A model generated the notes under the pieces. It saw nothing but the letters and a program-made list of their open reading frames with translations, was not told where the DNA came from and searched no databases. The translations under genes were made by a program, and so were the position numbers. 64,000 nt of DNA. Origin: Rhodoferax sp. Its GTDB lineage: Bacteria > Pseudomonadota > Gammaproteobacteria > Burkholderiales > Burkholderiaceae_C. Location: the NCBI GenBank assembly GCA_031291305.1, contig JARLJH010000058.1, positions 186,001 to 250,000 of the forward strand. Direction: 5' to 3'. Shown piece by piece: positions 1-64,000 of this stretch. The stretch's first letter is position 1. Each line of letters begins with the position of its first letter.

Positions 1-489
1 GCGCAGACCGAAGGCACCAAAGCCTTTGAAGCGCTGGTGAAAGAAGGCATCAGTTTCCAGCGCAAGACCCAGTCTGCCGCTGAAGAAAAGATCAACGAAG
101 CTGCCCAGAAAATGACCAGCATGGCCAGCGACATCTCCAGCAAGGCATCCGGTCAGTGGGACAAGCTGGAAAACATTTTTGAAGACCGCGTGGCCAAGGT
201 GCTTAACAAGATGGGCGTGCCGTCCGCCAAAGACATCAACGTGTTGATTGCCCGCATTGACGCGTTGAACACCAGCGTGCAAAAACTCAGCGCCACCAAA
301 GCCGTAGCACCTGCCAAAGCGTCGACCAAGCCAGCTACGGCTGCCAAAGTTGCGGAAAAAACTACGGCCAAAGCGGCATCAAAGCCAGCGACCAGGCCAG
401 CCACCAAAAAATCGGCGCCACGCAAAGCGGCCGCTGTGACCACCGTGAAAGACGCTCCTACGACTCAGGTTAACCCTGAGGCCAAATAG
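1..489 (+). CDS. Phasin-family PHA granule-associated protein (5' end outside window)
   Basis: The reading frame is open from base 1, so the true start lies upstream; 162 codons remain. The visible N-terminal half is amphipathic and predicted helical/coiled, as in phasins that coat polyhydroxyalkanoate granules. It is followed by a segment around KMGVPSAKDIN that is typical of the PhaF/PhaI-type phasin family. The last ~60 residues are a low-complexity Ala/Lys/Pro/Thr tail with repeated KPAT and AAK units, the histone-like tail of PhaF proteins that may contact DNA. The patatin-like lipase follows after 26 bases, so the two may be co-transcribed. The family call is fairly sure; DNA binding is inference from composition. 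Confidence 0.8.
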   Translation, partial: AQTEGTKAFEALVKEGISFQRKTQSAAEEKINEAAQKMTSMASDISSKASGQWDKLENIFEDRVAKVLNKMGVPSAKDINVLIARIDALNTSVQKLSATKAVAPAKASTKPATAAKVAEKTTAKAASKPATRPATKKSAPRKAAAVTTVKDAPTTQVNPEAK

Positions 490-515
490 CACGACCGGTC
501 GTAAACTGACGATCC

Positions 516-1766
516 ATGAAGAAACCCTCTCCGCCATCACCCAGAATCGCCTTGGCGATGGCGGGTGGTGGTCCGCTGGGGGCGATTTATGAAATCGGAG
601 CACTCTGCGCCCTGCAGGAGTCGCTCTCCGGCATTCACTTCAACCACCTGCAACACTATGTGGGCGTGTCGGCAGGCGGGTTTATTGCGGCAGCCCTGGC
701 CAATGGCCTAACGCCACAGCAGTTGTTTTCACTGTTTATCGAAGACCGCAAGCATCAGACCGAGGCGTTTGACCCAGCTTGGTTGCTGAAACCGGCGTTT
801 TCGGAATTTTTTTCGCGCTCGATGTTGCTGCCTGAGTTACTGATCAAAGGCGCATGGCACAGCACGCTGGGGCGCAAATCGCTCATGCGCGCGCTGGAGC
901 GACTGAGTCCGAGCTTGCCCACGGGTATTTTTTCCAACGCGCAGATTGACGTGGAACTCGCAAGATTGTTCTCCCGCCACGGACGCACCAACGACTTTCG
1001 CCTACTCAAAGCTCGCCTGACGCTGGTGGCCACGCATCTGGACAGCAGCACGGCCGTCGCCTTTGGTCGCCCAGGCTGGGACCATGTTCCGATTTCCAAG
1101 GCGGTGCAGGCCAGTGCCGCCCTGCCAGGCTTGTTTCCGCCGGTGGAAATAGACGGCCAGCATTTTGTGGATGGTGCACTCATCAAGACCATGCACGCCT
1201 CGATTGCACTTGACGAAGGGGTGGACCTGATGCTGTGCCTGAACCCACTGGTGCCATTTGATGCCTCGGCACCGATGCCAGCCAACGCATCCGCGACCCC
1301 TTGGGCAGCATTGGAGCAGATCCCTCACATTGCCGATGGCGGCTTGCCAGCGGTGTTGAGCCAGACCTTTCGCTCGCTGATCCATTCACGCATGCTACTG
1401 GGCCTGAAAAGCTATGAGCAAGCCTACCCCAACACCGACATTGTGCTGTTTGAGCCCGACCACCGCGACCCAGAGCTGTACCTGGCCAACACCTTCAGCT
1501 ACAGCCAGCGCCGCCATCTGGCCGAACACGCTTACCAGCAAACCCGCCAATTGCTGCGTTCACGCCAGACTAATCTGGCCGCCAAACTGGGTTATCACGG
1601 CATCAGCCTGAACCATGCCGCACTGGATGACGAACACCGTCACCTGTGCGCCCCCAGGCGACCCACTGTGCGGGTGGGCCGGGCGCTGACCAAACTCCAC
1701 AACCTGATGGACAACTTGCAACACGTCGTCCAGAGCCCTGAGCTGCAGGGCACAACCACATGGTAA
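516..1766 (+). CDS. Patatin-like phospholipase family protein
   Basis: Predicted serine acyl hydrolase of 416 residues. The glycine-rich oxyanion motif AGGGPLGA is at residues 16-23, the nucleophile elbow GVSAG has Ser52, and the catalytic aspartate is in DGA at 219-221, so the Ser-Asp dyad of patatins is complete. No signal peptide is visible, which suggests a cytoplasmic or granule/membrane-surface enzyme. It sits between a phasin gene and a TetR regulator. Patatin-like proteins are known on PHA granules in related bacteria, so action on PHA or granule lipid is possible but inferred. Its end overlaps the next gene by 7 bases, implying translational coupling. Confidence 0.85.
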   Translation: MKKPSPPSPRIALAMAGGGPLGAIYEIGALCALQESLSGIHFNHLQHYVGVSAGGFIAAALANGLTPQQLFSLFIEDRKHQTEAFDPAWLLKPAFSEFFSRSMLLPELLIKGAWHSTLGRKSLMRALERLSPSLPTGIFSNAQIDVELARLFSRHGRTNDFRLLKARLTLVATHLDSSTAVAFGRPGWDHVPISKAVQASAALPGLFPPVEIDGQHFVDGALIKTMHASIALDEGVDLMLCLNPLVPFDASAPMPANASATPWAALEQIPHIADGGLPAVLSQTFRSLIHSRMLLGLKSYEQAYPNTDIVLFEPDHRDPELYLANTFSYSQRRHLAEHAYQQTRQLLRSRQTNLAAKLGYHGISLNHAALDDEHRHLCAPRRPTVRVGRALTKLHNLMDNLQHVVQSPELQGTTTW

Positions 1767-2416
1767 AAAAGGCACCCCGGCGCACCGCTGAGCGCATTCT
1801 GGAAGTGACGCTGTCGCTGTTCAACCGCTTTGGCGAACCCAACGTCTCCACCACACTGATCTCGGCCGAACTCAACATCAGCCCCGGCAACCTGTACTAC
1901 CACTACCCGGCCAAAGACGAGCTCATCAACGCGCTGTTTGACCGCTTTGAGCGCACGTTGAACGACCTGTTGAATGCGGGCGATGATGTGCGCAACGTCG
2001 AAGATGCCTGGTTTTTTATGCACACGCTGTTTGAGCTGATCTGGGAATACCGTTTTTTGTACCGCGACTTGAACGACCTGCTGAGCAAAAATCGCCGCCT
2101 GGAAACGCACTTCCAGTCCATCCTCAAGAACAAGACCCGAGCTGTCAAAGCCCTGCTGGATGGGCTGCGCCGCAACGGTGCGCTACAGATCGACTCGCGC
2201 GAGTTAGAAGCCACGGCCACCAGCATGGTGGTGGTGTTGACGTACTGGCTGAGCTTTGAGTACGTGCGTGATCCACGCAAGGCGCTGGAGCCCAGCAACG
2301 CCCAGACCGCTTTGCTTCGCGGTGCCCAACACGTGTTGAACCTGATGACCCCGTACCTGGAACCCGGCCAAAGAGCACATTTGCAGGCCTTGTCAGATGC
2401 CTACAATAAGGAATAG
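1760..2416 (+). CDS. TetR/AcrR family transcriptional regulator
   Basis: A 218-residue protein with an N-terminal helix-turn-helix of TetR type: the segment around RILEVTLSLFNRFGEPNVST is followed by LNISPGNLYYHYPAKDELI at residues 35-55, where the NLYYHYPxKxEL signature is diagnostic. The remainder is an all-helical ligand/dimer domain with no recognisable ligand motif. It overlaps the lipase gene by 7 bases (ATGGTAA arrangement), so it is probably made from the same mRNA and may control that operon. Target and inducer are unknown. Confidence 0.9.
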   Translation: MVKKAPRRTAERILEVTLSLFNRFGEPNVSTTLISAELNISPGNLYYHYPAKDELINALFDRFERTLNDLLNAGDDVRNVEDAWFFMHTLFELIWEYRFLYRDLNDLLSKNRRLETHFQSILKNKTRAVKALLDGLRRNGALQIDSRELEATATSMVVVLTYWLSFEYVRDPRKALEPSNAQTALLRGAQHVLNLMTPYLEPGQRAHLQALSDAYNKE

Positions 2417-2446
2417 CGACAAGAAAAACGGTTAGAGGAGACCGAC

Positions 2447-3220
2447 ATGGCCAAATGGACCGCGTTCCCGTATGCAGGCGACTACAGTTTTGACGCTGCC
2501 AGCGTCAAAAATAAGTGGGCAAGACTGCATGCCGGTGACCTCGAGCCCCTGCCTAGCGACAACTCGGTTCTTGAGGCTTGGGCGCACTTCCATAACGGTG
2601 AATTTCAAAAAGCTGCCATCATGGGCCTGTGCCTGGGCAAGATCGGCCTGAGTGTTGCCAGCAAGGCTACTTGTGTCTATGCCACCTACCTTGAAAAGCA
2701 TGAGATTCGCCGCCTGGACTTGTTTCAGGAGGTCGCCGATCAGACCAGCGAACTGGCAGAGCAAGACCCCGATAACCTCAATGCACGTTACTGGCGCGCC
2801 TATGCGCTGGGTCGATACAGCCAGGGCATCAGTGTGGCTAAGGCGCTGGCACAGGGGCTGGGCACCAAGGTCAAGACGGACCTGGAATACGTCATTCGCC
2901 GCGCACCCCAACACGCCGACGCCCATGTAGCACTGGGCAGTTTTCATGCCGAGGTGATTGACAAGGTCGGCTCATTGATTGGGGCCATGGCCTACGGCGC
3001 CAACAAGGAAATTGGCCTGCAGTTGTTTGACCAGGCGCTCAAACTGCACGGCGAGTCAGCTTACGGCTTGCTGGAATACGCACACGCCATCCTGATGCTC
3101 GACGGCGAAGACAAGATGGATACAGCCAACCAGTTGTACCAGCAGGCCGCCCGGGTCAAGCCCCAGGACGCCACCGAACGGCTGGATGTGGAGATGGCGC
3201 GGGCGCAATTGACTGACTGA
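2447..3220 (+). CDS. TPR-like hypothetical protein
   Basis: A 257-residue soluble protein without signal peptide. A good ribosome binding site (GAGGAG at 2435-2440) precedes the ATG. The sequence is helical with spaced Ala/Tyr/Leu patterns resembling tetratricopeptide repeats, most clearly around DPDNLNARYWRAYALGRY and residues 205-245 (YGLLEYAHAILML ... ANQLYQQAARVKP). Such proteins are scaffolds, so a partner is expected but cannot be named. It is probably the last gene of the phasin-lipase-TetR group. I do not recognise a specific family. Confidence 0.7.
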   Translation: MAKWTAFPYAGDYSFDAASVKNKWARLHAGDLEPLPSDNSVLEAWAHFHNGEFQKAAIMGLCLGKIGLSVASKATCVYATYLEKHEIRRLDLFQEVADQTSELAEQDPDNLNARYWRAYALGRYSQGISVAKALAQGLGTKVKTDLEYVIRRAPQHADAHVALGSFHAEVIDKVGSLIGAMAYGANKEIGLQLFDQALKLHGESAYGLLEYAHAILMLDGEDKMDTANQLYQQAARVKPQDATERLDVEMARAQLTD

Positions 3221-3345
3221 GCGCTGCCCACAATCGCCGTAACTGCTCCACTCAAGCGCCAAGCAAGACTGAATGGCGCACACTCTTTCATGGCAAGGTC
3301 AGATTCATCCCTCTTGGGACCTTAGTAATTGCCATTCATATAAAT

Positions 3346-3396
3346 AATCAGCCCCTAGCCCTTATCAGAAATGGACTAGTAGCTATATTTTTTGAT
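3346..3396 (+). repeat. Dispersed AT-rich repeat, intergenic copy 1
   Basis: It reads AGCCCCTAGCCCTTATC, then after a short spacer GGACTAGTAGCTATATTTT. It lies in the 295-base gap between the TPR gene and the PBP4 gene, which otherwise shows no gene. It shares the GCC(T/C)CTAGCCCTTAT left arm and the (A)CTAGNAGCTAT right arm with the copies at 45079 and 55437. Confidence 0.7.
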
Positions 3397-3515
3397 ATTC
3401 CTGGTACAGCGAAACGCAAGCCAAACAAGATGCCACCCATCACCAGCAATAGCATCAATGCATGCAGTGCTGGACCTGCGTTCACCAGGCAAGCGACACC
3501 TCGCATAATCCCGCC

Positions 3516-5030
3516 ATGCCTATTTTTCTACCCCGTTTGAGGCACTTTGTGTCACCGTGGCTGCTGCCACTTTGGCTGACCCTGTCTGGCCTGACCGCAT
3601 CCGCTGGGCCACTGCCAGAAGAGATTGTCAACGCGCTGGCGCGTGCACAGGTACCCCCAGAGGCCCTCAGCCTGCTGCTGGTCAATGCCGATGGTCAGTC
3701 TGCGCCACGCCTGAGCTGGCGCGCGGACGCGTTGGTCAACCCGGCCTCGGTCATGAAACTGGTCACCACCGCCGCCGCGCTGGACTTGCTGGGTCCGGCT
3801 TACACCTGGCGCACACCGGTATGGGTGCAAGGCCGTGTCAAAGACGGCGTGCTCAAGGGCAACCTGGTGATCGCCGGGCAAGGCGACCCGGCCATGACAC
3901 TGGAAAAGCTGTGGCTGCTATTGCGCCGCGTACAGGGTTTGGGCATCCACAAAATCGACGGCGACATCGTGCTCGACCGCAGTGCCTTTGCACCCCTGAG
4001 CGTCAACCCCGGCGACTTTGATGGCGAGCCGATGCGCCCCTACAACGCCAGTCCAGACGCGCTGCTGATCAACTTCAAGTCCATCCTCATGACCTTTGTG
4101 CCGGACCCGGCCAACCAGGTGGCGCGCGTGCAAATCGACCCGCCACTGTGGGGCGTGCAGTTGCCAGGCAGCGTGCCACTCAGCAGCACCCGACCAGAGA
4201 CCTGCGGCGACTACCGTGGCGACCTGAAAGCCGACTTTTCTGATCCTGCGCGCATTCGTTTCATGGGGAGCTATCCCGTCGGCTGTGGCGAGAAAGTCTG
4301 GCCGGTGGCCTACGTTGATCCAGACAACTTTGCCGCTCGCACGGTCGCGGGCCTGTGGTACAGCCTGGGCGGCACACTCACAGGCAGCACGCACGACGGT
4401 CATGCACCCGCTGACAGCCCCACGTTCGAAGTCGTCTCACCCACGCTGGCCGAGGTGATTCACGACATCAACAAGTACAGTAACAACGTCATGGCCCAGC
4501 AGGTGTTTTTGACGCTGGCGCGTGACACCACAGGTACCAGCCCCCCGGTGCCCGCCACCTTCGAAGCCGCGCGCGAAGTGCTACGCCAGTGGTGGTTGCA
4601 GCGCATCAGCCCGCCTGTCACGTCTGCATCTGCGAACCTGCCACCGACGCTGCCCGTGCCTCTGATAGACAACGGGTCTGGCTTGTCACGCCAGGCGCGT
4701 ATCAGCGCAGCGGGTCTGGGGCGACTGTTGCAAGTGGCGTATCTGTCGCCTTTCATGCCTGAGCTGATGGCATCGCTACCTGTAGTGGGACTAGACGGTA
4801 CTCTCAAACACAGCCACGCGGCCCCTGCCAGTGCGCACCTTAAAACAGGTAGCCTGCGTGACGTGCTGGCCATTGCCGGCTATGTGCATGGCAACAACGG
4901 CCACCATCTGTGCCTGGTGGCCATCATCAACCACCCCAACGCCAGTGCCGCACGCCCGACCATGGACGCGGTGATGGACTGGGCGGCGACCGAAGCCAAT
5001 AAGGCGATCATCATTTCTGCCGGTCGTTAA
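3516..5030 (+). CDS. dacB: D-alanyl-D-alanine carboxypeptidase/endopeptidase (PBP4, peptidase S13)
   Basis: Periplasmic penicillin-binding protein that trims or cuts peptidoglycan cross-links. The ATG at 3516 is preferred over an upstream one at 3462 because it starts directly with a signal peptide (Arg-containing N-region, hydrophobic WLLPLWLTLSGLTA, cleavage after ASA near residue 30). All three catalytic motifs are present: SVMK with Ser78/Lys81, SNN within KYSNNVMAQ, and KTG within LKTGSLRD. The length of 504 residues fits the S13 family, which carries a large insertion between the first two motifs. It appears to stand alone, followed closely by a SemiSWEET gene. Confidence 0.92.
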   Translation: MPIFLPRLRHFVSPWLLPLWLTLSGLTASAGPLPEEIVNALARAQVPPEALSLLLVNADGQSAPRLSWRADALVNPASVMKLVTTAAALDLLGPAYTWRTPVWVQGRVKDGVLKGNLVIAGQGDPAMTLEKLWLLLRRVQGLGIHKIDGDIVLDRSAFAPLSVNPGDFDGEPMRPYNASPDALLINFKSILMTFVPDPANQVARVQIDPPLWGVQLPGSVPLSSTRPETCGDYRGDLKADFSDPARIRFMGSYPVGCGEKVWPVAYVDPDNFAARTVAGLWYSLGGTLTGSTHDGHAPADSPTFEVVSPTLAEVIHDINKYSNNVMAQQVFLTLARDTTGTSPPVPATFEAAREVLRQWWLQRISPPVTSASANLPPTLPVPLIDNGSGLSRQARISAAGLGRLLQVAYLSPFMPELMASLPVVGLDGTLKHSHAAPASAHLKTGSLRDVLAIAGYVHGNNGHHLCLVAIINHPNASAARPTMDAVMDWAATEANKAIIISAGR

Positions 5031-5088
5031 CCGGCCTTTGACACGCGCATCACCGACAATCCAGTATTCACTCACGCATCCTGATGTC

Positions 5089-5343
5089 ATGACCTTGATA
5101 GATTTGATCGGCACACTGGCCGCCGTGCTGACCACCGCGAGTTTTCTCCCACAAGCCTGGCACACCTTCCATACCAAAGACGTTAGCGGCGTTTCGTTGG
5201 GCATGTACAGCGTGTTCACCATCGGCGTAGCATGCTGGCTTCTTTACGGCGTGCTGCTGAGCGCCTGGCCGATCGTGATCGCCAATGCCATCACGCTGTC
5301 GCTGGCCAGCGCCATCCTGGCGATGAAACTGCGCTATCGTTGA
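5089..5343 (+). CDS. SemiSWEET/PQ-loop small sugar transporter
   Basis: A three-helix membrane protein of 84 residues when the ATG at 5089 is used; an in-frame TTG at 5038 would add an unlikely polar extension. The PQ-loop signature is visible as TTASFLPQAWHTFHTKDVSGVSLGMY (given here as its parts: FLPQ, then KDVSGVSLGM), followed by two more hydrophobic helices. SemiSWEETs dimerise to move sugars across the inner membrane. The substrate cannot be told from sequence. It starts 58 bases after the PBP4 stop and may be read from the same message. Confidence 0.82.
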   Translation: MTLIDLIGTLAAVLTTASFLPQAWHTFHTKDVSGVSLGMYSVFTIGVACWLLYGVLLSAWPIVIANAITLSLASAILAMKLRYR

Positions 5344-5505
5344 GCGATATAAATCACGCATACCAGCACCACTGGCATCCTGTGCCAAATTCGAGCGGAC
5401 TGCAAACAATATTGCGGGTTTACCCGACTACCGAAAAACATAGCTCCGTTTACGATTTGTCATCAAAATAGCACGGGCGTGCTGTTTATTTTCTGGAGAC
5501 ATTCA

Positions 5506-6792
5506 ATGCGTCAATTCAAATTAATAGGCACAGCTCTGGTTGCTGCGCTGCTGGTGGCCGCTTGCGGTGGTGGTGGGGGTGATGGCAATCAGGCGCCAGC
5601 CGTCAAATTCACTTCGCTGGTTTCGTTTGGCGACAGCTTGAGCGATGTGGGAACCTACAAGGTCGGTGTGGTCGCCGCGCTGGGTGGAGGGCAATTTACC
5701 GTTAACTCACCTACGGTGAAAAATTGGACCGAATTGTTGGCGGCTCAGTACGGCTTGTCGGCGCCTTGCGCTGCTGAAACCGGTTTGCCAAGTGGTTCCG
5801 TCCTGTATCAGACCACTGCCGACGATATCCAAGACCACACCAGTTGCCTGAATTACGCGCAGGGCAGCTCTAGAGTCACCAACGCCGCCGGCCCCTACAG
5901 CGAAGCGCTTTGGCAGACTATTTATGGTGCAACTCTGCAAGGAGCGGCAACGCAAAATAACTTGACGTTGCAGCAGGCTGCAGCCGTTCCTGCGATCGTG
6001 GCGGCGGCTACTGCTGCCGCGAATGCAAAAGCACCCCAACGCTACATGGCACTGCCAATTCAGAGTCAAATGGCCAAGGTTGCCAACTACACCGGCGGTG
6101 AATTGGTCACTGTTCTGGCTGGGGCGAATGATGTATTCATGCACCTCAATGCCGTCTCCAGTGCAGCCACTGGTGGCGGAAGTGCAGTCGTCGCCGCCAC
6201 CATTGCTGGCTGGACTGGCCGCAGCGACTGGAGTACGCTGCAGGCAACGCTGTACGCTGGCGGAGCCACTGCAGCCGGTGCAGCACAAACCGCAGCGGTA
6301 CAGGGAATGGCCACAACCGCGACTGAACTCGCCAATGCCATCAAAGCACAGATTACCAAGGGTGCCAAACACGTTGTGGTGGTCAATGTTCCCGACATCA
6401 GCATCACGCCTTTCGGACTGGACGCTGAAGCGACAACGCCGGGTACCGGAACGCTTATCACGGCGATGGTGACCACATTCAACTCGACACTGGCAACCGC
6501 ACTTAACGGCGTCAGCGGCGTCATCATCGTTGATGCCTTCAGCGACAGCCATAACCAGCATGTCAACCCCGCAAGCTATGCATTGAATAATGTGACAACC
6601 CCAGCCTGCGACCCGGCATCTGCTGCTAACCCGCTTCAGGGTAGTTCGCTGACCTGTACTGCGGCCAGCACATTGACGGGCGTTGACACAAGTGCGTATC
6701 TGTTCGCCGACTCCGTCCACCCCACCCCCTACGGCTACAAGCTTTTGGCCCAACTGGTCACCAAGAGCCTGGTGATTGCCGGTTGGCTCTGA
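5506..6792 (+). CDS. GDSL-family (SGNH) lipolytic lipoprotein
   Basis: Predicted secreted esterase/lipase of 428 residues. The ATG at 5506 follows a CTGGAG ribosome site and begins a lipoprotein signal: MRQFKLIG..., hydrophobic stretch, lipobox LVAAC with Cys20, then a glycine run. Catalytic blocks of the SGNH family are in order: FGDSLSDVG (Ser44), an Asn block GANDVF, and the C-terminal DSVHPT carrying the Asp/His pair. The middle is Ala/Thr-rich and low in complexity. The lipobox suggests anchoring in the outer membrane. OmpW follows 28 bases downstream. The substrate is unknown. Confidence 0.87.
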   Translation: MRQFKLIGTALVAALLVAACGGGGGDGNQAPAVKFTSLVSFGDSLSDVGTYKVGVVAALGGGQFTVNSPTVKNWTELLAAQYGLSAPCAAETGLPSGSVLYQTTADDIQDHTSCLNYAQGSSRVTNAAGPYSEALWQTIYGATLQGAATQNNLTLQQAAAVPAIVAAATAAANAKAPQRYMALPIQSQMAKVANYTGGELVTVLAGANDVFMHLNAVSSAATGGGSAVVAATIAGWTGRSDWSTLQATLYAGGATAAGAAQTAAVQGMATTATELANAIKAQITKGAKHVVVVNVPDISITPFGLDAEATTPGTGTLITAMVTTFNSTLATALNGVSGVIIVDAFSDSHNQHVNPASYALNNVTTPACDPASAANPLQGSSLTCTAASTLTGVDTSAYLFADSVHPTPYGYKLLAQLVTKSLVIAGWL

Positions 6793-6820
6793 TTGACTAG
6801 AACTTCCTGGAGAACCCTTA

Positions 6821-7489
6821 ATGAAAAAAACAATGAAGTTCATGGCCATCGCGGCCATCATGACGACCAGCACCGCCTTTGCGCAGTCAGCTGGCACCTG
6901 GATGGCCCGTGTTGGCGCTATGAAAATCACACCGGATGTTTCCAGCGGCTACCTGTCGGCACCTGATTACATGGGCGGCACCAAGGCGGACGTGAGTTCG
7001 GACACCCAACTCAGTGGCGGTATCACTTACATGTATACCGACCATTTTTCGGTCGACGTACCACTGGCTCTCCCTTTCAAGCACCAAATCATTGGTGATG
7101 GCGCTTTGAAGGGCGCGGGTGCGGTGGCCGAAGTCAAAGCATTACCCGTCACCCTCTTCTTCCAATACCGTTTCATGGAGGCTAACGCCAAGTTCCGCCC
7201 CTACGTGGGCCTGGGCGCCACCTATGCCTACTTCTTCGATGAAACGGGCAGCGGCAAGCTTACCGCCACCACCAATCCCGGGGGCACACCTACCACACTG
7301 AATGTGGATAGCAAGTGGGGGGTGACGGCCCAACTAGGCGCCACAATCAGCCTCAACGACAAGTGGTTTATCGACATGCACTACACCAAGTCGAACCTGA
7401 GTACCACCACTCATTTCTCCACCGGCCAACATCTGGATATCGGACTTGACCCAGAGTCTTTCGGTGTTGAGGTAGGCTACAAGTTCTGA
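6821..7489 (+). CDS. ompW: OmpW-family outer membrane protein
   Basis: A 222-residue porin-like protein with a cleavable signal peptide (MKKTMKFMAIAAIMTTSTAFA, cleaved after FA). The mature part has alternating hydrophobic residues of an eight-strand beta barrel, the family feature FFQYRFMEANAKFRPYVGLG, and a C-terminal Phe (GVEVGYKF), the outer-membrane insertion signal. OmpW proteins form narrow channels for small hydrophobic molecules. It lies just after the GDSL lipoprotein and ends in a strong terminator, so the two probably form one unit. Confidence 0.92.
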   Translation: MKKTMKFMAIAAIMTTSTAFAQSAGTWMARVGAMKITPDVSSGYLSAPDYMGGTKADVSSDTQLSGGITYMYTDHFSVDVPLALPFKHQIIGDGALKGAGAVAEVKALPVTLFFQYRFMEANAKFRPYVGLGATYAYFFDETGSGKLTATTNPGGTPTTLNVDSKWGVTAQLGATISLNDKWFIDMHYTKSNLSTTTHFSTGQHLDIGLDPESFGVEVGYKF

Positions 7490-7511
7490 TCGTTTGTACC
7501 CTTGTTCATAA

Positions 7512-7538
7512 AAGCCCCGCGAGTCGGGGCTTTTTTTT
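7512..7538 (+). terminator. Rho-independent terminator after ompW
   Basis: Stem AAGCCCCG / CGGGGCTT with a short loop, followed by a run of eight T. The position, 20 bases past the ompW stop, fits transcription end for the + strand operon. Confidence 0.9.
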
Positions 7539-7561
7539 ACGTCCAAGCAACCCCAGGCCCG

Positions 7562-7951
7562 TCAGGACAATCCGGCTGCGGTTCTTGCGGTAAACACCTC
7601 TTTGGCGGCAAACAAGCCGTTGAGCGCCGCCGGGAAACCCGCGTAGACCGCCATCTGCATCATCACTTCCACCACCTCGTCGCGGGTCACGCCCACATTG
7701 AGGGCGCCTTCGATGTGCACCTTGAGTTGCGGTGCCGCATGGCCCATCGCTGTCAGCGCGGCAACTACGGCGATTTCACGCGAGCGCAAATCCAGGCCGG
7801 GGCGGGAATAGATGTCTCCAAACGGAAATTCAATCAGGTAGCGGGCAAAGTCCGGCGCGATATCGCTCAGGCTGTTGATGACTTTGGTGCCAGCCTCGCC
7901 GTCAATTTCGGCCAATTTGGCCAGTCCGCGTTCATATCGACTTTGGGTCAT
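7562..7951 (-). CDS. Carboxymuconolactone decarboxylase-like (AhpD-fold) protein
   Basis: A 129-residue protein starting at the ATG at 7951 (MTQSRYERG...). It matches the gamma-carboxymuconolactone decarboxylase family, including the segment RSREIAVVAALTAMGHAAPQLKVHIEGALNVGVTRDEV, quoted by its hallmarks RSREIA, LKVHIEGALNVG and EVVEVMMQMAVYAGFPAA. There is no CxxC pair of the peroxidase-type AhpD proteins, so it is closer to the decarboxylase/isomerase branch. Its start lies 20 bases inside the upstream MerR gene, so the two are translationally linked and the regulator very likely controls it. The reaction in vivo is unknown. Confidence 0.85.
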   Translation of the reverse strand: MTQSRYERGLAKLAEIDGEAGTKVINSLSDIAPDFARYLIEFPFGDIYSRPGLDLRSREIAVVAALTAMGHAAPQLKVHIEGALNVGVTRDEVVEVMMQMAVYAGFPAALNGLFAAKEVFTARTAAGLS

Positions 7952-8354
7952 GGGGTGTTCCTTTAACAAGTGGTGAATCTTGCGAAAGGGAATGCTCAAT
8001 CTGCCGGTAATGCGCAATCTTGGCTTGCAGCACCTTTTCGGACTGTTGCAAGACGCGCACTTGCGCCAGCACTGTCGAACGGTGGGCTTCAAGCATCTCT
8101 CGACGCGCACCGGCTGTGGCATTCCCTTCGCTTCGTAGTCTGGCGAAGGCCTGCATGCCTTGAATCGGCATGCCGGTCCCGCGCAGGCGCAGCAGGAAAT
8201 CCAGCCAGTCCATGTCCGAGGCGGCGTAGCGGCGCTGTCCACCCGTGGCGCGAGCAACGGACGAGATCAGGCCGATACGTTCGTAGTAGCGCAACGTGTA
8301 GGCACTCAGGCCGGTGTGCTTGGCGACCTCGGTAATGGTCAGGTAGGGTTCCAT
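7932..8354 (-). CDS. MerR family transcriptional regulator
   Basis: A 140-residue regulator from the ATG at 8354 (MEPYLTITEVAK). The N-terminus is a winged helix-turn-helix of MerR type: ITEVAKHTGLSAYTLRYYE, then RIGLI. A linker RATGGQRRYAASDMDWLDFLLRLR and a coiled-coil dimer helix follow. No clustered cysteines are present, so it is not a metal or SoxR-type sensor; it resembles regulators of aldehyde/quinone stress genes. It overlaps the decarboxylase-like gene. A MerR-type promoter lies directly upstream, implying autoregulation. Confidence 0.9.
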   Translation of the reverse strand: MEPYLTITEVAKHTGLSAYTLRYYERIGLISSVARATGGQRRYAASDMDWLDFLLRLRGTGMPIQGMQAFARLRSEGNATAGARREMLEAHRSTVLAQVRVLQQSEKVLQAKIAHYRQIEHSLSQDSPLVKGTPHDPKSI

Positions 8355-8361
8355 GGATGCC

Positions 8362-8392
8362 ACTGTAAAAGTTAGAGTGCACTCGAAGTCAA
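8362..8392 (-). promoter_or_regulatory. MerR-type promoter with 19-bp spacer and palindromic operator
   Basis: On the minus strand TTGACT (8392-8387) is separated by exactly 19 bases from TACAGT (8367-8362), the overlong spacer that MerR activators untwist. The palindrome GAGTGCACTC (8375-8384) sits in the middle of the spacer. Transcription would begin almost at the start codon at 8354, giving a nearly leaderless mRNA. Confidence 0.72.
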
Positions 8393-8437
8393 GCGTTTAT
8401 TTTCAGGGGCTTTGCGGCTCAGCTTTAAACTGTTTGC

Positions 8438-9118
8438 ATGTCGACCCAAGCCATGTCTGCCGCCGCACCGCTGTGCAGCGTGCGCCGCTACAGCGGCGAA
8501 TACGCCAGCCACGCCCACGACCATGTGCAGATCATGTTTGCGCTGGATGGCCGCATGGACCTGGACGCGCAGGGGCACGCCGCCTTTGTCGACACCTCCT
8601 GCGGCATGGTGGTGCCAGCGGGGGTGACGCATGGCTTTCTGGCCCCGCGCCACACCCGCATGTTTGTGATGGACTTGCCGCCCCAGGCGGGCACCGACCG
8701 GCTCAAACGCTTTGCTGTCACCCCGGCAATTCGCCAACTGACGCACATGACAGACACCGCAAACGCCCTGGCGCAGTTGCTGGATGCACCCGACATTGCC
8801 ACGCGGCGTGGCATTGACCTGACCCGGCTCAACGACGCGCTGGATGCGGCCCTGCATGAGACCTGGACCACTGAGCGCATGGGGCGACTGTTTTACCTGA
8901 GCGCCCAGCGCTTTCACGCCAGGCTGCTGGAGCTGTGCGGGCAAACCCCGCAAGCCTATCTGCGCACCCGTCGGCTGGACCGAGCACAAGCGCTGCTGGT
9001 GATGGGTGTGCCGCTGGAAACCGCTGCGCTGCAAGTCGGCTACCGGTCTGCCAGCGCGCTGGGATTTGCGCTGAAGCGGGATCGGCAGTCTGGTGTGCGG
9101 TTGTTGCGGGGGAGGTGA
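8438..9118 (+). CDS. AraC family transcriptional regulator
   Basis: A 226-residue protein. The N-terminal part is a small cupin-like sensor ([15 protein letters not shown] ... [10 protein letters not shown], with the His-x-His and Pro-x-Gly-x-x-His pattern). The C-terminal ~90 residues form the double helix-turn-helix of AraC proteins ([24 protein letters not shown], quoted by FYLSAQRF and [16 protein letters not shown], then [15 protein letters not shown]). It is divergent from the MerR gene. Regulators of this type often sit beside DMT exporters; one lies 2 kb downstream beyond the ClC gene, so a link is only possible. Confidence 0.85.
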
Positions 9119-9252
9119 GTGATTACCAAGGGATTTTCCGCCTTCATCCCTCACACCACTATCCGCGGGGGAAACAGTTTCAAACTAATTGAGGACAATT
9201 GGAGTGTCCGCCCCTCCGTTGAAAGCCCTGAGCCGTTGTTACCTTTGTCCTT

Positions 9253-10992
9253 ATGAAACCTGTCGCTTCCGTGATCCTTGCCCTGCGTACACAGTTGCGG
9301 GAAGTTTTTCGTGTTTCTGACTGGCAAGTGTTGCTGCTGTGGTCGATCCCGGCGGGACTGCTGGGAGCACTGGCCACCGAGCTGTTTCGCTCGGCGCTGT
9401 TCAACCTGGAGCGGCTGGTTTTGGGAGACGGCGGCAGCTTGGTAGCCATCTCCGTCCACCTTCCCCCCTGGCTGCGGGTTCTGGTGCCTACCGTTGGTGG
9501 TTTGCTGGCTGGTGCTCTGTTGATGCTGGCTGTGGCGCGGGGCCGCACTGCGCGGCATGCAAAGACCGATTACATGGAAGCCACGGTTCTGGGTGACGGC
9601 CGCATACCGGTGCGTCTCAGCCTGATTCGCAGCAGCTCTTCATTGATCAGCATTGCCAGTGGTGGATCGATTGGGCGTGAAGGCTCCATGGTGCATCTGG
9701 CTGCGCTGTGTGCTTCTTTGCTCGGGCGGTTGCTGCATTTCCCGGCTGATCGGCTTCGCTTGCTGGTCGCCTGTGGTGCCGCTGCCGGGGTGACGGCGGC
9801 CTACAGTGCGCCAATTGCGGGTGCTTTTTTTGTTGCAGAAGTCGTGTTGGGATCGATGGCCATGGAGAGCTTGGGGCCCATCATGGTTGCCTCGGTGGTC
9901 GCCAATATCACGATGCGCGAATTTCCTGGTTATCAAGCGCCGTATGTGATGCCGTCTTTTCCGGCAGTGTCCGGCGTAGAAGTGTTGCTGTTTGCCGTAT
10001 TGGGACTGGCCATCGGCGCCGCATCGTCAACGTTTTTGCGCGGGCTGAGTTCAAGCCGCCGACTTTTTGACCAACTGGCGTTGCCGTTGCCGCTGCGTTT
10101 GGGTTTGGGCGGTCTGGTGGTCGGACTGATCTCGCTTTGGCGGCCCGAGGTCTGGGGCAATGGGTACAGCGTGGTGAATTCGGTCCTGCATTCACCCTGG
10201 TCGATCTCGGTCCTGCTTCTGGTGATGGCAGCCAAGGCCATAGCTACCTTGTCCACCGTAGGCTCAGGAGCCATTGGTGGTGTGTTTACGCCAGCGCTGT
10301 TTTTTGGTTGCTTGATGGGCGATCTGTTTGGTCAGGCCGTCCAACTGCTGTGGCCTCATGCCACCTCAGCGCCGTTTGCCTATGCCATTGTCGGCATGGG
10401 CGCGTTCCTGGCTGGGGCGACGCAGGCACCGATCATGGCCATCCTGATGATCTTTGAGATGACCCTCAGCTACGAGATCATGCTGCCCCTGATGACCGCC
10501 TGCGTCGTGGCATATTTTGTGGCCCGATCGGCCAACGCGGGTTCGATGTATGACATCACCCTGTTTCGCATGGCCAAGCGAGACGAACAGCTTCGTCTGC
10601 GCACTTTGCATATGCGCGACCTGATGCAACCGGCACTGACCGTTGTACAACCGGATACGGGGCTGGAAGAGATGAGCCATTTGTTTCTGCAGTACCCAGT
10701 CAAATATCTATATGTCACCGACGTGCAGGGCTGTTTTCTTGGGGTGGTTCCGCTGGCAAAAGTCAGCGCAGCCAACGGCACGCGCGACTTGGCTCAAGCC
10801 CGCGCGGCTGAACTGATGGTGGACGACATCTCACCGTTGACCTCGGACATGACACTGACACAAGCGCTGCAACATTTCATCGAACACCACGGTGAACGCT
10901 TGCCGGTGATCGACAGCTTGGCCTCGCCGGTATTGCTAGGCGTTGTCAACAAGAGCACCTTGCTGGCCACCTACGTCCAACTCAGCGAGTAG
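9253..10992 (+). CDS. ClC-type chloride channel/transporter with CBS domains
   Basis: A 579-residue membrane protein. ClC selectivity motifs are present: GGSIGREGSM (residues ~133-142, with the gating Glu in GREG) and GSGAIGGVFTPAL. A Glu in FFVAEVVLG is at the position of the internal proton glutamate, which favours Cl-/H+ exchange over a passive channel. Two C-terminal CBS motifs (MRDLMQPALTVV and LMVDDISPLTSD regions) form a cytoplasmic pair that may sense nucleotides. The likely role is acid or ionic homeostasis; no operon partner is evident. Confidence 0.92.
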   Translation: MKPVASVILALRTQLREVFRVSDWQVLLLWSIPAGLLGALATELFRSALFNLERLVLGDGGSLVAISVHLPPWLRVLVPTVGGLLAGALLMLAVARGRTARHAKTDYMEATVLGDGRIPVRLSLIRSSSSLISIASGGSIGREGSMVHLAALCASLLGRLLHFPADRLRLLVACGAAAGVTAAYSAPIAGAFFVAEVVLGSMAMESLGPIMVASVVANITMREFPGYQAPYVMPSFPAVSGVEVLLFAVLGLAIGAASSTFLRGLSSSRRLFDQLALPLPLRLGLGGLVVGLISLWRPEVWGNGYSVVNSVLHSPWSISVLLLVMAAKAIATLSTVGSGAIGGVFTPALFFGCLMGDLFGQAVQLLWPHATSAPFAYAIVGMGAFLAGATQAPIMAILMIFEMTLSYEIMLPLMTACVVAYFVARSANAGSMYDITLFRMAKRDEQLRLRTLHMRDLMQPALTVVQPDTGLEEMSHLFLQYPVKYLYVTDVQGCFLGVVPLAKVSAANGTRDLAQARAAELMVDDISPLTSDMTLTQALQHFIEHHGERLPVIDSLASPVLLGVVNKSTLLATYVQLSE

Positions 10993-11112
10993 ACGATATG
11001 GGGCACCTTGACGAAGTCCGTGAACACGGTCGTCGCCAAGCCGCATCCACCGCCCATTCAAGGTCAAGAGTTTCTCGATAGTTGGCATGCTCACCCACGT
11101 GATCATTCCCCC

Positions 11113-12066
11113 ATGAAACACACACTGATGACATCCGCCGCCATGGCGCTGGCGGCGGCGGCACTTTGGGGCACCACGGGCACGGCGCAGCATTTCGCAC
11201 CGGCTGCCACGTCGGCCTATTGGGTCGGGGCGTTGCGCCTGCTGGTGGCCAGCGGCTTTTTTGCCGTGTTTGTGGCGTGGCAGCAGCGTGGCCATGGGTT
11301 TGCCAGCGTACAGCTACGCGCTGTGGCCGGATGGATTGCGGTGGCGGGCGGCTGCATGGCTGCCTACAACCTGACGTTTTTTGCGGGGGTCAAAGCCACG
11401 GGTGTAGCCACCGGCACGGCGCTGGCCATTGGCAGTGGGCCGATCTGGGCCGGGGTATTACAAACCGTGGTGTCGCGCACGCCACCACCTGCCGCGTGGT
11501 GGTTGGGCACGCTGCTGGCGATTGCCGGGGCGGTGTTGCTGGTGTCTGGCAACAGCACGGGCCAGCCGATTGACCCGCTGGGCGTGGTGCTGTGTCTGCT
11601 GGCGGGGTTGTCTTATGCCACTTACACACTCATCAGCAAGAAGCTGGTGGCGCAGGTGGCGCCCGCAGTCATCACACTGTGGACCTTCACCGTGGCGGCG
11701 GCCATTGCGGTGCCGGTGGCAGCTTTGGTGTCTGGCCCGTTCAGCTCCAATGAGGCAGGCTGGGTGGTGGTGAGTTACCTGGGGCTGGTGACCACGGGGG
11801 TGGCCTATCTGCTGTTCAGCCAGGCGCTGCGGCATTTGTCAGGTGCTACCGGCGTGACGCTGGCCCTGGCCGAACCCGCCACTGCGTTTGTGCTGGCGAT
11901 TGTGGTGGTGGGTGAGCGCCCGCAGTGGGGCGCTTTTGTGGGCCTTGGCTTGCTGCTGACTGGTTTGGGTTTTGTCCTGTGGACGGAGTCCAGAGGCAGT
12001 CAACGCAGCATTGAGCTGGATGACGATGCCCCGGCTGGCACCCGCGCGACCGGCTGCGGGTCGTGA
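11113..12066 (+). CDS. DMT-superfamily (EamA) transporter
   Basis: A 317-residue inner-membrane protein of ten predicted helices in two EamA repeats, beginning at the ATG at 11113 (MKHTLMTSAA). The in-frame TTG at 11008 would add a hydrophilic leader and is disfavoured. Signature segments are ALWGTTGTAQH at the first helix, ATGVATGTALAIGSGPIWAG in repeat one and LGLVTTGVAYLLFSQALRHL in repeat two. EamA proteins export amino acids or metabolites; the substrate is not predictable here. It converges with the dehydrogenase gene. Confidence 0.88.
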   Translation: MKHTLMTSAAMALAAAALWGTTGTAQHFAPAATSAYWVGALRLLVASGFFAVFVAWQQRGHGFASVQLRAVAGWIAVAGGCMAAYNLTFFAGVKATGVATGTALAIGSGPIWAGVLQTVVSRTPPPAAWWLGTLLAIAGAVLLVSGNSTGQPIDPLGVVLCLLAGLSYATYTLISKKLVAQVAPAVITLWTFTVAAAIAVPVAALVSGPFSSNEAGWVVVSYLGLVTTGVAYLLFSQALRHLSGATGVTLALAEPATAFVLAIVVVGERPQWGAFVGLGLLLTGLGFVLWTESRGSQRSIELDDDAPAGTRATGCGS

Positions 12067-12109
12067 AATGAAAGGGTGCCAGAGCTTTGAGCGCCGATGA
12101 ATGCGGCGC

Positions 12110-13168
12110 TTATTCCGGACTAACGAGGATCTTGATGTGGGCGTCTTTGTTACGCAGCAGTTCCTCAAAGCCCTTGTCAACGATGTCATCCAACTTGATC
12201 CGCCCGGTAATCATGGGTTCGGCCTTGAGCTGGCCGCTGGCCAGTAGCTTGGCCACACCGGCAAAGTCGGCAATGGTGTAGGCCAGGGTCCCAATGACCA
12301 CCTTGTCAGTCGCGCTCAGGCTGAAAAAGTTGAACGCACTGGGCTCTTCGAAAATACCGACGATCACGGCCCGGCCACAGTTGCGGATGACTTCAACGGC
12401 AAGAGGACCGGTGAGTTTGTTGCCGATGCATTCAAAAGACACATCAGCGCCAGAACCGTTGGTCAGCTTCTTGATCTCGGCCACGACATCGCATTCCTTG
12501 GGGTCCAGAACCACGTCGGCACCACACTCCTTGGCCAACTTCTTGCGCGCGGCGGACATCTCCACCACAATCACCTGGGCAGCACCCGCTGCCTTGGCGC
12601 ACATCAGCGTACCCAGGCCGATGGTGCCCGCCCCCAACACCACAGCCGTTTCGCCCAGAATAGTGCCAGCCATGCGCACCGCCTTGAAGCCAGTGGCCAA
12701 CGGCTCAATCAAGGCTGCCGCCTGAGGATTAAAGTTGGCGGGCAGCACATAGCAGAGTTCGGCGGGCACATTGACGTACGGGGCAAAAGCGCCGTCGGCC
12801 ATGAGGCCGGTGAACGCCAGTTTCTCGCAGACGTTGTAGTGGCCGCTGCGGCAGGCGGCACATTCACCGCAATGCTGACAGGCATCAGGCGCCACCAGAT
12901 CACCCACCCGCACGGAATGGACGCCAGCGCCAACTTCGACCACCGTACCCGAGAATTCGTGCCCGAGCGTGAGCGGGGCTTGCCGCCCGGTCAAAGGATG
13001 CGGCTTGGTGGGAATGAAGATCGGTCCAGCCACGTATTCATGCAGGTCCGATCCGCAGATGCCGCACCAGGTGACCTTGATCTTGACTTCTCCGGCCTTG
13101 GGCGCCCCCGGCTCGGGGATGTTCTCCACGCGGATATCTTTTTGCCCATACCATTTTGCTGCTTTCAT
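12110..13168 (-). CDS. Zinc-dependent (R,R)-butanediol dehydrogenase-type alcohol dehydrogenase
   Basis: A 352-residue medium-chain dehydrogenase from the ATG at 13168 (MKAAKWYGQKDIRVE). Catalytic zinc ligands are seen in WCGICGSDLHEY and TLGHEFSG; the structural zinc site is the four-cysteine cluster CQHCGECAACRSGHYNVC; the NAD-binding Rossmann motif is VLGAGTIGLGTL. The insert GPIFIPTKPHPLTG after DLHEY is characteristic of 2,3-butanediol/acetoin dehydrogenases of the Bdh type. It would interconvert acetoin and butanediol with NAD. The 251-base gap upstream (13169-13419) contains no other gene that I can support. Confidence 0.85.
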   Translation of the reverse strand: MKAAKWYGQKDIRVENIPEPGAPKAGEVKIKVTWCGICGSDLHEYVAGPIFIPTKPHPLTGRQAPLTLGHEFSGTVVEVGAGVHSVRVGDLVAPDACQHCGECAACRSGHYNVCEKLAFTGLMADGAFAPYVNVPAELCYVLPANFNPQAAALIEPLATGFKAVRMAGTILGETAVVLGAGTIGLGTLMCAKAAGAAQVIVVEMSAARKKLAKECGADVVLDPKECDVVAEIKKLTNGSGADVSFECIGNKLTGPLAVEVIRNCGRAVIVGIFEEPSAFNFFSLSATDKVVIGTLAYTIADFAGVAKLLASGQLKAEPMITGRIKLDDIVDKGFEELLRNKDAHIKILVSPE

Positions 13169-13419
13169 GATGTCAGTTCCTTTGTAGCTAGTTGCGAAAG
13201 AGGACGTATCGACACATTCAGACTCTTCGCCTTTTGACGATGTCACAAAGACGGGGAGGTGTGTGTAAGTTTCACGAAAGGAAGTATCGTGCTTCGAAGC
13301 AAGCATTGAATTGACGTTGCGCAAACCCATGAGACATTGACACCCCTTGAGCCGCTGATCGAACTCGCCGCGACACACGGCCGGGTTCGCCATGGGGGAG
13401 TCAGTTCAACGCCAGACGC

Positions 13420-14478
13420 TCAAAAGCAGGCGGCACGCTGCAAACGGTCACGCACGCCATCCCACAGCGGGTCATCGGGCAAGGTTTCGATCCAGATCAG
13501 TTTGACGCCTTGCGCATCAAAGTCGCGCAGCGTTGCAAACAACTCTTGCGCGGTGCTGGCGGCATCGGCGGGCATGCGCCGGTACAGCACATGCGGGGAG
13601 GCTTTTTTGAACGAGACCCGGCTGTAGAGGGCGATGCTCGGGCGGATATCTGCGTTGCTTGAGTCTTTACCCAACAGCTTCACTGCGGTCTGCAGGGCCT
13701 CGGCCGTCATCAACCGAACCGTGGCCTGTGGCGCGTAGTGAGACTCAAGGGTCCCAGAGGCTTTGGGGGCAGGTAAATCGGCGCCCTGCAGCTCGTCTTT
13801 TGAGAGCACTCTTACCCCGCAAGCGGCCTGCACCTGGGCTGGGGTAATGGCGCCGGGGCGCAGCAGCACCGGCTGGCCACGGGTGCAGTCGATGATGGTG
13901 GACTCGATGCCCACGCTGCACGCGCCGCCGTCCAGAATCAGCAGGTCGCCACCAAACTCGCCCTGCACATGCGCCGCCGTGGTCGGGCTGACGCGGCCAA
14001 ACTGGTTGGCACTGGGTGCAGCCACACCCCACACACGCACGCCCCCGGATGGCTGTGCCGGGTTTGTCAGTGTCGGCCCGGCGTCCAAGAGATTCTTCAA
14101 CAGCGCTTGCGCCACCGGGTGCGACGGACAACGTAAGCCGATGGTCGGGTTGCCGCCAGCGGCGGCGTTGGCCACGCCAGAGCAACGCGGCAGGATCAGC
14201 GTCAGTGGGCCGGGCCAGAAAGCCGTCATCAATGCACGCGCAAAGTCCGGGATGTCGGTCGCGTAATGGTCCACGGCTGACGCGTCTGCCACATGCACGA
14301 TCAACGGGTGATCGGCCGGGCGGCCTTTCGCCGTAAAAATCTGCGCCACCGCTGAATCGTTGTCGACATCGGCCGCCAGGCCATAGACCGTCTCAGTTGG
14401 TAAGCCTAATAGCCTTCCAGCCCTTATGCAGTCTGCACCAGCAGCTATTGAATGTGCATCACTGCCTGGCAAGATCAC
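13420..14478 (-). CDS. Threonylcarbamoyl-AMP synthase, Sua5 type
   Basis: A 352-residue enzyme making threonylcarbamoyl-AMP from Thr, bicarbonate and ATP for the t6A37 modification of tRNA. The YrdC domain fills the first ~200 residues (LPTETVYGLAADVDND, KGRPADHPLIVH, GLRCPSHP, VGIESTIIDC). The presence of the additional C-terminal Sua5 domain separates it from short TsaC. Codons 6-25 (SDAHSIAAGADCIRAGRLL) are encoded by a stretch closely resembling the dispersed AT-rich repeat, yet they align with the conserved first helix of the domain. It follows purK in the same direction after 28 bases. Confidence 0.92.
   Translation of the reverse strand: MILPGSDAHSIAAGADCIRAGRLLGLPTETVYGLAADVDNDSAVAQIFTAKGRPADHPLIVHVADASAVDHYATDIPDFARALMTAFWPGPLTLILPRCSGVANAAAGGNPTIGLRCPSHPVAQALLKNLLDAGPTLTNPAQPSGGVRVWGVAAPSANQFGRVSPTTAAHVQGEFGGDLLILDGGACSVGIESTIIDCTRGQPVLLRPGAITPAQVQAACGVRVLSKDELQGADLPAPKASGTLESHYAPQATVRLMTAEALQTAVKLLGKDSSNADIRPSIALYSRVSFKKASPHVLYRRMPADAASTAQELFATLRDFDAQGVKLIWIETLPDDPLWDGVRDRLQRAACF
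14401..14453 (+). repeat. Dispersed repeat-like patch inside the Sua5 gene
   Basis: The plus strand reads TAGCCTTCCAGCCCTTATG, then CACCAGCAGCTATTGAA, matching both arms of the intergenic repeat. It lies antisense within the first codons of the Sua5 gene and keeps the reading frame. Confidence 0.55.
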
Positions 14479-14506
14479 AGATGCACCTGATTCCGTAGGA
14501 AGGGAT

Positions 14507-15712
14507 TCAAAACGCTTCGATGCCTAGCAAGCGGGAGGCCTGCAGCGCGGTGGCGTTGGCCTCGTCTGCCGTGGCGGCGGTCACTGTCAGGTGACCCATC
14601 TTGCGGCCTTTGTTGGCACTGAGCTTGCCGTACAGGTGCAAATGCACGCCCGGCAGTGCCAACACTTTGTCCCAGCACGGCGTCACGCCATCCACCCACA
14701 AGTCGCCCAGCAGATTGAGCATGACAGCGGCGCTGTGCTGGCGCGGCTGCACCAGCGGCAAGCCGGTGAGGGTGCGCACCTGCAGGTCAAACTGAGACTG
14801 GTCACAGGCATCCAGCGTGTAGTGGCCGCTGTTGTGCGGGCGCGGGGCCATCTCGTTGACGACCAGAGGCCCCAGTGCGGCACGCTCGGGCGAGCCTTCG
14901 GCCAGCACAAAGAATTCGACGCACAGCACGCCCACGTAGTGCAACTCATTAGCTATTTCTTTTGAAGCTGCTACCGCTTGATTTGCCTGGGCTAGAGGCA
15001 TATTTCCTTCATAAGCCTGGGTCACAGCCAAAATGCCCTGCCGATGCAGATTGAGCTGCGGCGCGAAGTGAACGCAGACGCCGTTCCAGCCGCGTGCCAC
15101 GATCACCGAGCACTCTGCTGCCAGCGGTAGCATTTTTTCCAGCACGCAGGGCACGTTTTTCAGCACTTCCCATGCGGCAGCTAACTCTTCACGGGTGCGC
15201 ACGCGCACTTGCCCTTTACCGTCGTAACCCAGCCGCGCGGTTTTCAGGATGCCGGGCAGCAGGTTGTCGGTCACGCTGGCCAGGTCTGCCGCGCTTTCGA
15301 TCACCGCATAGGGTGCGACCGGCACGCCGCTGCGCGCCAAGTGGGCTTTCTCCTTGATGCGGTCCTGCGCGATAGCCACCGCGTCAGCACTGGGTGCGGT
15401 GGGCCGGGCAGCGCCCAGGGTGACCAGCGCACCGGCGGGCACGTTCTCGAACTCGGTGGTCACGGCGGCACAGCGCTGCATCAGTTGCACCAACCCTTGG
15501 TCGTCAAGGTAGCCGGTTTGGATGTGGTAGTGGCTGACCAGCCCGGCCGGGCTGATGACATCGGGGTCCAGCACCACGGTGAAGTAGCCCATGGCCTGCG
15601 CGGCATGCACAAACATGCGCCCGAGCTGACCGCCGCCCATCACGCCCAGCGTGGTGGGCTGGCCGTCACCGTTGGCGCCGGTGGCGCCCGGCAGCAAAAT
15701 GGGGCCGCTCAT
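14507..15712 (-). CDS. purK: 5-(carboxyamino)imidazole ribonucleotide synthase
   Basis: A 401-residue ATP-grasp enzyme of de novo purine synthesis that carboxylates AIR with bicarbonate and ATP. The N-terminal motif [12 protein letters not shown] is diagnostic. ATP-grasp elements include [14 protein letters not shown] and the metal-binding region [19 protein letters not shown]. It overlaps purE by four bases (ATGA), and together they convert AIR to CAIR. A patch at residues ~237-255 is encoded by the AT-rich dispersed repeat without changing the protein length expected for the family. Confidence 0.96.
14948..15003 (-). repeat. Dispersed repeat-like patch inside purK
   Basis: On the coding strand it reads TGCCTCTAGCCCAGGC, then CAAGCGGTAGCAGCTTC and AAATAGC, i.e. 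both arms of the repeat in order. It is markedly more AT-rich than the flanking purK sequence. The encoded residues fall in a variable helix of PurK, and the frame is intact. Confidence 0.62.
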
Positions 15713-16203
15713 AGCACCGGGGGCAGCGTCATGTCACGTGCCATCTGGGTTTGCTCGGCACGGAAGTCTTCCAAGCGGGCGCGCAATACGATGTCGTTGT
15801 TGGCCAGCATGGCCACCGCAAACAGCGCGGCGTTGGCCGCACCCGAGGCGCCAATGGCAAAGGTCGCCACCGGAATGCCCTTGGGCATCTGCACAATGCT
15901 GTGCAACGAGTCCACCCCGCTCAGGTGGCGCGAGGCCACCGGCACTCCCAGCACCGGCACCGTGGTCTTGGCCGCCAGCATGCCTGGCAAGTGCGCCGCA
16001 CCACCGGCCCCGGCAATGATCGCTTTCAGCCCCCGTCCGACGGCTGATGCAGCGTAGGCAAACATGTCATCTGGCATTCTGTGGGCCGACACCACGCGGT
16101 ATTCGTGCGCTATGCCGAACTGTTGGAGAATATGGACTGCGTGTTGCATGGTGTCCCAGTCCGAACTGGAACCCATGAGCACACCGATTTGGATATTTTT
16201 CAT
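15709..16203 (-). CDS. purE: 5-(carboxyamino)imidazole ribonucleotide mutase
   Basis: A 164-residue class I PurE that shifts the carboxylate of N5-CAIR to give CAIR. Active-site signatures are [13 protein letters not shown] near the N-terminus, SAHRMPD (catalytic His), [11 protein letters not shown] and [14 protein letters not shown]. The length is normal. It overlaps purK by four bases, so the pair is an operon. The divergent CnoX gene starts only 49 bases away, so both promoters are packed into that gap or overlap coding sequence. Confidence 0.97.
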
Positions 16204-16252
16204 AGCCGAATTTTACGTTTGCCCCCGATCAACCCCGAGCCCCTCCACTGCC

Positions 16253-17209
16253 ATGATTGAAATTACCCTGCAAAACTTCGAGACCGAGGTGATTGCCGCC
16301 TCGATGACCCAGCCGATCCTGATCGATTTCTGGGCACCCTGGTGCGGCCCGTGCAAGTCGCTGGGGCCGATCCTGGAGCAGCTGGAAGAAGCCTATCAAG
16401 GCCGGTTCACGCTGGCCAAGATCAATTCCGATGAAGAGCAGCAACTGGCCCAGGCCTTTGGCATCCGCAGCATTCCCACCTGCATTCTGATGAGCGGCGG
16501 CAAGCCGGTGGACGGCTTCACTGGGGCGCAAAGTGCTGGTCAGATCAAGGCATTTCTGGACAAGAACCTGCCCAGCGAGGGCGAGTTGATCGCCGAGGCC
16601 GAAGTCGACGAAGCCCAGTCTCTGCTACAGGCGGGTGACCCACAGGCCGCCCTGGAGAAACTGGCCGACGCATTGGCCGCCGATCCCGGCAATGACGACA
16701 CGCGTTATGACTACATCAAGCTGCTCATCAGCCTGGGCCAACTGGAAGAAGCCGGAGCCACCCTGGCGCCCAAGCTCAGCGAAATACCCCGTGCACTCAG
16801 GTTTGAGGCGCTTGGCCACTGGTTGAGTGCTATTATTTTTGCATCAAAGTCCCCTTATTCCACCTGGACTATTGGCCAATTTGATGAAAAAATTGCCAAA
16901 AACAAACGCGACTTCGACACGCGTTTTGCCAAAGCCCGCGTGCTGATGGCCGCAGGCGAATGGACCGCCGCCATGGATGAACTGCTGGAAATCATCATGC
17001 GCGACAAAAAGTGGGGCGACGAAGCCCCGCGCAAGGCCATGGTGGCCATCATGGAACTGCTGACCCCGCCCAAATCAAAAACCGCCGCCCCGGTGCCAGG
17101 TCAAACCGCAGGTGGTATCGAGGTGATGGGCAAGGCCGCTGCACCCGAAGATCCGCAAGCGGCGCTGGTATCCACCTACCGTCGCCGTCTGAGCATGATG
17201 CTCAACTGA
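16253..17209 (+). CDS. cnoX: CnoX/YbbN-like thioredoxin-TPR co-chaperone
   Basis: A 318-residue protein starting at the ATG at 16253 (MIEITLQNF). An N-terminal thioredoxin domain has an intact redox site FWAPWCGPCK (Cys31, Cys34). The C-terminal half contains helical TPR-like repeats (EAQSLLQAGDPQAALEKLADAL, quoted by EAQSLLQAGD; then FAKARVLMAAGEWTAAMDELLEII), the CnoX architecture. In E. coli CnoX one cysteine of the site is missing, whereas both are present here, so real oxidoreductase activity is plausible. Residues ~192-211 are encoded by an AT-rich repeat-like patch. Confidence 0.88.
   Translation: MIEITLQNFETEVIAASMTQPILIDFWAPWCGPCKSLGPILEQLEEAYQGRFTLAKINSDEEQQLAQAFGIRSIPTCILMSGGKPVDGFTGAQSAGQIKAFLDKNLPSEGELIAEAEVDEAQSLLQAGDPQAALEKLADALAADPGNDDTRYDYIKLLISLGQLEEAGATLAPKLSEIPRALRFEALGHWLSAIIFASKSPYSTWTIGQFDEKIAKNKRDFDTRFAKARVLMAAGEWTAAMDELLEIIMRDKKWGDEAPRKAMVAIMELLTPPKSKTAAPVPGQTAGGIEVMGKAAAPEDPQAALVSTYRRRLSMMLN
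16825..16883 (-). repeat. Dispersed repeat-like patch inside cnoX
   Basis: The plus strand reads AGTGCTATTATTTTTG, then CCCCTTATTCCACCTGGAC and TTGGCCAATTTGA, matching the reverse form of the repeat including its GGCCAATTT end. The frame is open through it (encoding SAIIFASKSPYSTWTIG). Confidence 0.6.
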
Positions 17210-17317
17210 CCCCCCAGCGCGGCAGGCGCGCCTTGTCTTGCTGACATTTTGTTACACACAGTTGTCGCGACCACCCGATAGAATGAATTCGGGTTTTTCA
17301 ATCCGAAAAGGGTAACT

Positions 17318-17803
17318 GTGGTGAATGCACTGCTTTCTGATGTCGACATCCCGCCATCGGCGGACACCTCTGACAACACCTTGGAGCATCTGCGTTCCTC
17401 GCTGGACTCGATCACCGACAACATGGCCGTTATCGACACAAACGGCATCATTGTCATGGTCAACGCCGCCTGGCAGCAGATGGCGCTGACCGACAACCCT
17501 CACGCCAATCGCGCGGCACACTATCTGGATGTTGGCAGCAACTACTTCGACGTGGCCTCGTGCTGCGACTCAGGTGACCAGACCGGTAAGGTCGCGCGGG
17601 GCATTCGTGACGTGCTGAGCGCCCGTATAGAGGCCTTCTGTCTGAGCTACCCGTGCCACACATCCGGGGATCAGCACTGGTTCACCATCACCGTCACGCC
17701 AGTGAAGTGGGAAGGGCAACGCGGCGCGCTGCTCACACGCACCGACACCACACCACGCCACCGGCTCCATCGAGGTTACCCCACCGCACCGCCTGGCGAT
17801 TAA
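17318..17803 (+). CDS. Stand-alone PAS-domain protein
   Basis: A 161-residue soluble protein with a GTG start at 17318, preceded by AAAAGGG. Residues 22-140 form one PAS domain: LRSSLDSITDNMAVIDTNGIIV (quoted by ITDNMAVIDTNGIIVMVN), the W of NAAWQQM, and a C-terminal WFTITVTPVKWEGQRGALL strand set. The domain resembles the N-terminal sensor of histidine kinases or cyclases, but no output domain follows. After LLTRTDTTPRH the sequence degenerates into a short Pro/Gly tail. It may be a remnant of a larger sensor or a free ligand-binding module. Confidence 0.65.
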   Translation: MVNALLSDVDIPPSADTSDNTLEHLRSSLDSITDNMAVIDTNGIIVMVNAAWQQMALTDNPHANRAAHYLDVGSNYFDVASCCDSGDQTGKVARGIRDVLSARIEAFCLSYPCHTSGDQHWFTITVTPVKWEGQRGALLTRTDTTPRHRLHRGYPTAPPGD

Positions 17804-17820
17804 CAGCAACTCACACGCGA

Positions 17821-18225
17821 TCACGCGGCCTGAGCCAGCAGTCCCCGTTGCGACACTGCAGCCAAATCAGATAAGGCTGCCATCGGCCAGTGCTCCGTAG
17901 CCAGCACCCGCTGAGCGTTCAGGCTGGCAATCGGGATTGACGCATCCTGCGGGATACCACCTGAGAGTTGCAACGCCAGATAGCGCCCGCTGCAGACGCG
18001 CAGAAAAGACGCAAAGTTCTCCACCTCGCCTCGCGCCTCGATCAACTCGTCATACAGCTTGGTGCACAGTTGCGGCACGCTCATGCCGTCGCGCCGGGCA
18101 ATGGCATCAAGCACGTTCCAGAACAGGTTTTCCAACCGGATGCTGGTAGCCACACCATGCAAACGCACAGAGCGCGCCCGACTCTCATACAGATGCGGGT
18201 CGGCGCTGATAAAAACCTGGCACAT
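17821..18225 (-). CDS. Ribbon-helix-helix domain protein
   Basis: A 134-residue protein from the ATG at 18225, which has a good upstream site (CCGGAG); an upstream ATG would add an unsupported leader. The segment SRARSVRLHGVATSIRLENLFWNVLDAIARRDGMSV shows the beta-strand plus two helices of the RHH_4-type fold (key parts SVRLHGVATSIRLE and FWNVLDAIA). Such proteins bind DNA as dimers or modulate partners. The C-terminal ~35 residues are unremarkable. It converges on the PAS gene and is preceded by a DJ-1 gene. The target is unknown. Confidence 0.78.
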   Translation of the reverse strand: MCQVFISADPHLYESRARSVRLHGVATSIRLENLFWNVLDAIARRDGMSVPQLCTKLYDELIEARGEVENFASFLRVCSGRYLALQLSGGIPQDASIPIASLNAQRVLATEHWPMAALSDLAAVSQRGLLAQAA

Positions 18226-18327
18226 GATGAAACTCCGGTGAATGACAACACCCATCAGGATGCGGCCCGACACAGAGTGCGTCAATCCGTGCAAACCATG
18301 ACACCGGAGCGCGCACTCCGGCCAACA

Positions 18328-18909
18328 CTACACCGTGATTTGGGTGCCCAGCAGGGTTAGGAACTGCGCCATCCAGGCCGGGTGCGCAGGCCAGGCCGGA
18401 GCACTGACGAGGTTGCCCTCCGTGAATGCACCATCGATAGCGATGTCGGCATAGGTGCCGCCCGCGCGCTCGACCTCATAACGACACGCTGGGTAGGCCG
18501 AGCACGTGCGCCCGGTCAACACACCAGCCCCAGCCAGCAACTGCGCGCCGTGGCAGATGGCAGCCACCGGTTTGTTGGTGCTAAAAAAGTGCTGCACCAT
18601 GGCGACCACAGCCGGGTAGGTACGCAGGTACTCGGGGCCACGGCCACCGGGCAGCACCAATGCGTCGTAGTCTGCCGGGTTGATGTCTGCAAAGCTGGTA
18701 TTCAGCGTGAAGTTGTGCCCGGGCTTTTCGCTGTAGGTCTGGGCACCCTCGAAATCATGGATAGCGGTTTTGATCTGCTCCCCGGCTTTTTTATCAGGGC
18801 ACACCGCATGCACCACATGCCCCACGGTCAGCAGCACCTGAAACGGCACCATGGTTTCGTAGTCTTCACAGTAGTCACCACAAATCATCAATATCTTTTT
18901 GGCCGCCAT
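18328..18909 (-). CDS. DJ-1/PfpI family protein
   Basis: A 193-residue class I glutamine amidotransferase-like protein. The nucleophile elbow is AAICHGAQLL with Cys119-His120; an acidic residue near the N-terminus (YCEDYETM) is placed like the conserved Glu of DJ-1 proteins; LVLPGGRGPEYLR is the family glycine loop. Members act as glyoxalase/deglycase-type or chaperone stress proteins; the exact reaction is not predictable. It is followed by the ribbon-helix-helix gene in the same direction. Confidence 0.88.
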   Translation of the reverse strand: MAAKKILMICGDYCEDYETMVPFQVLLTVGHVVHAVCPDKKAGEQIKTAIHDFEGAQTYSEKPGHNFTLNTSFADINPADYDALVLPGGRGPEYLRTYPAVVAMVQHFFSTNKPVAAICHGAQLLAGAGVLTGRTCSAYPACRYEVERAGGTYADIAIDGAFTEGNLVSAPAWPAHPAWMAQFLTLLGTQITV

Positions 18910-19087
18910 GTCTGTCTCCGTTAGGTTATAAAAAGGGAAGCCGATTTTTAGACCTCTGCGGCGTTTCGTGGTGGTAGCGGGCTGTGACAGCCTTCATCCA
19001 TTTTGCTGACGACGTCTTTTCACAGACAATTCCTGATCCAATGCCTCGCATGCACTTACGCCATGAAACTTGCAACTGCTCAGTAAA

Positions 19088-19900
19088 ATGATGGCAAATC
19101 AAGGGCCCGATATTCCCACGTCAACCATCATGCCGGCAGCCGAAAAACCCAGTCAAACAGAGCTGGGAGAACCATTACTGGAGATTGGTGCTCTTCTGAT
19201 GGCATCCGGCGCGAATACGGCGCGCATCAAAATCACCATCGACAGAATCGCCAGTGCCTTTGGCTGCTTTGCTGAACTCCTAGTCACCCATCATGCGCTG
19301 ATGATGACGCTGACCTATCCAGACAATCACAAGGTGTTTACCAGCGTGAAATGGGTGCCGGGCATGCACCTGAATTTCAACCTGATTTCAGACATCAGCA
19401 CCATGAGCTGGCAAATCGTGCTGGAAAAGTGGCCGGTGGAGCGTATCAGCCAGGAACTGCTGACCCTGAACAGGAAGCCGCTATACCCCAGAACCGTGGT
19501 GTTGCTCTTGGTGGCTCTGGCAGGTGCCGCATTTTGCAGACTGTTTGGCGGCAATCTGACAGAGATGGTAGCCGCCTTTGTCGCATCGTTTTGTGGACTG
19601 TATGTGCGCCAGGAAGCGATCAAGCTGAAATTCAATTTCTATGTTTCCATTTTCTTTGCCTCTGCCACAGCGTCGCTGGTGGCTGGGTCTTACTTCTACT
19701 TCCACCCGGCCGAGGTTTACAGCCATGCGTTTTCAACCTCCGTGTTGTTCCTGATTCCCGGTGTGCCGATGATCCATGCCATTTCGGACTTATTGGACGG
19801 CAACACCATCAATGGCGTCACACGCGGCGTCAACGTCCTGATCATGGCGTTTGCGATTGCCTTGGGCCTGATGGTGGCGTTGTTGACTTACAAGTTCTGA
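19088..19900 (+). CDS. Threonine/serine exporter, ThrE N-terminal-type subunit (YjjP-like)
   Basis: About 270 residues from the ATG at 19088 (an in-frame TTG lies at 19070). The soluble N-terminal segment LLEIGALLMASGANTARIKITIDRIASAFG contains the ThrE family pattern (core GALLMASGANTAR). A second cytoplasmic module and at least four to five hydrophobic helices follow (VVLLLVALAGAAFCRLFGG through ALGLMVALLTY), with the FLIPGVPMIHAISDLLDGN motif. It corresponds to the first part of Corynebacterium ThrE. The second part is the next gene, three bases away, so the exporter is encoded as two subunits. Confidence 0.87.
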   Translation: MMANQGPDIPTSTIMPAAEKPSQTELGEPLLEIGALLMASGANTARIKITIDRIASAFGCFAELLVTHHALMMTLTYPDNHKVFTSVKWVPGMHLNFNLISDISTMSWQIVLEKWPVERISQELLTLNRKPLYPRTVVLLLVALAGAAFCRLFGGNLTEMVAAFVASFCGLYVRQEAIKLKFNFYVSIFFASATASLVAGSYFYFHPAEVYSHAFSTSVLFLIPGVPMIHAISDLLDGNTINGVTRGVNVLIMAFAIALGLMVALLTYKF

Positions 19901-19903
19901 ACC

Positions 19904-20410
19904 ATGAATGCCTTGATGTATCTTGAAAAAGGCGTCTGGCTGGGCTTGGCCGCCATCGGGTTTGCCGTGCTGTTCAATGTGCCACGCCGGGCGCTGGGCA
20001 CCATTTTTGTAATTGCTGCCTTGGGTGGCCTGATCAAACTGCTCATGGTGGAACACGGTATCGTCACTGCCCTGGCGGCTTTTGTCGGCGCTTCGCTGAT
20101 TGGCGTGCTCAGCGTGATGGCCGCCCACAAGCGAAAAGCCCCGCCGATGATTTTTGCCATTCCGGCCGTGATCCCGATGATTCCCGGATTTTTTGCCTAC
20201 CAGGCGATGGTCGGCATGATCGAGCTGACACTTCAGAAAGATCCGCAGCTCTACAGCAAACTGTTTTTTGCAACCGTCAATAACGGTTTGTCCGCCTTGT
20301 TTGTGTTGCTGGCCCTGTCCACTGGCGTGGCCATCCCGATGTTGATCTCGCGCAAACAGACCATCAAACGCCTGCAGGCAGACGAGAATCTTGAAGTGGA
20401 AATGGATTAG
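19904..20410 (+). CDS. Threonine/serine exporter, ThrE C-terminal-type subunit (YjjB-like)
   Basis: A 168-residue membrane protein with five hydrophobic helices. Motifs APPMIFAIPAVIPMIPGFFAY and AYQAMVGMIEL match the second half of ThrE (quoted here by IPAVIPMIPG and AMVGMIEL). It begins three bases after the preceding subunit, so the two are translationally coupled and form one amino-acid exporter in the inner membrane. The substrate (Thr/Ser or another small molecule such as succinate) is inferred from family. Confidence 0.87.
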   Translation: MNALMYLEKGVWLGLAAIGFAVLFNVPRRALGTIFVIAALGGLIKLLMVEHGIVTALAAFVGASLIGVLSVMAAHKRKAPPMIFAIPAVIPMIPGFFAYQAMVGMIELTLQKDPQLYSKLFFATVNNGLSALFVLLALSTGVAIPMLISRKQTIKRLQADENLEVEMD

Positions 20411-20471
20411 ACGGCAGGCCAGCCGACGTACAAGCTTGTCAGCAGCTTTGTGGCCACTGCGACCCGCCTGG

Positions 20472-20530
20472 ACAAATACATAATTGATAGCAGTATGCCC
20501 AGGCCAATCAGGGGCTAAAAGCATTTTTGA
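20472..20530 (-). repeat. Dispersed AT-rich repeat, intergenic copy between the exporter and purC
   Basis: The plus strand reads AATTGATAGCAGTATGCCC, then CAATCAGGGGCTAAAAGCA and TTTTTGA, the reverse orientation of the element. It fills most of the gap between the two convergent genes. Confidence 0.65.
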
Positions 20531-20533
20531 CAC

Positions 20534-21454
20534 TCAAGTTGTGAGGTGCTGCAAGGCTTCCTGATATTTGGCGGCTGTCTTCTCGATCACCTCGCGCGGT
20601 AGGTGCGGCGCTGGTGGCGTCTTGCTCCACGGCTTGCCGCCAACCTGGGCGGTTTCCAGCCAATCACGTAAAAACTGCTTGTCGTAGCTGGGCGGATTGA
20701 TGCCCTCCGCATAGCTCTCGGCCGGCCAGTAGCGTGACGAATCGGGTGTCAACACCTCATCCATCAACACCAGCGTGCCGTCTTTATCCAGACCAAACTC
20801 AAACTTGGTGTCGGCAATGATGATGCCTTTAGCTGCGGCGATCTCGCTGGCGGCTTTGTAGAGAGCGATGCTGATGTCACGGATGCGCCCTGCCAGGTCG
20901 GCACCAATCATCTCCACGGTTTTCTCAAATGTGATGTTTTCATCGTGCTCGCCCATCTCGGCCTTGGCAGCCGGGGTGTAAATGGGCTCGGGCAGTTTGC
21001 TGGCGTTTTGTAATCCGGCAGGCAAGGTCACGCCGCAGACGCTCAGGCTTTCCTGATACTCCTTCCAGCCACTGCCCGCCAGATAACCGCGCACCACGGC
21101 CTCGACGGGAATCGGTTTGAGGCGTTTGACGAGCATGGACCGACCTTCAACCTGTGGCACTTCAGCCGGGGTGACTGCGCTCTCTGGGGAATCGCCGGTG
21201 AGGTGGATGGGGCAAATATTCAGGCCCTTGGGGCCGAGCTTGTCAAACCAGAACAAGGCCATTTGCGTCAACAGCTTGCCCTTGCCGGGAATCGGCTGGC
21301 CCATGATGACGTCAAACGCACTGATGCGGTCACTGGCCACCATCAGGATGCGGTCATCGCCCACGGCATAGTTGTCGCGCACCTTGCCGCGCGCCAGCAG
21401 GGTCAGCGAGGTCAAGGAAGAGGTGTGAACGGTGGATTCAGGTGCGGTGGTCAT
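20534..21454 (-). CDS. purC: Phosphoribosylaminoimidazole-succinocarboxamide synthase
   Basis: A 306-residue SAICAR synthase that joins CAIR with aspartate using ATP, the step after PurE. Signature parts are [29 protein letters not shown] near the N-terminus (core GKVRDNYAV and SDRISAFDV) and [15 protein letters not shown] later. The ATG at 21454 (MTTAPEST) is chosen over one nine codons earlier by comparison with typical N-termini. The long form, with extra C-terminal residues, is usual in proteobacteria of this group. It lies downstream of fba in the same direction. Confidence 0.96.
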
Positions 21455-21529
21455 ACGGTGTGCTTCAGTCAATAAATTCAATCTGGCGAAGGGTCGAGTT
21501 TAGGTTCAATGGGCCGATTTTTCACCATG

Positions 21530-21561
21530 AAAAAGGGCCGATGTTTCCACCGGCCCTTTTT
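21530..21561 (-). terminator. Rho-independent terminator after fba
   Basis: Perfect inverted repeat AAAAAGGGCCG / CGGCCCTTTTT around a 10-base loop, 17 bases beyond the fba stop. The T/A tracts on both sides would allow termination on either strand. Confidence 0.87.
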
Positions 21562-21578
21562 GACCCAGTTTGCTCAAG

Positions 21579-22658
<1,080 letters not shown>

Positions 22659-22961
22659 CGACGAATCCTTTTCAGTTAGTTGAGGAAAATATCCGGGCCT
22701 TTCTGCGGCAGTACGCACAGACAGGCATTCGCGTTTTGTACATATCCAAGTTGGCAACCTTGACTGGGTCTTGGAGTGTGAACTCGCGATCAAATTCTAA
22801 AACTCCGGTCAGCAACAAGCTTAACCAACATCAAACGATGACATCATCGTTGCCACCAGTAGTTTGCCGCTGCGGATAAGGCACGATCAGGGTTCAGGCC
22901 GTCATAAAAAAAGCCACATTAAAGTGGCTTTTTGGCAGAGGTAAACACCGCAGCGTAAGAC
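22659..22961. other. 303-base intergenic region between pckG and fba
   Basis: It holds the leader and presumably the promoter of fba on the minus strand, and at 22905-22933 the terminator of pckG. No supported coding sequence or repeat is visible, and I could not assign a clear -35/-10 pair. Confidence 0.5.
22905..22933 (-). terminator. Rho-independent terminator after pckG
   Basis: Stem AAGCCAC / GTGGCTT with a short ATT-AA loop, flanked by runs of A and T. On the minus strand it ends in seven T. It lies 28 bases past the pckG stop. Confidence 0.87.
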
Positions 22962-24854
22962 CTAGGCGACCAATTCCGCTTCAATTCTGGCCTTGGTATC
23001 GGCCAGTTCCTTAGGCATGTGATAAGCCAACTTGGCAAAGAGTTCATCGTGCAACGACATTTCCTCCTTCCACGCAGCCTTGTCAATACTGGTGACCGTT
23101 TTGAACTGCTCGGCAGAAAAGTTCAACCCGTTCCAGTTAAGTGCCGAGTAAGTGGGAGTAATGCCGAAAAAATACTCATTGCCATTGGCGGCTGTGCCAT
23201 CCAGGCGGTCAAGAATCCACTTGAGAACACGCATGTTTTCACCGTAACCTGGCCAGACAAACTTGCCATCCGCATCCTTGCGGAACCAGTTGGTGGTGTA
23301 AATCTTCGGCAACTTGACGCCGCTGGCTTCCAGTTTGGCACCCAGAGTGAGCCAGTGCTGGAAATAGTCGCTCATGTTGTAGCCAGTGAACGGCAACATG
23401 GCAAACGGGTCGCGTCGAACCACACCGGCTTGGCCCACCGCAGCGGCGGTGGTTTCAGAGCCCATGGTGGCGGCCATGTAAACACCGTCAACCCAGGTAC
23501 GGGCTTCAGTCACGAGCGGCACCGTGGTGGCGCGCCGACCACCAAACATGAACGCATCAATGGGTACACCGGCCGGGTTGTCCCACTCAGGATCCAGCGC
23601 CGGGTTGTTGGTGGATGACACGGTAAAACGCGAGTTCGGGTGAGCAGCTTTGGCACCGGTTGCCTTGGCGATTTCTGGGGTCCAGTCATTGCCCTTCCAG
23701 TCGATCAGGTGACTGGGCAGCACTTTGCCGGGAACGTCATGCTCCATGCCTTCCCACCAGACATCACCATCGTCGGTCAGCGCCACATTGGTGTAAATCA
23801 CGTTCTTATCCAGGCAGCGCATGCAGTTGGGATTGGTCAACATGTTGGTACCCGGTGCTACGCCGAAGTATCCCGCTTCAGGATTAATAGCATACAACTT
23901 GCCATCTGCGCCCGGTTTGATCCAGGCAATGTCGTCGCCGACGGTGGTGACCTTCCAGCCGTCAAAGCCTGCCGGTGGCACCAGCATGGCAAAGTTGGTC
24001 TTGCCGCAGGCGCTTGGGAATGCTGCCGCCACATAGTGTTTTTTGCCTTGCGGGTTGGTGGCGCCCAAAATCATCATGTGTTCGGCCAGCCAGCCTTCGT
24101 CACGCGCCATGTTGGATGCAATGCGCAGCGCAAAACATTTCTTGCCCAGCAGAGCATTGCCACCGTAGCCCGAACCATAGCTCCAGATTTCACGCGTTTC
24201 CGGATAGTGAACAATGTATTTGTCCGGGTTGCACGGCCAGGTAACGTCTTTCTGACCCGCTTCCAGGGGCGCGCCCACGGAGTGCACGCAGGGCACAAAC
24301 TCGCCTTCTGCACCCAACACGTCATAGACCGCTTTACCCATGCGTGTCATGATTTTCATGTTGGTCGCCACGTAGGCGCTATCCGAGAGCTCAATGCCGA
24401 TATGCGCGATCGGACTGCCCAGTGGACCCATACTGAACGGGATCACGTACATGGTACGGCCCTTCATGCAACCATCAAACAGTGCCTTTTTGCCGTCTTT
24501 GCCAGTCTGCAACAGCGCGCGCATGTCGGCGGGTGCCATCCAGTTGTTGGTGGGACCGGCATTTTCCTTCTTTTCACTGCAAATGAAAGTGCGGTCTTCA
24601 ACCCGCGCCACATCGCTGGGATCGCTACAGGCCAGAAAACTGTTGGGCCGCTTGACCGGGTTGAGCTTCTTGAACGTGCCACAGTCCACCAGTTGCTGGC
24701 ACAGACGGGCGTATTCCTCTTCTGACCCGTCGCACCAGTAGATGCTGTCGGGCTTTGCCAGAGCGGCAATGTCAGCCACCCAAGAAATAAGACGTTGATT
24801 GGTCACATAAGCGGGGGCCTTGTGGGCTGAATCATGCTGCATGGCTTTGTTCAT
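22962..24854 (-). CDS. pckG: Phosphoenolpyruvate carboxykinase (GTP)
   Basis: A 630-residue gluconeogenic enzyme converting oxaloacetate and GTP to PEP and CO2. The P-loop-type motif [12 protein letters not shown] and the metal/substrate region GDDIAWI are clear, and [14 protein letters not shown] is the GTP-form signature. The start at 24854 has a strong AGGAGG site. The gene lies between fba and pyk. Its upstream gap carries two GAAAC-N3-GTTTC palindromes that may be operators. Confidence 0.97.
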
Positions 24855-24939
24855 TGAACCTCCTGGTTAAACCGTTCGTACGCAAAAAGTACGTGGTATT
24901 GTGACAAAGCCTTGCTGCATAAAACCTGTCCTAGCTCAA

Positions 24940-24985
24940 GAAACAGCGTTTCAATCCTCCCAACCCATTGAAACAACGTTTCAAT
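24940..24985 (-). promoter_or_regulatory. Paired GAAAC-N3-GTTTC palindromes upstream of pckG
   Basis: Site 1 GAAACAGCGTTTC (24940-24952) and site 2 ATTGAAACAACGTTTCAAT (24967-24985, perfect 8-base arms) are centred 30 bases apart, about three helical turns. They lie 86-131 bases before the pckG start and abut the pyk stop codon. There is no T-run, so operators are more likely than a terminator. The binding protein is unknown. Confidence 0.62.
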
Positions 24986-26416
24986 CTACTCAACTTGACA
25001 GATTTTGAGCATATTGGCACCGCCCGGCGCGCCCATGGGTTCACCACAAGTGATGACGTATACATCACCTGTTGACACAATATTGAGCACTTTCAAGTCG
25101 CGTTCGGCCTGAGCCAAAGCGGTATCGCGATCCATGCTGGCATCAATCAACAGCGGACGAACATTACGGTAGAGGGTCATCTTGCGCTGTGTGGCAATGT
25201 TGGAGGTCATTGCATAGATGGGTACACGAATCAGGTGGCGGCTCATCCAGCGCGCCGACGAACCGCTTTCCGTCAAGGCCACAATCGCTTTGGCACCGAG
25301 GTGGTGGGCGGTGAATAACGCCCCCATTGAGACCGCGTAAGCGATTTTGGTGAACACCTTGCCAGTGAAATCGGCTTCCAGCTTAAAGGATTCCCCCCCC
25401 TCGGCGGCATGGCATATCTTGGCCATCTCGATCACCGTCTCCAGCGGGTACTTCCCTGCCGCCGTCTCGGCTGAAAGCATTACCGCATCGGTGCCATCGA
25501 GTACGGCGTTGGCCACATCGCTAACCTCGGCACGCGTGGGCACCGGGTTGGTGATCATCGACTCCATCATTTGCGTGGCGGTAATCACCACTCGTTCATG
25601 CTCGCGTGCCAGTTTGATCATGTGCTTTTGCAGTGCAGGAACCACCGCATTGCCCACTTCAACGGCCAAGTCGCCACGTGCCACCATGATGCCGTCACTG
25701 GCCAGCAAGATTTCTTCCAGGTGCGGAATGGCCTCGGCGCGCTCAATCTTGGCTATCAGCCCCGGTTTGTGTCCGCCATCGGCTGCCACATTGCACAACT
25801 GGCGTGCCATTTCCATGTCCGTAGCATTTTTAGGGAAACTCACGGCCACAAAATCTGCCTTGAAACTCATGGCGGTACGGATATCCTCCATGTCCTTGGC
25901 AGTCAGGGCTGGCGCACTCAGGCCACCGCCCTGCTTGTTGATGCCCTTGTTGTTGGACAACTCGCCACCGAGCTTGACGGTGGTGTGAATCGCCGATCCC
26001 TTGACCGCATCCACGGTGATGACAATCAAGCCGTCATTGAGCAACAACACATCGCCCACCTTGACTTCCTGCGGCAACGTTTTGTAGTCCAGACCAACAC
26101 CGTTGACATCACCCAAATCGACGCGGGCCGCATCCAGCACAAACGATTGACCGGGCTCCAGAAACACTTTGCCATCAGCAAACTTGCCCACACGAATCTT
26201 GGGGCCTTGTAAGTCGGCCATGATGCCCACCTCGCGCCCAGCACGCTTGGCAGCTTCTCGCACCAGCTGCGCGCGGTTGATGTGATCCTGGGCAGTTCCG
26301 TGGCTGAAATTGAGCCGCACCACGTTCACTCCAGCGCGAATCATCTGCTCCAGAAGCTGGGGATCACTGGAGGCTGGGCCAAGGGTTGCAACAATTTTGG
26401 TAGCGCGACGCGACAT
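24986..26416 (-). CDS. pyk: Pyruvate kinase
   Basis: A 476-residue enzyme turning PEP and ADP into pyruvate and ATP. Conserved parts are ATLGPASSDP, VVRLNFSHGT, the active-site signature LIAKIERAEAIPHLEEIL (core AKIERAEA), GIMVARGDLAVEVG, and ATQMMESMITNPVPTRAEVSDVANAVLDGTDA (quoted by ATQMMESM and DVANAVLDG). The C-terminal allosteric domain is complete. A run of eight G occurs in the coding strand at 25393-25400 (EGGESF). It precedes pckG in the same direction. Confidence 0.97.
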   Translation of the reverse strand: MSRRATKIVATLGPASSDPQLLEQMIRAGVNVVRLNFSHGTAQDHINRAQLVREAAKRAGREVGIMADLQGPKIRVGKFADGKVFLEPGQSFVLDAARVDLGDVNGVGLDYKTLPQEVKVGDVLLLNDGLIVITVDAVKGSAIHTTVKLGGELSNNKGINKQGGGLSAPALTAKDMEDIRTAMSFKADFVAVSFPKNATDMEMARQLCNVAADGGHKPGLIAKIERAEAIPHLEEILLASDGIMVARGDLAVEVGNAVVPALQKHMIKLAREHERVVITATQMMESMITNPVPTRAEVSDVANAVLDGTDAVMLSAETAAGKYPLETVIEMAKICHAAEGGESFKLEADFTGKVFTKIAYAVSMGALFTAHHLGAKAIVALTESGSSARWMSRHLIRVPIYAMTSNIATQRKMTLYRNVRPLLIDASMDRDTALAQAERDLKVLNIVSTGDVYVITCGEPMGAPGGANMLKICQVE

Positions 26417-26530
26417 GTAGGTAACTCCGTGTAATTTTGTTCCATGATTTTCCCACGGATACGGTTACAAGGGTGCAACAAGCCGTTACCGGCAGGCACC
26501 AGCCTCAATCAACAACGCCCAGGTCGGTAT

Positions 26531-28057
26531 TTAAACGTTGAGCCATTGTGGGTTGAGATAGCAGCCACAACCCAGCAGATGCTGCTCGTCCAGCGGCACC
26601 ACATAAGAGGTTTTGGCCTGGGTTTCACGCGTGACCGGATTGGTGATCACATAGTTGACCCATCCACCCTGCTCCCGGTCACACACATCCCAAGCATCGG
26701 CCACCAATTTGTCCGCGTCCAGCCCAGGAATCACGCGAAGGTCGGTATTGTCTTTCTCTGGCAGAGCTCCGTGCACTTGGTAGATACCAGCTCGGTCAAA
26801 GATGAAGATATACATGTCCCGGTCAATGAATGACTGGCTGCGATCATGAAAGTCTCGCACCGCCTGCTCATAGCCAACACGGCGCAGGTGCCCCATGGCA
26901 TCAAACACGAGTTGACGAGCCTGGTCTGCCGTGCCTTGACGCAAACTGATGTCGCCTACTGAAGTCTCCAGCGTGGAGGCCTGGTTGATCAGGCGATCAG
27001 AGTTTTCTCCCGCGCGGCTGACCAATGCAGAGTTTTCCTGGGTCAGGATGTCGAGGTCACCCACGGCATGTACCACTTCCTCCAGCGCTGCGCTTTGCGA
27101 GGCGCTGCCTTCGGCCATGACGTTGACATTGGTAGCAATCTCTCCAATGCCGGAAATCAGGCTCTCCATGGTCGCGTTGATTTGCTTGATGCCATGCACA
27201 GTTTCGCCCACGCGGCTCGATGACTCAGCAATCAGGTCACGGATTTCGGCTGCTGCACCTTGGCTGCGCTTGGCCAAGTTACGCACTTCAGCAGCAACCA
27301 CCGCAAAACCCCTGCCTTGCTCGCCAGCACGCGCCGCCTCTACCGCAGCATTTAGGGCCAGGAGATTGGTCTGAAACGCAATGCCGTCAATCACACCGAT
27401 GATTTCCGACATGCGCTTGGAAGTGATTTCCAACGGGCCCATGCTTTGCATGGCTTCGTTCATCATCTTGCCAGCATTGTCGGCCTCCTTGTGCAGGTTG
27501 CTGGTCATCATGCTGACTTCACGAGCCGCCTGCGCATTTCGCGCCACAGTTTCGCTGACATGCTTGACATGCACCGAGGTCTGCTGCAGATGCTGACCCT
27601 GCGCCTCAGCGCGCTCCGCCAGACCACGGGTGTCATCCACCAGCTTTTTGCCGGTGTCACCCAACAGCACCGCCGCCGTACGAATGTTTGCCACCATGCT
27701 TGACATATTGGTAACCATCAGTTCCAGATGACTGCCAAAACTCCCTTGGGCCCGCTCACCGCTTGACACTTGCTGCGCCAGATTGCCGTGGGACACCTCA
27801 GTCATTGCGTGATCCATGCGTTCACGTTCATCACGCGTGATGCTGAAGTAGGCCAACTGGAAATACAGCCAGACTGACAGACCACCTCCAGCAATCAGCA
27901 CAAAAACTGCACCTTCCTGCTCAAGGGGCACCGCCTGCGTCAACGCCAAGAACGCCATGACCAGCAGCACCGAGATAATCGGAAATGGCAACAGCCAGAA
28001 ACGCATTCGACCTGATAGTGGCCGAAGCAGAGCGATGGCGGGCGACAGAAGGTTCAT
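26531..28057 (-). CDS. Methyl-accepting chemotaxis protein with C-terminal Cache-like domain
   Basis: A 508-residue receptor. Two membrane helices (residues ~20-40 and ~50-70) flank only a few periplasmic residues, followed by a HAMP-like linker and the signalling coiled coil with the conserved tip [29 protein letters not shown] (core [18 protein letters not shown]). The last ~125 residues (from about [15 protein letters not shown] to [11 protein letters not shown]) resemble a single Cache sensor, with [22 protein letters not shown]. Because no membrane helix follows the signalling domain, this sensor should face the cytoplasm, the reverse of usual MCPs. CheY-like and Hpt genes lie directly upstream. 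Confidence 0.88.
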
Positions 28058-28093
28058 GGTGGAGTCTTCCTGATCGGCAAGGAAAGGACAGTT

Positions 28094-28477
28094 TTACTTC
28101 AGGGCTTGTTCCAGTTTAGTCTGGAGGATTTCAGGTCGTGGTGGCTTGACGAGGTAACCATACGTGCCTAGCGGCAAAGCCTGCTCCAGCGTCTCGGTGC
28201 TGGCGTCGGCACTCATAAAAATCACCTTCATGTTTTTCACCAGCGGGTTGGCATGCTTGCGAAGTTGCTGCACAAATTCAATGCCATTCATGGGCTGCAT
28301 GTGAATATCGGTGAGTACCAAATCTGGCCTGAAGCTAATCATAGTGCGCAAGGCACTCGCACCATCTGCAGCAATTTCGATGGCCTGAATACCGATACGA
28401 CGCAAGCTGTTCACGACAAAGGTGCGCATCACCTCGTCATCGTCAACGACCAGAATGCGAGCAAGGGACACTTTCAT
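28094..28477 (-). CDS. CheY-like single-domain response regulator
   Basis: A 127-residue receiver domain with no output domain. The acidic pair is in VVDDDEV, the phospho-acceptor Asp in DLVLTDIHMQPMNG, the switch Ser in VIFMSADAS, and the Lys in YLVKPPRP. It lies 36 bases upstream of the MCP gene and 122 bases downstream of the Hpt gene, all in one direction. That suggests a local phosphorelay or an adaptor to the receptor rather than the flagellar CheY. Confidence 0.9.
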   Translation of the reverse strand: MKVSLARILVVDDDEVMRTFVVNSLRRIGIQAIEIAADGASALRTMISFRPDLVLTDIHMQPMNGIEFVQQLRKHANPLVKNMKVIFMSADASTETLEQALPLGTYGYLVKPPRPEILQTKLEQALK

Positions 28478-28599
28478 TGTTTTGACTTCTTAATTAGACA
28501 GACAAGTCGATCAGATCAGTCCAGGTAGACGCTGTTAGCGCATATGTTTCGAATTGATACTAGCAGCATGCACCCAGACAAAGGGGCCAAGGAAGCAGT

Positions 28600-28971
28600 T
28601 TATTGACCTGAACTCAAGAAAAGCTGTATTTCCGCGAGCAACCCGTGCAGTTCAGGCTCGAGTTGCCGATAGAGAGCCTGCACCACCGCAGCCGACTCGG
28701 TCTTGCTGAGTTTTTCTACGGCAACGACCCGCTCAATCAAGGCATCACGTCCAAAGATGGGCATGTAGCCCTTGATGGCGTGCAGCAGCCTGTTGGCACT
28801 AACGACATCACCGGCTTGCAGCGCAGCATCAATGCTCGGCACATCTGCTGACATGCTGGCCACCACGGCAGCGAGAATTTTTCGCAAGGCTGCCTCGGAG
28901 CCCATCATGCCCACACCACGTTCGACATCTAGATACATAAAAACTTGCGTCCCAACGACTTGGCTATTCAT
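28600..28971 (-). CDS. Hpt domain phosphotransfer protein
   Basis: A 123-residue all-helical protein with the histidine phosphotransfer motif LLHAIKGYMPIFG (His64, Lys67, Gly68). It otherwise consists of four predicted helices, as in free-standing Hpt proteins. It is the first gene of the Hpt / receiver / MCP group and would pass phosphoryl groups between a kinase elsewhere and the neighbouring receiver. The kinase is not in this window. Confidence 0.78.
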   Translation of the reverse strand: MNSQVVGTQVFMYLDVERGVGMMGSEAALRKILAAVVASMSADVPSIDAALQAGDVVSANRLLHAIKGYMPIFGRDALIERVVAVEKLSKTESAAVVQALYRQLEPELHGLLAEIQLFLSSGQ

Positions 28972-28993
28972 GGCTCAAACCCTTTACCTACAA

Positions 28994-29016
28994 AAAAACA
29001 CCACCACCAAGGGTGG
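28994..29016 (-). terminator. Possible terminator after the def-fmt-azl unit
   Basis: On the minus strand CCACC-CTT-GGTGG is followed after five bases by seven T. The stem is only five pairs, so efficiency is doubtful. It lies between the azl remnant and the Hpt gene, where a terminator is expected. Confidence 0.42.
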
Positions 29017-29107
29017 CCGATACTGCATTAATAGGAAGATGAACGGGCAACGGCAATTCTAGAACCCCACCCTGTTGCAACTAAGTCAGGCTTCCAACGC
29101 GTCTACC

Positions 29108-29521
29108 AACCCAAGCCAAGATGCAGTGGCAGGTAGATCGCCATTCCCTCCACAATCGTCCCCAACACCGCCTGACGCTGTGCCCACCGCGACAACTGCC
29201 AGGGTTTGCCGGAAATAAAAAACAGCGTACGCGTCAACACTGTGATCACGGTCAAGCCGAGGTCACCTGCACCGTTCCGACATCAGTTTCAGCACTGATG
29301 AAGAAGCATCCGACGGACTGTCGCATACCCAGCGCAGCTGGGAACTTCCGGCAAAAACGATGACGCCCATCAGCAGTGCCTCGAAAGTGCTCAAACCTGA
29401 GTTCATCATGACCACGCCAGTCATCAAACCCCAAAGCGGCCAGGCCGGGTGCGGCGCCCAACGCGTCCATCGTCCTGGCCCGAAACTCCGGGTGGCGATA
29501 GGCGCAAGGATTGAAACGCAC
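29108..29521 (-). pseudogene. Decayed azlC-azlD (branched-chain amino acid exporter) remnant
   Basis: Starting four bases after the fmt stop, the minus strand encodes an AzlC N-terminus: YRHPEFRARTMDALGAAPGLAA, interrupted by a one-base frameshift near 29435-29445, then WGLMTGVVMMNSGLSTFEAL and IVFAGSSQL in the next frame. After a short unmatched stretch, 29264-29175 encodes an AzlD-like segment (LTVITVLTRTLFFISGKPW, then RWAQR). About 400 of the ~1000 bases expected for both genes remain, so most of AzlC and the rest of AzlD are deleted. The order matches an fmt-azlC-azlD arrangement. The call rests on remembered family motifs. Confidence 0.68.
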
Positions 29522-29524
29522 CGA

Positions 29525-30484
29525 CTAACCCAGCTTGGTGCCAGGCTGTACCTCAGAACCGCGCAGAAAGTCCGCCACCGCCAGTCGTTTACCACCGGGG
29601 CGCTGCAACTCGGTCAGGTTAACTACAGAATCCATAGCTACTACTACAATACCTGTCTGGGCTACAGCCACTATTTGTCCACAAGTTAGACCCGCAGGCG
29701 GTGTTCCGTGCCCCACACTGGCTGCCCACACCTTGAGCGACTCACCACCCAGCACCGTATTGGCACCCGGAAATGGATTGAAAGCCCGCACCCGACGGGT
29801 GATGGTGGTGGCTGTTTGCGCCCAATCAATGGCCGCTTCGACCTTGTCAACTTTGGCGGCGTAGGTCACGCCTTCGGCGGGCTGAGGTATCGGCTTGAGC
29901 TTGCCCTGCTGCATCTGCTGCAGTACCTGCACCATGAGTGAACCGCCAAGATCAGCCAGCTTGTCATGCAGGCTTCCTGTAGTGTCACTATCCAGAATGG
30001 GCAGCGCTTGAGCCAGCAGCATGTCACCGGTATCGAGTCCGGCATCCATCTGCATGATGGTGATGCCGGTTTGCGGGTCACCCGCTTCAACGGCCCGGTG
30101 GATGGGAGCAGCACCCCGCCAGCGCGGCAACAGCGACCCGTGAATATTGAAACAGCCTTGCAGTGGCAGGTCCAGCACCCATTGCGGCAAGATCAGCCCA
30201 TAGGCAGCCACCACCATGGCATCGGCCTGTGCCGCCTGCAGCGCAGTCCGTGCCGCCAGCGCGTCTTCGGGATACTTGCCGTCCAGCCGCAGGCTGCGCG
30301 GCTGCACCACGGTGATGCCATGTTGCTGTGCGAGCTGTTTGACCGGAGAAGCGTGCAATTTGAGGCCGCGCCCGGCAGGCCGGTCTGGCTGCGTCAATAC
30401 CAAGACAACCTCATGCCCGGCAGCCAGCAACTGTGACAGGGCAACCGCTGCGAATTCGGGCGTACCCGCAAATACCAGCTTCAA
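29525..30484 (-). CDS. fmt: Methionyl-tRNA formyltransferase
   Basis: A 319-residue enzyme that formylates initiator Met-tRNA. The N-terminal domain begins [16 protein letters not shown]. The catalytic signature is [25 protein letters not shown] with [18 protein letters not shown] (cores [14 protein letters not shown] and [10 protein letters not shown]). It overlaps def by four bases (ATGA), the usual pairing. Residues ~270-284 in the C-terminal domain are encoded by a repeat-like AT-rich patch without loss of frame. Confidence 0.96.
29630..29677 (-). repeat. Dispersed repeat-like patch inside fmt
   Basis: The plus strand reads TCCATAGCTACTACTAC, then TCTGGGCTACAGCCACTAT, the reverse form of the repeat with weaker left-arm identity. 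It encodes part of the RNA-binding C-terminal domain ([16 protein letters not shown]) with the frame intact. Confidence 0.45.
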
Positions 30485-31002
30485 ACCTTGTTGGCAACGC
30501 GACCTTCGCGCTGCGCTTTCTGCAGTTTGCTCTTGATACGATTGCGCTTAAGCGGCGACAGGTATTCCACGAACACTTTACCCATCAGGTGATCCATTTC
30601 ATGTTGAATACATACTGACAACAAGCCCTCGGCCTCGATCAGGCGTGCCTTGCCGTCGCGGTCAAGCGCTTCAACTTTGATGGTGTCGTGGCGCTGCACG
30701 CCGTCATAAATGCCCGGCACAGACAGACAGCCCTCTTCATTAAGATGCTTTTCTGGACTAGTCCAAAGCATCTTGGGGTTAATCAGCACCAGCGGATCGT
30801 CACGGCCCTCGGAGATATCCATGACAATCAGGCGTTCGTGCACATCAATCTGGGTCGCCGCCAGGCCCACCCCGTTGGCTTCGTACATGGTTTCCAGCAT
30901 GTCAGCGATCAGGGTCTGGATGCGTTCGTCAACCACCGTCACGGGTTTGGCCACCGTGTGCAGTCGGGTGTCGGGATAGCGAATAATTGAGAGTAATGCC
31001 AT
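30481..31002 (-). CDS. def: Peptide deformylase
   Basis: A 173-residue metalloenzyme removing the formyl group from new proteins. All three motifs are present: GVGLAATQ (44-51), EGCLS (Cys92) and HEMDH (134-138), which supply the metal ligands and catalytic Glu. It overlaps fmt by four bases, so formylation and deformylation enzymes are made together. The divergent LysM gene starts 131 bases upstream. Confidence 0.97.
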
Positions 31003-31132
31003 AGTCAGTGTTCAGAGATGTCGCTATTTTCGCTATTTTTTTGGCTGGCCACACATTCACCGAGCGAGAATCGTTGTCCAATCAAGGGCTTGGGCGCAAA
31101 ATCTCACGCGACACAATAGGGTAAGAAACACG

Positions 31133-32341
31133 ATGTCTAAATTTTTTCTTCAGGCAACTCTCCCCCCACTGGCTTGCGCCGCGCTGGCGTGTGGCTTGTT
31201 GGCCAGCGGGATTGCCCATGCGCAGAAATACCCCATCACTGCCCAACAACGAGCCACCGCCGAGCAGGTGGCTCAGAGCGGAGTGGCACTGAGCGAACTC
31301 AGAGCTGATGCACCGTCGCGCTACACCATCAAACGCGGCGACACGCTGTGGGCGATTTCCGGGATGTATTTGAAATCACCGTGGCGCTGGCCTGAGTTGT
31401 GGGGCATGAACCTGGCTGAAATCAAAAACCCGCATTTGATTTACCCAGGGCAAACACTGTATCTGGACACCTCCAGCGGGCGGGCACGGCTGACCCTGCA
31501 GCCAGGTGGCGAGGAGATTCCCACTGTCAGAATGTCACCACGCACACGAAGTGAGGCCCTACCGGATGACGCGCTGCCAACTCTAAAAAATCAGTGGATC
31601 GAACCATTCCTGTCAGAAGCCATCGTGTTGGACGAGCAGGGACTCAAGGATGCGCCACGCATCGTGGCCACGCTGGACGACAGGGTTCTGCTCACCCGTG
31701 GAGATCGTGCTTACGCACGCAGCAATTCATCTGAAGAGTTGATCGATGACCCGCACCAGAAACAGAAGACTTACCGTGTTTTTCGCGATGCGACGCCCTT
31801 AAAAGATCCTTTGACGGGTGATGTACTCGGATACGAGGCGCAATTCGTGGGCAAGGCCACGCTCGCTCGTAGCGAAACCACCCAACCAACGACCAACAAG
31901 GATGGCAGCACCGAGCAAAGCATCGTGCCAGCCACGATAGACATCATATTGGCCAAAGAGGAAATGCGGGTGGGCGACCGGCTGGTCCTCGAGCCGACAC
32001 AGCAGCTACGAAGCTATGTACCGCACGCGCCTAGCAACTCTGTCGATGCGCGCATCGTCTCTATTTACGGCAGCGCTGTTATCAATGCAGCCCAAAATCA
32101 GGTCGTTGTTATCAACCGTGGTAAACGAGATGGCATGGAGGTTGGCGACGTATTAGCCATCATGAAAGCTGGAAAACAAATGGTCGATAAAACCGACACT
32201 CAATTGCCATCCATAAAGCTTCCCGATGAGCGCAACGGCTTGCTAATGGTGTTCAGCACTTTCGAAAAATTGTCTTATGGTTTGGTCCTGGACATCACCA
32301 GCGGTGTCCAGGTGGGTGATCATTTGATCAACCCGCAATAA
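31133..32341 (+). CDS. LysM peptidoglycan-binding domain protein
   Basis: A 402-residue exported protein. The N-terminus is a signal peptide (basic MSKFFLQ, hydrophobic ACAALACGLLASGIAHA, cleaved after AHA). One LysM domain follows (YTIKRGDTLWAISGMYLKSPWRWPELW, core IKRGDTLWAIS, then NPHLIYPGQTLYL). The remaining ~290 residues have no motif I recognise; they contain repeated beta-like blocks. The gene order LysM-dprA-smg divergent from def-fmt is typical of betaproteobacteria. It probably acts in the periplasm or envelope. Confidence 0.9.
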   Translation: MSKFFLQATLPPLACAALACGLLASGIAHAQKYPITAQQRATAEQVAQSGVALSELRADAPSRYTIKRGDTLWAISGMYLKSPWRWPELWGMNLAEIKNPHLIYPGQTLYLDTSSGRARLTLQPGGEEIPTVRMSPRTRSEALPDDALPTLKNQWIEPFLSEAIVLDEQGLKDAPRIVATLDDRVLLTRGDRAYARSNSSEELIDDPHQKQKTYRVFRDATPLKDPLTGDVLGYEAQFVGKATLARSETTQPTTNKDGSTEQSIVPATIDIILAKEEMRVGDRLVLEPTQQLRSYVPHAPSNSVDARIVSIYGSAVINAAQNQVVVINRGKRDGMEVGDVLAIMKAGKQMVDKTDTQLPSIKLPDERNGLLMVFSTFEKLSYGLVLDITSGVQVGDHLINPQ

Positions 32342-32389
32342 GACACCCTCATTCCGCCCTCACATTTATTGTCATCCATCGCGAACCTC

Positions 32390-33613
32390 GTGGAACGTGA
32401 CGAACTGGCGGCTTGGTTGCGACTGACGCTGACACCAGGCGTTGGCAACAGCAGTGCGCGCAAGCTGCTAGCGGCCTTTGGGCTTCCGCAAACCATTTTT
32501 GAACAATCTACCGCTGCCTTGCAGCAGGTCGTCAGCACGACTCAGGCACTGGCACTGAGAACCGAACCCGCAGAACTTACCGATCTCATACAAGTGACCT
32601 GGGCCTGGCTGAACCATGACTCGGATCAGGGCATATGCCGTCAGGTGGCCACACTGGGCGACCCGTTGTACCCGCAAGCTTTGCTGAACCTGGACGACCC
32701 ACCGCTGATGCTGTACCTGCTGGGCAGGGGAAGTTTTATGCAATATGACCCTCTAGCCCTTAAAAATAAAGGGTATTCAACTCCTATTTCAATAGCAAAT
32801 GATTTCTTCATAAACCCCGTATCCAGCCTAGCCATTGTCGGCAGCCGAAATCCGACGCCGCAAGGTGCTGCCAATGCGCGACTGTTTGCCAAATCGTTTG
32901 CACAGGCTGGGTTAACAGTGGTCAGTGGTCTTGCGCTCGGCATTGATGGTGCCGCCCATGAAGGCGCGCTCGACGGTGCCAGCGACAGTCACCAGGTCGT
33001 CACTGTCGCTGTGGTTGGCACCGGCCTGGATCGCGTCTATCCCAAAGCGCACCACGACCTGGCGCACCGGATAGCGCTGCACGGATTGCTGGTGAGCGAA
33101 TACCCGCTGGGTACGCCACCGCTCACGGCCAATTTTCCCAAGCGCAACCGACTCATTGCCGGTTTGGCACAGGGTACGTTGGTGGTGGAGGCAGCGCCCA
33201 AATCTGGATCGCTGATCACCGCGAGGTTGACGGCCGAACAAGGCCGTGACGTGTTTGCCATTCCGGGTTCGATTCATGCCGCCCAGTCTCGCGGCTGCCA
33301 TGCGCTGATCAAGCAAGGCGCCAAACTGGTGGAGTCTGCGCAGGATGTGCTGGAAGAGTTGTCCTGGCCTGGCAGGCTTTCATCCGTTTCAAATTCAATA
33401 GCTGATAGCCCAGTTGTCAAAAGAACTGAAGACATCTTCCTCCAGGGTGGACAACTGTTGGATGGTCTAGGATTCGATCCAGTCGGGCTTGAGGCCCTGC
33501 AAGCCCGCACAGGTCTGGAGACAGCCGACTTGCAGGCGCAGTTGATGGGACTTGAGCTTGATGGCTTGGTGGCGCGTTTGCCCGGTGGACTGTTTCAACG
33601 CCAGAAGGTCTGA
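32390..33613 (+). CDS. dprA: DNA-processing protein DprA
   Basis: Protein that loads RecA on incoming single-stranded DNA during transformation. The start may be the GTG at 32390 (MERDELAAWLRL) or a TTG at 32369; the GTG is preferred because relatives begin at this point. An N-terminal helical region, a Rossmann-like core with SLAIVGSRNPTPQG, VVSGLALGIDGAAHEGAL, VVGTGLDRVYP, and FPKRNRLIAGLA, and a C-terminal winged-helix-like segment are all present. Two in-gene repeat copies occur: one just before SLAIVGSRNP adds about 25 residues, and the second lies in the linker near LSSVSNSIADSPV. Confidence 0.95.
   Translation: MERDELAAWLRLTLTPGVGNSSARKLLAAFGLPQTIFEQSTAALQQVVSTTQALALRTEPAELTDLIQVTWAWLNHDSDQGICRQVATLGDPLYPQALLNLDDPPLMLYLLGRGSFMQYDPLALKNKGYSTPISIANDFFINPVSSLAIVGSRNPTPQGAANARLFAKSFAQAGLTVVSGLALGIDGAAHEGALDGASDSHQVVTVAVVGTGLDRVYPKAHHDLAHRIALHGLLVSEYPLGTPPLTANFPKRNRLIAGLAQGTLVVEAAPKSGSLITARLTAEQGRDVFAIPGSIHAAQSRGCHALIKQGAKLVESAQDVLEELSWPGRLSSVSNSIADSPVVKRTEDIFLQGGQLLDGLGFDPVGLEALQARTGLETADLQAQLMGLELDGLVARLPGGLFQRQKV
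32747..32800 (+). repeat. Dispersed repeat inserted in frame in dprA (copy a)
   Basis: It reads ACCCTCTAGCCCTTAAAAAT then AAGGGTATTCAACTCC and TTTCAATAGC. It is AT-rich in a GC-rich gene and encodes residues (PLALKNKGYSTPISIAN) that DprA proteins lack at this point. Confidence 0.65.
33389..33420 (-). repeat. Partial dispersed repeat in dprA (copy b)
   Basis: CAAATTCAATAGCTGATAGC followed by CCAGTTGTC matches one arm of the element only. It falls in the linker between the Rossmann core and the C-terminal domain. Confidence 0.4.
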
Positions 33614-33666
33614 TTTCCAGTCCTGTTTTGCTGTTTGCGAAAAATGCGGCGCAGTATATTGAGGTC

Positions 33667-34143
33667 ATGTTTGAAGTCCTCGCATTTGTTTACGACAACT
33701 ACCTTGACCTTGATGCATGCCCTGAGCTTCCGGTCTTGCATCGTACCTTGCACACCCTGGGTTTTGCCCCCCGCGAAGTGGAAACGGCCCTGCTGTGGCT
33801 TGAAGACCTCAAAAGTGCGGCGAACCGCCTGCCCATGCACCCAGTCGCTGAAAAACCAGCGCTCTCATCGACAGCCGCCATGCGTGCACTCACAAAGGCA
33901 GAGCTAGCCAGAATTGACGTAGCAGGCTGGGGGTTTCTGGCATTTCTGACATCGATTGGCAGTCTTGCCGACAATGAACTGGAACTGGTGATGGAGCGCG
34001 CCATGGCAACTCCTGGGGAACCGCTCAGCCTGAATGATCTGAAACTAATTGTGCTGATGGTTTTCTGGGGCCTTGCGCGTGAGCCCGATGCACTGGTCCT
34101 CGACGAACTGTGTGACGACCACACCCATCGTCTGCTCAACTGA
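33667..34143 (+). CDS. smg: DUF494/Smg family protein
   Basis: A 158-residue protein beginning at the ATG at 33667 (MFEVLAFVYDNYLD), the usual Smg start. It is helical and acidic, with no catalytic motif. Family members always sit next to dprA in proteobacteria, as here (53 bases after dprA), and their role is undefined. The topA gene that often follows is absent; a convergent DUF1631 gene is found instead. Confidence 0.9.
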   Translation: MFEVLAFVYDNYLDLDACPELPVLHRTLHTLGFAPREVETALLWLEDLKSAANRLPMHPVAEKPALSSTAAMRALTKAELARIDVAGWGFLAFLTSIGSLADNELELVMERAMATPGEPLSLNDLKLIVLMVFWGLAREPDALVLDELCDDHTHRLLN

Positions 34144-34150
34144 GTACGGG

Positions 34151-36679
34151 TCAGTTGAGCAGACGCGCGGGGTTTGCCTGGATTTCGTCAAGCGCCGAGC
34201 GCGTCGCCCGGGCGGTCAAGGGTTCATCTTCCTGCGGCTCTAGCAAGCCCACCTGCAGGTAGGCCGCTAGGCGCGCCGTCTGCAACAAGTAGCTGTGCCC
34301 GACATTGTTGGCAAACAGATGCAAATGCCCCAACGGGCTGCGCCAGACATACTGCACCTGTACAACGTTTGATTTGTAGTCCAAGGCAAACCACGAACCC
34401 AAAGCTAGGTCGCGCGCCCACTCCATCATCACCGCACTGGCCGTACCACCGCCTTCACTGACCACATCAAGGTCTGTGGCTTCAAAACCCAGCAATTCTT
34501 CAATGTTCTCGGTATCCAGCGGCAACTCTTCGCCACCGTCGTCACTGATGTAGTCGTCGAGCTCAGCCAGTCGCTGCGCCATCGCCTGAATTTGCTCGTC
34601 GGCAATCGCCTCGGTCTTGGCCATGAAAGCGTCTGCCAGGGTGTCGCTAATGATCTTGATATGCGTCTCCTGCACGGAACGACCGACGCCCAAAAGGTTC
34701 ATGCCAGCACGCAAATTCTGCAACAAGCCTGACAGACCACTGATCACCTTAGCGCGATCAGCACGATTGGGTTTGGCGCTTGCAGCCCAAATAAGATCAG
34801 TCGCCGTCTTCTTGAGTCGCAGCGTTTCCTCATGCTGCTTGCCCTGACGCACCGTAGACACGGCCAGTACCTCCGCCCAGACCTTGAACAGGAAGGAGCG
34901 GATTTCGTCACGCACCGGCATGTCCTTGAGTTGGTCGCGCAGCTCGATGGTGTACTGGATGGCCAATGTTTCTTTCTGCTCCAGTTGCTCGGCCACGCCC
35001 AACACTTTCTGCGCTGAGGGCTTCTTGGCAAGGTGTTTTTTCAGGAACTGTTGGAACTCTTCATACACCCGCTTATAAACGCGGTCACCCGTTTCCGGGT
35101 ACTGTTCAACAACCTGCACAACGCGCTTGATCTCGGTAACAAGATCATCGGCGTTGATGCCGCTGGAATCGAACCCCAGCACGCAGGAACCCATGTGGTC
35201 AATCAACTGACGCGCCGGATGGTCAAGTCTGTTGAAAAAGTCTGGGTCTGCCAAGGCAACACGCAGCACCGGCATCTGCAACCGCGCGAACCAGACCCGA
35301 GCGCCGGGCGGAATGCGGTCTTCCTGCAAGATGGACTGAAACATCAGGGCCACCAGCTCAATAATGGCCTTTTCGTTGTCTGTTTCAGCCTTCCCCTTGA
35401 GTTCGGACGATTGTTGGCGCAATTCGGTAGCCATCTGTGCCACTGCAACCGGATACACAATCTGTCCGCCCCCCTCTGAGGTAGCAAACTGGACATCAGG
35501 CAGACGTGGCTGCTGGGCAATAGCCATCATCAGCGGCACCGACGGACCGTGATAAGCCACCTGTGGTCCACCAGCTCCTCCGTAAAAAGCCGCAGCGGGC
35601 TCCATCATTCCAGATTGGCCCAGCACCTGCCCAGGGTATCCTTGCCCAGAGTAGCCACCGCTGCCAGCTGGCACGAAGCTGCCGCCAGACGACACAAAAC
35701 CTTCCCCCGAAGAAATAAACCCTGCGGGCCCGCTGGCTGTACCGCGCGGGGCACGCCCGCCGCCAGCCGGTGGACTTTCAAGAAACGCGCCGCTTAGCAG
35801 CCTGCCCACTTGCTCCATGAGGCCTTGCGCACGGCCATAAAATCCGCCTGCACGACCTGTCGGAAAACCAATACGCCCCCCCCCCATACCGCCACGATGA
35901 CTTTGCCCCACGGGCGGCGAGCCTGCGGACTGGTCCGACGAACGGCGCTGCTGCGGTGGTTCTGCAACAGGTGCCTGTGTCTGCGGCATTTGCGCATAGG
36001 GTTCATTGGCATCTTCAAAAGATGCGGCACTGGTCTTAGCACCAAATTCAATCACAGGCATAACACCGAGCTTGATCAACTCATCATTACAGACGGTGTA
36101 GGCCTTTTCCAGTTGTTCATTGAGGTAGCGCTGTACCACCCCGATAACCAGTTGCCAGGCTTCACGCGGCAAACCGGCACTCTCCCATTGCTCCACCAAA
36201 TGGAGAAACAACACCTCTGGATGCACGATATCGCGCGAGCTCAAAGCCTGGTTGTTGTTGAGATACTTGAGCCGTTTGCGCAGGTCATTGACCGGCTCAG
36301 CACCTTTTTCCATCAGATTCAAAGCCATGCGCGAGGCAATGATCTTGTTCTCCACCACGTCGGTGCCAACCAGCTCAAAATCTTTGGAAAGCCCGCCAAC
36401 GATGGAAGGCAAGACAGACTTTTTTTCGGGAGCCAGCGACTCCTGCCAAGCTCTTAGGGTGCCATCCTGCCAGCGTGTTTTATTTCGCTGGTAGGACATC
36501 CAGGCATCACGACGCGACTGCATCTCTCGCGAAGGAGCTGCCTCGTCCATCGCTTGGGTCAAACGCTCCTGCACCTTGTCCAGCAAAGACTTCAAGGATG
36601 CCCCTGCCTCGAACACCAGGCGCTGACGCACCCGCGCAGACATCTGCATCTGTGGGGATGTCTGCTGGGAAGCTGTCAT
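34151..36679 (-). CDS. DUF1631 family protein
   Basis: A large 842-residue cytoplasmic protein of the DUF1631 family, common in beta- and gammaproteobacteria; older annotations call some members thymidine phosphorylase without basis. A helical N-terminal third is followed by a Gly/Pro/Gln-rich low-complexity stretch (residues ~245-400), a long helical domain and a beta-rich C-terminus (WFALDYKSNVVQVQYVW, HLHLFANNVGHSYL) that resembles a degenerate PilZ fold. The coding strand carries a run of ten G at 35885-35876 (codons ~265-268), a potential slippage site. The function is unknown. Confidence 0.85.
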   Translation of the reverse strand: MTASQQTSPQMQMSARVRQRLVFEAGASLKSLLDKVQERLTQAMDEAAPSREMQSRRDAWMSYQRNKTRWQDGTLRAWQESLAPEKKSVLPSIVGGLSKDFELVGTDVVENKIIASRMALNLMEKGAEPVNDLRKRLKYLNNNQALSSRDIVHPEVLFLHLVEQWESAGLPREAWQLVIGVVQRYLNEQLEKAYTVCNDELIKLGVMPVIEFGAKTSAASFEDANEPYAQMPQTQAPVAEPPQQRRSSDQSAGSPPVGQSHRGGMGGGRIGFPTGRAGGFYGRAQGLMEQVGRLLSGAFLESPPAGGGRAPRGTASGPAGFISSGEGFVSSGGSFVPAGSGGYSGQGYPGQVLGQSGMMEPAAAFYGGAGGPQVAYHGPSVPLMMAIAQQPRLPDVQFATSEGGGQIVYPVAVAQMATELRQQSSELKGKAETDNEKAIIELVALMFQSILQEDRIPPGARVWFARLQMPVLRVALADPDFFNRLDHPARQLIDHMGSCVLGFDSSGINADDLVTEIKRVVQVVEQYPETGDRVYKRVYEEFQQFLKKHLAKKPSAQKVLGVAEQLEQKETLAIQYTIELRDQLKDMPVRDEIRSFLFKVWAEVLAVSTVRQGKQHEETLRLKKTATDLIWAASAKPNRADRAKVISGLSGLLQNLRAGMNLLGVGRSVQETHIKIISDTLADAFMAKTEAIADEQIQAMAQRLAELDDYISDDGGEELPLDTENIEELLGFEATDLDVVSEGGGTASAVMMEWARDLALGSWFALDYKSNVVQVQYVWRSPLGHLHLFANNVGHSYLLQTARLAAYLQVGLLEPQEDEPLTARATRSALDEIQANPARLLN

Positions 36680-36694
36680 GATTGAGACGACGGG

Positions 36695-37651
36695 CTAGAC
36701 CGTCGCCCCAGCGTTGGGGTCATTGGGGTCCATATCCTTCTTGGCAATCGGCCCCTTGACCAGATCTTCACGCTGAATGCCGAGCCACATGGCGATCGCT
36801 GCAGCTACAAAGACAGACGAATAGATACCAAAAAGGATACCAATGGTCAGCGCCAGCGCGAAGTAATGCAGCGTGGCCCCCCCAAACAGCAGCATGGACA
36901 GCACCATCATTTGCGTGGATCCGTGTGTGATGATGGTACGGCTGATGGTGGACGTGATGGCGTTATTGATGATTTCCACCGTAGTCATTTTGCGATAGCG
37001 ACGAAAATTTTCGCGTATCCGGTCAAAAATCACCACCGATTCATTGACCGAGTAGCCCAGAACCGCCAGCACTGCCGCCAGGACCGGTAACGAAAACTCC
37101 CACTGGAAAAACGCAAAAAAACCCAGAATAATGATCACATCATGCAAATTTGCAATGATGGCTGCCACCGCGAACTTCCACTCAAAGCGGACCGCCAAGT
37201 AGATCATGATGCCTGCTACCACGCTGGCCAGCGCTTTCAGCCCATCAGCCGCAAGTTCATCACCCACCTGCGGGCCAACAAATTCGGTGCGCCGCATTGT
37301 GGCGCTAGCGTCCACAGCCTGAAGCGCCGACATCACCTGATTACTTTGTTGAGCCGAGCTCACACCTTTCTGAGCAGGCAGACGAATCAGCACGTCACGT
37401 GCAGTGCCAAAGTTTTGCACCTGAACATCGCCAAAACCAAGTTTATCCACCGTATCGCGTACTACACCTACATCAGCAGGCTGAGCGTAAGTCACCTCCA
37501 GCAAGGTACCGCCAGTGAACTCCACCGACAGATGCAGCCCGCGCGAGAACAGGAAAAACACGGCTGCCAGAAAGGTGACCAGCGAAATCGCATTGAACAC
37601 CAGGGCATGACGCATAAACGGGATGTCCCGCTTGATTCTAAAAAACTCCAT
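36695..37651 (-). CDS. secF: Protein translocase subunit SecF
   Basis: A 318-residue inner-membrane protein that works with SecD in proton-driven steps of protein export. Six helices are predicted. Family motifs are DIPFMRHALVFNAIS at the first helix, SVEFTGGTLLEV in the periplasmic part, and YSVNESVVIFDRIRENFR in the membrane domain (core VNESVVIFDRIREN). The length is typical. It is the third gene of yajC-secD-secF, 79 bases after secD. Confidence 0.97.
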   Translation of the reverse strand: MEFFRIKRDIPFMRHALVFNAISLVTFLAAVFFLFSRGLHLSVEFTGGTLLEVTYAQPADVGVVRDTVDKLGFGDVQVQNFGTARDVLIRLPAQKGVSSAQQSNQVMSALQAVDASATMRRTEFVGPQVGDELAADGLKALASVVAGIMIYLAVRFEWKFAVAAIIANLHDVIIILGFFAFFQWEFSLPVLAAVLAVLGYSVNESVVIFDRIRENFRRYRKMTTVEIINNAITSTISRTIITHGSTQMMVLSMLLFGGATLHYFALALTIGILFGIYSSVFVAAAIAMWLGIQREDLVKGPIAKKDMDPNDPNAGATV

Positions 37652-37730
37652 TGAAATGTTCCCTTTATCTAGTTTTCAATGAAGTATTCACTTGTGAATA
37701 CGCAATTAAAAATTCCATCCTTGTTTCCCC

Positions 37731-39611
37731 TTATTCAGCCTTGACGGCAGTACCACTGTCAGGCCGCCAGATGGTCCCGATGGACACAGTCTTGAGCCGA
37801 CTTTGACGTCCATACCAGAAATTCACCACCCCACGCGAGAAAAACACCCCGGAAAACATGCTGGTCATGATACCCAAACAATGCACAACTGCAAATCCTC
37901 GCACCGGCCCTGAACCAAAGGCCAGCAAAGCCAGACCAGCAATCAGAGTGGTGATGTTGGAGTCAAAAATTGTCGCCCAGGCGCGGTCGTAACCGGTGTG
38001 AATGGCAGCCTGCGCGGAAGCCCCGTTGCGCAATTCTTCACGAATGCGCTCGTTAATCAGCACATTAGAGTCAATGGCCATGCCTAGCACCAAGGCCATG
38101 GCAGCCATGCCCGGCAAAGTCAGTGTTGCCTGCAGCATCGATAGCACAGCCACCAGCAGCAGCAGGTTGAAAGCCAACGAAATACTTGAAAACACGCCAA
38201 ACAACATGTAGTAAATACACATGAAGATAGTGACCGCCACAAAGCCCCAGGTCACACTATTGAAACCTTTGGCAATGTTCTCGGCCCCCAGACTTGGGCC
38301 GATGGTGGTTTCTTCGATGATCTCCATGGGTGCAGCCAGTGACCCGGATCGCAACAGCAAGGCTGTGTCATTGGCTTCAACCGTGGTCATACGGCCGGAT
38401 ATCTGCACCCGCCCACCGCCAATTTCAGTGCGGATCACCGGCGCGGTCACCACTTCGCCCTTGCCTTTTTCAAACAGCAGGATGGCCATGCGCTTGCCCA
38501 CGTTGTCTCGCGTCACATCGCGGAAGATTCGCGTACCTTTGGCGTCAAGATTCAAGTTGACGGTGGGCTCCTGAGTCTGACTGTCAAAGCCGGGCTGCGC
38601 GTCGGTCAGGTTTTCGCCGGTCAGAATAACCTGCTTCTTCACAATCACCGGCTGGCCGTTGCGCTCCAGATAGCGCTCGGAACCAAAAGGCACTACGCCC
38701 GTGCCCGATTCAGCCGCGCGCGCCTCGGCGCTTTCGTCGACCATGCGCACTTCAAGTGTGGCAGTACGACCCAGAATATCCTTGGCCTTGGCGGTGTCCT
38801 GCACCCCTGGCAATTCCACAACGATGCGATCCAGCCCTTGCTGCTGAATGACAGGCTCAGCCACACCAAGTTCATTGATCCGATTGTGCAAGGTGGTAAT
38901 GTTTTGCTTGAGCGCTTGATTCTGAATGCGTAGCGCCGCCACTGGCTTGATGGATGCCGTCAGTTTGAGATCCGTGCCACTGGTAGACTCCACGGTCTGC
39001 AAATCAGGGAACTGATCCTGAAGAACAGCTTGCGCTGCAGCGAGCGTGGCAGCGTCGCGAAACTTCACCTCAACAGTCTGCCCCTCGCGATTGATACCGC
39101 TGTGCCGAATATTTTTCTCGCGCAAGGCGGTGCGCAAATCACCAGCCATCGACTCAGCACGCTTGGTCAACGCCGCCTGCATGTCCACCTGCAGCATGAA
39201 GTGCACACCACCGCGCAAGTCCAGGCCGAGATACATGGGCGACGCGCGCAGCGCCGACAGCCACCCGGGTGACCGCGACACTAGGTTGAGCGCCACCACA
39301 TAGCCGGGGTCTGAGGCATCAGGCACCAGTGCCTTCTGGATCACGTCCTTGGCCTTGAGTTGCGCATCCGTGCTGTTCAGGCGCACCCTGATGGAGGCTC
39401 CCTCCAGAACAGCCTGATCAACCTCGATCGACGCAGACTTCAGCGCCGCCTCCACTTGCGCCAAGGTGGCAGCATCTACTTTGACCAGCGACTTCGCCGA
39501 TGACACCTGCACTGCAGGTGCTTCACCAAAAAAATTGGGCAGCGCGTAGAGGCCGCCCACCACCATCGCAATCACAATGATCACGTATTTCCAGACCGGG
39601 TAACGATTCAT
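37731..39611 (-). CDS. secD: Protein translocase subunit SecD
   Basis: A 626-residue inner-membrane protein with one N-terminal helix, a large periplasmic domain and five C-terminal helices. Visible motifs are MYLGLDLRGGVHFMLQVD (core LGLDLRGG), RINELGVAEPVIQQQG, ISGRMTTVEANDTALLLRSGSLAAP (core ALLLRSGSLAAP) and LGMAIDSNVLINERIREELR (core AIDSNVLINERIREE). It is complete and precedes secF; yajC is 50 bases upstream. Confidence 0.97.
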   Translation of the reverse strand: MNRYPVWKYVIIVIAMVVGGLYALPNFFGEAPAVQVSSAKSLVKVDAATLAQVEAALKSASIEVDQAVLEGASIRVRLNSTDAQLKAKDVIQKALVPDASDPGYVVALNLVSRSPGWLSALRASPMYLGLDLRGGVHFMLQVDMQAALTKRAESMAGDLRTALREKNIRHSGINREGQTVEVKFRDAATLAAAQAVLQDQFPDLQTVESTSGTDLKLTASIKPVAALRIQNQALKQNITTLHNRINELGVAEPVIQQQGLDRIVVELPGVQDTAKAKDILGRTATLEVRMVDESAEARAAESGTGVVPFGSERYLERNGQPVIVKKQVILTGENLTDAQPGFDSQTQEPTVNLNLDAKGTRIFRDVTRDNVGKRMAILLFEKGKGEVVTAPVIRTEIGGGRVQISGRMTTVEANDTALLLRSGSLAAPMEIIEETTIGPSLGAENIAKGFNSVTWGFVAVTIFMCIYYMLFGVFSSISLAFNLLLLVAVLSMLQATLTLPGMAAMALVLGMAIDSNVLINERIREELRNGASAQAAIHTGYDRAWATIFDSNITTLIAGLALLAFGSGPVRGFAVVHCLGIMTSMFSGVFFSRGVVNFWYGRQSRLKTVSIGTIWRPDSGTAVKAE

Positions 39612-39661
39612 GACCGCCCTTCAGAGAACAAAATACCGGCCTATGCCGGCTTCATGACGGT

Positions 39662-39994
39662 TTATTTGATGGTGCCCTTGGGCAACACCTGCACTACGGA
39701 ACTGCGCTGCAGTTGCAGTTCGACACCATTGGCCACCTCGATACTGACAAAGCTCTCGGTCAGTTTGGTGACTTTGCCGAGCACACCACCTGCTGTGACG
39801 ACCTCATCACCTTTCCCCAAAGCCTCAATCATGTTCTTGTGATCCTTGGCTTTTTTCATTTGTGGGCGAATCATGACGAAATACAGCACCACAAACATCA
39901 GAACCAAGGGCAACATGCCCATCAGGGACGATTGCATGTCGCCTGACGCGGCAGCAGCAGGGGCGGCTTGCGCAAATGCAGAAGAAATAAACAC
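39662..39994 (-). CDS. yajC: Preprotein translocase subunit YajC
   Basis: A 110-residue protein with one membrane helix (LMGMLPLVLMFVVLYFVMIRPQ) and the family motif RPQMKKAKDHKNMIEALGKGDEVVTAGGVLGKV (cores RPQMKKAKDH and GDEVVTAGGVLG). It assists SecDF. In many related genomes queA and tgt precede yajC; here a membrane-protein trio is upstream instead. Confidence 0.96.
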   Translation of the reverse strand: MFISSAFAQAAPAAAASGDMQSSLMGMLPLVLMFVVLYFVMIRPQMKKAKDHKNMIEALGKGDEVVTAGGVLGKVTKLTESFVSIEVANGVELQLQRSSVVQVLPKGTIK

Positions 39995-40118
39995 AGATGA
40001 CTCCAGATTTCAAACAATAAAAACAGACCAGCCATCAAGCGAACAAGCACGACTAGGCTGGCAAAAAGTGCAGCGGGGATTGTATGGGGGTTACCGGGAA
40101 ACGATTCTTACAGCCGCA

Positions 40119-40433
40119 TCAGAGCCACAGGCGATACAGGGAAACCCAGTTCTGCAGCCTGCGCCAGCGACGCCAGACAAACAATACGCGCTGACTCCAC
40201 ACCCACGCCCTGCGTGGTTTCAAGATGACGAGCGCAGTCACTACAGTGGCCACCACCAGTGGGTGACTGCGTAGGTAGCTCACCGAGCGCTGCAGCAATT
40301 GCATCACAGCATCCGCCCCATATACGGCGCGTTGAACTGGCGCCCATTGCACGGCAAGCGATTGCCTTTGCGTGGTGATCCGCTCCAGCAAACGCCCTTG
40401 CTGTTGGTACAAGTCAACGAGACGTGGATTCAT
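40119..40433 (-). CDS. YqjK-like small membrane-associated protein
   Basis: A 104-residue basic protein rich in Arg and Trp with one hydrophobic stretch (HPLVVATVVTALVIL). It has no catalytic motif. Its position after a holin-like YqjE gene and a YqjD/ElaB-like gene matches the yqjD-yqjE-yqjK order of enterobacteria, and its size and basic N-terminus agree. The function is unknown; the group is linked to stationary-phase/stress membranes in E. coli. Its start overlaps the yqjE-like gene by 20 bases. Confidence 0.65.
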   Translation of the reverse strand: MNPRLVDLYQQQGRLLERITTQRQSLAVQWAPVQRAVYGADAVMQLLQRSVSYLRSHPLVVATVVTALVILKPRRAWVWSQRVLFVWRRWRRLQNWVSLYRLWL

Positions 40434-40824
40434 GACCTGCAGCTTTCTTGAGCTGACGCAGATCCTCCTGCAACTCAGCCAGACTCACCATCAAGACCGG
40501 CGCATGCGCCACACTATTGCGGCGCAAGAGCACAAAAAAATACAGACTCAGAGCCAAAAACACGAGCACAAAAAACCCCAGCACAAAGAGCCGCTGTTCC
40601 CACCAGACCACCAGCGCAAGCGCAACCAGCGTCAGAATCAGGAACAGCAAGCTCACCAACAATGCCAGCGTCAGCCTGATCTGTGCCGCAAGATGGTATT
40701 TTTGAATCTGGATTTCGTTGACCAGCAAATCCAGCCGGGTCTGCAACAGGTCCAGCACACTGCCTGACATGCGTTTGAGAGCAGCCATCACCCCCGGCGA
40801 ACCGGTGCTGGATTCGTCAGCCAT
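40414..40824 (-). CDS. YqjE-like (phage holin family) membrane protein
   Basis: A 136-residue protein starting at the ATG at 40824 (MADESSTGSPG). An amphipathic helix (LKRMSGSVLDLLQTRLDLLVNEIQIQK, core LDLLQTRLDLL) is followed by two membrane helices with the family motif IRLTLALLVSLLFLILTLVALALVVWWE (core LLVSLLFLILTLVALAL). It is the middle member of a YqjD/YqjE/YqjK-like trio. There is no sign of phage genes nearby, so the holin name reflects the family title only. Confidence 0.8.
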   Translation of the reverse strand: MADESSTGSPGVMAALKRMSGSVLDLLQTRLDLLVNEIQIQKYHLAAQIRLTLALLVSLLFLILTLVALALVVWWEQRLFVLGFFVLVFLALSLYFFVLLRRNSVAHAPVLMVSLAELQEDLRQLKKAAGHESTSR

Positions 40825-40865
40825 GGCGCATCCGGTCAGGCAAACCCCACGCAGGCTGACCTGCG

Positions 40866-41186
40866 TTAACGCCGACCAATGACCACACCCACCAGAAAAC
40901 CAACCCCTGCAGCAATACCAACAGCCGCCCACGGCGACTCGTGCACATAGGCATCTGTGGCTTTAGCCGCTGCTTTGGTCTTGGCAACCAGCAATTCCTC
41001 GGCATGCGCCAGGCGCACTTTGGCATCCTGCAAGCGGGCTTGAACGCGGGCCCGCAGGCTGGCAACTTTCTCCCCGGCCTGATCAGCCGTCGCTGTCAAC
41101 ACCTCTTCGGCGTCTGCAATGATGGTCTTGATGTCGGCGATGCGCTGCTCCTGCGCACTGATCTCTGCTTGTGTTGCGGTTGACAT
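40866..41186 (-). CDS. DUF883 (YqjD/ElaB-type) ribosome/membrane protein
   Basis: A 106-residue protein from the ATG at 41186 with AAAGGA upstream. A long helical region with heptad character (KTIIADAEEVLTATADQAGEKVASLRARV, core LTATADQAGEKV) leads to a C-terminal membrane helix ending GVGFLVGVVIGRR, the DUF883 hallmark. E. coli YqjD anchors inactive ribosomes at the membrane in stationary phase; a like role is inferred. It is the first gene of the trio. Confidence 0.88.
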   Translation of the reverse strand: MSTATQAEISAQEQRIADIKTIIADAEEVLTATADQAGEKVASLRARVQARLQDAKVRLAHAEELLVAKTKAAAKATDAYVHESPWAAVGIAAGVGFLVGVVIGRR

Positions 41187-41358
41187 GATGATCCTTTCAA
41201 GAAACAACTCAAACCGTCAAACTGACGTGACGAGTCGTCAACGGCTATCGTCGCACTTTCAAGCATCGGCATCAAGTTAATTCCTTACAGACAAGGTCAA
41301 GCCAATCTGCGTAGCTTATCGTCCGCCTAGCACCGCAGGCATCACTTTTTGGCGCGCT

Positions 41359-44300
41359 TCAATGCTCCAACAGCGCCGCAAGCCTGATCCGCAGGGATTG
41401 CCACTTATCCTGGGCCTTGACCAGATGCCGCGCCTTCACATGACCAAAGCCCCGGATCTCCTCAGGCACACGCGCCATCTCAAGCGCGACTGCGTATAGC
41501 TCGCCCGCATGGGCTTGTCCTGAACTGCTGGACAGCACACCCAGCAATTCAGCCAGCATGGCGCGGTACTGAACAATCAGCGCGCGCTCGTCGCGGCGCT
41601 CCGCCGTGCGACCAAAAATATCCAGCACCGTGCCGCGCAGGCCTTTTAGCTTGGAAAGCCATTGAAAGGCGGTCATGGTGGCCGGGCCAAACGGTCGCTT
41701 GACCAATTCTCCCTTCTCGTTGGTACGGGCCCACAACGGCGGCGCCAGATGGAATTGCAGGCTGTAGTCACCCTCAAACTGGCTGGCCAGTTGGCTGGCA
41801 AAACGGCCGTCGCTATAGAGCCGAGCCACCTCGTATTCATCCTTGATGGCCATGAGCTTGAACAAATAGCGCGCCACGGCTTCACTGAGACCGGTTTTTC
41901 CCCAGGCCGCATCCACCCGCTGCGTTTGCTCGACCAACGTTTTGTACTGATCCGCATAGGCGGCATTCTGGTAGGCCGTGAGATAGGCCACACGTTTGGC
42001 CACAAGCTCAGCCACCGACGGTTTTTTAACGAATTCAATGACTTGCGCCGCTTGGAACAAGGCCTGTACCGCCACCAGATCGTGCGCGCAATGCCGCCCC
42101 CATTCAAAAGCCGCCTGATTATTGGCGACCTGTACGCCGTTGAGTTCCATGGCACGCATCAGCGAGGCGTGGCTCAAAGGTACCTGCCCGCGCTGCCACG
42201 CATAGCCCAACAGCAAGGGGTTGGTATATATCGAGTCCCCCAGCGCCTGGCGTGCGACCTGTTCCGCATCCAACAGGCCCAGAGCGCCAGCGCCAACCGC
42301 GGCGCGCAAACGGTCCTCGCAAGCCTGTTCAGGAAACGCCCACTGCGTGTCATGCACAAACGCCGCCGTCGGCGTCGCGTGGGTATTGAGCGCGACAAAC
42401 GTGCGATCCTGTTGCATCACAGCGAGCGTGGCCTTGCTGGCCGCCACGATGGCATCACAGGCGATCACCAGATCAGCCTGACCCACATCTACCTTGCTGG
42501 TGTGGATCGTCTGGCAAGAATCAGCGATCTGGATGTGGCTCCAGGTGGCCCCGCCTTTTTGCGCCAGACCGCCCGCGTCCTGCGTGACCACGGCCTTGCC
42601 CTCCAGATGAGCCGCCATGCCCAATAGCTGACCGATGGTGATTACCCCCGTGCCGCCAATACCGCCCACTACCGCACCCCAGGCTCGCGCCGTCTCGGGC
42701 AAGACCGGCACGGGCAACGTTGGCAAGCTGCCCAGACGATTGGCGTTGTCTTTCCTGGGTTTCTTGAGTTGCCCGCCTTTGACGGTGACGAAGCTCGGGC
42801 AAAAACCTTTGACGCACGAAAAATCCTTGTTGCAGGTGCTTTGGTTGATGACCCGTTTGCGACCAAATTCGGTCTCCAGCGGTTCCACGCTCAGGCAATT
42901 GGACTGCTCGCCGCAGTCACCACAGCCTTCACAGACCAGCTCGTTGATCACCACGCGCTCGTTGGGCTCGGCTAGCAGGCCACGCTTGCGCTTGCGCCGT
43001 TTCTCGGTGGCGCACATCTGGTCGTAAATGATCGCGGTGGTGCCTTTGATCTCCCGCAAGGTTCGCTGCACCGCATCCAGCTCGTCGCGGTGATGCACTT
43101 GCACGCCGTCCGCCAGCACGACACCCTGGTATTTGTCCGGCGCATCGGTGACGATCACCAGCTTCGTCACGCCCTCAGAGAGCAAACTGCGCATGATTTG
43201 CAACACGCTGTGGCCTTCGGCACGCTCGCCCACGCGCTGCCCACCGGTCATGGCCACGGCATCGTTGTACAGAATTTTGTAGGTGATATTCACACCCGCC
43301 GCGATGGCTTGCCGAATGGCCAGCAAGCCACTGTGAAAGTAGGTGCCGTCACCCAGATTGGTGAACACATGCTGATCGGTCGAAAACGGCTGCTGCCCGA
43401 CCCAGGCTACACCTTCGCCGCCCATCTGGCTGAAGGTGCTGGTGGAGCGATCCATCCACACTGTCATGTAATGACAGCCAATACCGGCCAGCGCGCGCGA
43501 ACCCTCGGGCACGCGGGTGCTGGTATTGTGCGGACAACCGCTGCAAAACCAGGGGGTACGCTCGCCCGAGCCCGTGTTGAGCGCCAGCTCGGCTTGCTCC
43601 CGGGCGGCGAGCTGTTCAAGATGCCGATCCATGCGCGCCTGGATGTCCGCGGGCACACCCAGGCGACTCAAGCGCTGGGCAATGGCTTTGGCGACCAGGC
43701 CGGGCGACAGGTCAGCATTGGCGCGAAGCAGTGCCCGACTGGCCGGATTGGGATGGCTCCATTCACCCCCGCCGCCATCCGAGTCGCAGTCGAACTTGCC
43801 CACCACATTGGGGCGCTCACGCCAGTGGTACAGCTCTTCTTTGAGCTGGTATTCAATGATCTGGCGTTTTTCCTCAACGACCAGAATCTCCTGCAGCCCC
43901 TTGGCAAATTCGTGGGCGATGCTGGCTTCCAGCGGCCAGACCACATTGACCTTGTGCAGCCGGATGCCCAACTGGCGGCAGGTGGCGTCATCCAGGCCCA
44001 GATCCACCAGCGCCTGGCGCGTGTCGTTGAAAGCTTTGCCGCTGGCGATGATGCCGAAGCGGTCCTGCGCCGTGGCGATCACGTTGTGGTTAAGCCGGTT
44101 GGCGCGCACATAGGCCAGCGCGGCGTACCACTTGACGTTCATCAGCCGGGCTTCCTGATCCAGTGGCGCATCAGGCCAGCGAATGTGCACGCCGCCAGCG
44201 GGCATCTCGAAGTCTTCGGGCAGGATGATCTTGACACGCTCCACATCCACCTGCACCGAGGCCGATGACTCCACCACCTCCTGAATCGTCTTCATGCCCG

Positions 44301-44922
44301 CCCAGACGCCCGAGAAACGGCTCAAGGCGATGGCATGCTGACCCAGATCCAGAATGCCTTGCACGTCCGATGGAAAAAACACCGGCAGCCCACAAGCCTT
44401 GAAGATGTGGTCGCTCTGATGGGCAGCGGTGGAACTTTTGCTCACATGGTCGTCACCGGCCACCGCCAGCACCCCGCCGTGGCGCGACGTGCCGGCATTG
44501 TTGGCGTGCTTGAACACATCCGAACTGCGATCCACGCCTGGGCCCTTGCCGTACCAGATGCCAAACACCCCATCAAACTTCTTGCTGGCAGGGTACAGGT
44601 CAACCTGCTGTGTGCCCCACACGGCGGTGGCCGCCAGCTCTTCGTTCACGCCGGGTTGAAAGACGATGTGATGGGCCTGCAGATGCGCCTGCGCCGCGAC
44701 CAGCGCCTGGTCATAGCCGCCCAGCGGTGAGCCCCGGTAACCACTGATGAAACCGGCCGTATTCAGTCCGTTCAGGACATCGCGCTGGCGCTGCAGCATT
44801 GGCAAGCGCACCAGCGCCTGCACACCGCTCATGAAAGCTCGTCCCTGCGTCAAGGTGTATTTGTCATCCAGCGTGGCTGAAGAAGTGGCCTGCCGGGCAG
44901 ACTCGGGTAACAAAACGTCCAT
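41359..44922 (-). CDS. Fused indolepyruvate ferredoxin oxidoreductase
   Basis: A 1187-residue single-chain 2-oxoacid oxidoreductase of the indolepyruvate/IOR type. The ATG at 44922 (MDVLLPESARQ) is preferred over an upstream one. A pyrimidine-binding N-terminal domain (LGGYDQALVAAQ) is followed by a thiamine-diphosphate domain (PWFCSGCPHNTST near residue 460), an iron-sulfur region (CEGCGDCGEQSNC ~670, CNKDFSCVKGFC ~700) and a gamma-type domain (GGIGGTGVITIGQLLGMAAH ~755). The last ~250 residues are a family-specific tail. It should oxidise aryl or branched 2-oxoacids to acyl-CoA in amino-acid breakdown. No ferredoxin gene is adjacent. Confidence 0.93.
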   Translation of the reverse strand: MDVLLPESARQATSSATLDDKYTLTQGRAFMSGVQALVRLPMLQRQRDVLNGLNTAGFISGYRGSPLGGYDQALVAAQAHLQAHHIVFQPGVNEELAATAVWGTQQVDLYPASKKFDGVFGIWYGKGPGVDRSSDVFKHANNAGTSRHGGVLAVAGDDHVSKSSTAAHQSDHIFKACGLPVFFPSDVQGILDLGQHAIALSRFSGVWAGMKTIQEVVESSASVQVDVERVKIILPEDFEMPAGGVHIRWPDAPLDQEARLMNVKWYAALAYVRANRLNHNVIATAQDRFGIIASGKAFNDTRQALVDLGLDDATCRQLGIRLHKVNVVWPLEASIAHEFAKGLQEILVVEEKRQIIEYQLKEELYHWRERPNVVGKFDCDSDGGGGEWSHPNPASRALLRANADLSPGLVAKAIAQRLSRLGVPADIQARMDRHLEQLAAREQAELALNTGSGERTPWFCSGCPHNTSTRVPEGSRALAGIGCHYMTVWMDRSTSTFSQMGGEGVAWVGQQPFSTDQHVFTNLGDGTYFHSGLLAIRQAIAAGVNITYKILYNDAVAMTGGQRVGERAEGHSVLQIMRSLLSEGVTKLVIVTDAPDKYQGVVLADGVQVHHRDELDAVQRTLREIKGTTAIIYDQMCATEKRRKRKRGLLAEPNERVVINELVCEGCGDCGEQSNCLSVEPLETEFGRKRVINQSTCNKDFSCVKGFCPSFVTVKGGQLKKPRKDNANRLGSLPTLPVPVLPETARAWGAVVGGIGGTGVITIGQLLGMAAHLEGKAVVTQDAGGLAQKGGATWSHIQIADSCQTIHTSKVDVGQADLVIACDAIVAASKATLAVMQQDRTFVALNTHATPTAAFVHDTQWAFPEQACEDRLRAAVGAGALGLLDAEQVARQALGDSIYTNPLLLGYAWQRGQVPLSHASLMRAMELNGVQVANNQAAFEWGRHCAHDLVAVQALFQAAQVIEFVKKPSVAELVAKRVAYLTAYQNAAYADQYKTLVEQTQRVDAAWGKTGLSEAVARYLFKLMAIKDEYEVARLYSDGRFASQLASQFEGDYSLQFHLAPPLWARTNEKGELVKRPFGPATMTAFQWLSKLKGLRGTVLDIFGRTAERRDERALIVQYRAMLAELLGVLSSSSGQAHAGELYAVALEMARVPEEIRGFGHVKARHLVKAQDKWQSLRIRLAALLEH

Positions 44923-45078
44923 CGTGTGAGTTCTCTTGGAATGGGGTGGCAACAGTCGTGTGATTGGCTCTGTTGAACGCCAGCAAGTGTGCCAGCGGTC
45001 CGAGACACAGTGTAGGCAAGCTGGCGCGGACATGCACGCCTCGTCCAGGTGACGTCAGTACTGGCGCAGGTTTTCAAA

Positions 45079-45136
45079 CAAAATTGGCCTCTAGCCTTTA
45101 TACATAAAGGGCTTACAGCTATGTATTTTGAATAAA
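45079..45136 (+). repeat. Dispersed AT-rich repeat, intergenic copy (type example)
   Basis: It reads AAAATTGGCCTCTAGCCTTT then ATACATAAAGGGCTTACAGC and TATGTATTTTGA. AGCCTTTAT and ATAAAGGGCT can pair into a hairpin with a tiny loop. This is the most complete copy, with both AT-rich flanks. Confidence 0.75.
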
Positions 45137-45219
45137 TCAGAGCGCAGCATGTGTGGTTGACCTCGAAGCAATACAAATTTGACAAAACTAGGTGTAAATA
45201 CCGACCTTCATTTGCAATC

Positions 45220-45250
45220 AAGTACCAAAGTGTCCGATTTAAGTATCAAA
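45220..45250 (+). promoter_or_regulatory. Tandem direct repeats, probable AraC-family operator
   Basis: AAGTACCAAA (45220-45229) and AAGTATCAAA (45241-45250) share nine of ten bases and are offset by exactly 21 bases, two helical turns. That is the spacing at which AraC-type monomers bind side by side. The site lies 93 bases before the start of the substrate-binding protein gene. The AraC gene at the end of the operon is the natural candidate. Confidence 0.62.
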
Positions 45251-45342
45251 CCCGCATCACGGCATCAGTATCGTTACCCCCTGTCAGTGCCCACCCTGCA
45301 TTGAACAGCGTTAGTCACATCACTCTCAACGGAGACACCACC

Positions 45343-46656
45343 ATGAAACTTAAAGTTCGCCTAACCCTCGCCGCCACACTGGTTCTGTCGCTGTGCGGCA
45401 TGACCCACGCGGCCACCGAACTGGTCATTGCCACCGTGAACAACGGCCACATGATCGAAATGCAAAAGCACACCAAAGAATTCGAGGCGGCCAACCCCGG
45501 CATCACCCTCAAATGGGTCACCCTCGAAGAAGGCGTGCTGCGCCAGCGCGTCACCACCGACATCGCCACCAAGGGTGGCCAGTTTGACGTGATGACCATC
45601 GGCATGTACGAAACGCCAATCTGGGGCAAGAAAGGCTGGTTGACCGAGATCAAACCCGATGCGGCCTATGACGTCAATGACTTGTTGCCCGCGATCCGTG
45701 ATGGCTTGTCCGTTGACGGCAAACTCTATGCGGCACCGTTCTACGGCGAAAGCTCGATGCTGATGTACCGCAAGGACCTAGCCGACAAGGTCGGCGTCAA
45801 GGTCAGCGACCACCCGACCTGGACCGAAGTCAAGGATCTGGCCGCCAAGATCAACGACCCGAAAGATGGTGTTTATGGCATTTGTCTGCGCGGCAAGCCG
45901 GGCTGGGGCGACAACATGGCCTTCCTGAGCACCCTGGTCAACACCTACGGCGGCCAGTGGTTTGACATGAAATGGAAACCCCAGCTGGAATCCAAACCCT
46001 GGAAGACCGCCATCAACTTCTATGTGGACCTGCTGAACAAATACGGTCCCCCGGGCTCGTCGGCCAATAGTTTCAATGAAATTCTGGCGCTGTACAACGA
46101 AGGGAAATGTGGCATGTGGGTCGACGCCACCATCGCCGCCTCGTTCATTACCGATCCGAAACAATCCAAAGTTGCAGACAAGGTTGCCTTTGCCCAAGCG
46201 CCCATCGCCGTGACCCCCAAGGGCGCCAACTGGCTGTGGGCCTGGGCACTGGCAATTCCCGCCGGCTCCCAAAAGGTCGAAGCCGCCACCAAATTCGTGA
46301 CCTGGGCCACCAGCAAGGACTACATCAACCTGATCGGCAAGGAAGTGGGCTGGGGCCACGTCCCCACCGGCACGCGCAAGAGCACCTACACCAATGCCGA
46401 GTTCCTGAAAGTGGCCAGGTTTGCCGCCGCTGAAAAAGCCGCCATCGACAGCGCCAATCCGAACGATGCGACGCTGCCCAAAAGTCCATACGTCGGTGTT
46501 CAATATGCTGCGATCCCTGAGTTTCAGGCGATTGGAACCACCGTGGGACAACAGATGAGCGCCGCTTTGGCCGGCAAGATCAGCGTTGATGCCGCCTTGA
46601 AAGCGTCGCAACTGGCGGCCGAACGTCAGATGACGAGAGCCGGCTACTACAAATAG
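45343..46656 (+). CDS. Polyol/sugar ABC transporter substrate-binding protein
   Basis: A 437-residue periplasmic binding protein with an ATG at 45343 after GGAGAC. The signal peptide is MKLKVRLTLAATLVLSLCGM with cleavage after THA. It belongs to the SmoE/MtlE-like group of family 1 binding proteins (features FEAANPGITLKWVTLEEGVLR, core FEAANPGITLKW; GVLRQRVTTDIATKGGQFDVMTIGMYE, core TTDIATKGGQFDVM). It begins an operon with two permeases and an ATPase. The two downstream dehydrogenases indicate ribitol and D-arabinitol as likely ligands, though related proteins also bind sorbitol or mannitol. Confidence 0.87.
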   Translation: MKLKVRLTLAATLVLSLCGMTHAATELVIATVNNGHMIEMQKHTKEFEAANPGITLKWVTLEEGVLRQRVTTDIATKGGQFDVMTIGMYETPIWGKKGWLTEIKPDAAYDVNDLLPAIRDGLSVDGKLYAAPFYGESSMLMYRKDLADKVGVKVSDHPTWTEVKDLAAKINDPKDGVYGICLRGKPGWGDNMAFLSTLVNTYGGQWFDMKWKPQLESKPWKTAINFYVDLLNKYGPPGSSANSFNEILALYNEGKCGMWVDATIAASFITDPKQSKVADKVAFAQAPIAVTPKGANWLWAWALAIPAGSQKVEAATKFVTWATSKDYINLIGKEVGWGHVPTGTRKSTYTNAEFLKVARFAAAEKAAIDSANPNDATLPKSPYVGVQYAAIPEFQAIGTTVGQQMSAALAGKISVDAALKASQLAAERQMTRAGYYK

Positions 46657-46657
46657 A

Positions 46658-46733
46658 CAAACAGGGAACACCTGTTTGGCGACTGCGCCAACTGGTCCGG
46701 GGCCGATGTTCCTTGGCCATATGAAAGTATGGC
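46658..46733 (+). promoter_or_regulatory. Two intercistronic hairpins after the binding-protein gene
   Basis: CAAACAGG-GAACA-CCTGTTTG (46658-46678) begins two bases past the stop codon, and GCCATA-TGAAAG-TATGGC (46716-46733) follows. Neither has a T-run. Such hairpins commonly protect the binding-protein part of an ABC transporter mRNA and lower permease output. Confidence 0.6.
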
Positions 46734-46827
46734 TACGGCGTAGATAGCCCGCTTCCAGTCAGGCGCTGCGACATCGATCCGAACGTGTCGTGACGTACTT
46801 TGACTGACATCTTTCGAGGGCATTTCC

Positions 46828-47688
46828 ATGAACCGATTTCTTCCCCGCGTGCTGTTGGCACCGGCGATGCTCACCCTCTTTCTGTGGATGATCGTGCCAC
46901 TGGTGATGACGATCTACTTCTCCGTCATCCGCTACAACCTGTTGCAACCTGACCAAACGGGCTTTGTCGGGCTGGACAACTACGTCTACTTCATGACCGA
47001 TCCGTCGTTCGGTACGGCGATCATGAACACCTTGTTGCTGTTGGGCAGCGTGATTTTGATCACCGTCATTGGCGGCATCATGCTGGCACTGCTGGTGGAT
47101 GCGCCGTTCCCGGGTCGCAATATTGTTCGCATCCTGCTGATTTCCCCGTTCTTCGTCATCCCCACCGTCAATGCACTGCTGTGGAAGCACATGATGATGA
47201 ACCCGATCTACGGTGTCCTGGCGCAGGTCTGGCGGTACTTTGGTGCCACGCCGGTCGACTGGCTGACCAACTGGCCACTGTGGAGCGTGATCCTGATCGT
47301 GACCTGGCAATGGCTGCCCTTTGCCACGCTGATTTTCATCACCGCGCTGCAAAGCATGGACCGCGAGCAGTTGGAAGCCTCGCGCATGGACGGCGCCAAC
47401 TACCTGCAACAACTGCGCTACCTCTACATCCCGCACCTGGGCCGATCCATGGCGGTGGTGGTGATGATCGAGATGATCTTTCTGCTCAGCGTGTTTGCCG
47501 AGATTTACACCACCACCAGCGGCGGACCGGGGGACGCCAGCACCAACCTGGCGTTCTTGATCTTCAAACAGGCCTTGTTGAACTTTGATGCTGGCGCGGC
47601 GTCAGCTGGCGCCCTGCTTGCCGTGGTGCTGGCCAATATTGCCGGCATTTTCCTGATCCGCATGGTTGGCAAAAACCTTGACAAGTGA
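46828..47688 (+). CDS. Polyol ABC transporter permease 1 (SmoF/MtlF-like)
   Basis: A 286-residue inner-membrane permease with six helices. The EAA loop that contacts the ATPase is LEASRMDGANYLQQLRYLYIPHL (core ASRMDGANYLQQLRYLYIP). The N-terminal helix region MNRFLPRVLLAPAMLTLFLWM is typical of MalF-like polyol permeases. It lies 171 bases after the binding protein gene, the largest gap in the operon, which contains two hairpins. Confidence 0.92.
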   Translation: MNRFLPRVLLAPAMLTLFLWMIVPLVMTIYFSVIRYNLLQPDQTGFVGLDNYVYFMTDPSFGTAIMNTLLLLGSVILITVIGGIMLALLVDAPFPGRNIVRILLISPFFVIPTVNALLWKHMMMNPIYGVLAQVWRYFGATPVDWLTNWPLWSVILIVTWQWLPFATLIFITALQSMDREQLEASRMDGANYLQQLRYLYIPHLGRSMAVVVMIEMIFLLSVFAEIYTTTSGGPGDASTNLAFLIFKQALLNFDAGAASAGALLAVVLANIAGIFLIRMVGKNLDK

Positions 47689-47695
47689 GCACAGC

Positions 47696-48520
<825 letters not shown>

Positions 48521-48539
48521 CAAGATTCGGAGACCCCAC

Positions 48540-49601
48540 ATGGCTTACCTCTCACTCAACGGCATCGAAAAAATCTTTGGCGACATCCGCGTCATAAAAG
48601 GGCTCAACCTGGACATCCGACAGGGCGAATTTGTGGTGTTTGTCGGGCCCTCGGGCTGTGGCAAATCGACCCTGCTGCGCCTGATTGCCGGACTGGAGCA
48701 CATTGACGCGGGCACCTTGCAGCTGGATGGCCGCGACATCACGCACCTGCCATCCAGCAAGCGCGACCTGGCCATGGTGTTCCAGAGCTACGCGCTGTAT
48801 CCCCACATGAGCGTGTTCGAAAACATGAGTTTCGCGCTGAAACTGGCCAAGGAAAACACCGAAGTGATCAAGGAAAAGGTCGCCCGCGCCGCCAATATCC
48901 TGAACCTGACCCAGTATCTGGAGCGCACGCCCAAGGAATTGTCGGGTGGTCAGCGCCAGCGGGTGGCGATTGGCCGCGCCATTGTGCGTGCACCCAAGGT
49001 GTTTCTGTTTGACGAACCGCTGTCCAACCTGGATGCGGCGCTACGCGGCCAGACGCGCATCGAGATTGCCAAGCTGCACCGCGACCTGGGCGCCACCACC
49101 ATTTATGTCACCCACGATCAGGTGGAGGCCATGACACTGGCCGACCGCGTGGTGGTGCTGCGTGATGGTGTGATCGAGCAGGTTGGCACGCCGCTGGAGC
49201 TGTACGACCGCCCTGCCAACCAGTTTGTGGCGCAGTTCATCGGCACACCGCAAATGAACATCGTCTCTGCTGCCCAAATGCCGGCGCTGGAGACCACCGC
49301 TGGCTTGTCGCTGCCGGCGGGTGGCTTCGTTGGACTGCGACCTGAGCACGTGATCCTGCACCCCGCTGGTCAGGGCATGCTGCAGGGCAAGGTTGATCTG
49401 GTCGAAGCGCTGGGGGCCGAAACACTGATTTACGTGACCACCACCCAAGGTGCTCAACTGGTATCGCGCCAAACCGAACGCACACCGCTGCACACCGGGG
49501 ATGCTGTGAGCATCCAGATCGACACCGACACCGCTCATGTGTTTGACGCCAACGGACGCATCACGCGCACCGGCCAGACCCATGAGATGCCGACCCACTG
49601 A
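48540..49601 (+). CDS. Polyol ABC transporter ATP-binding protein (MalK/UgpC-like)
   Basis: A 353-residue ATPase. The Walker A motif is GPSGCGKST, the signature LSGGQRQRVAIGRA, Walker B VFLFDEPLSNLD, and the switch His lies in TIYVTHDQVEAMT. The C-terminal ~120 residues form the regulatory OB-type domain of MalK-like subunits (GLRPEHV). The ATG at 48540 is chosen because the family starts MAYLSLNGIEK. It energises uptake by the two permeases. Confidence 0.95.
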   Translation: MAYLSLNGIEKIFGDIRVIKGLNLDIRQGEFVVFVGPSGCGKSTLLRLIAGLEHIDAGTLQLDGRDITHLPSSKRDLAMVFQSYALYPHMSVFENMSFALKLAKENTEVIKEKVARAANILNLTQYLERTPKELSGGQRQRVAIGRAIVRAPKVFLFDEPLSNLDAALRGQTRIEIAKLHRDLGATTIYVTHDQVEAMTLADRVVVLRDGVIEQVGTPLELYDRPANQFVAQFIGTPQMNIVSAAQMPALETTAGLSLPAGGFVGLRPEHVILHPAGQGMLQGKVDLVEALGAETLIYVTTTQGAQLVSRQTERTPLHTGDAVSIQIDTDTAHVFDANGRITRTGQTHEMPTH

Positions 49602-49623
49602 TGACTCAACGACCTGACATCTC

Positions 49624-50361
49624 ATGAACCAAACACTTCCCCTGGACGGCCAGATAGCCGCCATCACCGGCTCGGCATCGGGCATCGGTTTTGCCAGTGC
49701 CCAGGCCATGATCTCGGCTGGCGCGCAAGTTGTGTTGATTGACCGCGACGCATCAGCCCTGATCAAGGCCCGAGATGCACTGGGCACCGCAGCCCTGCCG
49801 CTGGAGCTTGACCTGCTGGACCCCGCGCCGTGCGCGGCCATGCCCCAGCGCATCCTGGAGCTGACCGGCGGTCGGCTCGACATCTTCCACGCCAACGCCG
49901 GGCTGTATGTCGGTGGCGATCTGATCGACGCCAACGACGACGCGATCGACCGCATGCTCAACCTGAACATCAACGTGGTCATGAAGAACGTGCGCGGCGT
50001 GCTGCCCCACATGATCGAACGCGGCACCGGCGACATCATCGTGACCAGCTCGCTCGCCGCGCATTTCCCGACCCCCTGGGAGCCGGTCTATGCATCCAGC
50101 AAGTGGGCCATCGACTGTTTCGTGCAAACCGTGCGTCGCCAGGTCTTCAAGCACGGCATCCGCGTGGGCGCCATCTCGCCGGGGCCGGTGATCACCGCGC
50201 TGCTGGCCGACTGGCCAGCCGAAAAACTGGAAGAGGCCAAGGCCAAGGGTAGCTTGCTGGAGGCGGCTGAAGTCGCCAACGTTGTGTTGTTCATGCTCAC
50301 GCGCCCGCGCGGCATGACGATCCGCGACGTCGTGATGATGCCCACGCAGTTCGACCTCTGA
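49624..50361 (+). CDS. rbtD: Ribitol 2-dehydrogenase (SDR family)
   Basis: A 245-residue short-chain dehydrogenase. The NAD motif TGSASGIG is at residues 16-23, HANAG is the NNAG equivalent, the catalytic Ser is in VTSSLAAH, and Tyr/Lys in PVYASSKWA. Several stretches match my memory of Klebsiella ribitol dehydrogenase: DIFHANAGLYVGG, EPVYASSKWAIDCFV, RVGAISPGPVITALLADWP and TIRDVVMMP. It would oxidise ribitol to D-ribulose. It sits directly after the transporter ATPase. A sorbitol dehydrogenase role is the main alternative. Confidence 0.82.
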   Translation: MNQTLPLDGQIAAITGSASGIGFASAQAMISAGAQVVLIDRDASALIKARDALGTAALPLELDLLDPAPCAAMPQRILELTGGRLDIFHANAGLYVGGDLIDANDDAIDRMLNLNINVVMKNVRGVLPHMIERGTGDIIVTSSLAAHFPTPWEPVYASSKWAIDCFVQTVRRQVFKHGIRVGAISPGPVITALLADWPAEKLEEAKAKGSLLEAAEVANVVLFMLTRPRGMTIRDVVMMPTQFDL

Positions 50362-50422
50362 ACCAGTCATCCACGGCGCTTTTCTATTCATTGACATTCG
50401 CAATCTACGAAGAAGCCAAACC

Positions 50423-51808
50423 ATGAACACCATCCTTCACCTGGGCCTGGGCTCATTCCATCGCGCCCACCAAGCTGTCTACATGCACCAATTGCAGCAA
50501 TCCGGCGACCGACGTTGGGCACTGGCAGGCGGCAACATCCGCGCCGACATGATGGACACCATCGACGCGCTGATCGCACAGGATGGTGCCTACACGCTGG
50601 AAACCGTCACCCCGCACAACGATCGCAACTACACCCGCATCACCTCCATCCAGACCGTGGTGCCGTTTGACGCCGAGCTCAGCGGCCTGGTGGCCATCGG
50701 CTCAGACCCCAACACCCGCATCATCTCGTTCACCGTCACCGAAGCGGGCTATTACCTGGATGCCCAAAACCACCTCGACCTCAATTTTGCGGATTTGAGC
50801 GCTGACGTGGCAGCCGTCAAGGCGGGCGAGCCGGTCTGCACTCTTTACGGCGCCCTCACCACCCTCCTGCGCGCCCGCATGCAGGCCAACGCAGGCCCGG
50901 TGACGCTGTTGAACTGCGACAACCTGCGCCACAACGGAGAACGTTCGCGCGGCGGGTTGCTGCAATTCCTTAGCCTGGTTGGCGACAGTGCCTTGCTGGT
51001 CTGGGTACAAGCCAACACCACCAGTCCCAACGCCATGGTCGACCGCATCACACCACGCCCGACACCGGAAGTGCGTGCGCGGGTGTTGGCCGCCACTGGC
51101 GTCGATGACCCAGCCGCCCTGATGGGTGAGAGCTTCATCCAGTGGGTGATTGAAGACAACTTCATCGCTGGGCGCCCAGCCTGGGAAACGGTTGGGGTGG
51201 AGATGGTGGATTCGGTGCAGGCTTACGAAGAGGCCAAGATTCGTCTGCTCAATGCCACCCACAGCTGCATTGCCTGGGCGGGCACACTGGTGGGTTACAG
51301 GTTTATCCATGAAGGCACGCTGGACCCGGTGATCCGCCAGTTGGCCTATGACTATGTCACTGACGACACCATCCCGGTGTTGTTGCCTTGCCCGATTGAC
51401 CTTGAACAATACCGCGACGTGGTGTTGGACCGCTTTGGCAACCCGGCCATTGCCGACACCAACCAGCGCGTGGCAATGGATGCGTTCTCGAAGATTCCCG
51501 CCATGATCGCCCCCACCGTTCGTGACCGGCTGACGCGCGGCGAGACGATCAACAGCGTGTCCATGTTGCCAGCGCTCTTTTTGGCCTACCTGCAGCGCTG
51601 GCATGCCGGGCAGATTCCCTACACCTACGAGGACCAGGCGATGGACCCGAAAGTGGCGCATGCCATTTGCGCCTCAAGCGACCCCGTTGCCGCCTTCTGC
51701 GCAGACATCGTGTTGTGGGGCCCGTTGGCCAACGATGCACGTCTGGTGCAAGCCATGCGCACGGCCTTTAACCGTGTTAGTCTTTTTGTCAAGAACCATC
51801 GATCATGA
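50423..51808 (+). CDS. dalD: D-arabinitol 4-dehydrogenase (mannitol dehydrogenase family)
   Basis: A 461-residue polyol-specific long-chain dehydrogenase. The start LHLGLGSFHRAHQAVYMHQL contains the NAD-binding G-x-G-x-F; the catalytic signature AKIRLLNATHSCIAWAG has the Lys/Asn/His set. Blocks such as LLNCDNLRHNGER, MVDRITPRPT and FSKIPAMIAPT agree with D-arabinitol dehydrogenase of Klebsiella more than with mannitol dehydrogenases. The product would be D-xylulose, the substrate of the xylulokinase whose ruined gene follows the regulator. Confidence 0.85.
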   Translation: MNTILHLGLGSFHRAHQAVYMHQLQQSGDRRWALAGGNIRADMMDTIDALIAQDGAYTLETVTPHNDRNYTRITSIQTVVPFDAELSGLVAIGSDPNTRIISFTVTEAGYYLDAQNHLDLNFADLSADVAAVKAGEPVCTLYGALTTLLRARMQANAGPVTLLNCDNLRHNGERSRGGLLQFLSLVGDSALLVWVQANTTSPNAMVDRITPRPTPEVRARVLAATGVDDPAALMGESFIQWVIEDNFIAGRPAWETVGVEMVDSVQAYEEAKIRLLNATHSCIAWAGTLVGYRFIHEGTLDPVIRQLAYDYVTDDTIPVLLPCPIDLEQYRDVVLDRFGNPAIADTNQRVAMDAFSKIPAMIAPTVRDRLTRGETINSVSMLPALFLAYLQRWHAGQIPYTYEDQAMDPKVAHAICASSDPVAAFCADIVLWGPLANDARLVQAMRTAFNRVSLFVKNHRS

Positions 51809-51886
51809 CTACCCACTCAAGCTCGCACCTGCAAGACAAACACGCGTTGTTGAGCGGTGCCAACCTGATGTGTTGAGAGCGTCACC

Positions 51887-52846
51887 ATGTCCCACCTGCC
51901 ACGTCAACTCAAACCCGAACTCGAACAGGATTTCGTCCGCTCGACAGATTTGGGCTACGAGGCACCCGACGAGTCCGGGTTCATCCGTTGCCTGTCGCAT
52001 GGTTTTCCCACGCCACTGGCGCGCTGGCATCACCATGACGAGTACGAGTTCCATCTGATCACCGCCACCTCGGGCAAAGTGTTTGTGGGTGACTGGATCG
52101 GGCACTTCCGCCCCGGCCACGTGGTACTGACCGGCCCACGCCTGCCACACAACTGGGTCAGCACTGACGTGCCCGAAGGCGGCGTGGCCGAGCGTGATCT
52201 GGTCATCCAGTTTTTGCATGGTCCGATTGAAACCGGCTGCCAATCCATACCAGAGCTGCGTGAATTGCTACCTATTTTAGAGCGCGCCAAACATGGGATC
52301 GAGTTTTTTGACATCTACCCGCAAGCGGTAGCGCACTGGCAGCGCATCAAGTCCCACAAGGGGCTGGCGCGCTTTGCGGCGTTTTGTGATCTGATGAGCG
52401 ACTTGGCGCAATGTACCGATTACCGTCTGTTGTCCAACACCCAGATGCAGAGCATGGACAGCGACACCCAGCTTGATCAGATCAACGCCTTGATCAGCCG
52501 CATCAGCGAAAACCTGTCTGAGCCCGTCTCGGCTGCAGACATGGCACGCGAGCTGGCCATGAGCGAAAGCGCCTTTTCGCGCTTCTTCCGCCGGGCCACC
52601 GGCAATACGTTCACCGACTTTGTCAACCATGTTCGCGTCAGTCGCGCCTGCCAGTTGCTGATGGAGTCGGACTTGCTGATCACCCACATTGGCTACCAGG
52701 TGGGCTTCAACAACATCGCCAATTTCAACCGGCGCTTTCTGGACATCAAAGGCATGACGCCCAGCGACTACCGTCGCCAAGCCGCCAGCCGCTTTGGCCT
52801 GAAAGCCGCAGCCCAAGCACAACATCATCATGTCTCTCGGCATTGA
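51887..52846 (+). CDS. AraC family regulator of the pentitol operon
   Basis: A 319-residue regulator. The N-terminal cupin-like sensor is visible at residues ~45-105 (WHHHDEYEFHLITATSGKVFVGD, core HHHDEYEFHLI; then GHVVLTGPRLPHNWVS). The C-terminal double helix-turn-helix spans ~205-305 (PVSAADMARELAMSESAFSRFFRRATGNTF, core MARELAMSESAFSRFFR; then HIGYQVGFNNIANFNRRFLDIKGMTPSDYR, core VGFNNIANFNRRFL). Placement as in Pseudomonas mtlR-type loci suggests it activates the transporter operon, probably at the tandem repeats at 45220. Its last 17 bases overlap the start of the xylB remnant. Confidence 0.9.
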   Translation: MSHLPRQLKPELEQDFVRSTDLGYEAPDESGFIRCLSHGFPTPLARWHHHDEYEFHLITATSGKVFVGDWIGHFRPGHVVLTGPRLPHNWVSTDVPEGGVAERDLVIQFLHGPIETGCQSIPELRELLPILERAKHGIEFFDIYPQAVAHWQRIKSHKGLARFAAFCDLMSDLAQCTDYRLLSNTQMQSMDSDTQLDQINALISRISENLSEPVSAADMARELAMSESAFSRFFRRATGNTFTDFVNHVRVSRACQLLMESDLLITHIGYQVGFNNIANFNRRFLDIKGMTPSDYRRQAASRFGLKAAAQAQHHHVSRH

Positions 52847-53400
52847 CCTGGGCACCTCCCCGGTCTGGCACTTCAGCTGATGGATCTGCAGCACCACGTC
52901 CACGCCAGCATGGACGCGCCCATCACCCTGCGGCGCCCGCTCCCTCTGGAGCGAGCAACTCCCTGCCGAATGGTGGCAGGCTCTGAAATCTGTGGTGGCG
53001 CAACGGCGCGCCACCGCACCACGGGCCTGGAGCCAGGTGCGAGGAATTGGAACGCCGGGTGCCACCGTCACGCCAGATCACCGGCAACCTGGCGATGCCG
53101 GGTTTCATCTCCCAATGCAACTCTGAATACGAGAGCATGAATCCAATGTAGTCAAAGGGCTACACGAGGTTTTACCACTCAAAGATTGACTGCACCTGGA
53201 ACTCACCGGTGTTTGCGTCAGCGAGAGTCGGCCAGCGTTGTTGGAGCGAACCGATGCTGGCGGCATGCGGTTTGAACCTGTCTCACATGCCGCGTCTGCT
53301 GGAAGGAAGCCAGCACAAAGTCAACTTCTGGCGCAGCGCTACCCCCGTTTTCGGGCACTCCATCCGGCACTGCAAGCTTTTTTTGAATCGACGGGTCTTG
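52830..53400 (+). pseudogene. xylB: Multiply deleted xylulokinase gene
   Basis: The ATG at 52830 overlaps the regulator end and begins MSLGIDLGTS, the FGGY-kinase N-terminus, then stops at 52878. Collinear xylulokinase fragments follow in shifting frames: LWSEQLPAEWWQALKSVVAQ (from 52944) running to VRGIG; ELERRVPPSRQITGNLAMPG (from 53044); KD-stop-LHLELTGVCVSE (from 53181, the stop TGA at 53187 replacing a Trp); RCWSEPMLAACGL and MPRLLEGS (53236-53310); and the C-terminal AQRYPRFRALHPALQAFF (from about 53331). Roughly 570 of ~1480 bases remain. Order and overlap show this was the operon kinase. No functional product is possible. Confidence 0.85.
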
Positions 53401-53529
53401 GTCAGCATCTTGGTTTGACCGGGGCAGACCCCAATGGCCTGAGGCGACACTGTCCGGCAGAATGCGGGGCACTCTGACCGTGTCAGCAACGCGTAGGTCA
53501 GGCCCTGTTTCAAGCTTTGAGAACCCCAT

Positions 53530-55242
53530 ATGCAGACAGACTTCGACTACATCATCGTCGGTGCCGGCACCGCCGGCTGCTTGTTGGCCAACCGCTTGAG
53601 CGCCGACCCGTCCAAACGTGTATTGCTGATCGAAGCAGGCCGTCAGGACGACTACCGCTGGATCCACATCCCGGTGGGTTACCTGTACTGCATCGGCAAC
53701 CCGCGCACCGACTGGCTCTACAAAACCGAGCCCGACCGAGGTTTGAACGGCCGCACCCTGCGCTACCCGCGTGGCAAAACGCTGGGCGGGTGCAGCAGCA
53801 TCAACGGCATGATCTACATGCGCGGCCAGGCGCGCGACTACGACGGCTGGGCGAAACTCACCGGAGATGATGAATGGCGCTGGCAGCGTTGCCTCGAGGA
53901 CTTCAAGCAACATGAAAGTCACTACAAACTAGATAGCTACTCGCACAGAATAGACAAGGGCTTGGAGGCTAAAAAGCTTGAAGAATTGGCACGTACACAC
54001 GGCACCGGCGGCGAGTGGCGGGTCGAAAAACAGCGCCTGCGCTGGGACATTTTGGACGCCTTCGCCCAGGCCGCGCAACAAGCGGGCATTCCCGCCACCC
54101 TTGATTTCAACCAGGGCGACAACGAAGGCGTGGGCTACTTCGAGGTCAACCAGAAATCCGGCTGGCGCTGGAACACCGCCAAGGCTTTTTTACGACCCGT
54201 GTGCGAAAACCGCCCCAACTTCACGCTGTGGACGCAGGCCCAGGCGGCCAAGCTGGTGATTGAAAAACAGCCCGATGGCCGCCTGCGTTGCGCGGGAGTG
54301 GAGCTGATCAAAGGCGGCCAAAGCATCACCGCTCTGGCCGCCGGTGAGGTGATCTTGAGCGCGGGCAGCATTGGTTCGCCGCAGCTCCTGCAGCTCTCGG
54401 GCATTGGTCCGGCGGCGCTGCTGCGCCAGCACGGCATCGCCGTGCAGCACGACGCGCCGGGCGTGGGCGCCAATCTGCAGGACCACTTGCAGATTCGCAC
54501 CGTGTTCAAGGTGCAGGGGGTCAAAACGCTCAACACACAGGCCAACTCGCTGTGGGGCAAGGCGATGATTGGTCTGGAATACGCCCTCAAGCGTAGCGGA
54601 CCGATGAGCATGGCGCCCAGTCAGCTGGGCGCCTTCACGCGCAGCGACCCGGCCCAGCCCTACCCCAATATCGAATACCACGTACAGCCGCTGAGCCTGG
54701 ACGCCTTTGGCGAGCCGCTGCACCGCTTTGCCGCCTTCACCGCCAGCGTCTGCAACCTCAACCCGACCAGCCGTGGCAGCGTGCAGATCACCTCACCCGA
54801 CTTCAGGCAAGCCCCGGCGATTGCCCCCAACTACCTCAGCACGGCGGAAGATCGCCAGGTGGCAGCCGACTCGCTGCGCCTGACGCGCCGCATCGTCGGC
54901 CAGGCAGCCCTGTCCAAATACCAGCCCCAGGAGTTCAAACCGGGCGTGCAGTTCCAGACCGATGACGAACTGACACGTCTGGCTGGCGACATTGCCACCA
55001 CCATCTTCCACCCGGTCGGCACCACCAAAATGGGCCGCGACGAGGACCCGCTGGCGGTGGTTGATACCCGGCTGCGAGTGCGGGGTCCGGGCGGGCTGAT
55101 CGCCGGGCTGCGCGTGGTGGATGCGGGCGTCATGCCCCTCATCACCAGCGGCAACACCAACTCACCCACCCTGATGCTGGCAGAGAAAGCGGCGCGCTGG
55201 ATCATCGCGGACGCGCACACCCTGTCCATGAACAAGTCGTGA
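53530..55242 (+). CDS. GMC-family FAD oxidoreductase (choline dehydrogenase-like)
   Basis: A 570-residue flavoprotein. The FAD-binding N-terminus DYIIVGAGTAGCLLANRLS, the GMC signature 1 region RGKTLGGCSSINGMIYMRG (core GGCSSINGMIYMRG), signature 2 GSIGSPQLLQLSGIGP and the C-terminal HPVGTTKMG with active-site His are present. It resembles alcohol dehydrogenases of the AlkJ/choline oxidase type; the substrate is uncertain and a link to polyols is only positional. Residues ~134-151 (KLDSYSHRIDKGLEAKKL) come from an in-frame copy of the dispersed repeat in a surface segment. Confidence 0.9.
   Translation: MQTDFDYIIVGAGTAGCLLANRLSADPSKRVLLIEAGRQDDYRWIHIPVGYLYCIGNPRTDWLYKTEPDRGLNGRTLRYPRGKTLGGCSSINGMIYMRGQARDYDGWAKLTGDDEWRWQRCLEDFKQHESHYKLDSYSHRIDKGLEAKKLEELARTHGTGGEWRVEKQRLRWDILDAFAQAAQQAGIPATLDFNQGDNEGVGYFEVNQKSGWRWNTAKAFLRPVCENRPNFTLWTQAQAAKLVIEKQPDGRLRCAGVELIKGGQSITALAAGEVILSAGSIGSPQLLQLSGIGPAALLRQHGIAVQHDAPGVGANLQDHLQIRTVFKVQGVKTLNTQANSLWGKAMIGLEYALKRSGPMSMAPSQLGAFTRSDPAQPYPNIEYHVQPLSLDAFGEPLHRFAAFTASVCNLNPTSRGSVQITSPDFRQAPAIAPNYLSTAEDRQVAADSLRLTRRIVGQAALSKYQPQEFKPGVQFQTDDELTRLAGDIATTIFHPVGTTKMGRDEDPLAVVDTRLRVRGPGGLIAGLRVVDAGVMPLITSGNTNSPTLMLAEKAARWIIADAHTLSMNKS
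53926..53980 (-). repeat. Dispersed repeat inserted in frame in the GMC oxidoreductase
   Basis: The plus strand reads AACTAGATAGCTACTCGC, then GACAAGGGCTTGGAGGCTAA and AAAGCTT, the reverse form of the element. The encoded residues lie before GTGGEWRVEKQR, where relatives have a shorter loop. Confidence 0.65.
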
Positions 55243-55398
55243 CAAAAACGCTTCACCAAGGGTAAACACGAAAAGGGTATATCCCGATGGCTGCGAGCCC
55301 GAACGGGGCGTACAGTCTAGGCATCAGACGGGCACGACGCTCGTAGATGGCGAGTGACCCCTGGAGACAGACCCGACGCGGTCAAATAAAAAACAAAG

Positions 55399-55429
55399 AA
55401 AAGGCACCGGTCAACCCGGTGCCTTTTCT
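55399..55429 (+). terminator. Rho-independent terminator downstream of the GMC gene
   Basis: Stem AAAAGGCACCGG / CCGGTGCCTTTT with a four-base loop. The T-run is short (TTTTCTATTT). It lies 157 bases beyond the GMC stop. Confidence 0.85.
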
Positions 55430-55436
55430 ATTTACA

Positions 55437-55500
55437 AGCCAAATTGGCCTTAAGCCCTTATTTCACCTGGGCTAGAAGCTATAGAAGATGTAGCTTTTTC
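55437..55500 (+). repeat. Dispersed AT-rich repeat, intergenic copy before the TSUP gene
   Basis: It reads AGCCAAATTGGCCTTAAGCC, then CTTATTTCACCTGGGCTAG and AAGCTATAG. It differs from the 45079 copy by a few substitutions and lies 29 bases before the next start codon, in the likely promoter region. Confidence 0.72.
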
Positions 55501-55528
55501 ATGCATTGCCCAATGCGACAATGCACGC

Positions 55529-56287
55529 ATGGAATTTTTGATTGTTTCTCTGGCCAGCCTGTTTGCCGGTTTCGTTGACGCCATTGTGGGCGGTGGCGGA
55601 CTGATTCTGATCCCGGCCCTGTTTACCACCTTTCCCAACGCACACCCGGCCACGCTGTTTGGTACCAACAAGGGGGCCTCCGTTTGGGGCACCGGATTTG
55701 CCACCTGGCAGTACAGCCACCGGGTGCAGATGCGCTGGTCTGCGTTGTGGCCCGCGGCGGTAGCGGGTTTGGTGGCCTCGTTTGCCGGCGCCTGGCTGGT
55801 GACCGTGATCTCGCCTGACTTCTTGCGCAAACTGTTGCCGTTTGTCTTGCTGGCCGTGCTGCTCTACACCTTTGCCAAAAAGGATTTGGGGCGCACCCAT
55901 GTGCCCCGCTTTGCCGGTGGGCATGAGCAATGGGTGGCCGCCGGGATCGGTTTGCTCATCGGGTTCTACGATGGCTTCTTTGGCCCGGGTACGGGCAGCT
56001 TTCTGGTGTTTTTGTTTGTGCGCCTGCTGGGTTATGACTTTTTGAACGCCTCGGCCGCAGCAAAACTGATCAACACGGCCACCAATGTGGCGGCGCTGGC
56101 GCTGTTCATCGCCAAAGGGCATATTTGGTGGCACTTTGTGCTGGTGATGGCCATCGCCAATGTGCTGGGCAGTCTGCTGGGCACACGTATGGCCCTCAAG
56201 CACGGCACGGGCTTTGTGCGCGTGGTGTTCCTTTTGGTCGTCAGCGCTCTCATTTTGAAGACAAGCTATGACGCATTTTTTCGCTAA
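55529..56287 (+). CDS. TauE/SafE-type (TSUP) membrane exporter
   Basis: A 252-residue inner-membrane protein with seven to eight helices. Motifs of the TSUP family are FAGFVDAIVGGGGLI near the N-terminus, FGTNKGASVWGTG, and the second-repeat motif GFYDGFFGPGTGSFL (core DGFFGPGTGSF). TSUP proteins carry sulfite, sulfoacetate or similar organic anions outward; the substrate is not predictable here. No clear ribosome site is seen; a repeat copy lies just upstream. Confidence 0.88.
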   Translation: MEFLIVSLASLFAGFVDAIVGGGGLILIPALFTTFPNAHPATLFGTNKGASVWGTGFATWQYSHRVQMRWSALWPAAVAGLVASFAGAWLVTVISPDFLRKLLPFVLLAVLLYTFAKKDLGRTHVPRFAGGHEQWVAAGIGLLIGFYDGFFGPGTGSFLVFLFVRLLGYDFLNASAAAKLINTATNVAALALFIAKGHIWWHFVLVMAIANVLGSLLGTRMALKHGTGFVRVVFLLVVSALILKTSYDAFFR

Positions 56288-56325
56288 ATGGATATGATCA
56301 CGCCTTCATATTCAGAAGGCTGATT

Positions 56326-57348
56326 TTGCGGTATTCACAGTCCAAAGAACAAAGCGCGGAGTTGCTGCGTGTCGTTCTGGCACGCATGGGCCAGCACGAC
56401 GCCGCCTTCAATCCCTTGACCTACACCGTCTGGTTTGAGTATGCCGCTGGTATGAACGCGGACCTGAACCGCGCACTGGATCAGTTGCTGTCAACCAAGC
56501 CGCGCCTGACGGATGACGACATGTGGGAGATGTACCAGTCGCATGTGGCCGACGTGGACCCTCAAGCAATGCACCGCATTGGCGATGATCTGCAGAAGGT
56601 TTTGGCAACCCTGGCCAGTGCCGCAGGCAGTACAGGTGACAACGCCGATCAGTTCAGTGCCCAGTTGGAGTCGCTGGCGGCTGGTTTGCAATCCCTGAAT
56701 GGCGGTTTGATGACGTCGGTGGTGAGCCAGGCCATTGAGGACACCGCGCGCATGCGCAGCTCGGCCCACGCGCTGGAGGCTGAAGTTAAGGGCAGCCAGT
56801 CTGAAATCCAGCGACTGCAAAGCGAACTCACCCGCGTGCGTGACGAGTCATTGATCGATGCCCTGACGCAGGTGCACAACCGCAAAGGATTTGATGAGAA
56901 ATTGGCCGACATGCTAGCGCGCCCCCTGCCGCCAGGACGTTTGCATGGTCTGATCATGTTTGATATCGACCATTTCAAAATGGTCAATGACACCCATGGT
57001 CACGTCATGGGTGACCGCGTTTTGCAGGCAGTCGGTGAGGTGCTCAAAAGTTGTCTTCCCAATGGTTCGCCCACCAGCGTGGCGCGCTACGGCGGCGAAG
57101 AATTTGCCATGCTGATCCCGGAGAGCACGGTCGAGGAATGCCTCAGACTGGCTGAGCTGGTACGAACACGCACCAAAGCACTGAAAATCCGCGATCGCCG
57201 CACCCAGGCGGTTGTGCTGACCATCACCATCTCTGGCGGCCTCGCCATGTTGCGGCAAGATGAAGATGCACAGGCCCTGACAACGCGGGCAGATCGCGCG
57301 CTTTATCAGTCCAAGCAGGACGGCCGCGACCGCATTACCTGCGCTTGA
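56326..57348 (+). CDS. Diguanylate cyclase (GGDEF domain) with helical N-terminus
   Basis: A 340-residue protein starting at a TTG at 56326 with AGAAGG placed seven bases before it. The first ~165 residues are helical with coiled-coil character near the end (ALEAEVKGSQSEIQRLQSELTR) and no known sensor. The GGDEF domain includes DALTQVHNRKGFDEKLA, FDIDHFKMVNDTHGH and the active loop RYGGEEFAML (GGEEF, active form), so it should make cyclic di-GMP. There is no RxxD inhibitory site at the usual position. It converges on mrdA with a 14-base overlap. Confidence 0.9.
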   Translation: MRYSQSKEQSAELLRVVLARMGQHDAAFNPLTYTVWFEYAAGMNADLNRALDQLLSTKPRLTDDDMWEMYQSHVADVDPQAMHRIGDDLQKVLATLASAAGSTGDNADQFSAQLESLAAGLQSLNGGLMTSVVSQAIEDTARMRSSAHALEAEVKGSQSEIQRLQSELTRVRDESLIDALTQVHNRKGFDEKLADMLARPLPPGRLHGLIMFDIDHFKMVNDTHGHVMGDRVLQAVGEVLKSCLPNGSPTSVARYGGEEFAMLIPESTVEECLRLAELVRTRTKALKIRDRRTQAVVLTITISGGLAMLRQDEDAQALTTRADRALYQSKQDGRDRITCA

Positions 57349-59440
57349 GGTCGCTGGCCGTTTTCGGCGCTGATACCGGTTGTGCCACTGGTTTTGCGAT
57401 GGCCGCAACTGTCGGGCTTGACGCTGGCGCTGCGGCAGAACTCGCTGCTTGCGACGCCGCTGCGCTGGCGGCAACTGCCGGTGCCACTGGGGTTCCCGAT
57501 GCATCAAGCAGCGGAATCTCGGATGCGATGCGCGGTTTGCCGATAGGCGCAGTGGCCTGCCCCTGGCGCACCGCAGCCATGTCCTCTACGCTGGGGTATT
57601 GCCCCAACAACCAATAGTCAATGGCGCGACGCGCGATGGGCGCGGCCGCAGCGGTGCCAAACCCCGCGTTTTCGACAATCACGGCCAGCGCAATTTTGGG
57701 GTCGTCTGCGGGTGCAAATGCAATATAAAGGGAATGGTCGCGTTTGCGCTCTTCCATGCGGATGGCACTGTATTTTTCGTTTTTTCCCATCGTGACGGCC
57801 TGTGCAGTGCCGGTTTTACCGCCGCTGAGGTAACCCGCACCGACGAAAACGCCTTTGGACGTGCCCTCCTGCGTCACCCCGACCATGGCTTTGCGGACAA
57901 TCTCCATGTTCTCCGGTTTGTAACCGAGGTTTTCGCCTGGTTCGGCGTCTAGCGGCGTGATTGTGCGGGTGCGCGCATCCTGAGTGGACATCACCAGCTT
58001 GGGTTTGTGCTTGATACCATTGTTGGCCAGCGTGGCAACGGCTTGCGCCAATTGCAGCATGGTGAAGCTGTTGTACCCCTGGCCAATGCCCAGTGAAATG
58101 GTTTCACCGGCGTACCATTTCTGCTGCTCAGGGCGCTTGAAGTAACCGCGTTTCCAGGCTGGACTGGGCAATACGCCGCGCACCTCGCCGTGGATGTCGA
58201 TGCCGGTGATCTGCCCAAAGCCCAGCGGTGCCATGAAGTCATGCATGGTGTCGACCCCGAGTTCATTGGCCAGAGAAAAAAAGTAGGCATTGCTGGACTC
58301 GACGATGGCGCGGCGCATGTCCATGATGCCGCCACGCTCGTTCTCAGGGCTGCCAAAACGGTGACCGCCAAACATGTAATAGCCTGGATCATTGATCAGC
58401 GTGCTTGGAGAGCGTGTTCCGGTTTCCAGTGCCGCCAGTGCCATGAAGGGTTTATAGGTCGAACCTGGCGGGTAGGTGCCACGCAGCGCGCGGTTGAGCA
58501 GGGGTTTGTCGATGGACTCGTTGAGTTGTTGCCAGCTCTCCTGGTCAATGCCTTCAACAAACAGATTGGGATCAAAGTCGGGTTTGCTGACAAACGCCAG
58601 CACATCACCGGTCTTGGGGTCAAGCGCCACCAGAGCGCCACGACGCTCGCCATACAGATCCTCAATGAGCTTTTGCAACTTGATGTCGATGGACAGTCTG
58701 ACGGTGTCACCGGGTGTCGACGGATGCGTGGTCAGGCGCCGGGTGGCACGCCCGGCGGCCGAGGTTTCCATCAAGTCCACGCCGGTGATGCCATGCAGCT
58801 GCGTCTCAAAACTTTGCTCCACACCGAGCTTGCCGATGTAATCGGTGCCACGGTAATTGGCGGCGTCCTCGGAGTCGTCCAGAGCATCCTTTTCGGTCGC
58901 ATTGATGCGCCCGATGTAACCAATAACGTGGCTGGCCAACTCGCCAAACGGGTAACTGCGAAACAGGCGCGCCTTGATTTCGACCCCTGGGAATCGATAG
59001 CGCTGTGCGCCAAATCTGGCAACTTCCTGGTCAGTGAGGCGGCTGCGAAGGGGCAACGACTCAAAACTCCGCCCCTCCTCACGCAGTTTCTTGAATCGCT
59101 TGCGGTCACGTGGCGTGATCTCGATCACCTGAGCCAGGTTGTCAATCGTCTGCTCCAGATCATCAACCTTGGACGGTGTGACTTCTAGCGTGTAAGCGGA
59201 ATAGTTGGTTGCCAGCACCACACCATTGCGGTCGAGGATCAGACCCCGATTGGGCACGATGGGCACGACGGCAGTGCGATTGTTTTCGGCCTGGGCAAAC
59301 AGGTCGTCGTAACGCGTCACTTGCAAATAAACCAGCCGCGCCACCACCAGCCCAAAGCACACCACCACCACGATGCTGGCCACCAGCACTCGCACGCGAA
59401 AGCGCGACAGTTCGGCCTGAACGTTGCGAATAACCGTCAT
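57335..59440 (-). CDS. mrdA: Penicillin-binding protein 2
   Basis: A 701-residue transpeptidase of cell elongation. One N-terminal membrane helix (VLVASIVVVVCFGLVVARLV) anchors it. Catalytic motifs are in order: STYK in PPGSTYKPFMA, SSN in VESSNAYF, and KTG in SGGKTGTAQ. The C-terminal ~80 residues are an Ala/Pro/Ser-rich extension not needed for catalysis. It is the last gene of mreB-mreC-mreD-mrdA. The usual partner rodA does not follow, as a convergent diguanylate cyclase gene overlaps its end. Confidence 0.96.
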   Translation of the reverse strand: MTVIRNVQAELSRFRVRVLVASIVVVVCFGLVVARLVYLQVTRYDDLFAQAENNRTAVVPIVPNRGLILDRNGVVLATNYSAYTLEVTPSKVDDLEQTIDNLAQVIEITPRDRKRFKKLREEGRSFESLPLRSRLTDQEVARFGAQRYRFPGVEIKARLFRSYPFGELASHVIGYIGRINATEKDALDDSEDAANYRGTDYIGKLGVEQSFETQLHGITGVDLMETSAAGRATRRLTTHPSTPGDTVRLSIDIKLQKLIEDLYGERRGALVALDPKTGDVLAFVSKPDFDPNLFVEGIDQESWQQLNESIDKPLLNRALRGTYPPGSTYKPFMALAALETGTRSPSTLINDPGYYMFGGHRFGSPENERGGIMDMRRAIVESSNAYFFSLANELGVDTMHDFMAPLGFGQITGIDIHGEVRGVLPSPAWKRGYFKRPEQQKWYAGETISLGIGQGYNSFTMLQLAQAVATLANNGIKHKPKLVMSTQDARTRTITPLDAEPGENLGYKPENMEIVRKAMVGVTQEGTSKGVFVGAGYLSGGKTGTAQAVTMGKNEKYSAIRMEERKRDHSLYIAFAPADDPKIALAVIVENAGFGTAAAAPIARRAIDYWLLGQYPSVEDMAAVRQGQATAPIGKPRIASEIPLLDASGTPVAPAVAASAAASQAASSAAAPASSPTVAAIAKPVAQPVSAPKTASDLKRR

Positions 59441-59443
59441 GGT

Positions 59444-59974
59444 TCAAAGCGGGCGATTGTCGTCGGGGTCAGGTGCCTGCCGCTGCGGCAGCAACAACAA
59501 CACGCTTACCACCGGCCACAGCGAAGCCTCAAGCACGGGCGCCAGCAAAACCGACCACCCCGGAAAAAAGTCCCCGGTCAGCAGACGTATCGCCAGTGCC
59601 AGAGCATGCGCTGCAAAAAACAACGGAAGCACTTGCACCGTCTGGGTGGGTACCAAAAACCACAAAATGCGTCGATGGATGCCAATGGCCAGAAAACTCA
59701 GGGCGCTGTACATCAAGGCGTGCTGGCCCAGCAAAGCACTCTGGTGCACATCCATCGCCAGACCCAGCAAAAACGCCGTCCCTACACCCACGCGCTGCGG
59801 TTGGTGAATGGCCCAGAACACCAAAGTGACAGCGACTAGGTCAGGTAGCCAAGCTTCGCGCTCCCACAGCCCGATGTTTAGCAACATGTTCAACGCCAGG
59901 GCGGTCAGCAAACTGCCCCAGATGAACCATGGGTTGGCGGGTAGCAGTAACTGCTGGCCACGCGGCATCATCAT
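59444..59974 (-). CDS. mreD: Rod shape-determining protein MreD
   Basis: A 176-residue integral membrane protein with five or six helices, including FIWGSLLTALALNMLLNI and FLLGLAMDVHQSALLGQHAL (core LAMDVHQSALLG), the MreD signature. It is a partner of MreC and MreB in the elongasome. It overlaps mreC by four bases (ATGA) and is three bases from mrdA. Confidence 0.93.
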   Translation of the reverse strand: MMMPRGQQLLLPANPWFIWGSLLTALALNMLLNIGLWEREAWLPDLVAVTLVFWAIHQPQRVGVGTAFLLGLAMDVHQSALLGQHALMYSALSFLAIGIHRRILWFLVPTQTVQVLPLFFAAHALALAIRLLTGDFFPGWSVLLAPVLEASLWPVVSVLLLLPQRQAPDPDDNRPL

Positions 59975-60894
59975 GGTTTGGCCTTTTTAGTTTTGGTAAC
60001 CGACGCGTCCTCGGCAGGTTCGGGTCGGGCTGGCACCTGGCCAGCCTGTGGCTGCAGGATCAGCACATGCAGCCCACCGTTCACATCTGCCACAGGCTCG
60101 CACCGCACCCGCGCAAAAGCCGAGTCCGCACCACGCTCAATCTTGCTGACACGCGCCACCTGCAGGCCAGGCGGATAAACCCCGTCAATACCACTGGTGG
60201 TCATCAAATCACCGGCTTGCAGATCCACATTCGCATCCAGAAAGCGCAACTCCAGCGAGCCCGTTCCAACGGAAGGCTCACCAAATGCCAGCGCCCGCAG
60301 GCCGGTACGGGTGTTCAGAACGGGAATAGCCTGGTTGCGATCCGTGATCAGGGTGACTTCGCTGACCAGCGGATAGACCCGCGTCACCTGTCCGAGCACA
60401 CCGAGCTCATCCAACACTGGCGAGCCCGGCTGCACCGCAGCCAGCGCACCTTTGTCAACAATGACTTTGCGGGTAAAGGGATCGGCTGCGGCATACAACA
60501 CCTGTGCCGCCAGGGCAGGTGCACTGACGCGCGCGCGCAAATCCAGCAAAGCACGCAACCGGGCGTTCTCAAAAGTGAGTTGTTCCACCTGTTGAGCGCG
60601 CTGCGACTGCAAGCCCAGACGATATTGAGCAGCCGCTTCGTTGGCATGTGAAGTACCCAGCGATTCAAAGTACTTGCCCCCATCGCGCACCAAGATGACC
60701 GGTTGCAACATGCTCCATTGCAATGGGTAAAGCACGGTGGCAATGGCGGCACGGACTGGCTTGATGATTCTGAATCGGTTGTCGGCCACCATCAACAACA
60801 CAGCCAGCACGCCAAAAAAGACCAGCTTGGACAAGGCGGACGGCCCCTGTCGAAAAAACGGGGGCGGAGATCTGTCCAGCGTACCCAGAGGCAT
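59971..60894 (-). CDS. mreC: Rod shape-determining protein MreC
   Basis: A 307-residue bitopic protein. The ATG at 60894 (MPLGTLDRSPPPFFRQG) starts the family-typical N-terminus; a membrane helix LVFFGVLAVLLMVAD follows, then a coiled coil (residues ~75-110) and the periplasmic beta-domain with GVLGQVTRVYPLVSEVTLITD (core GQVTRVYPLVSEVTL). A lysine-rich C-terminal tail ends KTKKAKP. It bridges the MreB filament and PBP2. Confidence 0.94.
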   Translation of the reverse strand: MPLGTLDRSPPPFFRQGPSALSKLVFFGVLAVLLMVADNRFRIIKPVRAAIATVLYPLQWSMLQPVILVRDGGKYFESLGTSHANEAAAQYRLGLQSQRAQQVEQLTFENARLRALLDLRARVSAPALAAQVLYAAADPFTRKVIVDKGALAAVQPGSPVLDELGVLGQVTRVYPLVSEVTLITDRNQAIPVLNTRTGLRALAFGEPSVGTGSLELRFLDANVDLQAGDLMTTSGIDGVYPPGLQVARVSKIERGADSAFARVRCEPVADVNGGLHVLILQPQAGQVPARPEPAEDASVTKTKKAKP

Positions 60895-60910
60895 CGCTGA
60901 CTCCTGACGC

Positions 60911-61996
<1,086 letters not shown>

Positions 61997-62153
61997 TCAC
62001 CCTGTAATATGTTCAAAAATAGTGGTTTTTCGGCAATAAACCATGCCGTTTCGGGCTGCAGCCCAAAGGCGGGATAATACCCTATCGCCTATGCACAACG
62101 CCCGTCCAGGGGTTCTGCAATCCCTCATTTACACCTTGTTGCGACCAAAAAAC

Positions 62154-62453
62154 ATGTCTCTGACCCTTGCTGACATTGACCGGTTGGCCCATCTGGCCCG
62201 ACTCGGCCTTCAACCCGACGAGCGCACACGCTTGCGCTCGCAACTCAATGATTTTTTTGACATTGTTGAGAAAATGCGCGCGGTGGACACATCCGGCGTG
62301 ATACCACTGGCACATCCCGTAGACGTGGCAGACAACATGGCCCTGCGCTTGCGTGAGGATGTGGTCAGTGAGCCTAATCGGCGCGAAGCCAACCAACGCA
62401 GCGCTCCAGCCGTCGAATCAGGCCTGTTTCTGGTGCCCAAGGTCATCGAGTAA
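62154..62453 (+). CDS. gatC: Asp-tRNA(Asn)/Glu-tRNA(Gln) amidotransferase subunit C
   Basis: A 99-residue subunit that wraps and stabilises GatA/GatB. The ATG at 62154 starts [19 protein letters not shown], the family start. The conserved end pattern [34 protein letters not shown] (core [13 protein letters not shown]) is intact. It is followed by gatA after 23 bases and then gatB. Confidence 0.95.
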
Positions 62454-62476
62454 GCCCACAACCCAATTTCTTTATC

Positions 62477-63949
62477 ATGACGCAATCTACTGATCTTCAC
62501 GATCTGACGGTGGCCGAACTGGCCCAACATCTGCGCAGCCACAAGGTATCAGCGGTGGAAACGGCACAGCATTTCCTGAACCGCGCCCAGCAGTACCAAC
62601 ATTTGGGGGCTTTTCTGGACAAATCACCCGAAGTGACGCTGGCGCAAGCACGCGCTTGCGACGCACGCCTGGCCGCAGGAACAGCAGGCCCGCTGGAAGG
62701 CGTACCGATGGCGCACAAGGACATTTTTGTGACCCGCGATTTCGCCACCACGGCAGGTTCGCGCATGTTGGAAGGCTACCGCTCACCGTTCGACGCCACC
62801 GTGGTTTCACGTTTGGCCGAGGCTGGTGTGGTGACGCTTGGCAAACTCAACTGCGATGAATTCGCCATGGGCTCAGCCAATGAAAACTCGGCCTTCGGAC
62901 CGGTGAAAAATCCTTGGGACATCACCCGTACGCCCGGTGGCTCCTCGGGTGGCAGTGCGGCGGCGGTCGCAGCACGCCTGACGCCCGCCGCCACCGGCAC
63001 CGACACTGGCGGCTCCATCCGTCAACCGGCGTCGTTTTGCGGCATCACCGGCATCAAGCCGACTTATGGACGGGCTTCGCGTTACGGCATGGTAGCCTTT
63101 GCCTCCAGTCTGGACCAAGCCGGCGTGCTGGCGCGCACGGCGCAAGACTGTGCCCTGCTGCTTTCCAGCATGTGCGGACCGGACCCGGACCGGGATTCAA
63201 CCTCGCTGGAAGTGCCTGCCGAGGATTTCACCCTCAAGCTGACGGACCCTATTGCGGGCTTGCGTATTGGTGTGCCCGCCGAGTTCTTTGGTAAAGGCTT
63301 GGCACCGGAGGTGCGTACTGCAGTGGATGATGCGCTGAAACAATACGAGGCACTGGGTGCACGGTTGGTGCCGATCTCATTGCCACGCACCGAATTGTCG
63401 ATTCCCGTCTACTACATCATTGCCCCGGCCGAGGCGTCAAGCAATCTGAGCCGCTTTGACGGCGTGAAGTTTGGCCACCGTGCCAAAGACTTCAAAGACC
63501 TCAACGACATGTACGAGCAAACTCGCGCCGAAGGTTTTGGCGATGAGGTGAAGCGCCGCATCATGATTGGCACCTATGTGTTGTCGCACGGTTATTACGA
63601 CGCGTATTACCTGCAGGCACAAAAAATCCGACGCATGATTGCCGACGATTTCCAGCAGGCTTTCCAGCAATGCGACGTGATCGCTGGGCCGGTAGCGCCA
63701 ACGGTGGCCTGGCCGCTGGGTGGTCACGGCAATGACCCGCTGGCCGACTACCTGGCCGACATCTTCACCCTACCCGCTTCCTTGGCCGGTCTACCAGGCA
63801 TGAGCCTGCCAGTGGGTTTTGACACTGAAAATTTGCCGGTTGGCATGCAGTTGATTGGCAACCACTTGACCGAGTCGCGCCTGCTGAATGTCGCACACCG
63901 CTTCCAGCAAGCCACCGATTGGCATACCCGGCGGCCGCAAGGAATCTGA
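62477..63949 (+). CDS. gatA: Asp-tRNA(Asn)/Glu-tRNA(Gln) amidotransferase subunit A
   Basis: A 490-residue amidase that frees ammonia from glutamine to amidate mischarged tRNA. The Ser-cisSer-Lys triad is visible: the Lys in [10 protein letters not shown], the cis-Ser in [15 protein letters not shown], and the nucleophile Ser in [13 protein letters not shown]. The length is normal. It lies between gatC and gatB in a conserved operon divergent from mreB. Confidence 0.97.
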
Positions 63950-63951
63950 CA

Positions 63952-64000
63952 ATGAACACCACCATGGATACAAAATCTGTCGCAAAAAATCCCCTATTGA
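63952..64000 (+). CDS. gatB: Start of gatB (3' end outside window)
   Basis: Only 16 codons are visible, from an ATG two bases after the gatA stop (MNTTMDTKSVAKNPLL). The identity is inferred from the fixed gatC-gatA-gatB order; no GatB motif lies inside the window. Confidence 0.6.
   Translation, partial: MNTTMDTKSVAKNPLL

Follow-up and report, generated by a model that had tools for sequence, protein, structure and literature searches.

The locus

The window, a 64-kb stretch (positions 186001 to 250000) of contig C25 in a 4.98-Mb, 69-contig draft genome (G000), contains a sugar-alcohol operon with a xylulokinase (xylB/mtlY) pseudogene at its end. The features in question are as follows.

45337 to 49601, plus strand: sugar-type ABC transporter in open frames, comprising a binding protein (its start picked by eye), an ATPase and two permeases assigned by sequence and gene order
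49624 to 50361, plus strand: short-chain dehydrogenase, intact
50423 to 51808, plus strand: dehydrogenase of the D-arabinitol 4-dehydrogenase family (DalD), intact
51887 to 52846, plus strand: AraC-family regulator (MtlR-like), intact
52830 to 53384, plus strand: xylB (mtlY) pseudogene, left as seven collinear pieces whose reading frame varies
52830 to 52857, plus strand: piece 1, the xylB start, overlapping the AraC stop by 17 bases
52860 to 52940, plus strand: piece 2, in a shifted frame
52941 to 53041, plus strand: piece 3, in the original frame (LWSEQLPAEWWQALKS...SQVR)
53038 to 53041, plus strand: TGCG, the microhomology where a 110-base deletion joined pieces 3 and 4
53038 to 53107, plus strand: piece 4, frame 1 (CEELERRVPPSRQITGNLAMPGF)
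53118 to 53226, plus strand: piece 5, frame 3, interrupted by two TGA codons, with a 32-base deletion at its end
53227 to 53317, plus strand: piece 6, frame 1 (VGQRCWSEPMLAACGLNLSHMPRLLEGSQ)
53323 to 53384, plus strand: piece 7, the C-terminal end, following a deletion of about 760 bases
53385 to 53525, no strand: spacer between the remnant and the GMC gene, marking a rearrangement junction
53530 to 55242, plus strand: GMC oxidoreductase, not seen next to the operon at the other loci examined

The polyol dehydrogenase scores 750.7 bits against NCBIfam NF043014 (cut-off, 600), and its presence together with an ABC transporter and an AraC-type regulator places the operon in the mtl type. D-Arabinitol 4-dehydrogenase turns D-arabinitol into D-xylulose, the substrate of xylulokinase; with a dehydrogenase of this family in the operon, the D-xylulose formed would still require a kinase. 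The remaining operon genes probably still serve to import polyols and oxidise them. None of the 10 matches to the PfkB family in this genome, the one family scanned in looking for a fructokinase in the operon, lies on contig C25. Taking an AraC match of at least 74% identity as the regulator of this operon, we found it in 7 of 60 genomes of the window's genus (G000, G005, G014, G023, G026, G036, and G054).

The xylulokinase remnant

The nearest loci in the named collection belong to Comamonadaceae and uncultured betaproteobacteria. At the closest of these, L055, which is the same place as contig C259 of G005, the AraC protein is 91% identical and the upstream operon matches the window at 86.7% over 7204 columns. 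Directly 3' of its AraC gene, L055 has a xylB ORF of 486 aa (6941 to 8401), and a full 486-aa xylB frame also follows AraC in L056. The L055 product scores 550.4 bits against TIGR01312 (XylB), above the cut-off of 380.25, and 557 bits against NF011601, below the cut-off of 912.

With this product as the tblastn query, the 64-kb window gave matches at 52830 to 53237 in frame 3 (E 3.8e-21; 89.0 bits), 53029 to 53328 in frame 1 (E 8.2e-20; 84.7 bits), and 53313 to 53384 in frame 3 (E 1.6e-4; 35.8 bits), and the best match outside the remnant had an E of 0.096. None of 200 residue-shuffled versions reached 35.8 bits in the window (best, 33.1). At the DNA level, blastn aligned the remnant to L055 in three collinear segments (81% over 308 columns, 70% over 313, and 76% over 46). 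Taken singly, three remnant pieces scored 13 to 25 bits, below the cut-offs of 380 (TIGR01312) and 912 (NF011601). In the list of ORFs of at least 80 aa, those starting on the plus strand between 52847 and 53500 do not exceed 86 aa. The DNA at 52830 to 53384 is thus a pseudogene by its similarity and collinearity, its orthologous position, its destroyed frame, and its loss of purifying selection. Plasmid records gave no match carrying the xylB remnant, and the titles and abstract openings listed by literature searches showed no account of this loss.

About 555 of 1461 bases are left, as judged by tblastn and by DNA alignment with L055. The xylB start codon, an ATG at 52830, lies inside the AraC gene, giving a 17-base overlap through the AraC stop codon (52844 to 52846), and L055 has the identical overlap (6941, 6957). 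Relative to L055, piece 2 is preceded by a gain of 2 bases and followed by a loss of 2 bases. Pieces 3 and 4 meet at the 110-base deletion, both edges of which share TGCG. Near 53107 to 53117 there is a net loss of one base, in a region where the alignment is uncertain. Two TGA codons in piece 5 (53124 to 53126 and 53187 to 53189) stand where L055 has Trp, and the 32-base deletion follows 53226. The largest lesion, the deletion of about 760 bases near 53318 to 53322, takes most of the second half of xylB; its position comes from the blastn segments, the global alignment giving none. Piece 7 has no in-frame stop at the former end of the gene, the original stop codon being lost.

The preliminary description of this DNA had proposed an operon xylulokinase destroyed by several deletions, frameshifts, and stops, and the comparison with L055, which has an intact xylB in the same place, bears this out. 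All six peptide pieces that it named fall within the tblastn alignments, none of whose scores was reached by the shuffled proteins, and the overlap of the start codon with the end of the regulator gene is as it described. It was right that a microhomology deletion exists, and close to the place that it gave (about 53036 to 53055), although the shared sequence is TGCG at 53038 to 53041 and not GGAATTGGA; it counted one TGA in place of Trp where there are two, and the deletion of about 760 bases was absent from its account of the lesions.

Constraint and timing

With L056 as the outgroup, we apportioned the changes, separately for each codon position, between the window branch and the L055 branch. 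On the window branch, the remnant changed at 26 of its 343 first or second codon positions and at 20 of its 169 third ones (ratio, 0.64), a proportion different from that in six intact operon genes (74 of 3840 and 223 of 1920; ratio, 0.17; Fisher p 3.6e-5), although misalignment near indels could inflate the counts for the remnant. At the same sites, the L055 xylB has 13 changes at positions 1 and 2 and 25 at position 3, a borderline difference from the 26:20 of the remnant (p 0.05). The dehydrogenase gene is not relaxed, with 31 of 922 and 66 of 461 on the window branch, compared to 26 of 922 and 55 of 461 on the L055 branch.

By a simple mixture estimate, about 0.5 of the branch has evolved free of constraint after the divergence from L055, with a 5 to 95% range of 0.12 to 1.1. 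Given this width, a recent decay, as had been suggested, is possible and only loosely bounded. The reaction that precedes the kinase is retained, its dehydrogenase gene being unrelaxed. That the transport and dehydrogenase genes upstream are undamaged agrees with their open frames and with the constraint on the six genes tested.

The 3' side

Between window positions 34371 and 53317, contig C259 of G005 runs collinear with the window. After xylB, G005 continues with genes that resemble cheV and those for a lytic transglycosylase and a nitrilase-family protein (named without a family search); in G000 this cheV-like block lies on a contig other than that of the operon (C17:45223-48275). Conversely, G005 has the GMC gene and its downstream region on a separate contig, where a gene read as a PEP-CTERM protein precedes the GMC gene. 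The placements of the cheV-like block and of the GMC gene in the assemblies of G000 and G005 show that a chromosomal junction lies downstream of xylB piece 7, somewhere from 53385 to about 53525. Among the loci compared, 53371 to 53540 was matched by its own genome alone; three others gave short matches (21 to 34 bases, E at least 0.2). Beside the displaced block on C17, tblastn detected no xylB fragment at an E of 1 or less. Between 52700 and 53700 there are no promoter-like (sigma-70-like) sites and two terminator-like sites, against a shuffle mean of 1.0. The earlier view that the damage is limited to the kinase therefore holds on the upstream side, where six genes are constrained, and fails on the 3' flank, which is rearranged and has in the GMC gene a different neighbour.

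Apparent loss of the operon kinase among relatives

We surveyed the place after AraC in 83 loci, comprising the best 80 of 517 relatives plus G054, G036, and the window, and omitting L139 (a copy of L058), L136 (the same as L057), and L138 (the same as L055). xylB was present in 49, absent over at least 2500 searched bases in 25, broken in 3 (the window, L060, and L125), and unassigned in 6; those scored as present include two cut by a contig end (L061 and L106) and one with a single stop within the match (L093). The close loci L135 (G054) and L057 (G023) have no trace of xylB after AraC. On an AraC tree built by a quick method, the label of xylB presence requires 12 changes, at least 7 of them forced by starred branches, with gains and losses pooled. 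Related bacteria seem to have lost the same operon xylB several times.

Two of these loci deserve a separate mention. In L060 (Comamonadaceae bacterium 2FH), a single frame break around position 7507 puts xylB in two frames; this could be an error of sequencing, a pseudogene of recent origin, or a frameshifted gene. L125, from a betaproteobacterial MAG, has a second xylB remnant after AraC (7169 to 7531, about codons 238 to 358 of the query).

The operons also carry two kinds of short-chain dehydrogenase, one before the polyol dehydrogenase, as at 49624 to 50361 in the window, and one of about 261 aa between the polyol dehydrogenase and AraC (L060, L063, L068, and L102). The kind of short-chain dehydrogenase showed no link to the presence of xylB on the AraC tree (5 independent pairs, starred branches; median p 1), five pairs being too few to reach p 0.05.

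A second xylulokinase and the state of the operon

The window's genome has four FGGY_N matches, and the search for a second xylB that had been proposed finds one. An intact XylB at C1:91106-92536 (563 bits against TIGR01312; cut-off, 380) adjoins a xylA-like gene, genes resembling those of a sugar ABC transporter, and a putative ROK regulator gene, an arrangement like that of a xylose operon. Within the genus, G005 has both copies, in the operon slot and as a spare; G000 has the broken slot gene and the spare; and in G054, G036, G026, and G023 the slot is empty and the only XylB is the spare, beside a ROK-like gene. A xylA-like gene lies within a short stretch around the spare in G036, G026, and G023. 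For G014 (slot not called), G023, and G026, genome completeness is below 90%. In G023, the sole XylB over the cut-off (C161:7283-8748) is split over two frames, and its slot is empty.

In a sample of 150 genomes of the family, the dehydrogenase (at least 60% identity) occurs in 33, all with different genus codes; in G099 it is in two pieces on two contigs. A XylB over the cut-off is found in 31 of these 33 genomes, compared to 10 of the 117 that lack the dehydrogenase (p 4e-21). We called a slot filled when a XylB gene lay no more than 5 kb from that of the dehydrogenase and in the same orientation, a criterion of strand and distance and not of adjacency to AraC. This gave 17 genomes, three of which (G130, G180, and G079) have the two genes 3.5 to 3.8 kb apart. 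It was called empty when AraC was found and at least 3 kb had been searched 3' of it; 13 genomes have an empty or broken slot (G000, G078, G090, G099, G103, G105, G125, G137, G150, G155, G159, G169, and G178). G128, G133, and G175 were left out of both classes on account of contig ends.

A XylB elsewhere in the genome accompanies 12 of the 13 empty or broken slots (11 of 12 without G000) and 3 of the 17 filled ones (G117, G180, and G197; p 1.2e-4, with kinship ignored). The same 12 of 13 differ from the share among genomes that lack the dehydrogenase (10 of 117; p 2.7e-10, kinship again ignored), and the filled-slot genomes do not (3 of 17; p 0.22). If G128, G133, and G175 are counted as slot-less, the figure becomes 14 of 16. 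An initial tally of 38 genomes, made before contig ends were checked, had 17 of 19 slot-less and 4 of 18 filled genomes with a XylB elsewhere; for the final one, G128, G133, and G175 were removed, G099 was added, and genomes of the same genus except G000 were kept apart. G103 (taken as the same strain as L060) is a counter-case: its slot xylB is read in two frames, and nothing else in the genome passes the XylB cut-off. G175, one of the three genomes set aside for contig ends, has no protein that passes it. By this correlation, the operon kinase and the spare xylulokinase are nearly mutually exclusive, which would explain why loss of the kinase was possible with the dehydrogenase retained.

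Explanations for the loss

Taken alone, the remnant is an ordinary pseudogene, and gene loss by redundancy is well known. We are fairly confident in reading it as the xylulokinase that once closed a polyol (D-arabinitol/mannitol/glucitol) operon of the Pseudomonas fluorescens mtl type and was made redundant by the second XylB. One can envision that the second XylB phosphorylates the D-xylulose delivered by the dehydrogenase; since that enzyme would handle the product, the operon kinase would be dispensable and loss-of-function mutations in it tolerated. The deletions, one of them at the TGCG repeat, the stops, and the 3' chromosomal junction would have come afterwards.

It might instead be imagined that D-arabinitol use was abandoned and that the operon now serves only mannitol and glucitol, whose product, fructose, needs a fructokinase, so that the spare XylB is irrelevant. 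In P. fluorescens, one transporter and one dehydrogenase serve mannitol, glucitol, and arabitol, according to excerpts of PMC4514859, and the genome has its 10 PfkB-family matches, all of them off the window's contig. That account predicts loss of the slot with no need for a XylB, yet a XylB elsewhere is found far more often where the slot is lost than where the dehydrogenase is missing (12 of 13 versus 10 of 117), and we consider it doubtful. The closeness of the GMC gene, which starts about 145 bases beyond the last xylB piece, and the position on C17 of the block that follows xylB in G005 raise the thought that the rearrangement broke xylB first and that the decay is an after-effect, whether or not the kinase was redundant. 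This order of events strikes us as unlikely: the C-terminal piece persists before the junction, which thus did not simply cut the gene off, and G036 and G026 lack xylB even though the cheV-like block still stands behind AraC.

An assembly or sequencing error in a 69-contig draft would be a very improbable source of two stops, several frameshifts, and three deletions of between 32 and about 760 bases within 555 bases, a pattern unlike that of read errors, next to an upstream operon that aligns with L055 at 86.7% and whose genes are open frames. We give equally little credence to the remnant being a new short gene, for which the 86-aa ORF at 52880 to 53140 would be the candidate; that ORF consists of xylB bases, partly out of frame, and the region has no sigma-70-like site.

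Redundancy of the operon kinase remains our preferred reading for the window. It is an even bet, in our judgment, whether this extends to a general course in Comamonadaceae and their relatives, in which the operon xylulokinase would be discarded repeatedly once another is present, D-arabinitol catabolism would come to rely on an enzyme of another regulon, and the window would represent the hand-over in mid-course. A single genus shows ordered stages, from intact plus spare through broken plus spare to gone plus spare, and so offers a testable case of the enzyme of one regulon taking over a step of another pathway. It also advises caution, in that completeness of the operon alone may mislead as a predictor of D-arabinitol use.

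Comparison with known systems

The closest described system is the mtlEFGKDYZ operon of P. fluorescens DSM50106 with its regulator gene mtlR, which serves mannitol, arabitol, and glucitol and in which MtlY is a xylulose kinase and MtlZ a fructose kinase (PMC4514859, in excerpt); a similar cluster with a named xylulokinase is described for Pseudomonas putida W619 (PMC3056050, in excerpt). The window shares with the former the ABC polyol transporter, the polyol dehydrogenase, the xylulose kinase (MtlY), and the AraC-type activator (MtlR). Relative to that system as excerpted, the window differs in having its regulator gene inside the cluster, overlapping xylB, and in having a short-chain dehydrogenase; its contig lacks a PfkB kinase, and its xylulose kinase is a pseudogene.

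The spare xylB on C1 belongs to the same family (TIGR01312), with 56% identity to the operon xylB of L055, and unlike the remnant it is intact and stands beside xylA-like and ROK regulator-like genes. In Klebsiella, dalD and dalK pair a D-arabinitol 4-dehydrogenase with a D-xylulose kinase. The operon in the window embodies the same pairing of dehydrogenase and kinase, but it differs from dalD/dalK in its ABC transport, its AraC regulation, and its dead kinase.
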